A stretch of 64,000 nucleotides of DNA, taken from the NCBI RefSeq assembly GCF_000517085.1, contig NZ_KI912107.1:3903980-3967979 (forward strand). Reading direction: 5' to 3'. Below are positions 1-64,000 of the stretch, in pieces. A program made the translations under genes and the position numbers. The number at the start of each line of letters is the position of its first letter. Position 1 is the stretch's first letter. The notes below the pieces were generated by a model. It was not told the DNA's origin. It saw nothing but the letters and a program-made list of their open reading frames with translations, and did not search any database. This DNA comes from Saccharicrinis fermentans DSM 9555 = JCM 21142 (GTDB taxonomy: Bacteria; Bacteroidota; Bacteroidia; Bacteroidales; Marinilabiliaceae).

Positions 1-66
1 CATCTCGTCACGTTCCTGGAGAAGCTCCTGAATTAACACATCTTTATTGCTTGAAAAATCGCTCAT
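1..66 (-). CDS. tnpC: IS66 transposase TnpC, N-terminal fragment (cut by window edge)
   Basis: On the minus strand an ATG at 66 opens a frame reading MSDFSSNKDVLIQELLQERD and running off the window. The position downstream of tnpB and the Gln/Glu-rich helical start fit the N-terminus of the large IS66 DDE transposase. Only 22 residues are visible, so the call rests mainly on gene order. Confidence 0.65.
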   Translation of the reverse strand, partial: MSDFSSNKDVLIQELLQERDEM

Positions 67-160
67 TTATCACTGCTTGATTACGAGCTTAAAGATAGTA
101 AAATCAAGGCTTATAGCCAATTTTATCAATCTAAAAATCCTAAAAAATCGCTTCTTTTTG

Positions 161-496
161 TCACCTCTTTAAGAGCCTTTTTTTAGGCTTCACATTCTTT
201 ACAATCAACATTAAATCGTGCCAACTTATAATGTGAGATGTGAGGCTTTCATCAAATGCAGGAAGTTTGAAAACACCACTATCGAGCTTCTTATGGTAAA
301 TTACCAACCCGCCGTGTTCTAGATGAAGTATTTTCATGGTGGTCAGCCTACGGTTAACAAATATAAAAACTTCACCGTCCTGAACATTACGCTTCATCAA
401 GGAGCTTACAATGCCGCTGAGTGTGTAAAAGCTTTTACGCATATCCACTGGTGCCGGATATAGAAAGTATTTAAGTTTATCGTGTAAATGAAACAT
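161..496 (-). CDS. tnpB: IS66 accessory protein TnpB (Orf2)
   Basis: A 111-residue protein with the IS66 Orf2 signature: an N-terminal LYPAPVDMRKSFYTLSGIV stretch (residues 12-30), then GEVFIFVNRRLTTMKILHLE (about 41-60) and a central HGGLVIYHKKLDSGVF. The family accompanies TnpC in transposition; its biochemical role is not well defined. The length is normal. The gene starts 5 bp after the tnpA-like stop and is followed by a 94-bp gap before tnpC. It appears intact. Confidence 0.9.
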   Translation of the reverse strand: MFHLHDKLKYFLYPAPVDMRKSFYTLSGIVSSLMKRNVQDGEVFIFVNRRLTTMKILHLEHGGLVIYHKKLDSGVFKLPAFDESLTSHIISWHDLMLIVKNVKPKKRLLKR

Positions 497-501
497 CAGA
501 C

Positions 502-852
502 TTAATCAAATAAGTGAACAATTGTTTTTAATACTTGCGTGTTTATATTATCCCTTAGTAGCATCTTGGTGCCATTGGGAAATACGAATTCAATGGGAGC
601 ATCATTATTTAAAGTAGGCTTACTCTTGATGATAGATGGACTCGATTGGTTATTCGTCGTTAACGGATTACTGTCAAATTCTAGTGGAACAAAGCTATCT
701 GGCTCATGTGCTAATGCCTCTTCCAATTTATTTCGCCAATAGTAAAAAGTGGAAGGAGCCAAATCTTGGTTGGTACAGAAATCTTTTATGTTCAAACCTG
801 ATTCCTGGTAATCCTTATACAAACGCTTAAATGTTGTTAATGTCATTCTCAT
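502..852 (-). CDS. tnpA: IS66 TnpA-like helix-turn-helix protein
   Basis: A 116-residue protein whose first half is a helix-turn-helix of the transposase-associated type (FKRLYKDYQESGLNIKDFC, then APSTFYYWRNKL at about 32-43). The C-terminal half carries an FPNGTKMLLRDN segment typical of IS66 TnpA proteins. It is the first gene of the IS66 operon, with tnpB 5 bp downstream. It probably binds the element ends. Intact. Confidence 0.8.
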   Translation of the reverse strand: MRMTLTTFKRLYKDYQESGLNIKDFCTNQDLAPSTFYYWRNKLEEALAHEPDSFVPLEFDSNPLTTNNQSSPSIIKSKPTLNNDAPIEFVFPNGTKMLLRDNINTQVLKTIVHLFD

Positions 853-935
853 TTTTTGCCATCAAAGAAACAGCGCTAGTATGAAGGTCGCAATATGTGA
901 AAGACCGAAGACTTACTATATAATTGACTATTCTT

Positions 936-961
936 AATTCGCGAATCGCGAATCGCGAATT
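936..961. repeat. Three tandem TCGCGAA heptamers, possible operator
   Basis: TCGCGAA occurs three times head to tail at 939, 946 and 953, flanked by AAT and TT. Each copy contains the palindrome TCGCGA. The block ends 13 bp before the ATG of the HTH gene at 975. Position and symmetry suggest an autoregulatory operator. A chance or slippage repeat is the alternative. Confidence 0.45.
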
Positions 962-974
962 GAAAACAAGTGAT

Positions 975-1496
975 ATGAAGAAACATAATGGGATGCGCCC
1001 CCAAGATATAGTTGTTTTATTGAAAATTATTGCACTTAAGCACGATGATTGGTATAATTCTGATTTAGCACAATCATTAAAAATCAGTCCATCTGAAATA
1101 TCGGAAGTTTTGAATAGATGCAAAATTGCAGGATTAATAGACACAAAAAAACGTAAGGTTAATATTAATTCCTTTATGGAATTTTTAATCTACGGATTAA
1201 GATATGTGTTCCCTACTCAACCAGGTGCTATAGTAAAAGGAATTCCTACAGCGCATTCGGCATCACCGATTAAGGAGCATATTTCAAGTGGTTCAGATAT
1301 TTATGTTTGGTCAAGTGCCAAAGGAACTCATCGTGGACAATCAATAGAACCTCTTTTTAAATCAATTCCTCAGATAGTACAAGATGACATATTATTCTAT
1401 GAATTACTGGCTATTGTTGACACAATAAGGGTTGGACGAGTTAGAGAAATAAACATAGCTAAAACAGAACTTGAAAAACGATTAAAGCATGGCTAG
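975..1496 (+). CDS. HTH protein paired with an AbiEii-like nucleotidyltransferase
   Basis: A 173-residue protein starting at the ATG at 975. A longer frame from 924 exists but would run through the TCGCGAA repeats, so 975 is preferred. Residues about 10-65 form a winged helix-turn-helix (MRPQDIVVLLKIIAL, then SDLAQSLKISPSEISEVLNRCKIAGLI). The rest has no domain I can name. The stop overlaps the next gene by 8 bp (1489-1496), so the two were co-translated. Pairing of a DNA-binding protein with a nucleotidyltransferase resembles AbiE-like and MNT-type antitoxin/toxin cassettes. Function in this pair is inferred from arrangement only. Confidence 0.6.
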   Translation: MKKHNGMRPQDIVVLLKIIALKHDDWYNSDLAQSLKISPSEISEVLNRCKIAGLIDTKKRKVNINSFMEFLIYGLRYVFPTQPGAIVKGIPTAHSASPIKEHISSGSDIYVWSSAKGTHRGQSIEPLFKSIPQIVQDDILFYELLAIVDTIRVGRVREINIAKTELEKRLKHG

Positions 1497-1717
1497 TACA
1501 AATATTGAAATGCTACAAACAGTGGCAACTGGTTTGAGAGGTTTGAAAGATGATATGGTATTTGTAGGAGGAGCAGTAGCCGAATTGTATGCGAGTAATC
1601 CTGAATTATCAGATATTAGACCAACGCTTGATGTGGATTGCGTAATTGAATTGCGTTCTAAAACAGCTCATATTAAGCTGGAAGAAGACTTGAGAGCTTT
1701 AGGCTTTGCAAATGCAT
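1489..1717 (+). pseudogene. AbiEii-like nucleotidyltransferase, truncated by IS21
   Basis: About 76 native residues remain. They contain a nucleotidyltransferase N-terminus: VFVGGAVAELYAS (about 24-36) followed by TLDVDCVIEL (about 46-55), which matches the GG...DxD pattern of the AbiEii/AbiGii fold. Reading continues to a stop at 1833, but residues after about 76 (SGSIRTPILKTSG and onward) are translated from the IS21 terminal repeats. The C-terminal part of the gene is not found on the other side of the IS. The catalytic protein is therefore presumably inactive and its HTH partner orphaned. Confidence 0.7.
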
Positions 1718-1874
1718 ATTCTGGAAGTATTCGGACACCCATTCTGAAAACATCCGGACAGGCATTCCGGAATTATTCGGACACTCATTCTGGAAACATT
1801 CGGACAGTCGTTCCGGAAACATCCGGACATTGATTTAGGTCTGTTTATCTTGCTTTTCCAAAAAAAGGAAAGCG

Positions 1875-3416
1875 ATGAAAAAAACAGACATGAAAAAAGT
1901 ACGCGAATTATTACATCTAGTTATTGGGCAAGGCCATAGTTCACGTCAGGCAGCCAAGATTGCCGGCATGAGCAAGAGCAGCGCCAGCGAGTATGTCAGC
2001 GGCTTCAAAACGAGCGGGATAGAACTGGATAAAATGTCGAAGCTGACCGACAGTGAATTACTATGGGCCATAACCGGACCCAACGGAAAGCAGGCAAACG
2101 AACGTTATGCCCATTTGATTTCCCTCTTCGGATATATAGAAAAAGAACTCTTACGTCCGGGTGTTACTCTACAGCTTCTGTGGCAGGAGCTTTTTGCAGC
2201 ACGTGAGAAATCGTACAGTTACTCCCAATTTTGTTTCCATTATCAACAATGGGCCAAGAAGCAGAAAGTGGGGATGCACATGGAACACAAGGCAGGCGAC
2301 AAACTATATGTCGATTTTACCGGGGTAAAGCAGAGGATTATAGATGCCGCAACTGGTGAAATTAGGGAGGCAGAGGTCTTTGTTGGTGTTCTGGGCAGCA
2401 GCCAAAAAGCTTACATAGAAGCCGTCGAGAGTCAGAAAAAGGCGGATTGGATAAAGGTCAACGAGAATGCATTGCGGTTCTTTCGGGGCGTTCCGCGCTG
2501 CATCGTGCCCGACTGTCTCAAGTCGGCAGTTGTGAAGGCCGATCGGTACGAGCCTCAGATTAATGCGACCTACAAAGACTTTGGCGACTATTACAGCACG
2601 GTTATCTTGCCTGCCAGGGCCTTGCACCCCAAGGACAAATCCTTGGCCGAGAACTTTGTAAAAACAGCATATACCCGAATTTTTGCACCCTTACGCAACG
2701 TACCGTTCTTTTCGCTGGAAGAGTGCAACCATGCCATGTGGGAAGAGCTTGATAAGCACAACGGGATGCCTTTTCAGGGCAAGGACTACTCCCGCGAGTA
2801 TTTGTTCGATACTGTTGAAAAGGAGGAGCTGCAGCCCTTGCCCGTGTCGTTTTACGACCTGCGTGCTTTTGCCATTGTCAAAGTGCAATACAACCACCAT
2901 GTATACCTGAGGGAAGATCGTCACTATTATAGCGTGCCCTTCCAGTTGACGGGGAAAAAAGTACAACTCAGTTACAACAGCCGTGTGGTGGAGGTAAGCT
3001 ATAACAACGTACGTGTGGCCATACACCAACGTAACCCGCACCGTTACGGGTATACCACAGACGGGGAACATAGGCCATCCCAACACAAATTCGTGTCGGA
3101 ATGGGATGCCGACCGTTTTATCCGCTGGGCTGCCAAGGTATCACCCCAAACGGAATCCTTCATCAAGGAACTAATAGAAAGCAAAGCACACCCAGAACAG
3201 GCCTTCTCAGCATGTATGGGCATACTATCGGAAAGTAAGAAACACGCACCCGAAGATTTTGGAAGGGCATGCAAAAAGGCTCTGGAGATGAAAGTTTACA
3301 CCTGCAAATTTATCCGCAACACACTGAAATATAAAACCTTTAACCTTGATGCCGAGGAGGAGATACGAAGAATTATGGATGATAACGAAACCAGAAGACT
3401 GGACATATTAAACTAA
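1875..3416 (+). CDS. istA: IS21 transposase IstA
   Basis: A 513-residue DDE transposase. The N-terminal helix-turn-helix is visible at about residues 16-40 (GQGHSSRQAAKIAGMSKSSASEY). The integrase core begins near LYVDFTG (first Asp) and continues through FFRGVPRCIVPDCLKSAV (second Asp) to HPKDKSLAENFVKTAY (Glu). A C-terminal Mu-type segment (HYYSVPFQLTGKKVQL) follows. The length is normal for IstA. It ends 5 bp before istB. No frameshift is seen, so the element may be active. Confidence 0.95.
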   Translation: MKKTDMKKVRELLHLVIGQGHSSRQAAKIAGMSKSSASEYVSGFKTSGIELDKMSKLTDSELLWAITGPNGKQANERYAHLISLFGYIEKELLRPGVTLQLLWQELFAAREKSYSYSQFCFHYQQWAKKQKVGMHMEHKAGDKLYVDFTGVKQRIIDAATGEIREAEVFVGVLGSSQKAYIEAVESQKKADWIKVNENALRFFRGVPRCIVPDCLKSAVVKADRYEPQINATYKDFGDYYSTVILPARALHPKDKSLAENFVKTAYTRIFAPLRNVPFFSLEECNHAMWEELDKHNGMPFQGKDYSREYLFDTVEKEELQPLPVSFYDLRAFAIVKVQYNHHVYLREDRHYYSVPFQLTGKKVQLSYNSRVVEVSYNNVRVAIHQRNPHRYGYTTDGEHRPSQHKFVSEWDADRFIRWAAKVSPQTESFIKELIESKAHPEQAFSACMGILSESKKHAPEDFGRACKKALEMKVYTCKFIRNTLKYKTFNLDAEEEIRRIMDDNETRRLDILN

Positions 3417-3421
3417 AAAAG

Positions 3422-4153
3422 ATGAACGCACAAACTATTGAAAAAGTAAAGCAAATGAAGTTGTACGGTATAGAAAGAGCGTACAACCAAGTGTTCGAAT
3501 CAGGCAGCAGTCAAGGTCTAACCTTCGACGAACTGCTCGCTATATTAATCGATGCGGAGTATGACGAACGGTACAATAGAAAGCTCGAACGGTATATCAA
3601 AATGGCCAACCTGAAACAAAGCGCATCAATAGATCAGGTTGATTTTAATACCCACAGGAACCTGGACAAAAATCTTTTGGTAAAACTCCAGATGTGCCAA
3701 TGGGTAGAAAAAGGCCGCGACATCCTATTGACGGGACCTACGGGCGTGGGCAAGTCCTTTGTTGCGTGCGCCCTGGGATATCATGCCTGCACCAATGGGA
3801 TGAGTACTCTTTATGTAACGGCCAACAAGCTTTTTGACAAGTTGATGTATGCCAAGGCAGATGGTAGTTACCCCAGAGAAATAAAGAAAATACTTAAATG
3901 TGATTTACTTATTATAGATGATTTTGGCCTCAAAGCTTTGGACACCGGCTCAAGAAATATGTTGCTTGAAATTATTGACGACAGACATAACCTAAAATCA
4001 ACAATGATAACATCTCAAGTTCCTTTAAAACAATGGTTTGAATCGATAGGTGACCCCGTGGTTGCCGATGCAGTAATGGATAGGTTGGTTAACGGGTCAT
4101 ACCGTATCGAAATGCAAGGCGAATCAATGAGAAAAATGATAGCAAAACGTTAA
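3422..4153 (+). CDS. istB: IS21 ATPase helper IstB
   Basis: A 243-residue DnaC-like AAA+ ATPase that assists IstA in target selection. The Walker A motif is LLTGPTGVGKSFVACALG (about 101-118), Walker B is LLIIDDFGL, and the sensor region is TMITSQVPLKQWFESIGDPVVADAVMDRL. Length and motifs are normal. It lies 5 bp downstream of istA, and its stop is about 85 bp from the right end of the element. Confidence 0.95.
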   Translation: MNAQTIEKVKQMKLYGIERAYNQVFESGSSQGLTFDELLAILIDAEYDERYNRKLERYIKMANLKQSASIDQVDFNTHRNLDKNLLVKLQMCQWVEKGRDILLTGPTGVGKSFVACALGYHACTNGMSTLYVTANKLFDKLMYAKADGSYPREIKKILKCDLLIIDDFGLKALDTGSRNMLLEIIDDRHNLKSTMITSQVPLKQWFESIGDPVVADAVMDRLVNGSYRIEMQGESMRKMIAKR

Positions 4154-4237
4154 AAAAATAATACCTATTTTTGAAAAAATCGCAGACCTAAAAAGTGTCC
4201 GGATAAAACCGGAATGGGTGTCCGAATAAAACAGAAT

Positions 4238-4450
4238 GTCCAATCCATCCGTACTCCTAAATATTAAATGCATATGATTACTCATGATACACCAAGCATA
4301 CATCTCCATACCTTTATGTTTCTGACAATAGCCTAAAATTCTCAAGTAAAATATCTTTATACTCGTTTCTGGTAAAAACATCTAAGCACTCTACTACGGC
4401 AAAGCTTACAAAATATACCCCTTCTGGTATATTGAACAAGGCTATACTCT
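4238..4450 (-). pseudogene. Y1 (REP-associated/IS200-like) transposase remnant
   Basis: On the minus strand, two frames together recover the N-terminal half of a Y1-type transposase. IPEGVYFVSFAVVECLDVFTRN and the following EYKDILLENF are in one frame. YCQKHKGMEMYAWCIMSNHM and the following HLIFRSTDGLD are in the next, with the HMH of the HUH motif. The frame changes near 4330-4345, so one indel has occurred. The sequence then ends abruptly at the IS21 right terminus, losing the catalytic Tyr region. It is therefore broken twice. Confidence 0.75.
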
Positions 4451-4552
4451 CAAACAAGAAGCATACAAGTCGTCCCGGAATGGATCTGTGCCAAATTTAT
4501 ATTGTCACAAGCTCATCTGTATCAGAATGTCAGCTATAAATAATTACACAAC

Positions 4553-4735
4553 ATGGCCAATCACCATACCCTTATACCCCAAGTAATGGGCATCAAGAGC
4601 AGCTTTGGGTATGAAAAGCAAAAGATCAGATATCAGTGTATTATCGACAACGTTAGTTTACTTATGAATCAAACAGCAAAAGAACTGAACAATGTTATCG
4701 TCGCAATTGGCCACAAGGTGTCAAAAAAAGCATAG
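4553..4735 (+). pseudogene. Possible transposase fragment, 60 codons
   Basis: A frame of 60 residues begins MANHHTLIPQVMGIKSSFGY and contains LLMNQTAKELNNVIVAIGHK. The pattern resembles the N-proximal part of an ISNCY/IS5-like DDE transposase, but I am not certain of the family. It has no partner domains, lies in a patch of IS debris, and its last 41 bp overlap the 3' end of the gene at 4695 on the other strand. A chance ORF is the alternative. Confidence 0.3.
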
Positions 4736-5636
4736 CACTATCAGGATAGTCAGTTATGATTCCATCAACACCCAGGCTCACAAGCTTTTTCATATCTTCT
4801 ATTTGATTAACAGTCCACGGAATAATGGTGATATTTTTTTCCTTTAGCAAGTGAATATCTTCCTCTGTCAGCAAATTAAAATCAGGACTATAAATAGCTG
4901 GCACAAAGCTCAATCGACTTAAATTACTTTCGGCCTGCCCTTTATACGCCAAAGCGGCCAGTTTATACTCAGGATAATGAGCATGTAAATATTCCAACTG
5001 TCGATAGTCAAAACTCTGTATCACTATACGATCAATAGGAATCAGGTCTTTTACTTCCTCAATTAATAAATCGCAAAAAACCTTTGGTTCGGGATGATAA
5101 AGATTATCCCCATGTGGAAGACTCTTAATTTCAAAATTATAAGATACCTCCACATCATTCTCCTGACAATATGCTTCAGTCATTTCTATTACCTCTTTGA
5201 GTAAGGGCTTGGTGAGTTTTTGTTTCTCTTGGTGAGGAAATTGAGGATTCCCTATACTACCGCAATCATACTTTTGTGTTTCGGCATAAGTATGCTCATA
5301 AATATTGTAACGAATGGAGTCCTCCTCAGGAATGACATTTCCGAGAGAATCCAGACAGATATGACGATTAAACCATGGTTCATGAGAAACCAATAATTTC
5401 CCATCTTTGGTGACTGCCAAATCAAGCTCCAGTGTACTGACTCCAATTTCCAATGCTTTTTTAAATGCAGGCAAGGTATTTTCGGGAGCCAAACCCCTTG
5501 CTCCCCGATGGCCTTGCACATCAAAACAAAGGGTATCCTTCGTCATTTCGGCTTTTACACCAGACTGCATAGATTTTTTTTTATTGCTACAAGAAAACAG
5601 CAATACGAGTCCTAAAATAATTCCTAAAAATTTCAT
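4695..5636 (-). CDS. Glycerophosphodiester phosphodiesterase, lipoprotein
   Basis: A 313-residue GDPD-family enzyme that hydrolyses glycerophosphodiesters to an alcohol and glycerol-3-phosphate. It has a lipoprotein signal (MKFLGIILGLVLLFSC, acylated Cys16), so it is probably membrane-anchored in the periplasm or outer membrane. The TIM-barrel active site is visible: HRGARG (His43), ENT, ELD (Glu70, Asp72) and SHEPW (His85), with a C-terminal GVDGIITDYPDSA motif. The last nine residues (LTPCGQLRR) lie in DNA shared with the putative transposase fragment on the other strand, so the native C-terminus may have been replaced. All catalytic motifs are present. The next gene upstream on the same strand is 107 bp away. 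Confidence 0.9.
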   Translation of the reverse strand: MKFLGIILGLVLLFSCSNKKKSMQSGVKAEMTKDTLCFDVQGHRGARGLAPENTLPAFKKALEIGVSTLELDLAVTKDGKLLVSHEPWFNRHICLDSLGNVIPEEDSIRYNIYEHTYAETQKYDCGSIGNPQFPHQEKQKLTKPLLKEVIEMTEAYCQENDVEVSYNFEIKSLPHGDNLYHPEPKVFCDLLIEEVKDLIPIDRIVIQSFDYRQLEYLHAHYPEYKLAALAYKGQAESNLSRLSFVPAIYSPDFNLLTEEDIHLLKEKNITIIPWTVNQIEDMKKLVSLGVDGIITDYPDSAMLFLTPCGQLRR

Positions 5637-5743
5637 TCGTATAAAGTTTATCTAAGTTATTGGTCGAATGGAACTCACATGACTTAAAGTTTATACATGT
5701 TCTTGTTATGACAAACCATTATGGTCATGCTCGTTTCATTCGT

Positions 5744-6715
5744 CTATTTTTTTATAATTTTTTGATCGATAAATTCTTTTGTTTCTTTATAAACAGTTTG
5801 CCAATCGCGGGAACGCAAATCGCAACCAATCACATGATTCCCTGTTTCCGGGAAAGCCATTTTCATTTTCAAACTATCGGGCGTGCCTAATGCTTCATAC
5901 ATATGAAGCATGGCAGGAACTCCCACCGTTCTATCTTGCTCTTTTTCTGATTTATAATAATAGCCTAAAAAAACAGGACAAGTAACCTCCGAAAATATTT
6001 CGGTGCACATACTATGACGCACTAAATTCATAAGCGTCACATAGCCCTTAAGGTGATAGCTAGTTGACCAGAATTTACCCACTTCCCCGGGTCGTTTTAC
6101 TCTTTGTATGGCACCAAACTTAGTTATCTTAAACAATGCCCTTCCTCCCGGCTTGGTTATCATATCTCCTTTTGAACCCTCAGGAAGACCAATAAATGGC
6201 GAATACAAAATAATTGCTTCCACATCTGGATAAGTGGCTGCTAAGATCAAAGCATGGGTTCCTCCTGTGGATGTGGATACAATAACCACCTTGTCTCCAA
6301 TCAGTTTAGCATACTCCAAAGCCTCCTTCGCCGAAGCAATATAATTTTCTTCGGTAAGGTATTTAAAACCATCCCTTCGGTTTAGACCATGCTCTTTCAG
6401 TCGTGACATATACACATTGGCCTGATAATCTTTAGAGAGCATACTCATTATAGGCTCACCTTCGCGATGCGAAGCTCCAAAACCATGCAAATACAAAAAG
6501 GCAATAGGAGATTTTTTATATGGATAAGTACTACTCCAAATTATTTTAGCTTCGTTCCCCGGCTTTATATCCTCGTGCGAAAGTTCTCGTGTTGTAAGTC
6601 TCTCCTCCAATTGTTGCAATACAGCTCCTTCCTTCTCCAACAACTGTGCTGACAAAGAGACTCCTAGACAAAACAACAATAACAAACTACTAAGAATCTT
6701 TAATCTACATAACAT
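5744..6715 (-). CDS. Exported alpha/beta hydrolase
   Basis: A 323-residue protein with an N-terminal signal sequence (hydrophobic stretch about 6-23, ending SLSA). The fold is recognisable from FLYLHGFGASHREGEP (oxyanion-hole region, about 73-88) and from the nucleophile elbow VSTSTGGTHAL (Ser149), a variant of GxSxG in which the first Gly is Ser. The final His is in ETGNHVIGCD near residue 300. It resembles carboxylesterase/lysophospholipase-like hydrolases. The substrate is unknown. It lies between a GDPD lipoprotein and a TonB receptor on the same strand; a link in phospholipid or ester scavenging is possible but not shown. Confidence 0.8.
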   Translation of the reverse strand: MLCRLKILSSLLLLFCLGVSLSAQLLEKEGAVLQQLEERLTTRELSHEDIKPGNEAKIIWSSTYPYKKSPIAFLYLHGFGASHREGEPIMSMLSKDYQANVYMSRLKEHGLNRRDGFKYLTEENYIASAKEALEYAKLIGDKVVIVSTSTGGTHALILAATYPDVEAIILYSPFIGLPEGSKGDMITKPGGRALFKITKFGAIQRVKRPGEVGKFWSTSYHLKGYVTLMNLVRHSMCTEIFSEVTCPVFLGYYYKSEKEQDRTVGVPAMLHMYEALGTPDSLKMKMAFPETGNHVIGCDLRSRDWQTVYKETKEFIDQKIIKK

Positions 6716-6822
6716 CCTTACTGTTTTTTAATGTCCCCCAAAAGTTAGCTTCTTCAAACATGTGCTAAAACACCTAAGTGCATTAGAAACATCTATTACG
6801 AATATTGAATACCACATCCACA

Positions 6823-9342
6823 TTAAAATTTATAGGATATTTGCACTCCACTAAACCTTGGAGGTCCGGCAATATAAGTTGGGATACCAAAGGCATCACC
6901 CGTATTACCCGCATCAATAATATATTTTTCATCCAGCGCATTGTTCATATAGAAACCCAGCTCCAACGATTTTTTATACATCAGCCCTGCTTTAAAATTC
7001 AACAAACCATAAGCATCCTGTGCGATATTCTCATCATTATCCTCATCAAAGTAAACCTTTGATTTATAAGCATACGAAGGTCTCAAGTAAACACTCATCT
7101 GCTTAGAAACAGCAGGATTGAAGTTAAAGCCAAGTGAAAAAGAATTTTTGGGCGTTAATCTAAAAGTATTACCAGCATATTCTTGCTTATTACCATGGGC
7201 GTCCTCATCGTCAAACGTGGCATCTATAAAGGCATAATTAGCAAACAAACTACTACTTTTCATAAAGGCAAACTGAAAACCCAGTTCAAAACCTAAGGCA
7301 GAAGCACTACCCGCATCATCCGTAAACATCTCAATTCCTCCATTGTCCGACAATTCCACATAATCAGTCTGAAAATGATTATAATCATAATAATAGCCAT
7401 TTAAATCAAACTGCAAACGATTGTTCAAAAACAAGGATTTCATACCCACTTCATAAGACCAAACGATCTCATCATTCAACACTTCTGAATTTGTTGCATC
7501 CAAATTAATAACATTTGGCCTACGTCCTTTAGCCACGTTTGCAAAAGTGGTAATATGGTTGCTTACTTTATAGTTGGCAGCTAAGCGGCCTACTGCAGAC
7601 AAGAAGCTTTCGTTGCGGGTCAACTTCTCACCTCCGGTAGAAGCATACAGGTTATTGGGGAAAGTACCTAACAACATTCCCAAATACGAAGTTGTTTCGG
7701 CATCATCTACTTTATATCCAACAGTTATATCCTCATAAGTAGCCCTTAAACCTAAGGTAACACCAAACTTCTCCGTAAAGTCATAGGTAAAATCGGCAAA
7801 TATATCTGCCGCATAATTTTCTCCATAATTTGTATAAGCCTCGGTATTTGCCGGATTAAATGGAAGACCCGTGAGTTGCGCATAATCATCCCCTAAATAC
7901 GGGTAATTTTCATAAATTACAGGAACACCGTCAACAAGCAAATTATTGGTACCATATAGGTTATCTAGCAATAAAACCAAATAACTTCCTTCGTTGGTAA
8001 CAAGAGGAACACGCTGCGAGCCATCTTCATAAAAAAAGTTCGTCCCCAAGAAACCTTTAAAGCGATCATCATTATCAAAATTAAAACGAAACTCTTGACT
8101 AAACTGCTCTCCCTTAGAGATCTCATGAAAGAACAAAACAGGAGCAGCCGTACCATCCGCATCAAATGCCTCATCAGAATCAAACCTTCGATACGCAGTA
8201 GTAGATGTAAGATCCCAAGTATCATTAAAGCTATGTTTTAAGATTCCGGTAACACCCCACACGGTTCTATCCAACCCAAGATCTTCCCCCATATCCAGGT
8301 CCGCAAAGCTTGTAGGATCTGTATCTCCTCCCAACGGGGCATAGGTACCACTTTTAAAGGAAGTTCCAGGTGGTGTATCTTGCTGCCAGTTAGCAATAAC
8401 ATCCAAACGTGTTTTTTCGGCTAACATATATCGCAAGGAGGTACGAAAAGCCAAGGTTTCTTTTCCATTAAGTGTACCTCCCGACAAATTTTCAATATAA
8501 CCATCATACGCATTATAAATACCCGCCACTCTAACAAACAACTTATCTTTAAGTAGGGGTGTATTAAAATACCCACTCACTAAATTTTTGTTATAATTAC
8601 CATAACCCAACTTAAGACTACCAGAGGTTTCGCTTTTTGCTTTATTTTGAATAATATGCATCGCTCCAATCTGCGCGCTACGACCAAAGAGGGTCCCCTG
8701 TGGCCCCTTCAGGATCTCTACCCTTTCAATATCAAACAATTCAACAACAGAACCTCTGGACTTACTAATAGATACTCCATCTTGAAATACAGATACCCGC
8801 GGCTCAACTCTTGAATCTCCATCATCACTCGTAATACCTCTAATTACAATGCCCGGATTATTTGGACTCTGTAACTGCACCTGCAAACCTGGAACATAGT
8901 CGGATAAACCATCGTATTGAGTTGTATTAATATTATCAATAAATGAGTTTCCAACAGAGGTAATAGCGATAGGAACATCCATGTTACGTTCTTCGCGTTT
9001 TTGTGCCGTTACAACTAAACCTTCCAGTAGCATGGCACTCTCTTCCAACATAAAATTCTGCAAATTTTCACCTTGATAAAGCTGCACCGTTACTTGCTGA
9101 GTAGAATAGCCTATAAATGACACTTTAATTTGAATTTTACCCGCTGTTAGATCAGTAAGTAGGTAATTTCCATTCACATCCGAAATGGCTCCCTTCGTCT
9201 GCCCATCAATAATAATATTAGCTCCAACGATAGGCTCATGACCCTGGCCGGTCACTTTACCTTTTAATATACATTGAGACTGTGCAAAAATAAAGTTAGC
9301 AGTAATACACAACAAAAGGTTAACTAGAACAATTCTTTTCAT
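6823..9342 (-). CDS. TonB-dependent outer-membrane receptor
   Basis: An 839-residue receptor. In order: a signal peptide ending near residue 20 (NFIFAQ), a CarboxypepD_reg-like beta domain (about 22-100, VTGQGHEPIVGANIIIDGQT), a plug domain (about 115-235, containing DYVPGLQVQ, RGITSDDGDSRVEPRVSVF and ERVEILKGPQGTLFGRSAQI), and a 22-strand-type beta barrel ending in an aromatic residue (VQISYKF). It probably imports a ligand across the outer membrane using TonB energy. No SusD-like partner is adjacent, so this is not a classic SusCD pair. The plug style resembles siderophore/vitamin-type receptors. Substrate unknown. Confidence 0.93.
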   Translation of the reverse strand: MKRIVLVNLLLCITANFIFAQSQCILKGKVTGQGHEPIVGANIIIDGQTKGAISDVNGNYLLTDLTAGKIQIKVSFIGYSTQQVTVQLYQGENLQNFMLEESAMLLEGLVVTAQKREERNMDVPIAITSVGNSFIDNINTTQYDGLSDYVPGLQVQLQSPNNPGIVIRGITSDDGDSRVEPRVSVFQDGVSISKSRGSVVELFDIERVEILKGPQGTLFGRSAQIGAMHIIQNKAKSETSGSLKLGYGNYNKNLVSGYFNTPLLKDKLFVRVAGIYNAYDGYIENLSGGTLNGKETLAFRTSLRYMLAEKTRLDVIANWQQDTPPGTSFKSGTYAPLGGDTDPTSFADLDMGEDLGLDRTVWGVTGILKHSFNDTWDLTSTTAYRRFDSDEAFDADGTAAPVLFFHEISKGEQFSQEFRFNFDNDDRFKGFLGTNFFYEDGSQRVPLVTNEGSYLVLLLDNLYGTNNLLVDGVPVIYENYPYLGDDYAQLTGLPFNPANTEAYTNYGENYAADIFADFTYDFTEKFGVTLGLRATYEDITVGYKVDDAETTSYLGMLLGTFPNNLYASTGGEKLTRNESFLSAVGRLAANYKVSNHITTFANVAKGRRPNVINLDATNSEVLNDEIVWSYEVGMKSLFLNNRLQFDLNGYYYDYNHFQTDYVELSDNGGIEMFTDDAGSASALGFELGFQFAFMKSSSLFANYAFIDATFDDEDAHGNKQEYAGNTFRLTPKNSFSLGFNFNPAVSKQMSVYLRPSYAYKSKVYFDEDNDENIAQDAYGLLNFKAGLMYKKSLELGFYMNNALDEKYIIDAGNTGDAFGIPTYIAGPPRFSGVQISYKF

Positions 9343-9799
9343 TATTTACGAAATATAAGTTTTTGAATTAAAATCAAACAAACTTACATCCCTGCAGCCT
9401 TAAAGATCTTAAGTGAAAGTTATATCACCCCACATACAGTTTAAATAAATATTAAAAACAAAACACGTTTTTAAAATTACTTAATATAGAATATAACCAC
9501 ATCTTATTTTTTTAACCCCTTAAATTATTTTTTTCATTATTCCAAGTTGAGCTATAGTAAAATAGTATTAGCAACATGTAGGAATAAACTTAAGCACTAT
9601 AATTCAACAGATCTATTTTTCCACATATTGCTTAGTAGAGTAGCGCCTAAGCTTTTACTCCAATTAACACGTCGCACAATAATAATTGAAATCAAACGAT
9701 CAGCACCACTTGCCTCAAACCGCATTCCTGTATTCAGGACTGGCTTTTGTTGTTTCAAATGTTCTGAGAAAGATACGAGCACCCAATATGTTCTTCTTT
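9343..9799. other. Gene-free stretch between TonB receptor and DUF58 gene
   Basis: The part next to the receptor is very AT-rich and presumably holds its promoter. On the minus strand TATATTTC (9350-9357) lies 21 nt from a TTTG at 9379-9382, close to the Bacteroidota consensus, though the leader would be very short. The part at 9597-9782 has a minus-strand frame of 61 codons with no recognisable domain; I do not call it a gene. Confidence 0.35.
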
Positions 9800-11140
9800 T
9801 TACAGCAATCCCCTCGACTTTATCTCAAGGTATTTATTGACTGTGTTCACGGTCAACTCATCAGGAGCACTTAAAATGGCATGAATACCATGTCGTTTTA
9901 GTTCGCGCACAATGAGTTTCTTATCGAAAGAAAATTTCTCGGCAATGGTTTTCACATATATATCCTCAATGTTATGTGTTTTTTTTGCAGATAATTTCGA
10001 AAGCTCTGTATTCTCAAAAAACACCACTACCAATAAATGATTCTTGGCTAACTGCTGTAAAAAAGGAATTTGTCTTCGTGCCGAACTTAAACTTTCAAAA
10101 TTGGTATATAACATCATTAAACTACGGTGATGAATACTACGCTTTATTTGGGCATATAACAAAGCCAGGTTCTCCTCTTTAAAGTCAGTCTCCTGATTAT
10201 ACAAAACCTCCATAATACTTTGCAAATGTTTACCATTACGAGCAGCAGGAAGCGTTGAGTGAATCGTATTACTATAAGAAATAAGTCCTGCCTTATCATG
10301 TTTTAGCATGGCAATATTAGAAATGACCAGTGAAGTATTGATGGCATAATCCAGCAAAGTCATTCCATTGAAAGGCATCTTCATAGTACGTCCCATATCC
10401 AGGAGACTAAAAACCTGCTGTGATTTTTCATCCTGGTATTGATTCACCATCAGATGTCCCTTACGAGCCGTAGCCTTCCAGTTGATAGTTCTATAATCAT
10501 CCCCATTAATGTAGTCTCTGATTTGATCAAACTCCATCTGATTGCCAATCTTCCTAATTTTCTTAACACCAATTTCTGTAAGGCGATTCGAGATAGCCAT
10601 CAATTCGAATCTACGCATTTCGATGTAACTAGGATACACTTTTACCATGGCATCCTGATTAAAAATATACCTTCGGGAGATCAGGGATATGGGTGACCTG
10701 GCAAATATATTCAAAGCTCCAAAGTGATATTCTCCTCTGCTAACAGGCCTGAGTTCATAGCAGAACTGTTCTTCTTGCCGCGGAGTCAATACAAATCGCT
10801 CATTAAAATCTCTTTTTTGAAATTGTATAGGCAGCTCATCAATCAGGGTTATGAAGACCTTAAAACTAAAATGACTTTTAAAAGTAAGCTTCACCAGGTT
10901 CACATCACCATTCGAGAACCTCACCGGCAAAACCCGCATGGCTCTAATCCTTGACGAACTCTTACCTGCATACATTAAAACCGCATCTACAAAAAGTAAT
11001 AATACAAAAAGAAAAAACGATAATTGTCCGGCCACAAAAAACAGTTGGTAATACTGTCCCAAAATCATCAACACCATCATAAATGCCAACGAGCCAAAGA
11101 AACGTTTTGTAATAAAAAGAGACTTCCAAAATTTACGCAT
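9800..11140 (-). CDS. DUF58 domain protein
   Basis: A 446-residue protein with two N-terminal membrane segments (about 12-60) and a C-terminal DUF58 domain carrying the diagnostic motif GDDYRTINWKATARKGHLMV (about 220-239). A von Willebrand A-like fold follows (LLDMGRTMKMPFNGMTLLDY). DUF58 proteins are regularly partnered with MoxR ATPases, here encoded 41 bp upstream on the same strand. They are thought to act in chaperone-like maturation or envelope stress. The exact client is unknown. Confidence 0.88.
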   Translation of the reverse strand: MRKFWKSLFITKRFFGSLAFMMVLMILGQYYQLFFVAGQLSFFLFVLLLFVDAVLMYAGKSSSRIRAMRVLPVRFSNGDVNLVKLTFKSHFSFKVFITLIDELPIQFQKRDFNERFVLTPRQEEQFCYELRPVSRGEYHFGALNIFARSPISLISRRYIFNQDAMVKVYPSYIEMRRFELMAISNRLTEIGVKKIRKIGNQMEFDQIRDYINGDDYRTINWKATARKGHLMVNQYQDEKSQQVFSLLDMGRTMKMPFNGMTLLDYAINTSLVISNIAMLKHDKAGLISYSNTIHSTLPAARNGKHLQSIMEVLYNQETDFKEENLALLYAQIKRSIHHRSLMMLYTNFESLSSARRQIPFLQQLAKNHLLVVVFFENTELSKLSAKKTHNIEDIYVKTIAEKFSFDKKLIVRELKRHGIHAILSAPDELTVNTVNKYLEIKSRGLL

Positions 11141-11181
11141 TCCCTGCTTAATAAATTAGATATAAAAAAAACAGACCTTGT

Positions 11182-12162
11182 CTATCGTGGTATTTCAACA
11201 GAATCCACTATTTGCTGAATCACCGTATTGCTTTTCACCCCTTCCATCTCCTTCTCGGGCGTTAATATAACGCGGTGCGTCAATACAGGAATAACCACAA
11301 ACTTAATATCCTCAGGCGTTACAAAGTCACGCCCTTCAATAGCGGCATATGCTTTGGCTGCATTCAACACGGCCAACGAAGCTCTTGGGCTACCTCCCAA
11401 AAACAAAGCATTAGAATGACGCGTTTTCTCCACTATCTGAGCGATATATCTGATCAAGTCGGGCTCTACCAGTACCTTTTTAACAAGCTCTTGCAAAGCC
11501 ACGATCTGCGCTGCCGACACAACAGGATTCACCAATGACAATTCATTCGTATTTTCCCGTTCTTGGGCATTACTCAATATTTTCACCTCCTCATCCAACG
11601 AGGGATAATCCAGCTCAATTTTAAACAAGAAACGGTCTAGCTGGGCCTCTGGCAGTCGGTATGTACCTTCATGTTCTACGGGGTTTTGTGTTGCAAACAC
11701 AATAAACGGCGCCTCCATTTTTCGGCAGTCGCCATCGATGGTCACTTGTCGCTCTTCCATTACTTCAAAGAGAGCTGCCTGTGTTTTTGCCGGAGCCCGG
11801 TTAATTTCATCTATTAAAACCAGGTTAGAGAAGATAGGGCCTTCTTTAAATTCAAAAGCTGAGGTACCCACATTAAAAATGGTAGTTCCCAACACATCCG
11901 AAGGCATTAAATCGGGCGTAAACTGTATTCTTTTAAACCCGGTAGAAATACTTTTGGCAACCAACTTAGACAACATGGTTTTTGCCACCCCGGGAACCCC
12001 TTCCAACAAAACATGACCATTAGCTAACAAGGCAGTGAGCATCAGGTCTATAATTTTCTCTTGACCTACAATAATTTTTGCTATCTCATTCTTTATTTGA
12101 AATGCGGCCCGATTTAATTCTTCCAATCCCAACCTATTTTCAAATGGCGTTTGATCTTCCAT
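11182..12162 (-). CDS. MoxR-family AAA+ ATPase
   Basis: A 326-residue MoxR ATPase. Walker A is LLEGVPGVAKTMLSK (about 54-68), Walker B is LVLIDEINRAPAKTQAALFE (about 115-134), and sensor 1 is FATQNPVEHEGTYRLPEAQL. Arg-rich lid motifs follow, including GGSPRASLAVLNAAKA. It is cytosolic. Members of the family act with DUF58/VWA proteins to activate or assemble protein complexes. It is flanked by DUF4350 upstream (14 bp) and DUF58 downstream on the same strand, an established Bacteroidota gene order. Confidence 0.95.
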   Translation of the reverse strand: MEDQTPFENRLGLEELNRAAFQIKNEIAKIIVGQEKIIDLMLTALLANGHVLLEGVPGVAKTMLSKLVAKSISTGFKRIQFTPDLMPSDVLGTTIFNVGTSAFEFKEGPIFSNLVLIDEINRAPAKTQAALFEVMEERQVTIDGDCRKMEAPFIVFATQNPVEHEGTYRLPEAQLDRFLFKIELDYPSLDEEVKILSNAQERENTNELSLVNPVVSAAQIVALQELVKKVLVEPDLIRYIAQIVEKTRHSNALFLGGSPRASLAVLNAAKAYAAIEGRDFVTPEDIKFVVIPVLTHRVILTPEKEMEGVKSNTVIQQIVDSVEIPR

Positions 12163-12175
12163 ATCTTGACTATTT

Positions 12176-13381
12176 TTATTTTTTTTCGTCTCTACACTTA
12201 TCGTAGATAAATTCTATTTTCTTATTAAACTGTTCCAGATCCTCTTCCGAAATACTTTTCACCTCAACCAATCTTTTGCCCATATCAAAAAGCTGTTGTA
12301 CGGTACGTAAGGGCACATCACACTTTGTTGCTATCTCATCGTAGGTCTCAGCATTCAGAGAAGCCGTATCCACATAATACTGTGTACGCAAAAACTCTAA
12401 AAAAAAGCGATATCTCTTTTTTGCAATATCCAGGTGATCTTTCCTTCTAAAGTACAAACGCCCTATTGTTTCAACAAAAGTTAAAGTCGAATTTTCCGGA
12501 GGCTTAACAATAGGGATCATCCGCTGCTGTCGTTTTGCCGCAAACACCATATAAATGAGGATTCCAAAAAACAATATATACCAGGCATAACGCAAACTCT
12601 TTTGTGAAAGAATATACCTGAACTCCGATCCTGAAATAGGAGCTTCCTGCTTATAATACTCATCCCAAATAAGCGCTCGTTGTGGCAAATACGACAAACA
12701 CTTAAAGACATATTCGTAATTATTTCTTATTAACAAATTGTAATTGGTGAAAGCCTTCGGATTTGTATTTACATAAAAATATCCTTTCCCATACTGAATC
12801 CGAATAAAATTAGTCTTCGCTTTATCACCCAATCCTAATACCGTCGTCTTCAATGTGTCGTACGACTGAAAAAATGTATTACTGTAGGCTTTTTTATAGT
12901 AATACCCCCATGGTGATTTAAGCTTTGGATTCACCAAATTTAAACATATGGAGTCTTCTTTCATTAACTCAAAAGAAAAGTTTCCTTCCGTTTTAAATCC
13001 GAGGGTATCCTGCACCTGTTGAGAAAAATACACCGCCGCTATAAAAATATGATTACCCAACTCCGCAAGATTCAACATTTTTTTAAAGTCAAATTTATCC
13101 GGCTCAAAACGATTATTAATAAATAGGACACTTCCATCTTGCAAATCCCTATCATCCAGAAAATTTGCAATCGGAGAGTGTGACGTTTGGATACTGTCTT
13201 TAGGAAACAGCTGCTCTAATTCCTCAAACAAAATACTATTACCAAATGGAATTTCATCCGATTTTGAAAAACTAAGGCTCCAATCTATCTCTCCGGGAGT
13301 AATAATTAAAACAGTTATATATAACATAAAGCATAATAACAGCCCCCACACCAGATATTTATTATTCATACCTTTTCCCAT
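12176..13381 (-). CDS. DUF4350-type membrane protein
   Basis: A 401-residue protein with one N-terminal transmembrane segment (about 8-27), a periplasmic region of about 240 residues beginning with a DUF4350-like segment (FGNSILFEELEQLFPKDSIQ), a second transmembrane segment near 265-285, and a cytosolic helical tail (FVETIGRLYFRRKDHLDIAK). This is the usual architecture of the DUF4350 protein next to MoxR. It has no catalytic motif I can identify. It starts 3 bp downstream of the DUF4129-like gene, so they are co-transcribed. Confidence 0.75.
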   Translation of the reverse strand: MGKGMNNKYLVWGLLLCFMLYITVLIITPGEIDWSLSFSKSDEIPFGNSILFEELEQLFPKDSIQTSHSPIANFLDDRDLQDGSVLFINNRFEPDKFDFKKMLNLAELGNHIFIAAVYFSQQVQDTLGFKTEGNFSFELMKEDSICLNLVNPKLKSPWGYYYKKAYSNTFFQSYDTLKTTVLGLGDKAKTNFIRIQYGKGYFYVNTNPKAFTNYNLLIRNNYEYVFKCLSYLPQRALIWDEYYKQEAPISGSEFRYILSQKSLRYAWYILFFGILIYMVFAAKRQQRMIPIVKPPENSTLTFVETIGRLYFRRKDHLDIAKKRYRFFLEFLRTQYYVDTASLNAETYDEIATKCDVPLRTVQQLFDMGKRLVEVKSISEEDLEQFNKKIEFIYDKCRDEKK

Positions 13382-13383
13382 GC

Positions 13384-14118
13384 TTAAACAGACATTTTTC
13401 CTTGATGAATAAGCTGTTCAAACTCATCAAAATTAGCGTGAACCATCTTAAATTTTTCTTCACCGATACCAAACTGACCATACCATATATATTCATAGCT
13501 ACGCACCAATTGTTTAAACATTACTTTGCTAGAATCAGATTTCAGCTCATAATAATAATCCCTATTGGTTTTCCAGGGCTCCCACTGAATCACACCAGCG
13601 CTATCCAGATGTCTCAAACTTAACAAATACATCACCCTCACGGCCTCTCTATACGCCTTATTTTTTATGGCTACTTGTAAAATATCCTCCAGGTTTTCGT
13701 TATAAATATCATCATCCACCTGTTGAAAACGAAGGTTGGTGACCTTGGTGTTACCCGCAAAAATAAACAAGCCCGATGGCTTAATACCCAGAAGTTTTAA
13801 AATAATAAAGAGCAATATTAAAGCAGCTATTCCAATAAACACATACATCACCACTTTTCCATTGATACGACTTCGTAAAATATGCGTCCACAACCAATCC
13901 TTGATCTTATCCCAGATAGATTCCGGTTCCACATACCTATCGTACACATACTTGGGCATTAACTTATACGCCTCCATTGCTTCGACAGAAGCAGGCCTGT
14001 AATCCACCTTGCTTCTATCCCAAGGCTCCACAACGGTAGAATCCTGGCCATATAAACCCGCCCCTATAAAAAGAAGCAGGTTCATCAATAGAATTGTATA
14101 AAAAAGTTTATTATTCAT
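13384..14118 (-). CDS. DUF4129-like membrane protein
   Basis: A 244-residue protein from the ATG at 14118. A start eight codons earlier is possible, but the later ATG opens directly into a signal sequence (MNNKLFYTILLMNLLLFIGA). A second membrane segment is at about 103-122 (VVMYVFIGIAALILLFIILK). The C-terminal DUF4129-like region has YREAVRVMYLLSLRHLDSAG and a WYGQFGIGEEKFKMV stretch. It overlaps the upstream gene by 8 bp. The family is tied to MoxR/DUF58 operons and possibly to transglutaminase-like systems. Function unknown. Confidence 0.75.
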   Translation of the reverse strand: MNNKLFYTILLMNLLLFIGAGLYGQDSTVVEPWDRSKVDYRPASVEAMEAYKLMPKYVYDRYVEPESIWDKIKDWLWTHILRSRINGKVVMYVFIGIAALILLFIILKLLGIKPSGLFIFAGNTKVTNLRFQQVDDDIYNENLEDILQVAIKNKAYREAVRVMYLLSLRHLDSAGVIQWEPWKTNRDYYYELKSDSSKVMFKQLVRSYEYIWYGQFGIGEEKFKMVHANFDEFEQLIHQGKMSV

Positions 14119-14983
14119 CTTTAATAGTTGGTTCCTCTGCAACTTTATTAATCTTATCCAACAATGTTAAATTATCTTTATGTTCCACCAAACTATAATA
14201 CTGAAAGGATATAACAATCGATGGGAGCGGCGTTACAATGGCAGTTCCAATGGTTGAAATAACAGCCGTAATCATAAAAGGAAAAGAAACACCCGTCACA
14301 TTCTCTTGTAAAATACCCTGTGTTCCAGCAATAATTCCTGCAGGCACACCGAAAACAGCACTTAAAATCAACATAATAATAGATGCAATAAATAGCAACC
14401 CAAATGTTTGCCACCAGTGATTTTTCACTAAATAAAAACAGCGGGAAAAAGAATCTCCGAAACCTTTATTTTCTGCCGTTTTAGTAATAAGGATTAAGGA
14501 CAGGGGTATCATTACATAGAGGCCAGGAATAATCAGCGCAACCAAAGCCAGAATAACCACCAATCCCGAAAGGATATTAAAGCCTATATAAGAGGCAAAC
14601 AAGGAAGTAAACTTAGCCCAAACGTCCTTCACATCCACATTTCCTGCTCCTTTTTCCACGTACAACACCACATAACAATAAGCCAATCCGGTCAGGAATA
14701 TTTGCACAACCATATTGATCAAATTAAACAACATGGCTTTACCGGGCATGGTACTAACGAACTCTTCGGAAGCTCCAGCGTTGCCCATACTATTAAAAAA
14801 GTTAGTCAAGGAGGTATCCACATAAATACCACTTAATATAGCCTGTATAAGCACTGGGATACCTGCATACAAAAGCAATGCATACCCCAGGTTTTTATAT
14901 TCCTGCCTGATAAATGCAAACGATGCATTCAAAACATCGCTAAAATCTCTCTTTTGTCTTAGTTCTACTTTCTCGTCTAACAT
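14111..14983 (-). CDS. Polytopic membrane protein of the MoxR cluster
   Basis: A 290-residue membrane protein with about six hydrophobic segments: near 33-55, 89-115, 130-160, 163-185, 200-225 and 245-270. The N-terminus (FSDVLNASFAFIRQEYKNLG) resembles the starts of DUF975/GDPD-membrane-domain-like proteins. I cannot assign a molecular function. It lies 20 bp downstream of the SpoIIM-like gene and overlaps the DUF4129-like gene, so it belongs to the same operon. Confidence 0.6.
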   Translation of the reverse strand: MLDEKVELRQKRDFSDVLNASFAFIRQEYKNLGYALLLYAGIPVLIQAILSGIYVDTSLTNFFNSMGNAGASEEFVSTMPGKAMLFNLINMVVQIFLTGLAYCYVVLYVEKGAGNVDVKDVWAKFTSLFASYIGFNILSGLVVILALVALIIPGLYVMIPLSLILITKTAENKGFGDSFSRCFYLVKNHWWQTFGLLFIASIIMLILSAVFGVPAGIIAGTQGILQENVTGVSFPFMITAVISTIGTAIVTPLPSIVISFQYYSLVEHKDNLTLLDKINKVAEEPTIKDE

Positions 14984-15003
14984 ATATAATTATTTAGGTT
15001 AAT

Positions 15004-15984
15004 TTATTTTTGATGATCCATTTCGCTCATTACTTTTTTATGTACCTGGCTTGGATAGCTAAAAAAATACCAGATTATAAAAGTCAAGGAACCCAGAATG
15101 ATTAACAAATTAAGGATCAGTGGCATGGCATCATAATGCCGGGTAACAAAACTCTCTAGAAAACCCGCCATCATAAAAATGGGCACCAGTCCTACCATAA
15201 TTTTAACACCTCGCCTAACGCCTATTCCCAAGGCCGTAAGACGAGGAAGTGTACCCGGGAATAAAAAACTATTACCTAGAATAATTCCGGCAGCTCCCGC
15301 TATCACAAGTCCGGGAACCTCCAATCCTCCGTGTATATAGATAGCGAGAGAGGAGACCGAGAAGAGCTGTTTTTGGTAGAAAAATGCCTGAAAAGCACCT
15401 ATCATAATACCATTGCGTACCAACATAAAGCCCACACCAAGGGCGCTAAGCATACCACAAGCAAAGACTAAAAAAGAAACCCAGATATTGTTACTTGTAA
15501 TCATCAGAAACATCTCAAACTCATCCATTGAACCATAGATACCCATTGGATCACCTTTCTCGATATTATTCAGTGTTGTATTCACATAACTATCGCCTAA
15601 AATCAAACGCACAAAACCATCATCATTCAAAGCTGAAACAGCGCCCAACATGCCAGCTATTATAAATATAGCCAGTGATAATAGAAAATACTTACGGCTT
15701 TCGTATAATTCCAGCGGAAGTTCTCTGGTCCAAAAAGTTTTAAAACGACCAGCATTCTCCTTTTTGTTTTTGTAAATTTCCTGATGTGTTTTAACAGTTA
15801 ATGAATTAAGATATGCAATACTGGCTGATTTTGGATAGAAAGTTTTAGCATATGCCAAATCATCCGTCAGTTGAATAAACTGATCAGCTAACTCATCCGG
15901 GTTCAACTTATCGCCCTTCTTCATATTTTCTTCAAAACTTTGCCAGCGAGATCTGTTGCGGTTTATAAAGGTTATTTCTTTCAC
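15004..15984 (-). CDS. SpoIIM-family membrane protein
   Basis: A 326-residue protein if translation begins at the GTG at 15984, giving the family-typical start VKEITFINRNRSRW. A TTG 45 bp upstream would give a longer form, but a TATATTTG -7 box overlaps that TTG, so the transcript probably starts after it. A cytosolic helical N-domain (about 1-95) is followed by about five or six membrane segments with the SpoIIM-like motif IYIHGGLEVPGLVIAGAAG. In non-sporulating bacteria this family pairs with RDD proteins, as here (divergent neighbour at 16095). Role unknown. Confidence 0.8.
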   Translation of the reverse strand: MKEITFINRNRSRWQSFEENMKKGDKLNPDELADQFIQLTDDLAYAKTFYPKSASIAYLNSLTVKTHQEIYKNKKENAGRFKTFWTRELPLELYESRKYFLLSLAIFIIAGMLGAVSALNDDGFVRLILGDSYVNTTLNNIEKGDPMGIYGSMDEFEMFLMITSNNIWVSFLVFACGMLSALGVGFMLVRNGIMIGAFQAFFYQKQLFSVSSLAIYIHGGLEVPGLVIAGAAGIILGNSFLFPGTLPRLTALGIGVRRGVKIMVGLVPIFMMAGFLESFVTRHYDAMPLILNLLIILGSLTFIIWYFFSYPSQVHKKVMSEMDHQK

Positions 15985-16026
15985 AATAATGTTAAGCTCA
16001 ATTAAAAATTGGTTGCATTCACGAGT

Positions 16027-16034
16027 CAAATATA
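16027..16034 (-). promoter_or_regulatory. -7 box TATATTTG for the leftward SpoIIM/MoxR operon
   Basis: The minus strand reads TATATTTG, an exact match to the Bacteroidota -7 consensus TAnnTTTG. No clear TTTG lies 19-21 nt upstream. Transcription would begin near 16020, leaving a leader of about 36 nt before the GTG at 15984. Confidence 0.45.
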
Positions 16035-16054
16035 AGTAATAGATGTAAATTTGT

Positions 16055-16062
16055 TACATTTG
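16055..16062 (+). promoter_or_regulatory. -7 box TACATTTG for the RDD gene
   Basis: TACATTTG matches TAnnTTTG exactly and lies 33 bp before the ATG at 16095. The -33 element is weak. It is back to back with the leftward -7 box at 16027-16034, so the two divergent operons share a compact promoter region. Confidence 0.45.
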
Positions 16063-16094
16063 GCGTGTCTTAATTTAACAAATTAAATTGTTTC

Positions 16095-16817
16095 ATGGAG
16101 TACATTAATGTTTCCACTACCCAGAATATTGACTTAGAATACAGAATGGCAGGCATTGGCGATCGCATTTTAGCCTACGGCTTCGACCTACTGGTAGTAA
16201 GTTCATGGGGTATTTTATGGGCTATCGTTTTATACCAATTGGGTGGCTATCACCCATGGCAAATCGTTTTTATCTTGCCTGTTATGTTTTACAGCTTACT
16301 CTCCGAATTGTTTTTAAACGGACAAACATTTGGAAAAATGGTGCTTAAAATAAAAGTGGTCAAGCTGGACGGATCTGAACTCACACTGGGGGCCTGCCTT
16401 ATCAGATGGGTATTGCGCATCATTGATATATGGCTTATTTCAGGGTCTGTTGCAATCATTAGCATGTTAGTAAGCCAAAAATCGCAACGCCTGGGCGATC
16501 TGGCCTCGGGAACTACCGTAGTGAAGATCGCGCAAAAAGACCTATGGGAATCAACCACCTTCATGGAAGTACCCCAGGACTACACAACGGCATACCCGCA
16601 ATCGCAGTTATTAAGCGACCAAGATGCCAATACCATCAAAGAGGTATTAAATTTTGTGAACAAAGAAAACAACACTGGCTCCGATATTGAGTACCACCCT
16701 ATGCATCTGAAATTACAGAAGGTACTCAAACAAAAATTACAGATACAGGACATCAACGGATCGGCCAGAAAATTTTTAGAAGACTTGTTAAAAGATTTTA
16801 ATTACTTACATCAATAA
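16095..16817 (+). CDS. RDD-family membrane protein
   Basis: A 240-residue protein. The RDD domain occupies about residues 10-145: GIGDRILAYGFDLLVV (first transmembrane helix with conserved Arg and Asp), a second helix, NGQTFGKMVLKIKVVKLDGS, and QRLGDLASGTTVV. The C-terminal hundred residues are soluble and helical. The family is of unknown function, with some transport roles proposed. It is divergent from the SpoIIM-like gene, a frequent Bacteroidota pairing. Its stop overlaps the next ATG by one base. Confidence 0.88.
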   Translation: MEYINVSTTQNIDLEYRMAGIGDRILAYGFDLLVVSSWGILWAIVLYQLGGYHPWQIVFILPVMFYSLLSELFLNGQTFGKMVLKIKVVKLDGSELTLGACLIRWVLRIIDIWLISGSVAIISMLVSQKSQRLGDLASGTTVVKIAQKDLWESTTFMEVPQDYTTAYPQSQLLSDQDANTIKEVLNFVNKENNTGSDIEYHPMHLKLQKVLKQKLQIQDINGSARKFLEDLLKDFNYLHQ

Positions 16818-17974
16818 TGGGAAAATTAAGCTACATATTTGCGGCTCTTCTGGTCATCATAGTCTCTTGCTCCGAGAAAAAGGTAAAACAAATTCCTCTC
16901 ATAGAAGGCCAGATATCCAATTACAGTGGTCACAAAGCATATCTTTATGCCGATGAAACACCTGACATACCATTAGATACCATAGAAATGGATGCCAATG
17001 GCACTTTTAGTGTAGCAAAACAATGCATTGAAAAAGCAGGGTTCTATTACCTTCGACTAGAAAATGGTGGGCGCATCAATTTTTTCCTCAGACCCAGTGA
17101 CTATATTCATTTTCAAGCCGATGCCAAACATTTGCTAGAAACTTGTCAAAGCAATAATTCAAAATTACTGAGCAACTACTGGTCGTTGGAAAAGATAAAC
17201 CTGAACTTCAACACTGGATTAAAAGAAATTTCCACAAAACTAAGTCAGATGGGTGGACAGGAACCAAACGACTCCCTCTATAAAGCATTACACACCCAAA
17301 GAAACAAGCTTGCCCAACAACTAAGAGACAAGTGTTTGAAGATATCCGAACAAGCCAATTCTCCCATCATCGACTTTATCATGCTAAACATAAAAGCAGG
17401 TAACCAATCACTATTTTCCATGAAATCCGATTTGCAATTATTTGTGGATAACGCAGAACAACTCACCAACGATGAACAAACGCAAGCACTATTTGCCGAT
17501 TACGACAAAAAAATAATGCAGGCCTATTCCTTGATCAGGGCCCAAGGATATTATCAAAAAGGCGAACAATTTCCCGAACTCAGAGCCCGAACCAATTGGA
17601 ACGAAGCGCTTCAATTAAATACAGTTCACGGAAACCCAATCCACATTATCCTATGGTCGGGAGAGGACTTACGAGACGAAGCCAAGCTAAAGCAAAGCAA
17701 AGCAATGATGTATCGCTATGGATCCAAAGGACTAAAAACCATAATGATAGCCTATACCAACAATAAAAACAAATGGTTATCCAACATCAAAAAACACCGA
17801 CTTCCGTACTGGCACTTAGTAGATACCCTATCGTTACAATCTCCTGATTTACCAAAAATAGGGGTACGTTCACTCCCCTGTAATTTCGTGATAGATAGTA
17901 TTGGAACTATCATAAACAGGGACATATGGGGGCAGGAGCTTGAGCTGACAATACGTAGCAATATTGAAAAATAA
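16817..17974 (+). CDS. Thioredoxin-fold lipoprotein lacking CxxC (first of two)
   Basis: A 385-residue lipoprotein (signal ending VIIVSC, acylated Cys about 19). Residues about 25-110 resemble the DUF4369 domain found before TlpA-like domains (IEGQISNYSGHKAYLYAD). The C-terminal domain is thioredoxin-like: IHIILWSGEDLRDEAKL sits where WCxxC is expected, and RSLPCNFVID holds the cis-Pro loop. The resolving Cys pair is absent, so disulfide chemistry is unlikely. It directly overlaps the RDD gene and is followed by a paralogue. Role unknown; possibly protein binding. Confidence 0.75.
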   Translation: MGKLSYIFAALLVIIVSCSEKKVKQIPLIEGQISNYSGHKAYLYADETPDIPLDTIEMDANGTFSVAKQCIEKAGFYYLRLENGGRINFFLRPSDYIHFQADAKHLLETCQSNNSKLLSNYWSLEKINLNFNTGLKEISTKLSQMGGQEPNDSLYKALHTQRNKLAQQLRDKCLKISEQANSPIIDFIMLNIKAGNQSLFSMKSDLQLFVDNAEQLTNDEQTQALFADYDKKIMQAYSLIRAQGYYQKGEQFPELRARTNWNEALQLNTVHGNPIHIILWSGEDLRDEAKLKQSKAMMYRYGSKGLKTIMIAYTNNKNKWLSNIKKHRLPYWHLVDTLSLQSPDLPKIGVRSLPCNFVIDSIGTIINRDIWGQELELTIRSNIEK

Positions 17975-18031
17975 TCATATCTTTGAACAACCAAAAAACT
18001 AAAGGATAACACAAAAACATTAGACGGACCC

Positions 18032-19207
18032 ATGAATACATCTCGAATTATACTCTTTTTAGGACTCATACTCTTTGCCACTGCCTGCACAAATAAAAAC
18101 CAATTGAATGTCAGTGGAAAAATTGAAGGAGCAGAGGGGAAAACTCTTTATTTTCAACAACTCAATTTAGATGGGGCAGTGGACTTAGATTCTATAGCAC
18201 TCAAAGAAAATGGAAAATTCAATTTTTCACTTCCTCGATTAGAACATCCCACATTTTTGTTATTAAAGTTAAGCGACAACAACTTAATTACCCTACTGGC
18301 TGATTCCACTGAGAACATAATAGTCAATGCCAAGAGTGACAACTTAATTGATAGCTATAATGTTAAGAACTCTATGGGCTCCTCCTATGTTAAAACTCTA
18401 AACCGTAGATTAGAGACAAGTAAAAACGAAATTGATAGCCTGATATCCATCTACAAAGAAATACCAGTAGCCAATACGGAAGAAAGAAAGAAAATCAGCG
18501 ACAAACTACAAGAGATAGTAAATAAACAAAAGGACTTCATCTTTGACTTCGTGATGACGAACCCGCGCTCCTTTGCTAGTTACTACGCGGTATTTCAACG
18601 CTTTGATGATGGAAATCTTATTTTAAACCCGAATGAGAAAAAGGACTTTAATATGTTTGCCACTGTTGCCACGAGTTTAGACCTTCAATTTCCTGAGTCG
18701 CCACGTGTAAAACAGCTCAAACAATTTGTATTGGGAATCCGAAAAGAACAACGAACAAAAGAATTTACAGAAAAATTGTTGAAAGAAAGAAAAACTACAG
18801 CCACCATTCCTGAAATTGAAGAAGAAAATCTTCAAGGAAAAAAGGTTAAGTTATCATCATTAAAAGGCAAAATGGTATTACTATCATTTTGGGCCTCGTG
18901 GGACGCCAAGTCGCGACAAGAAAACAAGCAACTTCTTAAGATATACAACAAATACAAATCCAAAGGATTTACCGTTTATCAGGTATCCCTCGACAAAAGT
19001 AAGATACTGTGGGAAACAGCGGTACAACAAGACAAACTACCATGGGTCAATGTGAGCGACCTTCAGTATACCAATTCGTATCCTGCCCAAATATATAATA
19101 TTAAAAAACTACCGGCTAACTACCTCATCAGTAAAGAAGGTGAGATTATTGGCAAAGACCTCTTTGGAAGAATCTTGGATGAGAAATTGGCAGACTTACT
19201 GAACTAA
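18032..19207 (+). CDS. Thioredoxin-fold lipoprotein lacking CxxC (second of two)
   Basis: A 391-residue lipoprotein (lipobox FATAC, Cys about 19). An N-terminal DUF4369 domain (VSGKIEGAEGKTLYFQQLNL) and a helical linker (about 105-240) precede an AhpC/TlpA-like domain. The active-site region reads LLSFWASWDAKSRQENKQLL: the usual WCGPC is WDAKS, so both Cys are missing. The cis-Pro loop is KKLPANYLISKEGEII. It is paralogous to the preceding gene, 57 bp downstream, and ends in a strong terminator. Probably a non-redox member of the family. Confidence 0.8.
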   Translation: MNTSRIILFLGLILFATACTNKNQLNVSGKIEGAEGKTLYFQQLNLDGAVDLDSIALKENGKFNFSLPRLEHPTFLLLKLSDNNLITLLADSTENIIVNAKSDNLIDSYNVKNSMGSSYVKTLNRRLETSKNEIDSLISIYKEIPVANTEERKKISDKLQEIVNKQKDFIFDFVMTNPRSFASYYAVFQRFDDGNLILNPNEKKDFNMFATVATSLDLQFPESPRVKQLKQFVLGIRKEQRTKEFTEKLLKERKTTATIPEIEEENLQGKKVKLSSLKGKMVLLSFWASWDAKSRQENKQLLKIYNKYKSKGFTVYQVSLDKSKILWETAVQQDKLPWVNVSDLQYTNSYPAQIYNIKKLPANYLISKEGEIIGKDLFGRILDEKLADLLN

Positions 19208-19228
19208 ATACCTACATTAGAATATTTT

Positions 19229-19263
19229 AAAGGGAAATTCGAATTGAATTTCCCTTTTTTGAT
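19229..19263 (+). terminator. Rho-independent terminator
   Basis: A perfect 12-bp stem (AAAGGGAAATTC with GAATTTCCCTTT), 5-nt loop, then a T run. It closes the RDD/thioredoxin-like operon. Confidence 0.88.
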
Positions 19264-19310
19264 CTAATAAATCTAATATCTTTGTGCGTTTGTTTATGAA
19301 ATAGATAACA

Positions 19311-20063
19311 TTGAAAAAAGGGAAGAAAATATATTTTGCGTCGGATGTTCATTTAGGTGCTCCATCTATAAAAGATGGTAAAAAACACGAGAAGATATTT
19401 GTCAATTGGTTAGATTCCATTAAAGAAGACACCGCAGAATTATATTTGCTCGGCGACATTTTTGATTTTTGGTTTGAATACCGACACGTTGTTCCACGCG
19501 GATTCAGCCGCTTTCTGGGTAAGATCTGCGAATTTACCGATAGCGGTATTCCTGTACACTTTTTTACGGGCAACCACGACATATGGGTATTTGATTATCT
19601 CCCCAAAGAAACAGGAATGATCATTCATCACGACCCCTATAAGGTTGAACTCAACGGCAAATCGTTCTATTTGGCCCACGGTGATGGCCTGGGACCCTAC
19701 GACAAAGCCTACAATAGACTAAAGTGGGTATTCACCAATAAGTTTTTACAATGGATGTTTGCGCGCATACACCCCAATTTCGCAGTTGGTTTTGCCCGCA
19801 AATGGTCGAAACAAAGCAGACTTAAAAATGAAAATTCGGACGAATCTCAATTTTTAGGTGAAGACAAAGAATGGCTGATGCTACATGCCAGGGACATCTT
19901 AGAAAAAGAACACTTTGATTATTTTGTATTTGGACATAGACATTTAGCCTTTCACAAAGATTTCATGGACAACAGTCACTTCATATACCTGGGCGACTGG
20001 GTAAATCACCGCTCCTATGGAGTTTGGGATGGTACAAAATTTGAATTAAAATTTTTACAGTAG
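19311..20063 (+). CDS. UDP-2,3-diacylglucosamine diphosphatase-like (LpxH-type)
   Basis: A 250-residue calcineurin-like metallophosphoesterase of the LpxH group, which removes UMP from UDP-diacylglucosamine in lipid A synthesis. Metal-binding motifs in order: SDVHLGAP (about 11-18), LGDIFDFWFEYR (about 47-58), TGNHDIWVF, LAHGDGLGPYD and FGHRHLAFH. The start is a TTG at 19311; no ATG is better placed. LpxH orthologues in Bacteroidota have this length. The cytosolic face of the inner membrane is the expected site. Confidence 0.85.
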   Translation: MKKGKKIYFASDVHLGAPSIKDGKKHEKIFVNWLDSIKEDTAELYLLGDIFDFWFEYRHVVPRGFSRFLGKICEFTDSGIPVHFFTGNHDIWVFDYLPKETGMIIHHDPYKVELNGKSFYLAHGDGLGPYDKAYNRLKWVFTNKFLQWMFARIHPNFAVGFARKWSKQSRLKNENSDESQFLGEDKEWLMLHARDILEKEHFDYFVFGHRHLAFHKDFMDNSHFIYLGDWVNHRSYGVWDGTKFELKFLQ

Positions 20064-20072
20064 TAGTTTATT

Positions 20073-20092
20073 TAATTGTGTTAGCACAATTA
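20073..20092. repeat. Inverted repeat upstream of the KAS III-like gene
   Basis: TAATTGTG and CACAATTA are perfect complements around a 4-nt loop. There is no T-run, so it is more likely an operator or weak RNA hairpin than a terminator. It lies 69 bp before the ATG at 20161. Confidence 0.4.
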
Positions 20093-20160
20093 TAAATATC
20101 AGGGTTAATTAATCGGTAAATAAATAACCAGTGATATTCATTAGCAAAAAATCGAATACA

Positions 20161-21237
20161 ATGAAAATTTATGCTGTTGCTACTGGCACAGGCTCATACA
20201 TACCGCCGGTAGTGGTAAAAAATATTGACTTTGCCAATCAACTATTTTTAAATAGTGATGGTAGTAAAATTGAGACGCCGGGCGAAGAGATTGTTCAGAA
20301 ATTTGAACAGATTACCAATATTACAGAACGCAGATGTGCAGAAGATAAACATGTTACTTCAGACATTGCCACCTTTGCGGCAGAGAAGGCCCTAGAAGCG
20401 GCTCAATATGATCGTGAAAAACTTGATTACATCATTGTTGCTCACAATTTGGGCGATGTAAAACATGGCAGTCACTTTCCTGACACACTTCCTACCTTAG
20501 CTTCACGCGTAAAGCAAAAGTTAAAGATCAAAAATCCCAAGACCATAGCCTATGACATCACCTTTGGATGTCCGGGTTGGACACAGGCCATGATACAGGC
20601 CAAATATTTTATTGAATCGGGAGATGCACAAAGCGCATTGGTGATAGGAGCAGATACTTTAAGTAGAATGATGGATCCTTACGACCGGGATGCTATGATT
20701 TTTGCCGATGGCGCAGGTGCAGCAGTCCTTGAAGCCGTGGAAAGCGACGAGCCGGTAGGTATGTTAAAACATACGGCCAGAACTGACACGGAGGAATACC
20801 TGGACCTATTACAAATGGGTAATTCCTATCATCTCAATCCGGAGGATGATCATATGTATCTTAAGATGCATGGACGAAGACTATATAATTATGCACTCAC
20901 CCATGTACCCTTATTGGCCAAAGAATGTCTGGAAATCAACCAGCTGGCACTAGCTGACGTAAAGAAAATACTTATCCATCAAGCCAATGCCAAGATGGAC
21001 GAAGCAATTCTAAAACGCATATATCGCCTATACGGACTGCGCGATGTTGATTACGATATTATGCCAATGACTATCCAAACATTAGGAAATAGCTCTGTAG
21101 CAACGGTGCCTACGCTCTTCGACCTAATCGTCAGAGGAAAACTCAATGGTCACTCCTTGGAAAGTGGCGACTATGTGATGATGACTTCCATTGGAGCAGG
21201 AATGAACATTAACGCATACATGTATCGCATGCCCTAA
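20161..21237 (+). CDS. 3-oxoacyl-ACP synthase III-like (FabH-like) enzyme
   Basis: A 358-residue thiolase-fold enzyme starting at the ATG at 20161; a GTG ten codons upstream is less likely. The KAS III catalytic triad is present: Cys137 in ITFGCPGWTQ, His273 in LIHQANAKMD and Asn310 in QTLGNSSVAT. Dimer and active-site motifs FADGAGAAVLE are also visible. It is longer than housekeeping FabH (about 320), so it may condense a branched or unusual starter. It is monocistronic by context, with its own terminator. Confidence 0.85.
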   Translation: MKIYAVATGTGSYIPPVVVKNIDFANQLFLNSDGSKIETPGEEIVQKFEQITNITERRCAEDKHVTSDIATFAAEKALEAAQYDREKLDYIIVAHNLGDVKHGSHFPDTLPTLASRVKQKLKIKNPKTIAYDITFGCPGWTQAMIQAKYFIESGDAQSALVIGADTLSRMMDPYDRDAMIFADGAGAAVLEAVESDEPVGMLKHTARTDTEEYLDLLQMGNSYHLNPEDDHMYLKMHGRRLYNYALTHVPLLAKECLEINQLALADVKKILIHQANAKMDEAILKRIYRLYGLRDVDYDIMPMTIQTLGNSSVATVPTLFDLIVRGKLNGHSLESGDYVMMTSIGAGMNINAYMYRMP

Positions 21238-21321
21238 TCACCTTGTGACCACTTAGACGCATTACACCAATAAAACAAGGAGTTGCTCAACATTACACAC
21301 GCTTTAGGGTAAATAAAAACC

Positions 21322-21358
21322 AAAGGATATTCTAAATTGAATATCCTTTTTTTATTTT
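21322..21358 (+). terminator. Rho-independent terminator
   Basis: A perfect 11-bp stem (AAAGGATATTC with GAATATCCTTT), 6-nt loop and a long T run, between the KAS III-like gene and rmuC. Confidence 0.88.
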
Positions 21359-21364
21359 TGAACA

Positions 21365-22657
21365 ATGGACATCACACAAATAACCATAGGATTTATTGCA
21401 GGAGCTACCTTGGCTTCCATAATCGTCATTCTATTTTTTAATGCAAAAAAAAATCAACTCTCCAGCCAACATATCCGCTTGGAGCTTGAAGGCGAACAAC
21501 TACGCCAAAACAACACACAACTGAGCCAAGAGTTAAACAAGGTAAAAAACGAACTCATTCAGGCCAGACTACATGTTACAGCAGTAGATACCGAGAACAC
21601 ACATCTCATTAAAAGTAACCGGGAAAAAATCCATGAGGTAAAAGAACTCCAGGATAAACTAACCCTGGAATTCGAGAATATCGCCAACCGAGTACTACGC
21701 CACCGCAGCCAGGAGATCAGTGAGCAAAACCAACAAAAATTATCAGATATATTAACGCCTCTAAAAGAGAAAATTCAGCAGTTTGAAAAGAAAGTTGAAG
21801 ATACTTACGACAAGGAAGTAAGAGATAAATTAAGCCTTCAGGCAGAGGTAAAAAGGCTGTTTGAACTAAATCACAAGATAAGCCAGGAAGCAGGTAACTT
21901 AACCCGAGCACTCAAAGGAGATGTAAAACAAATGGGTAATTGGGGCGAGATGATACTCGAACGTGTTCTGGAGCAGTCAGGACTCAGCAGAGGCCGTGAA
22001 TACAGAAGAGAAGTGGACGACAAAAACGCAGAAGGCCGCTCCATCCGCCCCGATGTCATCATCGACTTACCCGAAAACAAACACCTCATTATTGATTCCA
22101 AGCTATCGCTTATTGCCTACGATCAATACGTCAATGCGGAATCCAAAGAGCAACAAATACTGGCCATAAAGAAACACAAAGCCAGTCTCCGAGAGCACAT
22201 CAAAGGCCTACACGAAAAAAATTATGCCTCAGCAGCCAATATCAACTCACCAGATTTTGTTTTGATGTTCATTCCCGTAGAAGCATCTTTTGCTGTTGCC
22301 ATAGAAGCCGACAACGACTTATTTACATATGCCTGGGACCGTAAGATAGTACCTGTCACTCCCTCTACCCTATTAGCCACCCTAAAGACAATATCGTCTA
22401 TTTGGAAGCAAGAAAACCAAACCAAGAATGCGCACGAAATTGCCAAACAAAGTGGAGCTTTATATGATAAGCTGGTTAATTTCCTGGTCGATCTGGATAA
22501 AATAGGACAAAACATCAACCAATTACAAAGCAATTACGCTGCATCAATGCAAAAGCTACAGAATGGACGTGGAAATCTTATATCAAAGGCACAAAAGATA
22601 AAAGAACTAGGAGCCAAGACCAACAAAATAATACCCGATAAATTTATACCCGAATAA
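21365..22657 (+). CDS. rmuC: DNA recombination protein RmuC
   Basis: A 430-residue protein. An N-terminal membrane segment (about 7-25) precedes a long coiled coil (about 30-180). The RmuC nuclease-like domain follows: GNWGEMILERVLEQSGL, then RPDVIIDLPENKHLIIDSKLSL with the PD-(D/E)xK-like core, and FIPVEASFAVAIE. The family limits DNA inversions and recombination. Normal length and all motifs are present. It converges with the glycosyltransferase gene, only 3 bp separating the stops. Confidence 0.93.
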   Translation: MDITQITIGFIAGATLASIIVILFFNAKKNQLSSQHIRLELEGEQLRQNNTQLSQELNKVKNELIQARLHVTAVDTENTHLIKSNREKIHEVKELQDKLTLEFENIANRVLRHRSQEISEQNQQKLSDILTPLKEKIQQFEKKVEDTYDKEVRDKLSLQAEVKRLFELNHKISQEAGNLTRALKGDVKQMGNWGEMILERVLEQSGLSRGREYRREVDDKNAEGRSIRPDVIIDLPENKHLIIDSKLSLIAYDQYVNAESKEQQILAIKKHKASLREHIKGLHEKNYASAANINSPDFVLMFIPVEASFAVAIEADNDLFTYAWDRKIVPVTPSTLLATLKTISSIWKQENQTKNAHEIAKQSGALYDKLVNFLVDLDKIGQNINQLQSNYAASMQKLQNGRGNLISKAQKIKELGAKTNKIIPDKFIPE

Positions 22658-22660
22658 ATA

Positions 22661-23788
22661 TCAACTTCGTTTATGATAGATACCTCTTCCTTTCCAATCC
22701 GCTGGCTGCCCCTGCAAAGCTCTACACACCAACAATACCGTATAATAAGGATAAACACAGGCTATCCATAAATAATCACGCAGCCTTACAGCCACATTAA
22801 AAAAAACGGCACCTTTGCGTATGAGCCAATAATCCACTATCATTTTCATGCCCCCCATACCAACAGCCCACAATCCCACACGCAGGTCCAGCACCAGCAT
22901 CACCGGAATCATCGCCACCAATAGATTGGACAAAAACACGAGCCAGGCCACATATAAGGTAAATAAATCAGTATAGCCTTTACTTTTAGAAGCCCACCGC
23001 ACACGCTGTTTCAACAAGTCTCCCATCGTCTTTTGCGGATAAGTCTCCACCACAGACTGACGGTTTTTAAGAAAGCGGATTGTTTTATTATGGGCAACAC
23101 AAAACTGCATCAAAAAAATATCGTCACCCGAGGCATATTCATTTTTAAGTTGCGGTTGCGCACTTAACCATACTTCCTTTTTAACGACCAGGTTTGCACC
23201 ATTGCACATAATCGCTTTCCCCTGCCCTATTGAACCAAGCGCCGAACTTACCAAGCTCAAAAAATCAACACACTGAAACAAGTGGAAACGATTATTCACA
23301 GGAGAAATCTTTACCGGCCCCACCAATAAATCCGTATTATATTCACCTAAAAAATAAGCTATATTACGTAACCAGTTGGGCGGATGAACACAGTCAGCAT
23401 CCGTAAAAACAACATAAGCAAATTGAGCCGCCCGAACGCCTGTTGTCAGAGCTGCTTTTTTACCACTTCCTTCATTTTTCAGTAATCTAATATGACTTAA
23501 TTCCGCCGTTAAAAGACTGGCCAATTCAAAGGAACCGTCGGTACTACCATCATCCACCAACAAAATCTCACACTGAGTCACAGTCTGCCTCTTTAATCCC
23601 TCTATTAAGCGCGGGATACACTCATACTCATCACGAAATGCAATGACACAGGACAAATCTACGGCCTTGCCTCCCAATGGGCGATCATACTCTTTTATCA
23701 TATCCCAACCGCTCGCAAAGCGTACAATTGTAAAAATATAAGCTCCCAAGATCACCGATAACAAAATGATAAACACTAAAAAAAACAT
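22661..23788 (-). CDS. Family 2 glycosyltransferase, membrane-bound
   Basis: A 375-residue GT-A glycosyltransferase. A signal-anchor helix (about 3-22) precedes the catalytic domain: SCVIAFRDEYECIPRLIEGL, LLVDDGSTDGSFE (about 76-88), VFTDADCVHPPNWL (DxD) and NEYASGDDIFLMQ, ending in QRVRWASKSKGY (Q/RxxRW). The motifs match processive or polysaccharide-type GT2 enzymes. Two or three C-terminal membrane segments follow. It presumably builds a surface glycan; the substrate is unknown. Confidence 0.85.
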   Translation of the reverse strand: MFFLVFIILLSVILGAYIFTIVRFASGWDMIKEYDRPLGGKAVDLSCVIAFRDEYECIPRLIEGLKRQTVTQCEILLVDDGSTDGSFELASLLTAELSHIRLLKNEGSGKKAALTTGVRAAQFAYVVFTDADCVHPPNWLRNIAYFLGEYNTDLLVGPVKISPVNNRFHLFQCVDFLSLVSSALGSIGQGKAIMCNGANLVVKKEVWLSAQPQLKNEYASGDDIFLMQFCVAHNKTIRFLKNRQSVVETYPQKTMGDLLKQRVRWASKSKGYTDLFTLYVAWLVFLSNLLVAMIPVMLVLDLRVGLWAVGMGGMKMIVDYWLIRKGAVFFNVAVRLRDYLWIACVYPYYTVLLVCRALQGQPADWKGRGIYHKRS

Positions 23789-23816
23789 GATAATAGATCA
23801 GAACTATAAAATACGG

Positions 23817-23852
23817 ATAAAAAAAATCCCGGACCACACAACGGATCCGGGA
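23817..23852 (-). terminator. Terminator of the HU/SPOR gene
   Basis: Read on the minus strand, TCCCGGA pairs with TCCGGGA (23827-23833 and 23846-23852) across a 12-nt loop and is followed by a run of T (complement of 23817-23826). Confidence 0.8.
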
Positions 23853-23920
23853 ATATATATAGTCTTTACAAGACAGACAATACAGTTGTTTTCTTACAGT
23901 CACTATATAACATATGTAAA

Positions 23921-25003
23921 CTACTTGATAGTATACAACCAGCTCTCAATCCTTTGGTCAAGGATCTCCTGTTGACGAGCTTCAACCTTAGTATACGAAG
24001 TACCAGAATCAATACTCACCAAATGCATAGACCCTTTGGTGATGAGCTGAGCATTTGAGAACCCTTGTTTCTTAAGCTTATCTACCATTTTATGAGCATT
24101 AGCAGCTTCAGCAAAGCCACCTACAATAATATGTATTTGTCCTTTCATGGGTCGCACCACCGAAGGCTTTGCTTTTACAGGCTTCTGATTTTGCTGAACC
24201 GTATGCTTCACCGCAACAGTATCCTTTACTACAGCAGGCTTACTTACAGGCTTTACAACTTCTTTCTCTACGATCTTCGGCTGCTTCTCTGATGGTTTCT
24301 TTAACCACAAGAAATAGACACCCAAAATAATGATGATAATGGCCGTAATAATCAGAAAAATGACCAAGCCACTATTGTTTTTTTTCTTATGACGATCCTC
24401 AACCGGAGTGTTCTTCTTCAACTGTACTTTCTTCTCCTCCACCTTCTCTTTTTCCGGTGCAGATGCTACGGGAGGCACAACTACCTTTTTTGCCTCACTC
24501 GTTTCAACAGCCCCCACATCCGTTTTAGCCTCTACCTTCTTCCTGGTTGGTATAGCTTCGCTTTTATCATCTGGCTCATCCACATCCAACACAAAAACCT
24601 TTTTCTTAGGTTCATCCACTACATCACTTTTATCATCCGTATTCCTGTCCGGCGGATTGATCGAATCTTCATTTAATAAATCAGCAAAGTCCTCTGACTG
24701 CTGAAACCGCAAGATACCATTGGAATCCTTTTTAAAAGATCCTAACCTATCGATGACATATGTGCCAGACTCATCCAGTTCTTTCTTAAGTTTATCAACG
24801 TATTCAAAAACCTGATCGGTTGCAACAATCGTATCAATATCTTTTTGCTTGGCCACATAATTAACCAGCAGCCCGTCATTAAAACTTAAAAAATTATTAA
24901 ACAAGATACTTGCTCCCTGTTCCTTTGAGATAATGAATGCTCCAAAGTTAGGGATAATAACTCTATTGTTATGTGAAATTAATTCTAGAATATATTTTTC
25001 CAT
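23921..25003 (-). CDS. HU-CCDC81 and SPOR domain protein
   Basis: A 360-residue protein. The N-terminal HU-like CCDC81 domain (about 1-85) starts MEKYILELISHNNRVIIPNF with GAFIISKEQGASILFNNFLS. A charged low-complexity region (about 100-205) is followed by one transmembrane segment (about 212-232, LVIFLIITAIIIIILGVYFL). A basic/Lys-Pro-rich linker and a C-terminal SPOR domain (about 287-360, GQIHIIVGGFAEAANAHKMV) complete it. The SPOR domain binds denuded septal peptidoglycan, so a division-linked envelope role is likely. This architecture is specific to Bacteroidota. Confidence 0.9.
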   Translation of the reverse strand: MEKYILELISHNNRVIIPNFGAFIISKEQGASILFNNFLSFNDGLLVNYVAKQKDIDTIVATDQVFEYVDKLKKELDESGTYVIDRLGSFKKDSNGILRFQQSEDFADLLNEDSINPPDRNTDDKSDVVDEPKKKVFVLDVDEPDDKSEAIPTRKKVEAKTDVGAVETSEAKKVVVPPVASAPEKEKVEEKKVQLKKNTPVEDRHKKKNNSGLVIFLIITAIIIIILGVYFLWLKKPSEKQPKIVEKEVVKPVSKPAVVKDTVAVKHTVQQNQKPVKAKPSVVRPMKGQIHIIVGGFAEAANAHKMVDKLKKQGFSNAQLITKGSMHLVSIDSGTSYTKVEARQQEILDQRIESWLYTIK

Positions 25004-25123
25004 TATAGCGTATTATCGGTTTTCAAGATTATTATCAGGAAAAATCGAACTAAAGATAATGAGTTTTTGAGAATTAAAGATATTTTATGGCAAAACTTTA
25101 GTTTTTAACATACTAAAACTTTC

Positions 25124-26071
25124 TTATCGCTTCTTTTTCAAAAGCACCATAACACTTCCCAACAAGGCCGGCACTACTTGATTAAGCAACCACAACACCG
25201 TCACTATCAATACAATATTTACATCTGACAAGCCTAACTCTGCGAACACAAACAAAGCCACAGAACCTCTGACACCTATATCCGCCAAAAAAAACGAAGG
25301 CGCCACAGTTATTAACATAAAATAAACCGGTATGATTACGATTCCCATCCACAAAGAGTCATATCCCAAGAACCACAACAACATAAACAATTGCGAATTA
25401 TAAACCACAAAACGTAAAAAGCTATATAAAAATACGGGAGCAACAGACCATAAAGGAATGGATCCTAATTCCTCCACCAAGTCCTTTATTTTATGGATAT
25501 AGCCCCATCTCAGCAAGGCTTTTTTAACCCATGCCTTATGAAAAAGCAAAACAAGAGTCACAATTACCAGCGCGCATAAGGCCAGAATATAAATCCAGGT
25601 AGCAGGCGATAGATGTATAGAAAAATAGTTCCAGCTAAGAACAAGACCTGCCATACCCACAACAAAAATAATTACATTTTGGATGACAGCGCCCAGATAA
25701 TGTAATATCGTGGCTTTAGCCCACTCTTTTTTTGGCAAGAACATCAGACGTCCAATAGGCTCCCCTATCTTTGCAGGCGTAAATATCCCCGAAGCAAAAC
25801 CAGCTAAAACCATCTTAATGGACAATGCCGATTGAATTCGGATTACAGGCCGCAGTAGCACCTGCCATTTTTTAGATTCAAACCATATATTAAGACTGAG
25901 AAGAAACAATTGAACCAGGCACAGCCAGGGCAGCCATTTTAATTTCTCATTCTGTATCGAGATAGCATCCCAATGATCCCCATAGGAATGTAACCGAAAG
26001 GCAATATAAACAAAACTGGCTATTGCAATAACAGCCCCTCCCCATCGTCCTTTAGTGAGCTTACTGCCCAT
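25124..26071 (-). CDS. Lysylphosphatidylglycerol synthase-like membrane protein (UPF0104)
   Basis: A 315-residue polytopic protein with about eight hydrophobic helices. It has the UPF0104/LPG_synthase_TM features: GFASGIFTPAKIGEPIGRLM (about 91-110) and a late FLADIGVRGSVALFVFAELG segment. No MprF-type C-terminal aminoacyl-transferase domain is present. The family includes lipid flippase-like membrane domains. It overlaps the next gene upstream by 11 bp, so the two paralogous membrane proteins are co-translated. Confidence 0.75.
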   Translation of the reverse strand: MGSKLTKGRWGGAVIAIASFVYIAFRLHSYGDHWDAISIQNEKLKWLPWLCLVQLFLLSLNIWFESKKWQVLLRPVIRIQSALSIKMVLAGFASGIFTPAKIGEPIGRLMFLPKKEWAKATILHYLGAVIQNVIIFVVGMAGLVLSWNYFSIHLSPATWIYILALCALVIVTLVLLFHKAWVKKALLRWGYIHKIKDLVEELGSIPLWSVAPVFLYSFLRFVVYNSQLFMLLWFLGYDSLWMGIVIIPVYFMLITVAPSFFLADIGVRGSVALFVFAELGLSDVNIVLIVTVLWLLNQVVPALLGSVMVLLKKKR

Positions 26072-27053
26072 CTGCTTGATGACGATTAATCAAAGGAAGA
26101 ATAATCATAGAAACAATACCAAGCACAACAATCATTGCATTAATAGAGCTCCATACAATCAGGGCAAAAGCAGCCCCTTCATTTTCAGACACTCCATACA
26201 TTTGCAAGGTAGCAATAACCATAAAGTGCCATGGCCCCATACCTCCCTGCACCGGAGCTACCATACCAAGACTACCCAGAACAAAGGCCGACAATCCGGC
26301 CAAAGGTGTTAGATGTGAAGTAAACTCGAAGGCAAAAAAACAAACATAGATCATTAAAAAATACATGATCCATATAAAGATGGTATGCATTACAAACAAC
26401 CACTTGTTTTTGATATTCTTCACCGCCAAAAAACCTTCCGAGAACTTTGCCCACAAGCCTTTTAATTTAATATATGGCGATGTTTGCGAGAACCATTTTT
26501 TAAAGAAACGCACTCCCAAAATAAGAACCAAAATAACCACATAGGTCCACACAGAAGTAAAAACATTGGAGAACTTACTAAAATCGGTATTTTTAAAAAG
26601 GAATTCAGTAACCACACTAAACTGCAAGGCCAATACCAGCAATAGACAAATAATAAGCATAATAACATCCATCAGCCGCTCCACCACAACCGTACCAATC
26701 AATCTTGATACCGACACCTTTTCATAACGGCTTAGAACTCCACATCTGGAAATCTCCCCCATACGAGGAATCAGCAGATTAGCAAAATACCCTATCATCA
26801 CCGCAAAAAAAGTATTGGTGATATGTGTCTTCTTTTCAATGGGTTCAATTAACATCTGCCACCTGATGGTCCGGCTAAAATGGCTGGCCAATCCAACCAA
26901 CATTGACAATAACAACCACCAATAATTGATTCCTTTATTTAGCGTTGCCCGAATTTCCTGCATATCGTAATTACGATAAACAAACCACATCAAAAATCCC
27001 CCAATAGATAAATAAATCAGGAATTTAAGTGTATTAAGTAATGATTTCTTCAA
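26061..27053 (-). CDS. Lysylphosphatidylglycerol synthase-like membrane protein (UPF0104), second copy
   Basis: A 330-residue membrane protein with about eight helices. Diagnostic segments are LLSMLVGLASHFSRTIRWQM (about 48-67), FFAVMIGYFANLLIPRMGEI with SRCGVLSRYE (about 82-110), and GSLGMVAPVQGGMGPWHFMV (about 261-280). It carries only the LPG_synthase_TM part of MprF. It is distantly paralogous to the downstream gene, which starts within its last codons. Function is unknown; lipid or glycolipid handling is a family-level inference. Confidence 0.82.
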   Translation of the reverse strand: MKKSLLNTLKFLIYLSIGGFLMWFVYRNYDMQEIRATLNKGINYWWLLLSMLVGLASHFSRTIRWQMLIEPIEKKTHITNTFFAVMIGYFANLLIPRMGEISRCGVLSRYEKVSVSRLIGTVVVERLMDVIMLIICLLLVLALQFSVVTEFLFKNTDFSKFSNVFTSVWTYVVILVLILGVRFFKKWFSQTSPYIKLKGLWAKFSEGFLAVKNIKNKWLFVMHTIFIWIMYFLMIYVCFFAFEFTSHLTPLAGLSAFVLGSLGMVAPVQGGMGPWHFMVIATLQMYGVSENEGAAFALIVWSSINAMIVVLGIVSMIILPLINRHQADGQ

Positions 27054-27293
27054 TGCGTTGTAATTATAACCGACCCTTTCAGTAATATTAAAGGATAAAT
27101 AGATTTAAAATTTTACCTTTGCCGCAGATTTTGCGACTGCAATTTTATAAAAGATTATTTGTTTGACCAAAACGTTTTAACATTAGTTTATAATTAGCGC
27201 AAACAAATTAAATAAAAGGCACATAGCTACTAACAAATACTAACTGGTAAGCAACGATATAACAAACCATAAAAACAACGTTCTCACAAGGCA

Positions 27294-27351
27294 GATGATT
27301 AAGCCCCGCGAGTTCCATATGACCATTGAAAGAAAATTATAAGCATATGAA
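27294..27351 (+). repeat. 58-bp dispersed repeat, copy 1
   Basis: Begins GATGATTA, contains CGAGTTCCATATGACCATTG and ends CATATGAAA. It is exactly 90 bp upstream of copy 2. Flanking AACGAGCCA follows it. Also found, diverged, at 39373 and 44425. Confidence 0.8.
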
Positions 27352-27383
27352 ACGAGCCATGGGAATAAATTCACACACAGGAG

Positions 27384-27441
27384 GATGATTAATTCTGGCG
27401 AGTTCCATATGGCCATTGAAAATAAATAGAATCATATGAAA
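27384..27441 (+). repeat. 58-bp dispersed repeat, copy 2, containing the rsmA start
   Basis: Begins GATGATTA, contains GGCGAGTTCCATATGGCCAT and ends CATATGAAA, whose ATG is the rsmA start codon (27436). ATGATT at the left and AATCAT near the right are inverted, and TGGC/GCCA lie inside, so a folded RNA leader is possible. Confidence 0.8.
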
Positions 27442-28221
27442 AAGGTTAAAGCAAAAAAACACCTGGGTCAGCACTTCTTAACGGACGAGCATATCGCCAA
27501 AAGAATAGCCGACAGTCTTACAAATCACCAAACCAATGTATTGGAGATTGGACCTGGAATGGGTGTACTTACAAAATACCTTATAACCCAGCAAGACATC
27601 AACCTAAAAGTAATAGAGATAGATTCAGAATCAGTAACTTACCTTGAAGAAAATTACGAACAATTAAAGGGCCGTATTATTTTGGGTGATTTTTTAAAAA
27701 TGGATCTACACGATATTAGCACCGAAACACTTAGCATCATAGGTAATTTTCCGTACAATATCTCGAGCCAGATTTTTTTTAAGGTACTGGATTACAAAGA
27801 GCAAATATCAGAAGTAGTAGGTATGCTACAAAAAGAGGTAGCTGAAAGATTAGCTGCCCCTCCCGGAAGTAAGAAATACGGCATTTTAAGTGTCTTTTTG
27901 CAAGCCTATTACAATGTTGAATATCTATTTACTGTCCCTGAGCATGTCTTTAGCCCTCCTCCCAAAGTCAAGTCAGGTGTAATACGTATTATTCGTAATC
28001 AAACCCAAAAGCTGGATTGTGATGAAAAATTATTTTTCAGAGTTGTAAAAACAGGCTTCAACCAAAGGCGAAAAACACTGAGCAATTCATTAAAATCCAT
28101 TCAGTTCAACCGGGAAAAGATACCTGACATGGACATCTTTAGCAAACGTCCCGAACAACTAGGCGTGCAGGAATTTGTTGAACTCACACAGTTTATTGAA
28201 GCCAACCTACAACAAAATTAG
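27436..28221 (+). CDS. rsmA: 16S rRNA (adenine1518/1519-N6)-dimethyltransferase RsmA
   Basis: A 261-residue methyltransferase that dimethylates two adjacent adenines in the 16S rRNA 3' hairpin (KsgA). Motifs: [15 protein letters not shown] (about 10-24), SAM motif [16 protein letters not shown] (about 35-49), acidic EIDSE, and the catalytic NFPYNIS (104-110). The C-terminal helical domain contains [16 protein letters not shown]. Length is normal. The start codon lies inside a dispersed repeat that provides its leader. Confidence 0.97.
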
Positions 28222-28246
28222 AATACCCATTAATACCATATAGCTT

Positions 28247-29611
28247 ATGGCTAAGTTTAAGTTAACCCGAGAATACGTAGATGGAATAAGAGATAAAATA
28301 GAGCTCAAGGAAGAAAATAGCATCCTTGACAATCTAAGTGAGCTACACCCAGCCGACATTGCTGAGTTATTCAGAGAGCTGGACCTTGAGGAGGCCAAAT
28401 ATTTATACTTACTTGCGGATGACGAAACCGCAGCCGATGTCATCACTGAATTAGAGGAAGATGAACGGAAAAGATTTCTGGATTCCTTGCCCAGTGAAGT
28501 CATTGCCAAGCGCTTTATCGACAAGATGGAGTCGGATGATGCCGCCGATGTGCTTGGAGAAATGGATGATGATCGCCAACAGGAGGTATTGTCACATATG
28601 GACGATATTAAATCGGCTGGCGACATTGCTGATCTATTGTCATACGATGAAGATACAGCCGGTGGTTTAATGGCCAAGGAATTTATCAAAGTAAAAGAAT
28701 CGTGGAATCTGACAACCTGTCTGAGAAGTATGCGACGACAGGGCGAAGAAATGGACGAGGTATATTATGTATACGTGGTAGACAACGATGGCATTCTAAA
28801 AGGCACATTGTCCTTAAAAAGATTGCTACTGAGCCCCATCCACAAAACGGTAAAGGACATTTACAACGACGACTTAATCTCGGTTAGAACCGATGTACCG
28901 GCTGAAGAGGTAAGTGCCATCATGGAAAAATACGATTTGGTGGCGCTCCCGGTTATCGATAGCATCAATCGCCTGGTAGGCAGAATCACCATTGATGATG
29001 TGGTGGATTTCATTCGTGAGGAAGCTGAAAAAGATTACCAACTGGCTTCTGGTATTACCGACGATGTGGAAACATCCGACAGAGTATGGGTGCATACGCG
29101 CGCGCGCATGCCTTGGCTTATCATAGGTATGATAGGCGGCGTACTTAGTTCCAGGGTAGTAAGCGGGTTTGTGAACCTCATGGAGACACATCCGGAACTA
29201 TCCTTTTTTATGGGCTTAATTGCCGCGATGGGAGGTAACATTGGTATGCAATCATCCGCAATCATCGTGCAATCTTTGGCTTCGGGTAGCATGGGACTTG
29301 ATACTACGTGGGGAAAACTTTTTAAAGAATTGGGAATCGCATTTATAAACGCCACCATTCTTTCGGCCATCATTTTAGGCTATAACCTGATCATAGGTGA
29401 AAACCTTGCGTTAACATACACCGTATCCATTGCGCTCTTCTCGGTGGTTGTGTTTGCTTCACTGTTCGGCACATTTATTCCTTTATTAATGAAAAGAATG
29501 AATATTGACCCTGCGGTGGCTACCGGTCCTTTCGTTACTACACTCAACGATATTATCGGCATGTTTCTTTACTTGACCATCGCAACCATCTGTTATAACA
29601 TACTTATATAG
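28247..29611 (+). CDS. mgtE: Magnesium transporter MgtE
   Basis: A 454-residue Mg2+ channel/transporter. The N-terminal acidic helical domain (about 1-130) contains LHPADIAELFRELDLEEAKY. Two CBS domains follow (about 135-260, LVGRITIDDVVDFIREEAEK). Five membrane helices begin near 290 and include GGNIGMQSSAIIVQSLASG. The intracellular Mg-sensing domains are complete. The stop TAG coincides with the left edge of a MITE-like element. Confidence 0.95.
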   Translation: MAKFKLTREYVDGIRDKIELKEENSILDNLSELHPADIAELFRELDLEEAKYLYLLADDETAADVITELEEDERKRFLDSLPSEVIAKRFIDKMESDDAADVLGEMDDDRQQEVLSHMDDIKSAGDIADLLSYDEDTAGGLMAKEFIKVKESWNLTTCLRSMRRQGEEMDEVYYVYVVDNDGILKGTLSLKRLLLSPIHKTVKDIYNDDLISVRTDVPAEEVSAIMEKYDLVALPVIDSINRLVGRITIDDVVDFIREEAEKDYQLASGITDDVETSDRVWVHTRARMPWLIIGMIGGVLSSRVVSGFVNLMETHPELSFFMGLIAAMGGNIGMQSSAIIVQSLASGSMGLDTTWGKLFKELGIAFINATILSAIILGYNLIIGENLALTYTVSIALFSVVVFASLFGTFIPLLMKRMNIDPAVATGPFVTTLNDIIGMFLYLTIATICYNILI

Positions 29612-29763
29612 TGGCTGCAAGAAAACTACTATTTTTTCTGTCTTTGATAAGAAAGCTTCAAAGACAAGGCTTTCGATATTTTTGAAACCAAGGAGTTTAC
29701 TGATGGTAAATGACTGTTTCAAAAATGAGAATAACGCAGTATTTGGAGTTTTCTTGCAAAGAC
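29611..29763 (+). mobile_element. MITE-like element, long copy, at the mgtE stop codon
   Basis: The ends are inverted: GTGGCTGCAAGAAAACT on the left and, on the complementary strand of the right end, GTCTTTGCAAGAAAACT. TATATA (extendable to TATATAGTGG) is directly repeated on both sides. No ORF is inside. It shares the ends and an internal CAAAAATGAGAATAACGCAG with the element at 50765. Confidence 0.8.
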
Positions 29764-29782
29764 TATATAGTGGCATTCGGAC

Positions 29783-31030
29783 TTATTCCTTAATCAGTCT
29801 GCACACTTTTAAATGATTATTGACCAAACCAACCCTAACAAAATAAAGCCCGCTACACAATTCTGCAATGGAAACATCTTTCGTACTTGCTGATTTCACA
29901 AGTTGTCCTTGCTGGTTGAAAATATCAATTTGAGAAATTATCTGCTCCGTCTCCACATGAAAAAATGTGTTAGCCGGATTGGGGGTCAATGAAATATGCG
30001 TGTTTTTGACACTAGTACTTACTGAAATAACCGCATCACAATGCGCTTGCCTTGGGTTATTGTGCGAATCACAAGGAAACAGGTAAGTGCTTTGTTCATT
30101 CGCAAAGTTTGGCACATCACTCTGTATCAAATCTGGCATACCTTCAGGCATCGTAATTTGATTCTCACTCCCATTGCCTAAAGCTACATCTTTTGCTTCT
30201 TCATTACCGTTAAAAACATAATCGCACATGGCATCCAATAGTCTGTAATAAGCATAATAATCCAGTGCATCAAAGGCTGTATTATTGGGGACCTGATGGT
30301 CGGCAGCATAATCATACCCCCCAATGTTTGCAGAGGGTATCATCAGATAATCTTTCTCTGAGGAAGGAATACCAATGGTTGTAAAAATATCGTTTGTCAT
30401 ACGATGGTCATTGCTTACATCATCCTCATAGACAATAGCCAAAAACTTTACATCCTTGGGAAATGCTTCCAGCTCCGTTTGAGAAATATGGAAAGTGTAC
30501 CATTGTGCCATCGAAAAAATAAAACGTCCAGAAAGCCCCCAATTCAAGGTAGCGAAGCAATAATAAGCATTGGCATAAACAGCACCCCCTCCAAAAGAAT
30601 GCCCCACAAAGCCCACTTTTGTTGTGTCAATAATATCTGGATAGTCGTGCGCTGCCTGTATAAAACCATCTAACAAATTGGCATACCGCTCTCCAACTGT
30701 TGCTCCCACTGTTGGATACGGCACAAAAACGACTGCATAACCTTTTTTAGCTACAAAATTTAGGAAACCTGAAATATTAGCAGGATTATTTCCGCCATAA
30801 GCATGACTATAAAATAGCGTAGGAACAGAAGATGTGATGCCCTCAGGATAATATATTACTATGTCATGACCCAAAAAATTTGGATTCGGAAAAGATTGTA
30901 TGGCTACGGCGTAACTTCCCTCTGCGCCATAGCCACTGGTCGGTTTCTGTATTGGCCCCGTATAAGATTGCCCGAATACCGTTAACACATTCAGCACGCC
31001 CCAGGCAAACAAGCAAAAAATAGATTTCAT
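29783..31030 (-). CDS. T9SS-exported alpha/beta hydrolase (dienelactone hydrolase/cutinase-like)
   Basis: A 415-residue secreted enzyme. A signal peptide (about 1-20) precedes an alpha/beta hydrolase domain: TLFYSHAYGGN (oxyanion region, about 71-81) and nucleophile VGFVGHSFGGGAVYAN (Ser145), with an acid/His region near AADHQVPNN. The C-terminal 70 residues form a type IX secretion sorting domain (LTPNPANTFFHVETE, IDIFNQQGQLVKS, ELCSGLYFVRV). It should be released or anchored at the cell surface. The fold resembles polyester-hydrolase-like lipases, but the substrate is unknown. Confidence 0.85.
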   Translation of the reverse strand: MKSIFCLFAWGVLNVLTVFGQSYTGPIQKPTSGYGAEGSYAVAIQSFPNPNFLGHDIVIYYPEGITSSVPTLFYSHAYGGNNPANISGFLNFVAKKGYAVVFVPYPTVGATVGERYANLLDGFIQAAHDYPDIIDTTKVGFVGHSFGGGAVYANAYYCFATLNWGLSGRFIFSMAQWYTFHISQTELEAFPKDVKFLAIVYEDDVSNDHRMTNDIFTTIGIPSSEKDYLMIPSANIGGYDYAADHQVPNNTAFDALDYYAYYRLLDAMCDYVFNGNEEAKDVALGNGSENQITMPEGMPDLIQSDVPNFANEQSTYLFPCDSHNNPRQAHCDAVISVSTSVKNTHISLTPNPANTFFHVETEQIISQIDIFNQQGQLVKSASTKDVSIAELCSGLYFVRVGLVNNHLKVCRLIKE

Positions 31031-31140
31031 GCGTTTATAATTTTCATTTCAATCATTCACCTATGTGTCCAATTATTTACTCTGTCCATACTAGTTTGGT
31101 ACGTATACAATTCCACAGCACACCAAAGATACAATATTTA

Positions 31141-31330
31141 TCATTTCCTCATCAATCCAACCCACATAATGAAAATATATAGAACGCACTCCCCCCAGGC
31201 CACAGAACCATAGAACTCCTGTAAATTAGGTTGATTAATTAAAGAATCGGGCAGTTTAACATGATCCACTGTTTGCTGAAGCGAATACCCCTTATTCATG
31301 CAATCGATGGTTTGTTGAACAATTTATGGG
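31141..31330 (-). pseudogene. Remnant of an alkyl-sulfatase/MBL-fold gene
   Basis: On the minus strand, residues MNKGYSLQQTVDHVKLPDSL followed by QPNLQEFYGSVAW match the segment of BDS1-like metallo-beta-lactamase sulfatases that follows the metal domain. In-frame codons upstream (IVQQTIDC) extend the match before a stop. The reading frame degenerates after VAWGE. About 60 codons remain of a gene usually over 600 long. Confidence 0.6.
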
Positions 31331-31369
31331 TCAGTGCCAAAAGTTAAGTATGAATGTTGTTTATAGTTG

Positions 31370-31501
31370 TCATGCAAATATTTTTATTAAACTGAGCAAG
31401 AAGAACTTTACATCAACAACACCTCCGAATTATCTTCTGAAATCCTTTACTTTTGCATTGAAAGATCTTGCTGCAACATTGGTACTTCCGTTATCTAATT
31501 G
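31370..31501 (-). pseudogene. C-terminal remnant of an ISL3-type transposase
   Basis: The minus strand reads QLDNGSTNVAARSFNAKVKD, then FRR, an in-frame stop, and FGGVVDVKFFLLSLIKIFA before the natural stop. This matches the conserved ISL3 transposase tail (NAAAESFNAK...FRG...FFLFRL). It has at least one nonsense change and no N-terminal part. Confidence 0.65.
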
Positions 31502-31673
31502 AGAGCAATGTATCTAACTTATATGATAATTTTCTTTTACAATTTATTTTGTCTGTTTCTATTTAACATCTAAATAAATACTTTTTAACAGCTCCAACTT
31601 TTGGGATTAATCCATTTAACTCGCCTATTTTAAAAACATGGGTTTTCTTGCTGAGACTGAATATTCCCAAAAC
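31502..31673. other. AT-rich noncoding DNA
   Basis: No frame or structure I can support. It separates the transposase remnant from the gltD terminator. Confidence 0.5.
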
Positions 31674-31705
31674 AAAAAAGGAAGGCCACCAGGTCTTCCT
31701 TTTTT
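31674..31705 (-). terminator. Terminator after gltD
   Basis: A 14-bp near-perfect stem with an ACCA loop (GGAAGGCC pairs with GGTCTTCC, one G-T pair), flanked by A and T runs. It would work in both directions; gltD on the minus strand is the gene it serves. Confidence 0.85.
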
Positions 31706-31732
31706 CTATATGATCCATTTAAAATAAAACGC

Positions 31733-33154
31733 TTACTCCATCATAAATTCATTTACTGCCTGAGCAGCTTCTTTACCTTTTTGAATAGCCGTCACCACTA
31801 AGCTAGCACCATTATGCGCATCACCTGCAGCAAACACCTTATCGACACTTGTTTGATAATGACTATTCACTTTTAAATTACCTCTTTGATCAATTTCAAT
31901 GGCCAGCTCTTCCACCAGGCCTCTGTGCACAGCATGCACAAAGCCCATGGATAAAAACACCAAGTCCACATCCATTATTTGCTCAGATCCCGGCACTTCA
32001 TTCATTTTCCAGGCTCCTTTTTCATCTTTGGTCCATTCAACCTCCACCAGTTCCACTTTTTTAAGGTTGCCATTTGATCCAATAAATCTTTTGGTTGACA
32101 AGCTCCATCTCCGTTCACATCCTTCCTCATGTGAAGTCGATGTCTTAAGAGTGGTGGGCCAATACGGCCATGGATTTCCTGCACCTCTTTCCTCGGGTGG
32201 TTTAGGAAGAATTTCTATTTGCGTCACACTTTTGGCTTTATGTCGATTAGATGTACCAACACAATCCGATCCGGTATCTCCCCCACCAATAACCAATACA
32301 TTTTTACCCTTAGCATCAATCCGGTCCTTATTGGCTATTTTGTCGCCTCTATTGACTCTATTTTGTTGAGTAAGGTATTCCATGGCAAAATATACGCCCT
32401 TAAGATCACGTCCTTCCACCGGCAAATCGCGTGGCTGCATAGCTCCAATGGCCAAAACAACGGCATCAAAATCCTTCAATAACTTTTCGCCTTTCACATC
32501 AAACCCAACATATTGATTGGTTTTAAATTGGATACCTTCCTGTTTAAAAATCTCCACACGGCGGTCTATAATTTTCTTATTCAACTTAAAGTCGGGAATA
32601 CCAAAACGCATCAATCCACCAACAGCCTCATCTTTCTCATACACGGTCACAGTATGCCCCATTTGGTTAAGCACATCAGCTGTAGACATACCAGCAGGAC
32701 CGGAGCCAATTACAGCCACCTTTTTACCAGTTCGAACTTTAGGTATACGAGGTTGTATATAACCTTCGGCGAAGGCTTTTTCAACAACAGATGCTTCATT
32801 TTCGCGAATTGTCACCGCTTCTTTATGGATAGCTAGCACACACGATTTCTCGCATGGGTTAGGACAAATACGTCCTGTAAACTCAGGAAAGCTATTGGTT
32901 GAATGCAATATATCACTTGCCAGTTTCCAGTCTCCCTTATAGATAGCATCTTGCCATTCCGGAATTTTACTTCCTACAGGACAAGCCCAGTGACAAAACG
33001 GAATACCGCAATCCATACACCTGGAAGCCTGTAGTTTTCTATCCTGTTCGTTCAGCGTTTGTTCCACCTCACCATAATCATCTATACGCTCTACTACGGG
33101 GCGGTAGCCACTCTCCTTGCGAGCTACCTCAATAAAACCTTTTGGATTACCCAT
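31733..33154 (-). CDS. gltD: Glutamate synthase small subunit
   Basis: A 473-residue FAD/Fe-S flavoprotein that passes electrons from NADPH to GltB. The N-terminal Cys clusters are CMDCGIPFCHWACP (about 41-54) and CPNPCEKSC. The FAD GxGxxG motif is VAVIGSGPAGMSTADVL (about 147-163), the NADPH site is VLVIGGGDTGSDCVG, and a final AAGDAHNGASLVVTAI closes the FAD domain. It lies 99 bp downstream of gltB on the same strand and ends in a strong terminator. Confidence 0.97.
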   Translation of the reverse strand: MGNPKGFIEVARKESGYRPVVERIDDYGEVEQTLNEQDRKLQASRCMDCGIPFCHWACPVGSKIPEWQDAIYKGDWKLASDILHSTNSFPEFTGRICPNPCEKSCVLAIHKEAVTIRENEASVVEKAFAEGYIQPRIPKVRTGKKVAVIGSGPAGMSTADVLNQMGHTVTVYEKDEAVGGLMRFGIPDFKLNKKIIDRRVEIFKQEGIQFKTNQYVGFDVKGEKLLKDFDAVVLAIGAMQPRDLPVEGRDLKGVYFAMEYLTQQNRVNRGDKIANKDRIDAKGKNVLVIGGGDTGSDCVGTSNRHKAKSVTQIEILPKPPEERGAGNPWPYWPTTLKTSTSHEEGCERRWSLSTKRFIGSNGNLKKVELVEVEWTKDEKGAWKMNEVPGSEQIMDVDLVFLSMGFVHAVHRGLVEELAIEIDQRGNLKVNSHYQTSVDKVFAAGDAHNGASLVVTAIQKGKEAAQAVNEFMME

Positions 33155-33253
33155 TTTTATATTTTTTTTAAAGCTCGTCCACCTGGCATACCTTCTACAG
33201 GATACCTCACTACAGTGGACTCACTTCTACATTCAATACTTATTGATAAAATA

Positions 33254-36200
33254 TTATTCATTCACATAAGGAGCATCTTCCGTTTCCTTCAGTTTTTGCT
33301 CAAGTTCTTTGATTTTACGCTCCTGTAGTACTTTCTTGTACTCAAAAGGTATAACCTTAACAAACTTAGGCAGATACTTGTTCCAGTTCACCAGTATATC
33401 CTGTGCTTTTTCGCTATTGGTATGTAACAGGTGCTTATTCAATAAAAACTGCAGCTCCTGCACATCAGCTGCATCCTCTACAGGAGACAACTCCACCAAT
33501 CCTTTATTGCAGTAATATTCAAAATTACCTTCTTCGTCCAACACATAAGCAATACCTCCGCTCATACCTGCAGCAAAGTTCCTACCTGTTTTACCGATCA
33601 CAACAACCCTACCGCCAGTCATATATTCACAACAATGGTCTCCAACACCTTCAACCACAGCGGCAGCTCCTGAGTTCCGCACACAAAAACGTTCACCGGC
33701 CACACCTCTCACGTATACACTACCGGATGTTGCTCCATATAACACAGTGTTACCAATAATAATATTCTCTTCTGGCTTAAAAGTAGAGCCCGACGGAGGC
33801 ACAACAATAATCTTACCACCCGAAAGTCCTTTTCCCAGGTAATCATTGGCATCACCTTCTAATTTAAAGGCCACTCCTTTGCTCAAGAAGGCTCCAAAGC
33901 TTTGCCCTGCTGAGCCACTAAACTTACAGTTGATGGTATTTTTAGGCAATCCCTCCTCACCATAACGCTTACTCACCTCTCCTGATAACATAGCACCAAC
34001 CGTACGATCTGTGTTACCAATGGTTTTGGCGATCCATACTTTAGATTGGTTTAACAGGGCAGGCTGTGCCTCTTCAATCAATTGCCAATCCATCACATCA
34101 CCAATACCATGTGTTTGGGCTGTAGTATGATGCAATGGATATATCTTAGCTTCATCTGGGAAATGAAGCAACTTGCTCATATCAATTCCCTTTGTTTTCC
34201 AGTTACCAACAGCAGGATTTTGCTCCATCAGGTCGGTACGACCAATCACCTCATCCAGCGACTTATAACCCAGTTGAGCCAGATATTCACGAACCTCTTC
34301 ACCAATGAAGTTCATAAAGTTAACCACATACTTATATTTACCGATAAATCGTTTTCTAAGTTCAGGATTTTGCGTGGCGATACCGGCCGGACAAGTATTG
34401 AGATGACACTTACGCATCATCACACAGCCTAAAGTGATCAGGGCTGAGGTGGCAAAACCGAATTCCTCAGCACCCAGGATGGCCATTTTAATAACATCCA
34501 GCCCGGTTTTCAGCTGTCCATCGGTTTGCAACTTAACCCTACCCCTCAAATTATTCATCACTAGTGTTTGTTGCGTTTCAGCCAGACCTACCTCAACGGG
34601 CATACCCGCATGCTTCACCGAACTTGTTGGTGAAGCACCCGTACCTCCCTCAGTACCAGCGATCACAATCAGGTCGGCATGCGCCTTAGCTACTCCGGCC
34701 GCGATCGTTCCCACTCCTGACTCAGAAACTAACTTAACACTTACATCAGCAGTCGGGTTCGTACATTTCAGGTCAAATATCAATTGAGCCAAGTCCTCTA
34801 TGGAATAAATATCATGATGTGGAGGAGGCGAAATAAGGGTAATACCCGGTGTTGAGTTTCTCAATTTGGCAATAATCTTATCCACCTTAAAGCCTGGCAG
34901 CTGACCTCCCTCACCAGGCTTAGCACCTTGAGCCACTTTAATTTGAAGCTCATCGGCATTGACCAGGTAATTATTGGTCACTCCAAATCTTCCGGATGCC
35001 ACCTGTTTGATGGAACTCCTTGCATTGGTCTTAAACCTTTCAGAATCTTCACCTCCTTCTCCCGTATTACTTCTTCCACCCACTTCATTCATGGCCATAG
35101 CCAAAGCAGTATGTGCCTCCTTGGAGATAGAACCATAACTCATGGCACCCGTCACAAACCTTCTGGTTATATTTTCAACCGGTTCCACCTCACTAATATC
35201 GATTGGCTTTCTATCTTTTAACTTTAATAATCCACGTAAGAACAGTGGCGACTTATTATCGGCATCCACAATCTTACTGTATTCTTTGAATTTACCATAA
35301 TCTCCATTGGTAGTTGACCATTGCAATAGGCCAATCGTTTCAGGGTTCCAGCCGTGTTTTTCACCATATTTACGGTAAGCATAGTTACCTGTACTATTCA
35401 ACACCTCATCCGCTGATGCCACCGCATAAGCTTTTTCGTGAAACATTTCAGCTTCCCGAGCCAATTCTTCAAAGCCTACTCCGCCAATTTTAGAAGATGT
35501 ACCAGTAAAATACTTTTCCACAATCTCTTGAGAGATACCCACTGCCTCAAAAATCTGCGCACCATGGTAACTTCTCAAGGTAGAAATACCCATTTTAGAA
35601 AGAATTTTCAACAATCCTTTATCTACAGCTTTTATATAATTTTCTCTAGCATCGGCATAATCCATATTGATCTCGCCTTTCTTCACCAAATCATCAATGG
35701 CCGCAAAGCTCAAGTACGGGTTGATAACACTAGCACCAAAGCCTAACAACAATGCATAATGCATTACTTCACGTGCCTCACCTGTTTCAACCACAAGCCC
35801 CGTTTGCATCCGTTTTTTCGTTTTAATCAGATGATGGTGTACCGCGGCTACGGCCAACAATGAGGGTACCGGTGCCATATCTTTGTTGATATTTCTATCC
35901 GATAATATAATAAAGTTCTTCTGATTATCTACCGCTTTTTCTGCGGCAGCACACATGTCTTCAACGGCTTTCTTCATTCCATCACCACCTTCTTTCACGG
36001 GATACAGCATCGGAATAGTTTCCTGGGTAAATTCCTCTCTTCTATAGTCTTTTATTTTACCCAAGTCAGTATTGGTAACAATAGGACTCTCAAATTTAAT
36101 CAAACGACAGTGAGATGGCGTATACTCCAGAAGATTTTTAGAAGCAGAACCTATATAATTGGTCAAAGCCATTACCAGTCCCTCACGTATCGGGTCGATA

Positions 36201-37771
36201 GGAGGATTGGTTACCTGTGCAAACAACTGACGAAAATAGTTGAATAAACGCTGTGGCTTTTCCGACATGGCCGCAATAGGCGTATCGTTCCCCATTGAGG
36301 TAATAGGCTCCATTCCTGTTTTGGCCATTGGTGTGATCAAAGTTTCCACATCCTCTTTGGAATAACCAAATGTTTTGAGATAGGTATGGTAATCATCTAT
36401 GGATGATTTTACCCGATGCTTTACCTCGATATCCTTCAGACGGATACGATTTTCTTTCAGCCAGTTTTCAAAGGGATACTTTTGTGAAAGCTGTGCTTTA
36501 ATTTCCTGATCAGGAATAATGATACCCAACTTAGTATCCACCAACAATAGTTTTCCTGGCTTCAATCGTCCCTTTTCTTTTACCTCGTCGGCCTTGAAGG
36601 TCTGCACGCCTACTTCAGAACCCATAATAATCATGTCGTTCTTAGTAATCACATAACGTGAAGGACGTAGTCCATTCCTGTCCAAGGTACCGCCAATATA
36701 ACGACCATCAGAAAAAACGATAGACGCAGGACCATCCCATGGTTCCATAATTGTTGAATGAAACTCATAGTAAGCCTTTAAGCTTTTAGGAATAGGGTTT
36801 TTATCATTCCAAGACTCCGGTATAAGCATACTCAATGCCTGAGGAAGACTTCTTCCGGTAAGAAATAGAAACTCCAATACATTATCCAGCGAAGCAGAGT
36901 CACTCTTTCCGGGTTCCACAATTGGGAATATTTTTTTCAAATCATCTCCAAAGAGATCAGATTTTAACAAGGATTCTCGCGCTTGCATCCACAGACGGTT
37001 ACCTTTAATGGTATTGATTTCACCATTGTGTGCCATGATACGGAAAGGCTGTGCCAAATCCCATGCAGGAAAGGTATTGGTACTAAAGCGTGAGTGAACC
37101 AATGAGATGGCACTCTTTAACTTTGGATTCTGCAAATCTAAATAATAAGCACCCACCTGTGCAGGCGTCAACATTCCTTTATAAATAAATATCTTGCTCG
37201 AAAGAGATGGAATATAAAAGGCGTCCTTATCCTTCAATTCAGATTCACGAATTTTTCTTTCAGTTACCTTACGGGAGATATATAGCTTACGCTCCAGTTT
37301 ATTCTGTTCATAATTACCTTTTACAAATACCTGACGCACTCGGGGCTCTGTTCTTTTGGCAATCTCTCCTATAACACTGCTATCCACAGGAACATCACGA
37401 TATCCAATAAGCTCTAGACCTTCTTCCAGTAAACTGGCATTCAACACCTCCTGACAAAGCAAAGCCTCTCTGTTTTCTTCGGGCAAAAATAGCAAGCCAG
37501 TACCATATTTACCAGGCTCTGGAAGTTCAAAACCTAAAGAACTACAAAATTCATGCGGTACTTGTATCAATATTCCGGCTCCATCACCGGACTTATTATC
37601 TGAGCTTTCAGCACCTCTGTGCGTCATGTTAACCAACACCTCAAGACCCCTGTTGACAATATCATGCGACTGCTGTCCTTTGATATTAGCCACAAAACCT
37701 ATCCCACAGTTATCATGCTCATTGGCGGGGTCGTACAACCCAACTGCCTTTGGAAATCTCTTTTGCATCAT
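33254..37771 (-). CDS. gltB: Glutamate synthase large subunit
   Basis: A 1505-residue GOGAT large subunit. The catalytic Cys of the glutaminase domain is Cys22 (NEHDNCGIGF), exposed after removal of a short propeptide. The central and FMN-binding synthase domains follow (GGRSNTGEGGEDSERF, then DLIVIAGTEGGTGASPTSSV). The 3Fe-4S motif is CVMMRKCHLNTCPAG. The C-terminal beta-helix (GEGxxG-like, FSGSAGQSFGAFLSKGV) is complete. With GltD it makes two glutamates from glutamine and 2-oxoglutarate. Confidence 0.98.
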   Translation of the reverse strand: MMQKRFPKAVGLYDPANEHDNCGIGFVANIKGQQSHDIVNRGLEVLVNMTHRGAESSDNKSGDGAGILIQVPHEFCSSLGFELPEPGKYGTGLLFLPEENREALLCQEVLNASLLEEGLELIGYRDVPVDSSVIGEIAKRTEPRVRQVFVKGNYEQNKLERKLYISRKVTERKIRESELKDKDAFYIPSLSSKIFIYKGMLTPAQVGAYYLDLQNPKLKSAISLVHSRFSTNTFPAWDLAQPFRIMAHNGEINTIKGNRLWMQARESLLKSDLFGDDLKKIFPIVEPGKSDSASLDNVLEFLFLTGRSLPQALSMLIPESWNDKNPIPKSLKAYYEFHSTIMEPWDGPASIVFSDGRYIGGTLDRNGLRPSRYVITKNDMIIMGSEVGVQTFKADEVKEKGRLKPGKLLLVDTKLGIIIPDQEIKAQLSQKYPFENWLKENRIRLKDIEVKHRVKSSIDDYHTYLKTFGYSKEDVETLITPMAKTGMEPITSMGNDTPIAAMSEKPQRLFNYFRQLFAQVTNPPIDPIREGLVMALTNYIGSASKNLLEYTPSHCRLIKFESPIVTNTDLGKIKDYRREEFTQETIPMLYPVKEGGDGMKKAVEDMCAAAEKAVDNQKNFIILSDRNINKDMAPVPSLLAVAAVHHHLIKTKKRMQTGLVVETGEAREVMHYALLLGFGASVINPYLSFAAIDDLVKKGEINMDYADARENYIKAVDKGLLKILSKMGISTLRSYHGAQIFEAVGISQEIVEKYFTGTSSKIGGVGFEELAREAEMFHEKAYAVASADEVLNSTGNYAYRKYGEKHGWNPETIGLLQWSTTNGDYGKFKEYSKIVDADNKSPLFLRGLLKLKDRKPIDISEVEPVENITRRFVTGAMSYGSISKEAHTALAMAMNEVGGRSNTGEGGEDSERFKTNARSSIKQVASGRFGVTNNYLVNADELQIKVAQGAKPGEGGQLPGFKVDKIIAKLRNSTPGITLISPPPHHDIYSIEDLAQLIFDLKCTNPTADVSVKLVSESGVGTIAAGVAKAHADLIVIAGTEGGTGASPTSSVKHAGMPVEVGLAETQQTLVMNNLRGRVKLQTDGQLKTGLDVIKMAILGAEEFGFATSALITLGCVMMRKCHLNTCPAGIATQNPELRKRFIGKYKYVVNFMNFIGEEVREYLAQLGYKSLDEVIGRTDLMEQNPAVGNWKTKGIDMSKLLHFPDEAKIYPLHHTTAQTHGIGDVMDWQLIEEAQPALLNQSKVWIAKTIGNTDRTVGAMLSGEVSKRYGEEGLPKNTINCKFSGSAGQSFGAFLSKGVAFKLEGDANDYLGKGLSGGKIIVVPPSGSTFKPEENIIIGNTVLYGATSGSVYVRGVAGERFCVRNSGAAAVVEGVGDHCCEYMTGGRVVVIGKTGRNFAAGMSGGIAYVLDEEGNFEYYCNKGLVELSPVEDAADVQELQFLLNKHLLHTNSEKAQDILVNWNKYLPKFVKVIPFEYKKVLQERKIKELEQKLKETEDAPYVNE

Positions 37772-37937
37772 ATCTATATATTAAATAAAGAAGGAATAAT
37801 ACTGAAACCTGATCCACCAAGCGAAGCGGCCAATCTCCCAATCCCATCATCCCATCGGCGCAAGTCAATCCAACAGACTCAACACCCCATAAGATGATAA
37901 TTATAATTTTTTCAATACTTTTACTTTGAAAACGAAG

Positions 37938-37969
37938 CAAAAATAGCATTTTTAATTATATATTCCAAG
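37938..37969 (-). promoter_or_regulatory. Promoter of gltBD
   Basis: On the minus strand CTTG, 20 nt, then TATTTTTG: an exact -7 box and a near -33 box of the Bacteroidota type. The leader to the gltB start would be about 160 nt. Confidence 0.6.
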
Positions 37970-38519
37970 ATACGAGCTTTAATATACGTTAAAAGATGAC
38001 CATTTCGCATATGTTTTACTGATATTTATCATGAAGAACGTAGACACAAACATACTTAATCCCTGTATTATAGCCACTTATGTATTTTGCATAAAATACA
38101 CTCGCAACGCATATATATACAACTATCCTTTACACAAAACATTTCAGTTCCCATTTCTCATCTACAGGTACACTTCACATTACAATATTATAGGGAGTCA
38201 TTCAACCGGGAAAATGCATTAGAAAATATATTACGCCTTAAATGGCTTCAAAACAAGTCACTTCATTACTTATCTTCAACTCACCATAGCGGTGCTATGC
38301 CTCACCTCAAAAAGCCTTCTTTGGTGGCCATTTTAACACTCATAACGAAGTTCTAATACATCCGGGTTAAAAAATTGCACGCAATTGTATTTTTTCACAA
38401 GACCCCATAAAAAACAGAGTCACAAACTTAGATTTTATACTTTTCACTTACGAAACCCTACTTTTTATGGGGTATAAATATAATTTTAACATCTTTTTTG
38501 CAATTTTACCTACAAATTA
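37970..38519. other. Intergenic DNA between gltB and the porin gene
   Basis: About 550 bp with no convincing gene. Short frames here lack domains. The stretch at 38238-38350 has relatively higher GC content and contains a small hairpin (CATAGC, GGT, GCTATG near 38285); it may be a decayed or repeated element but I cannot identify it. Confidence 0.4.
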
Positions 38520-38551
38520 TTTGGGTATGAAGAAAAAAAACTACATTTTTG
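38520..38551 (+). promoter_or_regulatory. Possible promoter of the porin-glnB-amtB genes
   Basis: TTTG at 38520-38523 and, 20 nt later, CATTTTTG (or TACATTTTTG with two extra T). Close to the Bacteroidota consensus, about 130 nt ahead of the ATG at 38684. Confidence 0.4.
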
Positions 38552-38683
38552 CAGTGTAAGTATTAAAAACGAATACCCCAATAGGAAAATATACCTATTA
38601 TATCACAAACACCCCCAACAAAAACACCCTATGTTTTTAATAACTACATAATACATGTGTAACCTATATTAATACCTATTAGA

Positions 38684-39337
38684 ATGAAAAAAGTAATTTT
38701 ATTATTTGCGATTGTTTTAGCTGCCACAGCAGCGCAGGCTCAATTTTCAGTAGGAACAGACATTGTTTCGAACTACATTTTCAGAGGAGCCGTACAAGAC
38801 GGAGGAAAAGGTGCTATCCAACCGGGAATCGAATATTCTTCTGGGTCCTTTGCCATTGGTGCATGGGGATCGTATGGAACCTCCACAGGAATGCTTCAGG
38901 AAGCTGATCTTTATTTATCGTATGGTTTAGACAATGGATTAAGCTTTGGACTAACAGACTACTACTACCCGGGGACGTCGTTTTTCGAAACAGACGAAGA
39001 TATCTCAGTACATTCCTTTGAATTAAATGCAGGATATGAGACAGGCGCATTTAGCATTGCAGCCAACTACATCATGAATAATTCCACCAACACACAAGAC
39101 GGAACCTACTATCTGGAAGCTGGATACGCATTTACAGACAATGTATCCTTAGCCATTGGCGGAGGTAACGGATGGGTTACTGCTACAGGAGGAGATGATT
39201 TTCAGGTATCAAACATAGCACTTACTGTTTCTAAAGACTTAGAAATTACAGACAAATTTGCTTTACCAATCTTCGGCCAGGCCATTTTGAATCCTAATAC
39301 CGAAATGTTTCATCTAGTTGTTGGATTTTCACTATAA
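38684..39337 (+). CDS. TorF-like putative porin (Gcw_chp family)
   Basis: A 217-residue outer-membrane beta-barrel protein. The signal peptide is residues 1-19 (ATAAQA cleavage). The mature start FSVGTDIVSNYIFRGAVQDG matches the Gcw_chp/TorF family, and the C-terminus ends in a barrel-type aromatic (HLVVGFSL). In many bacteria a member of this family sits beside P-II and ammonium transporter genes, as here. A role in outer-membrane passage of small nitrogen compounds is inferred from context. Confidence 0.82.
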   Translation: MKKVILLFAIVLAATAAQAQFSVGTDIVSNYIFRGAVQDGGKGAIQPGIEYSSGSFAIGAWGSYGTSTGMLQEADLYLSYGLDNGLSFGLTDYYYPGTSFFETDEDISVHSFELNAGYETGAFSIAANYIMNNSTNTQDGTYYLEAGYAFTDNVSLAIGGGNGWVTATGGDDFQVSNIALTVSKDLEITDKFALPIFGQAILNPNTEMFHLVVGFSL

Positions 39338-39372
39338 GAAACCAGCCATGGAAATTGTCCCACCAACAAGGG

Positions 39373-39430
39373 GATCATTCATCCAGGCAAGTTCCATAAG
39401 GTCTTTGAAAATTGAATTATAATCATACAA
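39373..39430 (+). repeat. 58-bp dispersed repeat, copy 3
   Basis: Begins GATCATTCATCCAGGC, contains AAGTTCCATAAGGTCTTTGA and ends AATCATACAA. It starts 35 bp after the porin stop, preceded by ACCAGCCATGG, which parallels the AACGAGCCA beside copies 1 and 4. Confidence 0.7.
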
Positions 39431-39439
39431 AAACATTAT

Positions 39440-39582
39440 AAAGAAGGTGAATTCCGTCGCTTTTGCCATCATTTCTCAACACTTGAAAACCAAGCGATTG
39501 TTCTCTCCAACATGCGTTAAATTATAAAAGGATCGTTTTCCACCTTTTGTTTCAAAGTGCAGATCGACCGTTCACCTTCTTT
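39440..39582 (+). repeat. 12-bp inverted repeat enclosing the glnB leader
   Basis: AAAGAAGGTGAA (39440-39451) and its perfect complement TTCACCTTCTTT (39571-39582) bracket 119 bp. GTCG and CGAC lie just inside. No ORF is present. It could be a structured 5' leader of glnB or a small non-autonomous element. Confidence 0.5.
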
Positions 39583-39623
39583 TAATAAAACATAATAGTT
39601 CAACCAACTATAAAAAAATTATC

Positions 39624-39968
39624 ATGAAAAAAATTGAAGCAATCATCAGATTAACACAATACGAGAGCGCCAAAAAAGCACTCGAAGAACAAGACATTAC
39701 GTTTTTCTCATACTGGGATGTAAGAGGAACAGGCACTGCCAGAGAAGGACATCTATACCGTGGTACCGTATATGACACCAGTATTATAGAGCGTCGTCTA
39801 GTTTCTATCATCGTCCGTGACGAAAACCTGGAAAAAACAGTACAGGCACTGATGTCTGCTTCCAGAACCGGGGAGGTTGGTGACGGTAGAATATTTGTTT
39901 CAGACATAGAAGAAACATACAGAATCCGCACCGGGGAGTCAGGACCTGAAACTCTTTACCTCAAATAA
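39624..39968 (+). CDS. glnB: Nitrogen regulatory protein P-II
   Basis: A 114-residue P-II signal protein that senses 2-oxoglutarate and ATP/ADP and gates AmtB. The start MKKIEAIIRLTQYESAKKAL is typical. The T-loop is WDVRGTGTAREGHLYRGTVY with a Tyr at 50 near the usual modification site, though its sequence differs from enteric GlnB/GlnK. The B-loop is RTGEVGDGRIFV (81-92). It is 48 bp upstream of amtB, the standard GlnK-AmtB pair. Confidence 0.93.
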   Translation: MKKIEAIIRLTQYESAKKALEEQDITFFSYWDVRGTGTAREGHLYRGTVYDTSIIERRLVSIIVRDENLEKTVQALMSASRTGEVGDGRIFVSDIEETYRIRTGESGPETLYLK

Positions 39969-40016
39969 ATCACCCCAAATTAATCTGATTAAAAAAAACA
40001 TTAAAAGAAAAATATT

Positions 40017-41210
40017 ATGGATGCAAACGCAGCTTTAGATATATTATGGATACTGGTAGCCGGTATTTTAGTATTTTTTATGCAGGCAGGATTTGCCTTA
40101 GTGGAGGCAGGATTTACAAGAGCGAAAAACGTAGGAAACATTATCATGAAGAACTTCATGGACTTTTCCTTTGGCTCCCTATTATTCTGGATCATTGGTT
40201 ACAGTATCATGTACGGCGGAGAAGGCGCCTTTTTTGGAGCATTTGATTTTTTCTACAACGTAGAAGGAGATTACCACAACCTATTCTTCCAAACCGTTTT
40301 TGCAGCTACTGCAGCCACCATTGTGTCGGGAGCTATGGCTGAACGAACAAAATTTAGTACCTACCTCATATACACAGTGGTAATTACCGCTATTATTTAT
40401 CCTATCTCAGGACACTGGGTTTGGGGAGGTGGTTGGTTATCTACCATGGAAACTCCTTTTCATGACTTTGCAGGCTCTACCGTAGTACACTCTGTAGGTG
40501 GATGGATGGCCTTAGCTGGTGCATGGACCATCGGACCTCGTCTAGGTAAATACAACGGTGGTACCAATGCCATACCTGGACACAATATGGTACTAGGTGC
40601 ACTGGGTGTATTCATCCTTTGGATGGGCTGGTTTGGATTTAACCCCGGATCGCAGTTAGCTATCAGTGGCGACAATGCAAACGCAGTGGCAAAAATATTT
40701 ATTACTACAAACTTAGCTGCAGCAGCGGGTGCTGTTGTAACCATGTTTGTGACTTGGTTCCGCTACGGAAAACCAGATTTATCAATGACTTTAAACGGTG
40801 CACTAGCCGGACTTGTTGGAATAACAGCAGGATGTGATATCGTTAGTCCTGGCGGCGCAGCAATTATAGGAGCCCTTGCCGGACTATTAGTCGTATTTTC
40901 CATTGAACTATTCGACAGAAAACTAAAAATCGACGACCCGGTAGGTGCTATCTCTGTTCACGGTGTTTGTGGTGCTTTGGGTACCCTGTTAGTAGGCTTT
41001 TTCGCAACCGAAGGAGGTCTTTTATATGGTGGAGGAACCTCTTTATTGGTAAGCCAGGCCATCGGTATTCTTGCAATTGGCGCCTGGGCCTTTGGTTTAG
41101 GATTAATCTTATTCCAAATTCTGAAAGCAACTGTTGGACTTAGAGTTTCTGAACAAGAAGAAAGAGAAGGACTGGACATTCACGAACACGGTCAAAGTTC
41201 TTACAATTAA
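40017..41210 (+). CDS. amtB: Ammonium transporter
   Basis: A 397-residue Amt/Rh channel with eleven helices. Family signatures are VFFMQAGFALVEAGFTRAKN (about 20-39), GAMAERTKF, and twin-His positions in ISGHWVWGGGW and VHGVCGALGTL. DFAGSTVVHSVGGWMALAGA is also characteristic. It has no N-terminal signal extension. It follows glnB and ends in a strong terminator. Confidence 0.96.
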   Translation: MDANAALDILWILVAGILVFFMQAGFALVEAGFTRAKNVGNIIMKNFMDFSFGSLLFWIIGYSIMYGGEGAFFGAFDFFYNVEGDYHNLFFQTVFAATAATIVSGAMAERTKFSTYLIYTVVITAIIYPISGHWVWGGGWLSTMETPFHDFAGSTVVHSVGGWMALAGAWTIGPRLGKYNGGTNAIPGHNMVLGALGVFILWMGWFGFNPGSQLAISGDNANAVAKIFITTNLAAAAGAVVTMFVTWFRYGKPDLSMTLNGALAGLVGITAGCDIVSPGGAAIIGALAGLLVVFSIELFDRKLKIDDPVGAISVHGVCGALGTLLVGFFATEGGLLYGGGTSLLVSQAIGILAIGAWAFGLGLILFQILKATVGLRVSEQEEREGLDIHEHGQSSYN

Positions 41211-41245
41211 TAGCGCACATAACCATAGCTTTTAATATTTGATGC

Positions 41246-41280
41246 AAGCAGTCGGGATTAATCTCGACTGCTTTTTTTTT
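41246..41280 (+). terminator. Rho-independent terminator after amtB
   Basis: Stem AAGCAGTCG with CGACTGCTT, extended by a GGATTAATCT core, followed by nine T. Confidence 0.9.
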
Positions 41281-41421
41281 GCACTCTTTGATAAAAATAA
41301 AAATATATGCACTAACTTTCCACTTTCTAAGCGATTACAGAAAAAAATCTTTAATTTCTTTTGTTTTAAAAAACAAATATCCTTCTAGGTTGTTTTTTCA
41401 TGACAAATAATAACACAAGTG

Positions 41422-41625
41422 ATGAAGAAAATTGTCGACTTTTACATCAATGGCTTTAAAAATTTACCCGACTGGGCCAGATCCATTTGGTTTATCATTC
41501 TGCTAAAGCTATTTATTATGTTTGTTGTCTTCAAGGTATTTTTCTTTCAGAATAAATTGAAAAAAGATTTTGAAACTGATACAGAAAGAGCCAATCACGT
41601 TATTGAACAAATTACAACACCATAA
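41422..41625 (+). CDS. DUF4492 small membrane protein of the cyd operon
   Basis: A 67-residue protein (ATG at 41422; a GTG one codon earlier is possible). It has one transmembrane segment (about 24-42, IWFIILLKLFIMFVVFKVFF) preceded by FYINGFKNLPDWARS. DUF4492 genes are regularly found immediately upstream of cydA in Bacteroidota, so it may be an accessory subunit or assembly factor of cytochrome bd. It is 12 bp upstream of cydA. Function not established. Confidence 0.8.
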   Translation: MKKIVDFYINGFKNLPDWARSIWFIILLKLFIMFVVFKVFFFQNKLKKDFETDTERANHVIEQITTP

Positions 41626-41637
41626 AAAAATTATTAC

Positions 41638-43236
41638 ATGTTAGAATCTGTAGACTTATCATTGGTCAATTGGTCCAGAGCCCAGTTTGCGCTAACCGCC
41701 ATGTACCATTGGATTTTTGTACCACTGACACTTGGACTGGGACTCATCATCGCATTTATGGAGACCATCTATGTTAAAACAGGAGATCCCGAATGGAAGC
41801 GAATAACGAAGTTCTGGATGAAACTATTTGGAATCAACTTTGCCATTGGAGTGGCAACAGGAATTATTCTTGAATTTGAATTCGGGACCAACTGGAGTAA
41901 TTATTCTTGGTTTGTGGGAGATATTTTTGGAGCGCCCCTAGCCATTGAAGGCATCATGGCATTCTTTATGGAAAGCACCTTTATTGCCGTAATGTTTTTT
42001 GGCTGGGGAAAGGTGAGCAAAAGATTTCACCTGACTTCTACATGGCTAACAGCCATCGGAGCCAACCTTTCCGCAGTATGGATATTAGTGGCCAATGCAT
42101 GGATGCAGGATCCGCGGGGGATGAAATTCAATCCTGACACAGCACGCAACGAGATGGTCAACTTTTGGGATATCATTCTTTCCCCAAGTGCCGTGACCAA
42201 ATTCCTGCATACAACCACCTCAGGCTTTGTCCTGGCTGCTATCTTTGTGGTAGGCGTAAGCGCATGGTTTATACTTAAAAAAAGAGAAATACTATTTGCC
42301 AAAAGAAGTATGGTGGTAGCAGCTACCTTCGGGGTTCTCTCCTCCATCATGCTCATTGCCTCTGGTGATAGTTCAGCCCGGGAGATGGCCGAAAAACAAC
42401 CCATGAAATTTGCGGCCATGGAAGCATTGTACGAGGGCACTACCAATGCCCCCTTAATCGCCATTGGTATTATCGGAGATCCTCAAGACGACCCCATGGA
42501 CAGCACAGCACGTAGTGACTTTAGAATCAAAATAGAGATTCCGAACATGCTTTCATACATGGCCTTTTTAAAACCGGATGCCTATGTGGCAGGAATCAAG
42601 GATCTAATCCTGGGCAACGAATCAAGAGGCATCATGTCATATAAAGAAAAAATACGTCGCGGTTACGAAGCACAACAAACCTTAATTGCCTATAAGGCCA
42701 CGAAAAAATCTGACAGTCCTAAGCTGGCGGAACTAAGGGCTAAGTTTAACGACGAAGAATGGATCAATAACTACTTCAAATACTTTGGTTACGGAAGTTA
42801 CTATGACCCGGATCCAGCTCAACTAGAAAAAAATGCCTTTAAAATGGTACCCCCCATTTCTCTTACCTTTTATGCTTTTCACATCATGGTCATTTTGGGT
42901 GGTCATTTCTTAATATTATTTATCATCATACTTTGGCTTCTATTTAAAAACAAATTAGAAAACAATAAGATAGTACTATGGACAGCCCTATGGACCATAC
43001 CCTTGGTCTACATCGCCTCCGAGGCCGGATGGGTAGTCGCGGAGGTTGGCCGACAACCTTGGGTCATTCAGGACTTAATGACAACAGCGCAAGCCGTTTC
43101 TCAAATAGACTCAAGTTCCGTAATCATTACCTTTTTCTTATTTGCCATCACTTTTACGGCACTATTGATTGCCGAAATCAGAATATTGACCAAACAAATT
43201 AAAATAGGACCCAAAAAAGAAAGGAGACTTCAGTAA
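41638..43236 (+). CDS. cydA: Cytochrome bd ubiquinol/menaquinol oxidase subunit I
   Basis: A 532-residue subunit carrying hemes b558, b595 and d. The first heme ligand lies in TAMYHWIFVPLTLGLGLI (His24). GRQPWVIQDLMTT near the C-terminus is a strong family signature. The periplasmic Q-loop region (about 245-360) is present. Nine helices are expected. Its last base overlaps the cydB start, so the two are translationally coupled. Confidence 0.97.
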   Translation: MLESVDLSLVNWSRAQFALTAMYHWIFVPLTLGLGLIIAFMETIYVKTGDPEWKRITKFWMKLFGINFAIGVATGIILEFEFGTNWSNYSWFVGDIFGAPLAIEGIMAFFMESTFIAVMFFGWGKVSKRFHLTSTWLTAIGANLSAVWILVANAWMQDPRGMKFNPDTARNEMVNFWDIILSPSAVTKFLHTTTSGFVLAAIFVVGVSAWFILKKREILFAKRSMVVAATFGVLSSIMLIASGDSSAREMAEKQPMKFAAMEALYEGTTNAPLIAIGIIGDPQDDPMDSTARSDFRIKIEIPNMLSYMAFLKPDAYVAGIKDLILGNESRGIMSYKEKIRRGYEAQQTLIAYKATKKSDSPKLAELRAKFNDEEWINNYFKYFGYGSYYDPDPAQLEKNAFKMVPPISLTFYAFHIMVILGGHFLILFIIILWLLFKNKLENNKIVLWTALWTIPLVYIASEAGWVVAEVGRQPWVIQDLMTTAQAVSQIDSSSVIITFFLFAITFTALLIAEIRILTKQIKIGPKKERRLQ

Positions 43237-44369
43237 TGTTCGAAAATTTATCACATTTAGCACTACAGCAATATTGGTGGTTTCTCATCTCACTATTGGG
43301 AGCCATCCTAGTATTTTTAATGTTTGTACAAGGTGGTCAGACACTCATATCCGTCCTGGGCAAAACAAAAGATGAGAAAACCATCTTAGTAAATGCCCTG
43401 GGCAGAAAATGGGAATTCACCTTTACCACACTGGTTACTTTTGGAGGTGCTTTTTTTGCATCCTTTCCCTTGTTTTACAGTACCAGTTTTGGTGGCGCTT
43501 ATTGGGTTTGGATGATTATACTGTTTGCCTTTATCATACAGGCCATTTCTTATGAGTTTCGTAATAGGCCCAGCAATGTCTACGGCCCCAAAACATACGA
43601 AACATTCTTATTCATCAATGGCTTCATCGGAACCATATTTATAGGAACAGCAGTAGCGACCTTCTTTACTGGCTCTAATTTTTCAGTAAACGAATACAAC
43701 CAATCACAATGGGACAACAGTTTTCATGGGCTCGAAGCTGCTCTAAATCTGCACAATATATCATTGGGATTAACCGTCTTCTTTCTGGCCAGAGTACTGG
43801 CAATACTGTATTTTATGAATGCGGTGGACCATAAAGAGATCATGACACGAGCAAAAAAACAGCTTCTGTACAATGGTATTCCCTTTGTCTTTTTGTTTCT
43901 CACATTTACGATATGGCTCTTGTTAAGAGACGGATTTGCAGTGAATCCCGACAACAAACAAATCATTATGCAGCCTTTTAAATATTTCAATAACCTGATA
44001 GAAATGCCCTTGGTAGGCATTGGTTTCTTGGTGGGTGTTCTTTTGGTATTGTATGGCATTATATCCAGCTACCTAAAGCCAAACACGCGTGGAATATGGT
44101 ATAGTGGCGCAGGAACAATGCTTACTGTTTTAACGCTATTTTTAGTGGCCGGTTATAATAACACCTCCTTTTATCCATCTGTCAGTAGCTTACAGAGTTC
44201 TCTGACTATCGAAAATTCCAGCTCCAGCCACTTTACCTTAACAGCCATGAGCTATGTATCACTCATGATACCCTTCGTGATAGCCTATATATGGTATGTA
44301 TGGAGAGCTATCAATAACCGAAAAATAGATCAGGAGGAAATTGAATCAGACGATATTCACATCTATTAA
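43236..44369 (+). CDS. cydB: Cytochrome bd oxidase subunit II
   Basis: A 377-residue polytopic membrane protein. It starts with LQQYWWFLISLLGAILVFLM and contains the CydB-type motifs VNALGRKWEFTFTTLVTFGG and ISYEFRNRP. About nine helices. It is overlapped by cydA and followed by a dispersed repeat and a tiny membrane gene. With CydA it reduces O2 at high affinity without proton pumping. Confidence 0.95.
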   Translation: MFENLSHLALQQYWWFLISLLGAILVFLMFVQGGQTLISVLGKTKDEKTILVNALGRKWEFTFTTLVTFGGAFFASFPLFYSTSFGGAYWVWMIILFAFIIQAISYEFRNRPSNVYGPKTYETFLFINGFIGTIFIGTAVATFFTGSNFSVNEYNQSQWDNSFHGLEAALNLHNISLGLTVFFLARVLAILYFMNAVDHKEIMTRAKKQLLYNGIPFVFLFLTFTIWLLLRDGFAVNPDNKQIIMQPFKYFNNLIEMPLVGIGFLVGVLLVLYGIISSYLKPNTRGIWYSGAGTMLTVLTLFLVAGYNNTSFYPSVSSLQSSLTIENSSSSHFTLTAMSYVSLMIPFVIAYIWYVWRAINNRKIDQEEIESDDIHIY

Positions 44370-44424
44370 AACATAAGCCTTGCACACGAAACGAGCCACA
44401 AAGATACCCTGGCAAAGAAGTAGG

Positions 44425-44484
44425 GATAAATTAGTCCTGGCGAGTTCCTTGTGAACATTGAAATTAAATTATAATCATACGAAA
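44425..44484 (+). repeat. 58-bp dispersed repeat, copy 4
   Basis: Begins GATAAATTAGTCC, contains TGGCGAGTTCC and ends TATAATCATACGAAAC. ACGAAACGAGCCA lies 30 bp upstream, matching the sequence that follows copy 1. It sits between cydB and the small gene at 44572. Confidence 0.72.
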
Positions 44485-44571
44485 CGCACATGACCAGAGC
44501 AGACAATGATACACACTGATGAATGATTGAAATTTGTACTGACTCGTGAAGTTTCGCTAATTTTTAAACCG

Positions 44572-44715
44572 ATGAAATACTTACACGAAATACTTTGGTA
44601 CCTCAGCTGGCCTGTACTGATTGTCATCAGTTATCAGGCCGTAAAATGGGTCCTTAAAAAATTTGAAAAAACGAACATCGAAAAATCAGAGGGTTCTGAT
44701 TATTTTGATATTTAA
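44572..44715 (+). CDS. 47-residue membrane protein, CydX-like candidate
   Basis: Starts at the ATG at 44572. One transmembrane helix (about 7-27) begins with ILWYLSWPVLIVISY. The WYxxW start is reminiscent of CydX (which begins MWYFAW in Escherichia coli), and the gene follows cydB. The soluble tail is charged (KKFEKTNIEKSEGSDYFDI). It may be a small bd-oxidase subunit, but homology is not shown. An alternative is an unrelated single-pass peptide. Confidence 0.55.
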   Translation: MKYLHEILWYLSWPVLIVISYQAVKWVLKKFEKTNIEKSEGSDYFDI

Positions 44716-44743
44716 TCATCAACAATAATTATTCTAAGATCAG

Positions 44744-44782
44744 GAGGCGGTCTCAAAACTTTTTAAGTATTGCTACCGCCTC
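44744..44782 (+). terminator. Terminator-like hairpin after the cyd region
   Basis: GAGGCGGT pairs with ACCGCCTC across a 23-nt loop. The T-run is short, so efficiency is uncertain. Confidence 0.55.
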
Positions 44783-44834
44783 TATTTAAAACGTTAAGAG
44801 AACAAGTCAAATGAGTTTTATTACACTCCAGGCA

Positions 44835-45569
44835 TCACGCTCTTCCTACGACCAGTCGCACCAGTGAAAAACAGACATACAAGGCTATTGTAATAGCAAT
44901 ACCTCCCACTCCCAACCAAATAAGAAAGAATAAACTAGCGAGCAACAGTGTATACTTATCCACATTACCCATCAAACCAAAGCTTTTAAATTTCAACGAA
45001 AACATAGGAATTTCCGAAATCAGCAGAAAAGAAAACACGGGAACAAAAGCCAACAACAACCATTGACTCTGCAACAAATCAAAAAGCCAGCCACTGCCGT
45101 TATCAAACACAAAAGCCAGGGAAGCCAAAAACATACCAGTGGCAGTAGTTGTTAAACCAATAAAGCTTTCCGACTGTCGCGTATCCACATTAAACTTTGC
45201 CAGACGCAAACCAGAAAATACGGTCACCACAAAAGGGGATAAGATCAATAGCTGAGTAGGTATATTCTGCGCAAAAAGATCCGCCTCATAACTACCCAAC
45301 ACTACTTTAAAAAGCATCATATGCAACATCACCATAGGCGCTAAACCAAAGCTCACCATATCGCCCAGAGAATCCAGCTCCTTACCCATCGGAGAATAGG
45401 CTTTCAATATCCTGGCAGCAAAGCCATCCGAGAAATCAAACACAGAAGCTAAAAACAGCAGAAGAGAAGCCTCCATTAACATTCCATGAAAAGCAGTAAA
45501 AACACTCAAGGTGCCACAAAGCAAATTGAGGCTGGTAATAAAATTGGGGACATGTTTTGTAATAGACAT
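44835..45569 (-). CDS. pssA: CDP-diacylglycerol-serine O-phosphatidyltransferase
   Basis: A 244-residue CDP-alcohol phosphatidyltransferase that makes phosphatidylserine. The motif DFSDGFAARILKAYSPMGKELDSLGDMVSFG (about 45-75) contains the DG...AR...G...D...D signature. About seven helices. Start MSITKHVPNFITSLNLLCGT is typical of the family. It is 59 bp downstream of the copper ATPase gene on the same strand; co-transcription is possible but functionally unrelated. Confidence 0.93.
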   Translation of the reverse strand: MSITKHVPNFITSLNLLCGTLSVFTAFHGMLMEASLLLFLASVFDFSDGFAARILKAYSPMGKELDSLGDMVSFGLAPMVMLHMMLFKVVLGSYEADLFAQNIPTQLLILSPFVVTVFSGLRLAKFNVDTRQSESFIGLTTTATGMFLASLAFVFDNGSGWLFDLLQSQWLLLAFVPVFSFLLISEIPMFSLKFKSFGLMGNVDKYTLLLASLFFLIWLGVGGIAITIALYVCFSLVRLVVGRA

Positions 45570-45628
45570 AATTCAACAATAAACAGTTAGCAGCAAAGTA
45601 TCATCTCAACAACAATAACACTTTTACT

Positions 45629-48016
45629 TTATTTTAAAATTTTGGCGCCTGCCATACGCGTACGAAATGTTGTAAAAAGCACCACCGAAATTGAACTTAC
45701 AGGCATTAATATGGCAGCAACAACAGGTGACAAGTTTCCACTAATCGCAAAACCTAAACCTATGGCATTATAAAAAAACGAAATTAAAAAACTTTGCTTA
45801 ACAACCGTCAAACTTTTTTGTGCAAAACGAATATACTGATGAAAATTCATAAACCTAGAAGCATCCAAGATTGCATCTCCGGCGGGAGAAAAATGGTAGA
45901 TATCATCAGCCAGAGAGAGCGCCACATCGCTATTTAAAAAGGCACCGGCATCATTTAAACCATCACCAGTCATCAACACAGCGTTACCCCTTTGTTTCAA
46001 TTCGGCCACAAAATTCATTTTATCCTGGGGCTTCTGATTAAAAAACATTTTATCATCATCAAACATATCCCTTAAATTTTCTTTCTCCCCATCATTATCG
46101 CCAGACAGCAAATACAGACGATACTTACTTTTAAGGGTATGAATCACATTCTCTATCCCTGGTCGATATTTATTCCCAATCTTAAAATAACCCTTCATTT
46201 TTCCGTCAATGGATAAATAAACCGAAGAAGCAGCCGCTTTAATATTCAAATCGCGCCCTTCATCAACATACTCCAACGCACCCAACTTAACACGCTCACC
46301 ATCAATTGTTGAAAATATACCTCTTCCCGAAACTTCGGTATAGCCCACTGTTTCATATACCTTTACATCGGAATAAAAAGTACTGATGGCATTACTCAGG
46401 GGGTGAGTTGACTGCCTGGCCAACGAAACAGCCTTGGACAACTCATCTGGACGCAGATCAAGTCCAACAAAAGTCACATTGTTTTCCTCCGGTTTTGTTA
46501 AAGTCCCTGTTTTATCAAAGACAATCGTATCTATATGTGTTAAGCGTTCTATAACATCAGCATTTTTAATATAAAAACCCTGTTCTCCAAAAATCCGCAT
46601 GGCACTTCCAAAAGTAAAAGGAATAGAAAGAGCCAATGCACATGGACAAGCCACAATCAGCACCGAAGTCAATACCAATAAGGCAGACTTAAAGCTATCC
46701 AAATACAACCAAGCGCCAAAACCAGCCAACGCAATAAAGATAACCGCCAAAGTAAATCTTCCACTGATTCTATCTACGATAGAAGTAAGTGATTTAGATG
46801 AAATATCATCTTTTTTATTTTGATTCCATAATTGGGTAAGATGACTCTGAGCCACTTCTTTTGTTACACAAATAGTAATGGCGCCTCCCGTTTGCACACC
46901 TCCCGCATACAAAAAGTCACCTTTCTTTTTTAACACAGGAGCCGACTCTCCGGTAACGAAGCTATAATCAACCAATGCCGTTCCATCCAACAAAACCGAA
47001 TCGGCCGGTATCAATTCTTTATTTCTTATCAATAAGCGATCCCCCTCTTTCACATCTTTCAGAAGAATACTTTCCTCCGATCCGTTCACACGCGTTACCG
47101 CTATGGGGAAATACGATTTATAATCACGATCAAATGCCAAGGCTTGATAGGTCTTACTCTGATACCATCTCCCCAGCAATAAAAAAAACATAAAACCTGA
47201 GAGACTGTCGGAATAGCCAGGGCCGCGTCCAGTAATGACTTCGTAACTGGTAACAAAAAACAAGGCCAACACTCCAATTGCGATTGGCAAATCAATATTT
47301 ACAATGCCTTTTAACAGGTTTTTAGCTGCCGAAATAAGGTAGTCACTACCACTATAAAACACCAAGGGAAAAGTTAAAGCATACATCAAATAATACAAAA
47401 AAGTACCAAAAGATCCTTCAATGGTTCCGCCATTAAAATACTCAGGTAAACTATAGAGCATTACATTACCAAACACAAATCCGGCCACCCCAATCTTATA
47501 CAACAACTTCTTATCCTGCACCTTACCCTCATCATTTTCTTCAAGGTTCTGCAACGATATATCCGGAACATAATGAATAGAGACCAATAATTCCACCAGT
47601 TGCCGCAGGGAAATAATATGGGTATTGAAGCTAACCGTGTATTTTTTTTGCACAAAATTAACAGCGCCATAACTCACCCCCGGGTTTAATTTATTCAAGT
47701 GCTCCAACAGCCATATACACGAAGCACAGTGGATAGATGGAATATAGAAAGTAACTTTAGCTATACCATTATCAAAAAACTCATACAACTTTTCCTTCAC
47801 TTCCTCCTTATCCAGATAAGCATACTTACTTAAATGAGGGGCTTCATCTAATCGAATACCCGGTTGTTGTTGAAACGCGTAATACTGTTGCATCTGACTA
47901 TCATTTAACAGCTGATAAACAGACAAGCAGCCGTTGCAACAAAATCGCTTTCCTTGCCATTCCGTTGGCACCTTACCGCAATCGGCACCGCAATGAACAC
48001 AATTATTATTTGACAT
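45629..48016 (-). CDS. ccoI: Copper-exporting P1B ATPase for cbb3 assembly (CcoI-type)
   Basis: A 795-residue heavy-metal P-type ATPase. An N-terminal Cys-rich zinc-finger-like segment (CVHCGADC, FCCNGC) precedes a heavy-metal domain (SIHCASCIWLLEH). The membrane CPC motif is VACPCALALSIPF. The phosphorylation motif is FDKTGTLT and the hinge is TGDGLNDAGA. The N-terminal arrangement is typical of FixI/CcoI, which supply copper to the cbb3 catalytic subunit. It follows a TauE/SafE-like gene by 17 bp. Confidence 0.93.
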   Translation of the reverse strand: MSNNNCVHCGADCGKVPTEWQGKRFCCNGCLSVYQLLNDSQMQQYYAFQQQPGIRLDEAPHLSKYAYLDKEEVKEKLYEFFDNGIAKVTFYIPSIHCASCIWLLEHLNKLNPGVSYGAVNFVQKKYTVSFNTHIISLRQLVELLVSIHYVPDISLQNLEENDEGKVQDKKLLYKIGVAGFVFGNVMLYSLPEYFNGGTIEGSFGTFLYYLMYALTFPLVFYSGSDYLISAAKNLLKGIVNIDLPIAIGVLALFFVTSYEVITGRGPGYSDSLSGFMFFLLLGRWYQSKTYQALAFDRDYKSYFPIAVTRVNGSEESILLKDVKEGDRLLIRNKELIPADSVLLDGTALVDYSFVTGESAPVLKKKGDFLYAGGVQTGGAITICVTKEVAQSHLTQLWNQNKKDDISSKSLTSIVDRISGRFTLAVIFIALAGFGAWLYLDSFKSALLVLTSVLIVACPCALALSIPFTFGSAMRIFGEQGFYIKNADVIERLTHIDTIVFDKTGTLTKPEENNVTFVGLDLRPDELSKAVSLARQSTHPLSNAISTFYSDVKVYETVGYTEVSGRGIFSTIDGERVKLGALEYVDEGRDLNIKAAASSVYLSIDGKMKGYFKIGNKYRPGIENVIHTLKSKYRLYLLSGDNDGEKENLRDMFDDDKMFFNQKPQDKMNFVAELKQRGNAVLMTGDGLNDAGAFLNSDVALSLADDIYHFSPAGDAILDASRFMNFHQYIRFAQKSLTVVKQSFLISFFYNAIGLGFAISGNLSPVVAAILMPVSSISVVLFTTFRTRMAGAKILK

Positions 48017-48033
48017 CTATACCCCTCTGTTAA

Positions 48034-48786
48034 TTACTCATCTTCTGCATGACAACAGGAATTCTGTACCGCATCCTCTTGATCCCCCTGCACATGTTCA
48101 ACATGAGCCTTAGGGTGCAACATTTTTTCCGGCGGACTCAAATACGGGATTCCCAAACTTAAGCCACGCATTACAAACAAAACACCAATGACCACCACCA
48201 GTACAGGAATGGCCTTATTCATTTTCTTACGAAGGCTTACACTAACCATATCGCCCAATAAAGAAATACCCAACATCAGCGGAAGTGTTCCCAATCCAAA
48301 CAATATCATAAACAAAGTACCGGTACCCACATCACCCGTTCCAATAGCACCCGCAATTGCCAGATAAACCAGTCCACAAGGCAAGAGACCATTTAGCAAG
48401 CCAATAAAAAAAAGCCGCCCAAATGATTTTTTCATAAAAAGCTTTTGAATGCCTTTACGCACCCATCCTGCTAAAGGAATATTCCCGCCCTTTACTTTTT
48501 TAAACAAAGAAGGTAGTAATACCGATATAATCATCAATGCCCCCATGACAACCGAAATCCATTGCTGAAAACCCACCAACGAAAGCCCTTGTCCTATTAA
48601 GCCAAAAACCGCTCCCATCAATCCATAGGTGACAGTTCTGCCCATATTATACAATACACCACCCGTAACTTTGGTAAGGACTCCCTTACCATACAAAGGT
48701 AAACTAAGGGCAATAGGTCCACACATACCTGCACAATGCAAACTCCCCATTATACCTAAAACAAAGCCTGACAATATTATCTCCAT
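48034..48786 (-). CDS. TauE/SafE-like membrane protein of the cbb3 cluster
   Basis: A 250-residue membrane protein with about six helices. It starts with GIMGSLHCAGMCGPIALSLP, a Cys-containing motif (CxxxC) typical of the SafE-like branch beside CcoI in Bacteroidota. FGLGTLPLMLGISLLGDMVS is a second family signature. The C-terminal tail has His and Cys residues (HPKAHVEHV, NSCCHAEDE) that could bind metal. A role in copper handling for cbb3 is inferred from context. Confidence 0.8.
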   Translation of the reverse strand: MEIILSGFVLGIMGSLHCAGMCGPIALSLPLYGKGVLTKVTGGVLYNMGRTVTYGLMGAVFGLIGQGLSLVGFQQWISVVMGALMIISVLLPSLFKKVKGGNIPLAGWVRKGIQKLFMKKSFGRLFFIGLLNGLLPCGLVYLAIAGAIGTGDVGTGTLFMILFGLGTLPLMLGISLLGDMVSVSLRKKMNKAIPVLVVVIGVLFVMRGLSLGIPYLSPPEKMLHPKAHVEHVQGDQEDAVQNSCCHAEDE

Positions 48787-48794
48787 ATCTGAAT

Positions 48795-49235
48795 TTATCT
48801 GACTACAAAATCTTTTGACACCTTGTACTTTTTACCATCCCCCACCCAGGATATCGACACCTGGTACCTACCTTTTTTTAGGTCACCGTCCGGCACCATT
48901 AATTCCCTTTCTCCTTGAGCAAGCAGCAAGGTAACATCATCTTCTTTACCCGAAGGTCGATAAAAATAAACGGTTTTATCATATGGAAGATTGGCCACAC
49001 TGGCCGCCAAAATCACCAATGCTCCGTCATCTACATTAACAACAGAAACACTATCCTGGTAAATCACAGAACGTTTATTGATTTTCATTGTTAATCCATA
49101 TTCAGCCCCTTGTCGATAATAATCTTTAGTAACCAGATCATTATTCTCTCCTAAAGTAAAGATCACAAAAGAAATGATCCATGTAAAAAAAATCACAAAG
49201 AAAACGATGATTCCATGTCCCCAATTAAATTTCAT
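48795..49235 (-). CDS. ccoH: FixH-family protein (CcoH)
   Basis: A 146-residue protein with one N-terminal transmembrane helix (about 5-28) and a periplasmic beta domain. The FixH signature NDLVTKDYYRQGAEY is at about 33-47. FixH/CcoH is required for cbb3 assembly in other bacteria. It is 8 bp upstream of the SafE-like gene and 92 bp downstream of ccoG. Confidence 0.85.
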   Translation of the reverse strand: MKFNWGHGIIVFFVIFFTWIISFVIFTLGENNDLVTKDYYRQGAEYGLTMKINKRSVIYQDSVSVVNVDDGALVILAASVANLPYDKTVYFYRPSGKEDDVTLLLAQGERELMVPDGDLKKGRYQVSISWVGDGKKYKVSKDFVVR

Positions 49236-49327
49236 ATTATTCTATTAAGTATTTATCATCCATCAACAAACAACCTAGCTCATTGCCCCCACACCCAACG
49301 CATGTAAAAACAAACCATAAGCAATGA

Positions 49328-50689
49328 TTAACTACCCGGCTTGGGACCTATAAAAGTTGCCTTTGTTGTTTCCAGCATTCTTTCCTCATCATAAATTCCC
49401 AGCTCCACAGGTGCATTTCCCTTCTTCATATCAAACCTAGCTCTCTTAAGTACAATAACACCATCAAAACTACCATCCTCAGATAACACAATGGGATATT
49501 CCGACAGGAAGAAAGCACTATTCTTTGGTTTTAAAAATTTTAATCTGATATTTTTAACACCTTCTGTTTTATTAACAATTTTCAGTTGATAAATATTAGA
49601 GATACTATCTACACTCACCTCCTGATACATGGTTCCGGGCATGCGCAACAAAGAAGCATCCACTTCGGTTCTACCCCATAAGGACACCACAAGTGCCGAC
49701 AAAAGAACAAGCAACACAGCACTATAAGCAAAAGTCCTTAAGTTTTTAATACTGCTTTTCCCGGTTTCAATACTATAATTAGAAGCAAAGCGAATTAAAT
49801 TAGGTGCTCGCTTCATCCTTTTCATAATAATATTGCACTCATCAATACAGGCCGTACAGTTAACACACTCCAGCTGTGTTCCGTTTCTAATATCAATACC
49901 AGTAGGGCAAACCACCACACATCCCCCACAATCAACACAATCACCTTTTAACCTACGTGGCTCTCCCCTTTTATAATCATATGCTACAGTTATTGTTTTA
50001 GCATCCATCAACACCCCTTGCATCCGACCATAAGGGCAAAACAAGGTACAAACACTTTCACGCACATATGCATATATCCAATAGTAAAAAACAGTTACCA
50101 CCAACATGGCAGCATACACTTGCCAATAATCAATCAAGGGACTCTTCCAGATGAGTATCAAACCAGAGAGACCTGTAAACCACATGATAAACACATTGGT
50201 AAAAAAGAGCACAACCACAAAATAAATCACATGCTTTAAAGCAAGCGCAACTCTACCCGGAAACTTACTTCGTCTCCCCCTTTGATAATTTCCATGAAAC
50301 AGATATTCGATTCTACGAAATATCATTTCCATAAAAACAGTATGCGGACATGCCCAGCCACACCAAAAGCGACCAAAGACAACCGTAAAAAGAACTACAA
50401 AAACAACAACAGTAGCCATTACAATGGCCATAATATCACCATCCTGAGAATATACAGTGGCCCCCATCAGGTGAAACTTCCTATGAACAATATCCAACAA
50501 CATAAAAGGATTGCCCCCCACTTTTATAATGGGTGCAAGAACAAAAAACAGCAACAAAGAAAAAGCTACAATGGTTCTACGAGTATACCATTTACCCTTA
50601 GGTTGTCGGGCCTTTATCCGCTTTCTTTTACCGTGTTCATCAATATTATCCGGGCGCTCCCTAAATGTCTTATTCTGTTTCGATGTCAT
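49328..50689 (-). CDS. ccoG: Cytochrome c oxidase accessory protein CcoG
   Basis: A 453-residue membrane protein with two ferredoxin-type cluster motifs (CVDCGGCVVVCPTGIDIRNG, then CVNCTACIDECN). It has about four or five helices. FGRFWCGWACPHTVFMEMIF with ESVCTLFCPYGRMQG are the other CcoG hallmarks. CcoG reduces Cu(II) for insertion into the cbb3 oxidase. The C-terminal immunoglobulin-like domain (IgD) is present. The next gene upstream is separated by a MITE-like element. Confidence 0.95.
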   Translation of the reverse strand: MTSKQNKTFRERPDNIDEHGKRKRIKARQPKGKWYTRRTIVAFSLLLFFVLAPIIKVGGNPFMLLDIVHRKFHLMGATVYSQDGDIMAIVMATVVVFVVLFTVVFGRFWCGWACPHTVFMEMIFRRIEYLFHGNYQRGRRSKFPGRVALALKHVIYFVVVLFFTNVFIMWFTGLSGLILIWKSPLIDYWQVYAAMLVVTVFYYWIYAYVRESVCTLFCPYGRMQGVLMDAKTITVAYDYKRGEPRRLKGDCVDCGGCVVVCPTGIDIRNGTQLECVNCTACIDECNIIMKRMKRAPNLIRFASNYSIETGKSSIKNLRTFAYSAVLLVLLSALVVSLWGRTEVDASLLRMPGTMYQEVSVDSISNIYQLKIVNKTEGVKNIRLKFLKPKNSAFFLSEYPIVLSEDGSFDGVIVLKRARFDMKKGNAPVELGIYDEERMLETTKATFIGPKPGS

Positions 50690-50764
50690 GGGCTACTTTA
50701 AATACAAACCATACTAATAACATTCAGCCAGTATATTACATACTAAAAAATTATGCACTAATTA

Positions 50765-50833
50765 GTGACTGCAAGAAAACTACCGTTTCAAAAAATGAGA
50801 ATAACGCAGTATTTTAAGTTTTCTTGCAAAAAC
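50765..50833 (-). mobile_element. MITE-like element, short copy, at the ccoP stop codon
   Basis: 69 bp. On the plus strand it begins GTGACTGCAAGAAAACTAC and ends AGTTTTCTTGCAAAAAC. Flanks are TAATTA on both sides (extendable to ACTAATTA). The interior shares AATGAGAATAACGCAGTATT with the copy at 29611. On the minus strand its last base supplies the G of the ccoP TAG stop codon. An internal deletion relative to the long copy is likely. Confidence 0.8.
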
Positions 50834-51417
50834 TAATTACATTTTACACCCTGTGGGTCCTTAGGGTTAGCAGGTGAAGACCCCACCAGCTCATTTAATA
50901 TATAGTTGGCTACATACTTAATTTCTTCTTCCTGCATCATGCTTTTGTAAGGCGTCATCCCTTTGGTAGGCTTACCATTGGCTATTATATGCATCAGGTC
51001 TTCCTCACTACAACCGTTCAGCCAGAATTCATCCGTTAAATTAGGCCCTATATTATTTCCTTCTCCGTTAGCACCATGACAGGCCATACAGGCATTCTTT
51101 ACAAAAAGAGCTTTTCCTTTTTCAACCATTTCGGCTTTACTCAGCTGCGGCATACTCTCTTTATTGGCAGCCTGTATAGCAGCTTGCTTCTCCTCAAACG
51201 CAGCAAGCGATTTTTCATATTCACTAGCTTGATCCCGTTTGTTTCCCGGATATCCAAAATAATGAACAAAATAGAACAAAGAAAAACCTACGGTCACCAA
51301 AAACAAAAGTGTTATCCAAAATGGTGCGGGATTGTTTTGTTCTTTAATTCCATCATAATCATGAGACTCAATATCATCATGAAATTCTTGGGGCTTATTA
51401 TTGTTATCTTGGCTCAT
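50833..51417 (-). CDS. ccoP: cbb3 oxidase subunit III (CcoP-like, one heme c)
   Basis: A 194-residue protein. One membrane helix (about 32-55) precedes a cytochrome c domain with CMACH (Cys110, Cys113, His114) and a distal Met region (KGMTPYKSMM). Classical CcoP carries two heme c motifs; here only one is present. The TAG stop lies at the boundary of the MITE-like element. It is transcribed downstream of ccoQ, ccoNO and ccoS. Confidence 0.9.
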   Translation of the reverse strand: MSQDNNNKPQEFHDDIESHDYDGIKEQNNPAPFWITLLFLVTVGFSLFYFVHYFGYPGNKRDQASEYEKSLAAFEEKQAAIQAANKESMPQLSKAEMVEKGKALFVKNACMACHGANGEGNNIGPNLTDEFWLNGCSEEDLMHIIANGKPTKGMTPYKSMMQEEEIKYVANYILNELVGSSPANPKDPQGVKCN

Positions 51418-51548
51418 TGTAATTCAATTGGTTTAATTTCTTATATTTCCTGGTACGATAAATCGGTCATCAACAAAAACAACGTGCTTGAATCCAGTTC
51501 GTCTCCGGGTATTCAGGAAACTCTTCAAACTCCTTCACTTTTGGCATT

Positions 51549-51737
51549 TCACATGTCATCTTCAAGATCCTCCTCATCCTCTAAAATCGCGTTTTTGTAT
51601 TGCACAAGTTTAGATTTTGGAGTACGCACAGTTCTGTAAACTATAATGACAAACAAGATGATAAAAATAGATATTCCAATAATATAGTACCATTGAATAC
51701 CATCCACATCTTTTAATACTTCACTTACAAATCCCAT
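51549..51737 (-). CDS. ccoQ: Small cbb3 subunit (CcoQ-like)
   Basis: A 62-residue protein with one transmembrane helix (about 17-36, YYIIGISIFIILFVIIVYRT) and an acidic tail (NAILEDEEDLEDDM). Position between ccoNO and ccoP, size and topology fit CcoQ, which stabilises the cbb3 complex. Sequence similarity among CcoQ proteins is low, so the call is largely positional. Confidence 0.75.
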   Translation of the reverse strand: MGFVSEVLKDVDGIQWYYIIGISIFIILFVIIVYRTVRTPKSKLVQYKNAILEDEEDLEDDM

Positions 51738-51835
51738 AACTTCTAATACTTAATAAACAACATTGCCTTCACATCAGAGGCTTACATGCATAAGGATGAC
51801 TCACAAGCTATGCGCCTACCCACATTCTAAGCATA

Positions 51836-53995
51836 CTATTCATCCTCATCCACGCCTGAAATATCCTTACCCAACTTATGCAAATAAGCAATTAAAGCAA
51901 CAACCTCCTTATTAGGCTCTACTTCTACACCGGAAGCTTTCAGTTCCTGCACAATTCCATTGGCCTGCTTCATATAATCATTAATGGCAAGTTCCTCAAA
52001 GCCATCCGCATAGGGAACACCCAATGTTTTCATCACTTTAATTTTCTTAGGAATCAGATCCAGTACCACATCATTTTCGGCTAACCACGGATAGGCTGGC
52101 ATGATGGTTTGTGGATTCATTTCCAGGGGTTTCATAAAGTGGTTATAATGCCATACCGCCGTTTTATAAGTAGTAGATCCACCAATAGACACGTCTCCCA
52201 AATATCCAGCCCTAGCCAAATCAGGCCCTGTCCTTCGCGAACCCCATTGAAAAGGATGATCATACACAAACTCTCCAATCTTGGAATACTCACCATAACG
52301 ATCCGTCTCCCATCTCAAAGGTCTTATTTGTTGCGAATGACAATTGTAACAACCATTAGATATATAAATATCTCTACCCGTCAACTCCAGAGGAGTATAT
52401 GGCTTTACAGCCTCTATTTTGGGAATATTGGATTCAACACTTAAGAGTGGTATTATCTCCACAGCACCACCAATAGCTACCGCAATAAATACGAAAATGG
52501 AGAATCGAACGCCACGCCGCTCCAGCCATCTATGCACTGTTTCCCCGGCCACGTTTCTCTTTTGAGGATTCACCAAAGCAGGAGCCTCTGAATCTTCGTT
52601 GGCTTCCATTTTTCCAATGGCCATGGTTTTGACAATATTAAATAAGAAAAGTAAGAAACCCGTAAAAAACAACACCCCGCCTACAACCCGAAATGCGTAC
52701 ATGGGTAAAATCTGAATGGTCGTTTCTAAAAAGTTAGGATAAGCAAGAGAACCTGTTGGGGTATACTCTTTGAGCATTAACCATTGCGTGATGGCAGCCC
52801 AATACAAAGGGATTGCGAACAACAAAATGCCTAATGTAGCTATCCAGAAGTGAGCATTGGCCAACTTACTAGAGTATAACTTTGTTTTAAATAATCGCGG
52901 CACGAGCCAATACATCATTCCAAAAATAAGACCTCCATTCCACCCCATTCCGGCAATATGAGTATGGGCCACGGTCCAATCTGTAAAGTGACTAATGGAG
53001 TTCACCGTTTTAAGCGCCATCATAGGACCTTCAAAGGTAGCCATACCATAGGCTATCAATGCCACCACCATAAACTTAAGGTCAGCGCGATCACGAACAG
53101 CATCCCACGCCCCACGAAGTGTCAACAAGCCATTGATCATACCTCCCCACGAAGGAGCAATCAACATGATTGAAAAGGTAACACCCAAAGCCTGAAGCCA
53201 GTCAGGCAATGCATTATACAACAAATGATGTGGTCCTGTCCACATATACAAAAATATCAGGGTCCAAAAATGTATTATGGACAATTGATAAGAGTAGATA
53301 GGTCTGTTAGAAGCCTTAGGAAGATAATAATACATCAAACCCAACCATGGTGTTGTTAGAAAAAAGGCCACCGCATTATGTCCATACCACCACTGCACCA
53401 AGGCATCCTGAGCACCAGCATATACCGGGTAACTCTTTAACAAAGAAACCGGTATTTCAACAGAATTGACAATATGCAAAACTGCCACCCCTAAGAAAGT
53501 AGCCAGATACCACCACACGGCAGCATAAATATGCTTAACCCTGCGTTTGATAATGGTTCCTATCATGTTCCATCCAAACAACACCCAAGAAACAGCAATT
53601 AATATATCAATGGGCCATTCCAGCTCGGCATACTCTTTACCTGTAGTAAAACCCAGGAGCAAGGTAACCGCCGCTAAAACGATAATCAGCTGCCAGCTCC
53701 AAAAATGAACCTTACTGATAATATCATTAAACAATCGTGCTTTCAGTACACGTTGCAGCGAATAATAAATACCTGCAAACATGGCATTACCTATAAAAGC
53801 AAATATCACTGCATTGGTATGCACGGGACGCACCCTTCCGAAAGATGTATACTCCAGTCCCAGATTAAAAGCAGGCCAGGCCAACTGTAAAGCAGCCAGC
53901 AAGCCAACTGTTAAAGCCACCACTCCCCACACTATTGTTGCAATCGTAAAATTTTTAACAATCGCGTTGTCGTATTTAAATTTTTGTATCTCCAT
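51836..53995 (-). CDS. ccoNO: Fused cbb3 oxidase subunits I and II (CcoN-CcoO)
   Basis: A 719-residue protein from the ATG at 53995; a TTG four codons upstream is less likely. Residues about 1-470 are the CcoN heme-copper core with heme and CuB ligands in RPVHTNAVIFAFIGNAMF, WWYGHNAVAFFLTTPWLG, TGPHHLLYNALPDW and TDWTVAHTHIAGMGW. After a linker and a helix, a CcoO-like cytochrome c domain has CYNCH followed by RPLRWETDRYGEYSKIGEF. The N-O fusion is known in Bacteroidota. Confidence 0.95.
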   Translation of the reverse strand: MEIQKFKYDNAIVKNFTIATIVWGVVALTVGLLAALQLAWPAFNLGLEYTSFGRVRPVHTNAVIFAFIGNAMFAGIYYSLQRVLKARLFNDIISKVHFWSWQLIIVLAAVTLLLGFTTGKEYAELEWPIDILIAVSWVLFGWNMIGTIIKRRVKHIYAAVWWYLATFLGVAVLHIVNSVEIPVSLLKSYPVYAGAQDALVQWWYGHNAVAFFLTTPWLGLMYYYLPKASNRPIYSYQLSIIHFWTLIFLYMWTGPHHLLYNALPDWLQALGVTFSIMLIAPSWGGMINGLLTLRGAWDAVRDRADLKFMVVALIAYGMATFEGPMMALKTVNSISHFTDWTVAHTHIAGMGWNGGLIFGMMYWLVPRLFKTKLYSSKLANAHFWIATLGILLFAIPLYWAAITQWLMLKEYTPTGSLAYPNFLETTIQILPMYAFRVVGGVLFFTGFLLFLFNIVKTMAIGKMEANEDSEAPALVNPQKRNVAGETVHRWLERRGVRFSIFVFIAVAIGGAVEIIPLLSVESNIPKIEAVKPYTPLELTGRDIYISNGCYNCHSQQIRPLRWETDRYGEYSKIGEFVYDHPFQWGSRRTGPDLARAGYLGDVSIGGSTTYKTAVWHYNHFMKPLEMNPQTIMPAYPWLAENDVVLDLIPKKIKVMKTLGVPYADGFEELAINDYMKQANGIVQELKASGVEVEPNKEVVALIAYLHKLGKDISGVDEDE

Positions 53996-54015
53996 TATTC
54001 TATGCAATAGGGTTA

Positions 54016-54213
54016 CTATTTATTCTTTTCAATGTCATTTTTCTCGTCACTGGTTTCATCGCTCCGGGAATGATCATCATCATCAAACAAAATACGAACC
54101 GATGGGGAGAACATATCTTCATACTGCCCCGACTTAACAGCCCACACAAACAGCCCTAAAAAAAACAGTGCTGCCAACAAGCTAACCCCGACCAATAAAT
54201 AAAGTATGTTCAT
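54016..54213 (-). CDS. ccoS: cbb3 oxidase assembly protein CcoS
   Basis: A 65-residue protein. One N-terminal helix (about 4-25) is followed by FVWAVKSGQYEDMFSPSVRI, the CcoS signature (GQ-[FY]-[DE]-D). Its acidic tail is typical. CcoS is needed for cofactor insertion into cbb3. It lies 20 bp upstream of ccoNO. Confidence 0.93.
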   Translation of the reverse strand: MNILYLLVGVSLLAALFFLGLFVWAVKSGQYEDMFSPSVRILFDDDDHSRSDETSDEKNDIEKNK

Positions 54214-54224
54214 GACTATTTATT

Positions 54225-55154
54225 TTAAATAACTTTTTCCTCTTCTGTAATGGGCTCTTTACCCAAAGCAAACACTTTTTTCATTATAAAGAGCACATAA
54301 AAAATAAAGAACCAAACCGTTACAACACCGCCTGTATACCCAACAATAATCCATATGGGTGCTTTCTTAACCGTATTCCACATGGCCCGATCCTTATTCA
54401 AAGGCGGCTTATTGGTCACCTGCGCAATAGGTAGCGTCACTTCAGTTTTCACATCCCCATACACCTCTGCCTGATCCACCTGGGCTACCAGCTGCACATT
54501 ACCCAATGAATCACCCGGCAAAGAATGATCCCATGAAAAATAAGACAAACCTTCTTTATTCGTGCGCTTAACATCTCCAATATTCAGATTTCCAAAATAT
54601 CTTTTGGCCATCAATTTTATGCCGACCCCACCGATGCTATTTTTTTCACCCTCTAAGGATCCGACTAACTGAACCGCCACAGCTTTCTTTGACTCATCAA
54701 AAGATATCCCCAATGACAAGACTGTTCCCGGAGCAATATTGGTTTCAATTTTTTCGGCTGTTTCCTGCACATAGACAGGATTAAAGCTGCGCAAATAAGC
54801 GATCACATTCCAAATGTCGGCCTTACTCAAGGCATTCTTAAATGAAGGCATGGTTACCCGCCCCTCACTTATCTTGTAAAAAAGAGCACCGTCGGTATTC
54901 ATCTGAAACTTTTCAGACGCAGGATCTCCAGGAGAAGGATTCAGCAAGGCATTAAAAGTACCCTCACCCGGCATCCCATGACAAGCGGTACACTTAACAG
55001 AAAACACTTCTTTACCAGAAGCTCTCATGGCATCGGTAAACTCAACCAGACTTAACTTTTCTTTTTGCTCCTGCGGAACTAGCCAAGAGCTTTGCGCTGA
55101 TGATTTTAACACAGCACAAACACAAATAACTACGATTAAATAATACTTGTTCAT
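54225..55154 (-). CDS. Membrane-anchored monoheme cytochrome c, putative quinol-oxidase module subunit
   Basis: A 309-residue protein from the ATG at 55154. A start 13 codons earlier would overlap nrfD; the later one opens directly into a signal sequence. A heme c motif CTACH (Cys55, Cys58, His59) and a downstream Met (GRVTMPSFKNAL) form the cytochrome domain (about 35-130). A beta-rich periplasmic domain (about 140-255) and a C-terminal helix (about 268-292) follow. It lies 10 bp after the NrfD gene and just ahead of ccoS, so it may carry electrons from the Fe-S/NrfD module to cbb3. That role is inferred. Confidence 0.8.
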   Translation of the reverse strand: MNKYYLIVVICVCAVLKSSAQSSWLVPQEQKEKLSLVEFTDAMRASGKEVFSVKCTACHGMPGEGTFNALLNPSPGDPASEKFQMNTDGALFYKISEGRVTMPSFKNALSKADIWNVIAYLRSFNPVYVQETAEKIETNIAPGTVLSLGISFDESKKAVAVQLVGSLEGEKNSIGGVGIKLMAKRYFGNLNIGDVKRTNKEGLSYFSWDHSLPGDSLGNVQLVAQVDQAEVYGDVKTEVTLPIAQVTNKPPLNKDRAMWNTVKKAPIWIIVGYTGGVVTVWFFIFYVLFIMKKVFALGKEPITEEEKVI

Positions 55155-55164
55155 TGTACTGCTA

Positions 55165-56502
55165 TTAAATGATTTTAGACTTTGTTTCTTCATCTTCTTC
55201 GGCCATTTCCCAAATTGGGATAACAGGAAAGAGCTTTGCCAGTACCGAAATAATCATGATACCCATGATGATAGAACCTATTGTTACAGCACTTTCAATA
55301 ACAGTTGGTTGATATACAACCCACTCATTGGGCAAATTTTGCACAGGTAAAAACGGATGCTCCATAGTAGGAATCACAATAATATAACGTTTGAACCAGG
55401 CCCCTACCAACACAAACAAAGAAATAACGAACAAGGGTACCGGTTTACGGAAAGGCTTCCACAAAAGCACAATCATAGGAACAATCAACCCACAGATTTG
55501 ACAAAACCAGAACATCAAAGCGTGCTTACCCAAGAATAACTCATGAATATGAATCGCATCAAACTCCTTCATTTTATAGGCAGGCACCACAAACTCGTTC
55601 AGGTTAAAATAAAAATATACCACACATACAAACTCCAATAACTTCCCCATTTTATCAAATAAAGGCTCATCAAGATAACTTCTCAACTTATAGTTATTCC
55701 TAAAAAAGAAAACAGCGATGATAACTGCTCCCATACCCGTTACAAATGCCCCTGTTAAAAAATAAGGACCAAAGATGGTACTATCCCAGCCACTACGCGA
55801 ATTTACCGCCAACAACCATGAGGTAACCGTATGAATAGCAAAGGCTGTGGGTATCACTAAAATAATCAGTAAACGGGTGGCCTTAAAAAGTAATTGGTAC
55901 TGTTTGGGATGGTGGGTCCAATTAAAGGATAGAATTTTATATAATTTCAACATCCATTGAGGAGCATTTTTCATTCTCCCACGCGCAATAGCTAAATCAG
56001 GAATCAATGGAAGCATATACAACAAGGTACTGATGACCAAATAGGTTGTCACTACTGTTACATCCCAAAGAATAGGTGACTGCACCCTTCCGTATAAAAA
56101 CACATGGTGCAACCTTTCTGGCCGCCCCATATCAGAAACAATCACCAGTCCGGCTACGGCAGCAAAAGCCACTGCTATCATTTCGGCTATTCGGGTAATG
56201 GGCTTGATCCACGTATACCCCAGCAAACCTATCACACCACTAATAAGCATACCTACCAAAGCGGTGGCTACAAAAAACACAAAGTTGGCAATGTACATCC
56301 CCCAACTTACCATATCGCGCATACCCGTTACGATCAATCCCTCTCGGTACTGAATAACATAGGCATAGATACAGGCCATTAAGGCCACAGTCAAAAATAA
56401 CATCCAATTGATGTACGCATTATTAAAACCAACCGGCTTAAGCACATCTTCTGCTATTTTATCAAGCTTTTCTTTATTAATCTTAATATTATGTTCGGAC
56501 AT
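55165..56502 (-). CDS. nrfD: NrfD/PsrC-like quinol-interacting membrane subunit
   Basis: A 445-residue polytopic protein with about ten helices. NrfD-family features include VSWGMYIANFVFFVATALVG (about 65-84), a GLVIVSDMGRPERLHHVFLYGRV segment, an early SPILWDVTVVTTYL, and HTVTSWLLAVNSRSGWDSTI. Members of the family bind menaquinol and pass electrons to Fe-S partners. Here it sits between a ferredoxin-like and a cytochrome c gene with no catalytic molybdenum subunit. This subset resembles ActC of Alternative Complex III. Confidence 0.88.
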   Translation of the reverse strand: MSEHNIKINKEKLDKIAEDVLKPVGFNNAYINWMLFLTVALMACIYAYVIQYREGLIVTGMRDMVSWGMYIANFVFFVATALVGMLISGVIGLLGYTWIKPITRIAEMIAVAFAAVAGLVIVSDMGRPERLHHVFLYGRVQSPILWDVTVVTTYLVISTLLYMLPLIPDLAIARGRMKNAPQWMLKLYKILSFNWTHHPKQYQLLFKATRLLIILVIPTAFAIHTVTSWLLAVNSRSGWDSTIFGPYFLTGAFVTGMGAVIIAVFFFRNNYKLRSYLDEPLFDKMGKLLEFVCVVYFYFNLNEFVVPAYKMKEFDAIHIHELFLGKHALMFWFCQICGLIVPMIVLLWKPFRKPVPLFVISLFVLVGAWFKRYIIVIPTMEHPFLPVQNLPNEWVVYQPTVIESAVTIGSIIMGIMIISVLAKLFPVIPIWEMAEEDEETKSKII

Positions 56503-56518
56503 ATTCTGGGTTTAATGA

Positions 56519-57469
56519 TTAGCTATGATGATCCGGTTTCTCTGGGGCTTCAAAAACCCTATCCTTAGGAGGTAAGTAATATACACGCGGTTTCGTACCC
56601 AGCTCCTCCATCAACCTGTACCCTGCATTTTTCTCAAGCAACTCACTTAGGACTACTGTTTCACGCGTTGTTCCGTTGGTTACAGCGTTTTCATTTTCAT
56701 CACCAAAATAAAACACCTCGTTGGGACACGAACGCACGCAGGTAGGCAGATCGCCTCCACGAAGACAGTCTGCACTAAACAAACATTTTGTAATGGTTCC
56801 TTTTTTCTGCGGAATATTTGCTTCCACATCATACTCCATGGGCTGCGCTTCATAAAGCTGCGCTTGAAAAGGCTCTTCCCAGTTAAATACACGAACAGAA
56901 TACGGACAGGCTGCCATGCAAAACCTACATCCAATACAACGCTCATTATCAATAAGCACAATACCATCCTGACGCTTAAAGGTTGCATCCACAGGGCAAA
57001 CAGATACACATGGCGGATTATCACAATGCATACAAGGCTTTGGCATATTATAGGGAGCCGATTGCGGATTATCCTGCATCACCAAAGTATTGATATGATA
57101 TTGGTAAGGATGTAAGTGGTGATGTTCCTGACACCCCTTAATACACTCCCGGGCATTCCTGCATTTGGCCAAGTCAATTACCATCACCCACCTCTTGCCT
57201 GCGATCCCTAACCTTCCACGCGACTGTAAAGCCTCCGTATCCAGCTTTACTTCTTTAACCTGCGATTTAGGTATTTCAACTAATTTGTTGTCGGATGTCA
57301 TCACCTTCACATACTCTTCTTCGGGAGTACGCTGAGATGTGAAGCCAGAAGCAACTGCCCCTGTTGTGGCAGCAGCTCCTATTAACCCAAGCTTACGCAT
57401 AAAATCCCTTCTGGAATTTTTACCGGTTGATTTGGCCGGCTCATTTTTTTTCAACTGATCAGAATTCAT
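56519..57469 (-). CDS. Tat-exported polyferredoxin (ActB/PsrB-like Fe-S subunit)
   Basis: A 316-residue protein with a twin-arginine signal (SRRDFMRKLG, residues 19-28) and four Fe-S motifs. Motif 1 is Cys103, Ala106, Cys109, Cys113: the second Cys is replaced by Ala, which would favour a 3Fe-4S cluster. Motif 2 is CMHCDNPPCVSVCP and motif 3 is CIGCRFCMAACP (both complete). Motif 4 is Cys229, Cys235, Cys244, Cys248 with Ser232 where Cys is usual. It is the first gene of the module, 17 bp upstream of nrfD. ActB-type proteins also combine one 3Fe-4S with several 4Fe-4S clusters. Confidence 0.85.
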   Translation of the reverse strand: MNSDQLKKNEPAKSTGKNSRRDFMRKLGLIGAAATTGAVASGFTSQRTPEEEYVKVMTSDNKLVEIPKSQVKEVKLDTEALQSRGRLGIAGKRWVMVIDLAKCRNARECIKGCQEHHHLHPYQYHINTLVMQDNPQSAPYNMPKPCMHCDNPPCVSVCPVDATFKRQDGIVLIDNERCIGCRFCMAACPYSVRVFNWEEPFQAQLYEAQPMEYDVEANIPQKKGTITKCLFSADCLRGGDLPTCVRSCPNEVFYFGDENENAVTNGTTRETVVLSELLEKNAGYRLMEELGTKPRVYYLPPKDRVFEAPEKPDHHS

Positions 57470-57654
57470 GATATAAGTTTATGTTTTAAGTTACTACCAC
57501 CTATTTAAGTATTGCAATGCCGAATATATAAATTTCAATTTTTAAAATAGTTCAATATTTTTTAACAATTCACTATAGACATCAATTTATACCTAATCTG
57601 AATAAACATAAGGTCCTTTGCAATGATAAATTAACATTAATTAGCCAACTTATA
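57470..57654. other. Divergent control region between the Fe-S gene and the his leader
   Basis: AT-rich DNA between two divergent transcription units. I see no clear leftward -7 box. A weak TTGCAATGATAA-like region near 57619 is the only candidate. No gene. Confidence 0.4.
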
Positions 57655-57685
57655 TTTGGATTTTAAAATATTACATTTAATTTTG
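57655..57685 (+). promoter_or_regulatory. Promoter of the histidine operon
   Basis: TTTG at 57655-57658, exactly 19 nt, then TAATTTTG at 57678-57685: a near-perfect Bacteroidota housekeeping promoter. Transcription should begin near 57690, 16 nt before the leader peptide ATG. Confidence 0.78.
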
Positions 57686-57705
57686 TATCGATTCAATAAA
57701 AAACA

Positions 57706-57753
57706 ATGATAAAATTCACACATCATCACGGGCATCATTTTAACCTACCATAG
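57706..57753 (+). CDS. hisL: Histidine operon leader peptide
   Basis: A 15-codon frame, MIKFTHHHGHHFNLP, with five His codons in seven positions. It lies just after a strong promoter and 35 bp before a perfect terminator hairpin, all ahead of hisG. This is the signature of ribosome-mediated attenuation: stalling at His codons when charged tRNA-His is scarce would permit read-through. Too short for ORF callers. Confidence 0.9.
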   Translation: MIKFTHHHGHHFNLP

Positions 57754-57825
57754 GTGGTCCGGGATTGTTGTGATAAATAATAATATAAGAGGGCTTACCG
57801 CATGGGAAGCCCTCTTTTTTTTTGA
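57740..57825 (+). terminator. Attenuator of the histidine operon
   Basis: The terminator is a perfect 9-bp stem, AGAGGGCTT (57788-57796) with AAGCCCTCT (57807-57815), 10-nt loop, then nine T. A small hairpin ACCTA-CCA-TAGGT at the end of the leader peptide (57742-57754) could be a pause signal. I did not find a clear antiterminator by eye; a fold including GGTGGTCCGGGATTG (57754-57768) is the place to look. Confidence 0.85.
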
Positions 57826-57909
57826 TAATAATAATTGTGTTCTAGATCTGAGCTGACTTATACCCCAACATGATGTCTCACATCTATTATCTAAAAAGAC
57901 TAAAATAAA

Positions 57910-58767
57910 ATGGAGAAATTAAGAATTGCCTTACAGAAAAAAGGAAGATTACACGACGATTCGATGAAGCTTTTAAAAGAAGCTGGCATAAAATTCAACA
58001 TAGGAAGTGGAAAACTAGTGGCACAATCGCCTAACTTTCCCATAGAAGTTTTGTTTTTGCGTGATGATGATATTCCTCAAACCATCGCAGATAAAGTAGC
58101 GGACATTGGTGTGGTAGGTGAAAATGAAGTAGAAGAAAAAGATTTCAAACTAACGATTGCCAAAAGACTGGGCTTTAGTAAGTGTAGGATATCATTGGCC
58201 ATCCCCAAAGCCGATGAGTACCCTGGACTGGAATATTTTCAGGGTAAAAAAGTAGCAACTTCTTACCCGGTTATTCTAAAAAAATACTTTGCCGAAAAAA
58301 ATATCAGTGCCAACATACACGAGATAGCAGGATCAGTGGAAATAGCTCCTGGCATCGGCTTAGCCGACGGTATCTTTGACATAGTAAGCTCAGGCAGTAC
58401 ATTGGTAGCGAATAGATTAAAAGAGGTAGAGGTAGTCATGCAGTCCGAAGCACTTCTGGTACAAGCTGAAGACATGTCCGACGAAAAAAAGGCATTGCTT
58501 CAGGAGCTACTATTCCGTATCAATGCGGTAATGGCAGCTAGCTCCAACAAATACATCCTATTAAATGCACCCAACGACAAGGTGGATGAAATTGTTAAGG
58601 TACTCCCCGGAATGAAGAGTCCCACAGTATTACCATTGGCCCAAGAGGGATGGAGCTCTATTCACTCTGTGATTTCCGAAAAACAATTTTGGGAGATCAT
58701 TGGTAAGTTAAAGGACAATGGTGCAGAGGGTATCTTAACTTTTCCCATTGAAAAAATGATACTGTAA
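57910..58767 (+). CDS. hisG: ATP phosphoribosyltransferase (long form)
   Basis: A 285-residue first enzyme of histidine synthesis (ATP plus PRPP). The catalytic domains contain LRIALQKKGRLHDDSMKLLK (about 4-23) and the PRPP loop region GLADGIFDIVSSGSTLVAN. The C-terminal ACT-like HisG_C domain (about 210-285) that mediates His feedback is present, so this is the long HisGL form without need for HisZ. It is preceded by the leader attenuator. Confidence 0.97.
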   Translation: MEKLRIALQKKGRLHDDSMKLLKEAGIKFNIGSGKLVAQSPNFPIEVLFLRDDDIPQTIADKVADIGVVGENEVEEKDFKLTIAKRLGFSKCRISLAIPKADEYPGLEYFQGKKVATSYPVILKKYFAEKNISANIHEIAGSVEIAPGIGLADGIFDIVSSGSTLVANRLKEVEVVMQSEALLVQAEDMSDEKKALLQELLFRINAVMAASSNKYILLNAPNDKVDEIVKVLPGMKSPTVLPLAQEGWSSIHSVISEKQFWEIIGKLKDNGAEGILTFPIEKMIL

Positions 58768-58840
58768 CACCCATTTAGAAACAAGATTTAAATAATTCAG
58801 GCTGGGTATATTTATACTCAGCCCGTACTAATTCTATCAC

Positions 58841-60124
58841 ATGCAGGTATTTGAATATCCACAAAAGAGCGATTGGGCGCAGCTACTTCAACGTCCCGAG
58901 AATGATTTGAGCACCTTGTTCCAGACCGTTCAAGGCATTCTGACCGACATCAAAGAGAACGGCGAAAAAGCAGCCAAAGCATACTCTGAGAAATTTGACG
59001 GCTTTGCTGCCGAAAACCTTTTAGTATCTCAAAAAGAAACTGAGGAAGCATGCTTGCAGGTTTCCTCCAAATTAAAGCAAGCCATCCATACAGCCAAGCT
59101 AAATATCGAAAAATTTCACCAAGCACAAATATCACCCGAAAAGGTGGTAGAGACAATGCCAGGCGTTATTTGCCGTCAAAAAAGTGTTGCCATTGAGAAG
59201 GTAGGTCTATATGTCCCCGGGGGCACTGCTCCACTCTTCTCTACAGTATTAATGCTGGCACTTCCTGCCATCATTGCCGGATGTAAAGAAATCGTCCTTT
59301 GTACGCCTCCCAACAAAGAAGGTAAAATTCACCCTGCCATATTATTTACCGCCTCATTGATTGGAGTCACCAACATATTTAAACTAGGTGGTGTACAAGC
59401 CATCGGAGCAATGGCTTACGGTACCGAGAGCATTCCTAAAGTGGATAAAATTTTTGGCCCAGGAAACAGCTACGTAACCGCAGCCAAACAACTAGTTAGC
59501 TTAAAAGATGTGGCCATAGACATGCCCGCAGGTCCTTCTGAAGTAGAAGTACTGGCTGACGAATCAGCCAATGCTGCTTTTGTTGCCTCTGACCTTCTGA
59601 GTCAAGCTGAACATGGCGTAGATAGTCAAGTCATCCTGATCACCAACAGCCCACAACTGATTCCTCAAATTCAAATAGAACTGGACAATCAACTTAAAGA
59701 ATTATCCAGAAAGGAAATTGCAGAAAAAGCCTTACAAAACAGTCGCATCATACTATTATCCAACCAACAAGAGATGATTGAAATGACCAATATGTACGCT
59801 CCTGAGCACCTGATAATAGCCATGCGTGACGACGATGAAGTAGCCAATAAAATCACCAATGCAGGTTCGGTATTCATAGGCAATTATACGCCCGAGAGTG
59901 CAGGCGACTACGCATCTGGCACCAACCACACACTGCCAACACACGGTTACGCAAAAGCATATAGTGGGGTTAACCTCGATAGCTACATCAAAAAAATAAC
60001 ATTTCAGAAAATCACACCCCAAGGATTAAAAAACATCGGCCCAGCCATTGAAGAAATGGCAGCTACAGAGCAATTGGATGCCCATAAAAATGCTGTCACC
60101 ATCCGATTAAACACTTTGAAATAA
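58841..60124 (+). CDS. hisD: Histidinol dehydrogenase
   Basis: A 427-residue zinc enzyme that oxidises histidinol to histidine in two NAD-dependent steps. Signatures: GLYVPGGTAPLFSTVLMLAL (about 125-144), NIFKLGGVQAIGAMAYGTES, FGPGNSYVTAAKQLV, MPAGPSEVEVLADESAN and SQAEHGVDSQV (zinc ligands Gln/His). The end contains NHTLPTHGYAKAYSGV. Normal length. Confidence 0.97.
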   Translation: MQVFEYPQKSDWAQLLQRPENDLSTLFQTVQGILTDIKENGEKAAKAYSEKFDGFAAENLLVSQKETEEACLQVSSKLKQAIHTAKLNIEKFHQAQISPEKVVETMPGVICRQKSVAIEKVGLYVPGGTAPLFSTVLMLALPAIIAGCKEIVLCTPPNKEGKIHPAILFTASLIGVTNIFKLGGVQAIGAMAYGTESIPKVDKIFGPGNSYVTAAKQLVSLKDVAIDMPAGPSEVEVLADESANAAFVASDLLSQAEHGVDSQVILITNSPQLIPQIQIELDNQLKELSRKEIAEKALQNSRIILLSNQQEMIEMTNMYAPEHLIIAMRDDDEVANKITNAGSVFIGNYTPESAGDYASGTNHTLPTHGYAKAYSGVNLDSYIKKITFQKITPQGLKNIGPAIEEMAATEQLDAHKNAVTIRLNTLK

Positions 60125-60160
60125 CATATAAATGTCAGCTATTTGCTAATTTTCGAACAC

Positions 60161-61201
60161 ATGAAAACAATAGAACAATTAATCCGCCCCAATATAAAGT
60201 CCCTTCGTCCATATTCATCAGCCAGGGATGAATTTTCAGGCGAACAAGCCATCTTTTTGGATGCCAACGAAAACCCTTTTAACAAACCTTACAACCGCTA
60301 TCCGGATCCTTATCAACGCAAGCTCAAGAAAAAAATAGGAGAGCTTAAAGACATTGAAGCCGAACACATCTTCTTGGGCAATGGAAGCGATGAAGCCATA
60401 GACCTTACATTCAGGTCCTTTTGTGAACCAGGAATCGACAATGTTATATCCATAGACCCAACCTATGGCATGTACCAGGTAGCTGCCGACATCAATAACA
60501 TTGAGATACGCAAAGTTAAGCTCACCAAAGAATTCCAACTGGATGTAGATGGCCTACTGGCTGCCGCAGATCAAAATTCAAAAATATTATTTATCTGTTC
60601 TCCCAATAATCCCACTGGCAATTGTTTTCCCGCAACAGACATCCTCAGTCTATTGGATAAATTTAATGGGATAGTGGTACTAGACGAAGCCTACATTGAC
60701 TTTGCGCCAGAAAAGAGTTTTCTACCACATTTAGCGAAATATCCAAACCTCATCATCCTACAAACATTCAGCAAGGCGTGGGGCATGGCCGGAATCCGCT
60801 TAGGCATGGCATTCACATCTCCAGAAATCATCCACATATTTAACCATATCAAATACCCATACAACATTAATATACTCACACAACAAACTGCACTACAATT
60901 ACTAGAGAAAGCGGATGATAAAAACACATGGGTTCAGGAACTACTAAGACAAAAAGAACAAATGTCCTTAAAGATGAAGCAATATCCCTTTATTCAAAAG
61001 ATATTTCCCTCTGACGCCAATTACCTTTTAATAAAAACAACAGCCCCCAAAGAGATATACAACTTTTTAGTAGACCAGGGTGTTATTGTCAGGGATCGCT
61101 CAACTGTTTCACTTTGCGAAGGCTGTTTAAGGGTAACCATTGGATCAAAAGAAGAAAACAATGCACTGTATGCTGCACTGGATCAATATCAAAATAAATA
61201 A
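60161..61201 (+). CDS. hisC: Histidinol-phosphate aminotransferase
   Basis: A 346-residue PLP fold-type I aminotransferase starting at the ATG at 60161; a start six codons earlier is possible. Motifs: LDANENPFNKPYNRYPDPYQ (about 35-54), FLGNGSDEAIDLTFRSF, CSPNNPTGNCF, VVLDEAYIDFAP and the PLP Lys in LQTFSKAWGMAGIRLG. It follows hisD by 36 bp. Confidence 0.97.
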   Translation: MKTIEQLIRPNIKSLRPYSSARDEFSGEQAIFLDANENPFNKPYNRYPDPYQRKLKKKIGELKDIEAEHIFLGNGSDEAIDLTFRSFCEPGIDNVISIDPTYGMYQVAADINNIEIRKVKLTKEFQLDVDGLLAAADQNSKILFICSPNNPTGNCFPATDILSLLDKFNGIVVLDEAYIDFAPEKSFLPHLAKYPNLIILQTFSKAWGMAGIRLGMAFTSPEIIHIFNHIKYPYNINILTQQTALQLLEKADDKNTWVQELLRQKEQMSLKMKQYPFIQKIFPSDANYLLIKTTAPKEIYNFLVDQGVIVRDRSTVSLCEGCLRVTIGSKEENNALYAALDQYQNK

Positions 61202-61223
61202 CGATTTTAATACTTCAAAATAA

Positions 61224-62351
61224 ATGCAACGAGTACTTTTTATTGACCGCGACGGAACAATCATAGAAGAACCACCAACCGATTTTCAAGTGGATAGCCT
61301 TGAAAAACTAGCCTTCTATCCTAAGGTGATTACCAACCTGCACAAAATTGCCAATGACCTAGATTTTGAACTAGCTATGGTCACCAATCAAGATGGACTG
61401 GGCACTGCTTCGTTCCCTGAAAACACCTTTTGGCCAGCGCAAAATAAAATGATGAACACCCTCAAGGGAGAAGGCATTCTATTTGACGAGGTTTTCATAG
61501 ATCCCTCATTACCGGAAGAAAATTCTCCAAGAAGGAAGCCCGGCACAGCCATGCTTACCAAATACTTTGATGAGTCTTACGACATGGCCAACTCATATGT
61601 TATTGGGGACCGAATGACAGATGTTCTACTAGCCAAAAACATGGGTTGTAAAGCTATTTTTCTAAAGAATCACGATAATGCGCACAAAGAAATTGAATCA
61701 CAAGGGCTAAAAGACATCTGCGCACTATGTACCACTAACTGGGACGAGATTACCCAATTTTTATTTGCAAAAGAAAGAACAGCCCATGTAAGCCGTAAAA
61801 CATCAGAAACAGAAATTGATATTCAGCTCAATCTTGATGGATCAGGCCAATGCAACATATCAACTGGCTTACATTTTTTTGACCATATGTTAGAACAAAT
61901 TGGCAAGCATTCTGGCTGCGATTTAAGCATAAAAGTCAATGGCGATTTGCACGTAGATGAGCACCACACAATTGAAGATACAGCCCTGGCTTTAGGTCAA
62001 GCTTTTAAAGAAGCGCTTGGAGACAAAAGAGGAATAGAACGCTATGGCTATTGTCTGCCAATGGATGACTGCTTGGCTTTGGTGACACTTGATTTTGGAG
62101 GACGACCATGGCTGGTATGGGAGGCCGATTTTAAACGAGAAAAAGTAGGTGACATGCCAAGCGAAATGTTTTTGCATTTTTTTAAGAGCTTTTCAGATGC
62201 CTCTTTAAGCAATCTTCAAATACAAGCCAAAGGAGACAACGAACATCATAAAATAGAAGGAATCTTTAAAGCCCTGGCCAGAGCATTGAAAATGGCCATT
62301 AAAAAAGATGTCTTTAACAATACCCTACCCAGCACTAAGGGAGCACTTTAA
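61224..62351 (+). CDS. hisB: Bifunctional histidinol-phosphatase/imidazoleglycerol-phosphate dehydratase
   Basis: A 375-residue fusion. The N-terminal HAD phosphatase (about 1-165) starts [14 protein letters not shown] with the nucleophilic Asp and has [14 protein letters not shown] and [14 protein letters not shown]. The C-terminal IGPD domain (about 180-375) has the metal-binding motifs [31 protein letters not shown] and [17 protein letters not shown]. The fused form also occurs in enterobacteria. It is the last his gene here; hisH, hisA, hisF and hisI are not in the window. Confidence 0.96.
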
Positions 62352-62438
62352 CAAGACACACTTTTTTAAAGCTATTATATTATTCAAGAAATAATTATTA
62401 ACTTTCCCAATAAATGTTGTTCTGATTAATTGGTGTAA

Positions 62439-63659
62439 ATGGCAAGTATAGGTGACAAGTCAAATTTTCCGCTGTATAGCACAGGTTTGATGCCACAGGA
62501 AGAAATGTTAGAAGTAAAAAAGACGGGTAAAAAACTCACCATAGGGATGCCTAAGGAGAAATCTAAATTTGAAAATCGTCTTGCGCTGACCCCCCAAGGA
62601 ATTGAGTTGTTGGTAGAAAATGGTCATACCGTATTATTTGAGTCCGGAGCTGGTCAGGCAGCGAACTTATCCGATCAGGACTTTGCGGAATGTGGAGCAT
62701 GCATTGTCAAAAACAATAGCGAAATATTCAAAGCAGAAATAGTACTTAAAATATCTCCCTTTACTGATGAGGAGCTAGACTTGTTATCTCCTGGGCAAAC
62801 GATTATTTCTCTGGTTCAGCTCCATCAACAATCACGCGAGCTCATCAAAAAAATGTTGAGTAAAAAAGTAAACGCCATTGCTTTTGAACTCATCAAAGAC
62901 AACAACGGGTACTATCCGGTAACCCGCAGCATGAGCGAGATAGAAGGTGCAGCATCCATTATGATTGCCAGCGAATACCTAAGCAAAGCCCATAACGGGA
63001 AAGGCGTATTATTGGGAGGCATTACAGGGGTATCTCCTGCCGAAGTAGTTATTTTAGGCGCTGGTACCGCGGGCGAGAGTGCCGCACGGGCTGCCTTGGG
63101 TCTCGGTGCTACTGTGAAAGTTTTCGACAATTCCTTTAAGAACTTAAGGGAATTACAACTTCATATAGGGCAACGTATTTTTACCTCGGTATTATACCCC
63201 AAAGCACTTACCAAAGCCTTAAAGTCGGCCGACGCCGTCATTGGAAACCTTCGTTATCTGCAGTCGGGCCTAAGTTATATGGTAACCGAAGACCAGGTAT
63301 CAAAGATGAAACAAGGTTCTGTACTAATTGACCTTAGCATGGGACAAGGAGGATGTTTTGAATCATCCATCTGCACTGACTTCGCTCACCCTGTATTTAT
63401 CAAGCATGGAGTCATCCACTATTGCGTACCCAACGTGGCCTCTCATGTGGCTCGAACAGCAACCATCGCACTAAGTAATATCTTTGCTCCTATGATATTA
63501 CAAATGGCCGAAGCCGGAAATATCAATAATATCATCAAAGAAAATGCGGGCTTTAGTCATGGTATTTACGTGTACAAAGGCATTCTAACCAATCATTATA
63601 TTGGCGAAACATTTTCACTACCATCTAAGGATATTGGCCTATTAATGGCTGCTTTTTAA
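62439..63659 (+). CDS. Alanine dehydrogenase-like NAD(P)-dependent enzyme
   Basis: A 406-residue protein of the AlaDH/PNT family. The N-terminal domain has MPKEKSKFENRLALTPQGIE (about 39-58) and GHTVLFESGAGQAANLSD. The Rossmann motif is VVILGAGTAGESAARAALGL, and MSEIEGAASIMIASEYLSK is a family signature. A short N-terminal extension (about 35 residues) precedes the usual start. Reaction: L-alanine with NAD to pyruvate and ammonium, by family assignment. It is 87 bp downstream of hisB but has no role in His synthesis. Confidence 0.85.
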   Translation: MASIGDKSNFPLYSTGLMPQEEMLEVKKTGKKLTIGMPKEKSKFENRLALTPQGIELLVENGHTVLFESGAGQAANLSDQDFAECGACIVKNNSEIFKAEIVLKISPFTDEELDLLSPGQTIISLVQLHQQSRELIKKMLSKKVNAIAFELIKDNNGYYPVTRSMSEIEGAASIMIASEYLSKAHNGKGVLLGGITGVSPAEVVILGAGTAGESAARAALGLGATVKVFDNSFKNLRELQLHIGQRIFTSVLYPKALTKALKSADAVIGNLRYLQSGLSYMVTEDQVSKMKQGSVLIDLSMGQGGCFESSICTDFAHPVFIKHGVIHYCVPNVASHVARTATIALSNIFAPMILQMAEAGNINNIIKENAGFSHGIYVYKGILTNHYIGETFSLPSKDIGLLMAAF

Positions 63660-63674
63660 GCCGAAAGATACAAC

Positions 63675-64000
63675 TTATTTCATTGGAATAATAAACTTAA
63701 TGAGCGCACCCTCTTTTTGGTTGCACTCGGCCCAAACGCTGCCATCCATAATCTCAACATACTTTTTTACAATGGACAGACCAATGCCGTTACCACCGAA
63801 CTCTCGTGATTTTTCCACATCACCTTGCCTGAATAAATCAAAAATATTCTCCTCCTGTCCTTTCACGATACCCACACCGGTATCCTTCACAAAAAACTCA
63901 TAGCAACCATCCCCCACTGTATAACCAATATATACAGTTCCGTGATGGGTGAACTTGATGGCATTATCTATTAAGTGATCGAATACTTTGCATAAAGCTT
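63675..64000 (-). CDS. Sensor histidine kinase, C-terminal part (cut by window edge)
   Basis: The frame extends to the window end. The HATPase_c domain is visible: N box KVFDHLIDNAIKFT, G1 box KDTGVGI and G2 box GGNGIGLSIVKKYVE, ending KEGALIKFIIPMK. No receiver domain follows. The sensing part, the H box and the gene start lie beyond the window. The stop is 15 bp from the convergent alanine dehydrogenase-like gene. Confidence 0.88.
   Translation of the reverse strand, partial: ALCKVFDHLIDNAIKFTHHGTVYIGYTVGDGCYEFFVKDTGVGIVKGQEENIFDLFRQGDVEKSREFGGNGIGLSIVKKYVEIMDGSVWAECNQKEGALIKFIIPMK

Follow-up and report, generated by a model that had tools for sequence, protein, structure and literature searches.

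Leader-peptide attenuation needs a ribosome that follows closely behind RNA polymerase, and translation initiation in Bacteroidota proceeds largely without Shine-Dalgarno sequences. For histidine operons, the corresponding Rfam family is presumably RF00514 (His_leader). In Escherichia coli and Salmonella, the his attenuator (hisL) lies upstream of hisG and consists of a short leader with a run of His codons, followed by mutually exclusive antiterminator and terminator structures (generally described; summarised in part in PMC9413887). The authors of a 2010 survey of premature terminators then knew leader peptides only from Proteobacteria and Actinobacteria, to which their survey adds Firmicutes (PMC2965389, accessible part). 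A 2022 study adds further Firmicutes his leaders (PMC9413887), and a study of his genes in the superphylum of the present organism describes attenuation for enterobacteria only, at least in its accessible text (PMC8305728).

Closer relatives of the present system come from the same phylum. The Bacteroid-trp RNA (RF01692) is a tryptophan leader of Bacteroidetes (PMC2864571, PMC6414381, as far as accessible). In Flavobacterium psychrophilum, clues for leader-peptide attenuation before amino-acid operons, including pheA, have been reported, together with a conserved 5' element before hisG in Flavobacteriaceae that has no Rfam hits; that hisG element belongs to another family, and the accessible part of the report gives no leader peptide, antiterminator or covariation for hisG (PMC9723704). 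A fuller account of his attenuation in the phylum was not found in the open-access literature, and the comparative attenuation survey of Lopatovskaya et al. (2010) may already list such leaders.

The window is the whole 64,000-nt stretch of Saccharicrinis fermentans DNA analysed here, and its hisG is preceded by every part of such an attenuator (Table 1). The initial annotation had described a TTTG-19 nt-TAATTTTG promoter, a leader with five His codons and a perfect 9-bp stem with nine T before hisG; direct reading finds each of them in place, and TIGR00070 identifies hisG. The promoter has its -33 box TTTG at 57655-57658 and its -7 box TAATTTTG at 57678-57685, separated by a 19-nt spacer. The leader, MIKFTHHHGHHFNLP, opens with an ATG at 57706 in an A-rich context, in which direct reading sees no Shine-Dalgarno sequence, and closes with TAG at 57751-57753; 5 of its 15 codons are His (codons 6-8, 10 and 11), the cluster of key codons that marks a his-type attenuator. 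Between leader and first gene stands an intrinsic terminator, as in that type, whose perfect 9-bp stem (57788-57796 with 57807-57815) encloses a 10-nt loop and runs into nine T at 57815-57823. A generic terminator scan passes over it because the scanner accepts loops of up to 8 nt.

Table 1. Features of the window his element (window positions) and of related leaders elsewhere
Feature	Location	Strand	Basis
Bacteroidota-type promoter, TTTG-N19-TAATTTTG	57655..57685	+	sequence read directly
Leader peptide gene, 15 codons, MIKFTHHHGHHFNLP	57706..57753	+	direct read, conservation in relatives
Antiterminator 5' strand, GGTGGTCC	57753..57760	+	locus-level pairing, aligned helix
Inner hairpin extending the antiterminator, ATTGTTGT / ATAATAAT	57764..57784	+	predicted fold of 57752-57799
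Shared strand GGGCTTACC (antiterminator 3' strand and terminator 5' arm)	57791..57799	+	63-unit alignment
Intrinsic terminator, hairpin 57787-57816 with nine T 57815-57823	57787..57823	+	fold and aligned helix
hisG, first controlled gene	57910..58767	+	TIGR00070, TIGR03455
hisD, hisC, bifunctional hisB, next operon genes	58841..62351	+	TIGR00069, TIGR01141, NF003937
Tandem loci L008, L009, L010, L013-L020, L022, L025	e.g. L015:2215-2460		upstream of hisG
Trp leader MTKIMNNTWWWHWLFSKEKR before trpE	own genome G000:C3:3814167-3814261	-	covariance-model match
Phe leader MTHFAFFYSFYFYFFGFCNQKEVGI before pheA	L213 upstream of 1492		upstream region read
Ile/Leu/Val leader MNYILSLILINVILLVITKRT before ilvD	L212 upstream of 1447		upstream region read
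Candidate Thr/Ile-rich leader MVYKLTHITSNITSAITPWGV before thrA	L215 upstream of 1498

On both strands of the window, the leader is the sole ATG-started ORF of 8-30 codons with at least four His within six codons. When the threshold is lowered to at least three His, two ORFs appear on the + strand, and only the leader has a terminator within 75 nt. The 133-nt leader region has a better fold than any of 200 dinucleotide shuffles (z -3.7). Inspection by eye of the sequence from the terminator to hisG gives no support for a remnant second attenuator there.

The element shares with hisL its short His-run leader, its exclusive pairings and its place before hisG, but it has no visible Shine-Dalgarno sequence, its single antiterminator overlaps the leader stop, and it precedes hisGDCB only. 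Rfam His_leader gives no match in the window at the gathering score, nor on 57600-57920 at E up to 10. Bacteroid-trp has the phylum and the logic in common with the element, whereas its codons are Trp and its target is trpE; RF01692 likewise leaves the window his leader unmatched on 57600-57920 at E up to 10.

By HisG, the closest named relative is Labilibacter marinus (91% identity), and the window groups with Marinilabiliaceae. After hisB follows an alanine-dehydrogenase-like gene (62439-63659, + strand; TIGR00518 at 288.8 of 391.85 bits, below the curated cut-off). On the other side lies a divergent respiratory cluster (51836-57469, - strand) with a fused cbb3-type cytochrome c oxidase subunit I/II (NF011053) and with membrane and iron-sulfur subunits that resemble DsrP and DsrO, below their curated cut-offs; one ORF of this cluster has no NCBIfam match at E 1e-20.

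The first base of GGTGGTCC is also the last of the leader stop codon, and this strand pairs with the 5' arm of the terminator. Two mutually exclusive folds therefore share GGGCTTACC, and the terminator is the stronger of them, at -18.6 kcal/mol (z -4.95; 0 of 200 shuffles as good) against -12.7 kcal/mol for the antiterminator with its inner hairpin (57752-57799; 6 of 200 shuffles fold as well). The antiterminator is weaker in the window than in most relatives. Its duplex is imperfect (GGTGGTCC, compared with GGTGGGCC in near relatives) and, taken alone, is matched by 27 of 100 shuffles, which places it among the weaker of 72 units; a longer segment that includes more of the leader (57725-57799) is not special, with 123 of 200 shuffles folding as well. 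When each locus is scored separately, no more than 5 of 100 dinucleotide shuffles equal the antiterminator duplex in 57 of the 72 units.

These units come from the hisG loci of relatives. The best 80 of 184 relatives from a HisG search, together with the window, make 81 loci, in which a unit is defined as a His-rich ORF followed by a terminator within 75 nt. At least one unit is present in 59 of the 81 loci, and there are 72 units in total, four of them doubtful. On this comparison, the His-rich leader and terminator before the window hisG are not a chance arrangement. The initial annotation had proposed just such a search, and the lack of conserved His codons or of a conserved terminator in related hisG leaders, which it held up against its own reading, is not what is found: both are conserved. 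Of the 59 loci, 54 have a TAnnTTTG box in the 70 nt preceding their first leader ATG, compared with 3.6 expected from mononucleotide shuffles.

The other 22 loci lack a unit. L004 carries a weaker leader, MKNFTHLYGHHFIYCNR, outside the search pattern. In 17 loci, the last 80 nt contain no TAnnTTTG box and a long open frame, of 116-229 aa, stops 9-116 nt short of hisG, which is thus probably operon-internal; L073 combines a long frame with a box. The box stands 29-37 nt before hisG without a leader in L042, L046 and L068, so some relatives do without the attenuator. In these three loci, and in L073, it seems to have been lost or never to have been present.

For the distance statistics and the reference list, L039 (a chance ORF) and L051, L076 and L077 (poor antiterminators) were set aside, which leaves 68 units, and 63 of these were aligned (left out were L044, L045, L054, L079 and the second unit of L018). 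The terminator 5' arm common to the aligned leaders is GGCTTRCC, with GCTT invariant, and close to the leader stop codon lies another sequence that pairs with it: GGTAGGC, GGTGGGC or GGATGAGC. Of the 504 cells of the antiterminator helix, 93.5% are paired and 13 are changed on both sides; the pairing, the two-sided cells and the covariation score are each reached by 0 of 500 shuffles, kinship not being corrected for. Shifting the helix by 1-3 columns lowers pairing to 27-53%. Two of five measures lie within the shuffles, namely the number of pairs with two-sided change (194/500) and further pair types (418/500), and 12 of the 13 two-sided cells are a G-C to A-U change at one base pair, which may reflect few events. 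In the terminator helix, 97.0% of the cells are paired and 18 are two-sided. Its four pairs with two-sided change are reached by 1 of 500 shuffles (relatedness not corrected), and its further pair types are not above shuffles (113/500). Six window-type terminators appear off by one pair in the alignment, which accounts for 6 unpaired cells at two columns. The antiterminator that the initial annotation had wanted sought is thus present in the window, where GGTGGTCC pairs with the terminator 5' arm, and in relatives its pairing is kept through base changes.

Spacing from the key codons is narrow. Counted from the first base of the last His codon, GGTGGTCC starts at 17 nt in the window; among the 68 units the antiterminator starts at a median of 17 nt (interquartile 16-18, range 3-24, SD 3.7), while its start relative to the stop codon is more variable (interquartile -4 to +3, SD 4.9). 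The spacing is looser in the phylum sample (median 16, range 4-25, 46 units). With the footprint of a ribosome, stalling at the last His codon would just free the antiterminator strand, and a ribosome at the stop codon would cover it. By its geometry, the spacing is that which ribosome stalling would require, with the strand masked or exposed as in a his-type attenuator.

The window element is thus very probably a ribosome-mediated (leader-peptide) transcription attenuator of hisGDCB, and the initial reading of classical his attenuation is borne out by the conserved His codons and terminator and by the antiterminator of its relatives. From these parts we infer leader translation, stalling, termination and read-through, with ribosome and polymerase coupled. 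When charged tRNA-His is plentiful, the ribosome would reach the stop codon and cover GGTGGTCC; GGGCTTACC would then be free for the stronger terminator, and transcription would end before hisG. Under a shortage of charged tRNA-His, it would stall at the His codons, leaving GGTGGTCC exposed to pair with the emerging GGGCTTACC, so that no terminator forms and hisGDCB is transcribed. Such a mechanism would depend on ribosome-polymerase coupling. The element is an ordinary example of an attenuator type that is already known.

The same genome holds further leaders of this kind. The second-best match of the His-leader model in it (42.7 bits) is a Trp leader, MTKIMNNTWWWHWLFSKEKR, before trpE (identified by PF04715 and PF00425, with TIGR00564 below its cut-off), and this leader falls just below the gathering score of Bacteroid-trp RF01692 (45.6 bits, gathering 49). 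The Phe leader MTHFAFFYSFYFYFFGFCNQKEVGI before pheA and the Ile/Leu/Val leader MNYILSLILINVILLVITKRT before ilvD are each followed by a strong terminator and have a matching antiterminator strand. The Thr/Ile-rich leader MVYKLTHITSNITSAITPWGV before thrA, the gene for a bifunctional aspartate kinase/homoserine dehydrogenase (NF006959), is kept as a candidate only, because its region shows no convincing terminator. An exact TAnnTTTG box lies upstream of four of the five leaders (his, trp, phe, ilv and thr), the exception being trp. Within one genome, codon content thus follows the pathway: His, Trp, Phe and Ile/Leu/Val.

The his pathway itself is split. A hisH-hisA-hisF cluster lies elsewhere in the genome (G000:C3:3803032-3804443, - strand), with hisH just upstream, and the sequence ahead of hisH yielded no His-rich ORF; attenuation would therefore act on hisGDCB only. 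As a separate observation, two genomes of the genus (L197, G000:C3:2898431; L204, G346:C10) share a conserved 18-codon ORF, MGYSSxxCELIxYMDSVK, that immediately precedes a terminator. The ORF has no obvious pathway and is possibly a small protein gene.

Across the phylum sample, hisG is present in 171 of 198 genomes, and upstream regions were examined for 80 of the 171, roughly one for each genus at the listed places, with 11 more from the same class. With ATG starts only, the first search pattern found an ORF plus terminator in 43 of the 80 regions. With ATG, GTG or TTG starts, a His-rich short ORF occurs in the last 300 nt of 62 of the 80 regions, compared with 2 of 80 on the opposite strand. 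A terminator accompanies 46 of the 62, and in 36 of these 46 the antiterminator is matched by at most 5 of 100 shuffles. The putative His-codon switch is therefore common in relatives across the phylum. Some families, f5 and f16 among them, have different stems (in f5, CUCARGCG pairs with CGUUUGAG); the design is thus retained although its sequence changes. The 15 regions of f13, f14, f15, f17, f18, f19, f25, f28 and f35 yielded no His-rich ORF, which is also missing in one of two regions of f10 and two of three of f29.

A covariance model (R1) built from the His leaders was used for genome searches. It gives matches in 58 of 60 family genomes (E <= 0.1), 105 of 149 genomes of the order (E <= 0.05) and 24 of 40 class genomes (E <= 0.01), tallies that overstate the his element because weak matches (about 30-37 bits) are often plain terminators, and some places are matched on both strands.

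Two variants stand out among these leaders. In 13 of the 81 loci, from Carboxylicivirga and near relatives by name, two complete His units stand in series before hisG. The second start codon follows the first terminator at a distance of only 15-38 nt, and in all 13 loci the stretch from the first stop codon to the second ATG is free of TAnnTTTG boxes; both units are therefore very likely on one transcript, and the pair is very likely a serial attenuator for the same signal. The trait clusters on a 36-row HisG tree (4 changes, compared with 10.8 in shuffles), which is compatible with a single origin. The Salmonella mgtCBR mRNA likewise carries two leader ORFs and serial attenuators; its attenuators sense different signals (ATP and proline), whereas both leaders are His-rich in the 13 relatives (PMC3641672, accessible part).

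The other variant is seen in f23 (L129-L137). His leaders occur in the last 200 nt before hisG in 9 of 9 regions, with 4 to 10 His codons, frequent repeated HHxxHH patterns and, in several, a GTG start; in eight of the nine, no terminator is detectable. The C content of their spacers is 0.23-0.29 and the G content 0.06-0.11; such a C-rich, G-poor composition is typical of Rho loading. For this comparison of spacer composition, regions were sorted by hand into those with and those without a terminator, and L082, L107, L108 and L134, in which a weak terminator is scored, were put in the second group. The f23 leaders are possibly a Rho-dependent or translational variant, which is offered as a lead. 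Some regions of f2, f9, f10 and f11 also have no clear terminator, and several have a hairpin over the leader stop codon. A print record of a same-amino-acid tandem, or of a terminator-poor C-rich His leader, was not found in the open-access literature.

Several other explanations of the window element can be set against this material. The hairpin might be a mere insulating terminator for hisG and the His-rich ORF a product of chance. The terminator is indeed the stronger fold and alone would serve as an insulator, but the gene upstream is divergent (56519-57469, - strand) and the promoter directly precedes the leader, the antiterminator pairing is kept in the alignment, and in the phylum sample His-rich ORFs far outnumber those on the opposite strand; an insulator is very unlikely. 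Control at the level of translation, in which leader hairpins would alter access to the hisG start instead of termination, draws some weight from the His leaders without a detectable terminator in other families, since the phylum may have such a variant. In the window, however, the nine-T stem ends 86 nt before the hisG start and, on direct reading, excludes it, which makes this explanation scarcely credible here.

Sensing by another route, through an aptamer for a small molecule, a T-box or a protein that binds the RNA, would leave the ORF in a secondary role and would fit the partly conserved spacer between the two antiterminator strands, which is TTGTTGTG-like in many aligned rows. Against it, no Rfam family reaches its gathering score within the window, and none of the 13 sub-threshold matches on 57600-57920 (E up to 10) is a T-box or riboswitch; the best of them, Thr_leader (30.3 bits, cut-off 55), is itself a leader-peptide family. 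The distance from stop codon to terminator varies from 15 to 49 nt among units, and leader codons match the pathway within one genome. Such a sensor is highly improbable, and leader-peptide attenuation of hisGDCB is the preferred reading of the window element.

The wider picture is drawn more cautiously. The comparison tips somewhat in favour of coupling-dependent leader-peptide attenuation being an old, phylum-wide system of Bacteroidota that works without Shine-Dalgarno initiation and serves several pathways per genome (his, trp, phe and ilv). In such a system the geometry would be kept, at about 17 nt after the last key codon, while the stems turn over, and it would have given rise to the Carboxylicivirga tandem and to terminator-poor, perhaps Rho-dependent variants. 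The full attenuator anatomy and narrow spacing in many families imply that transcription and translation are coupled in Bacteroidota. The His leaders would therefore offer natural reporters for testing coupling in this phylum, and they point to a likely function for a family of 10-25-codon ORFs that lie below the size of routine gene calling.
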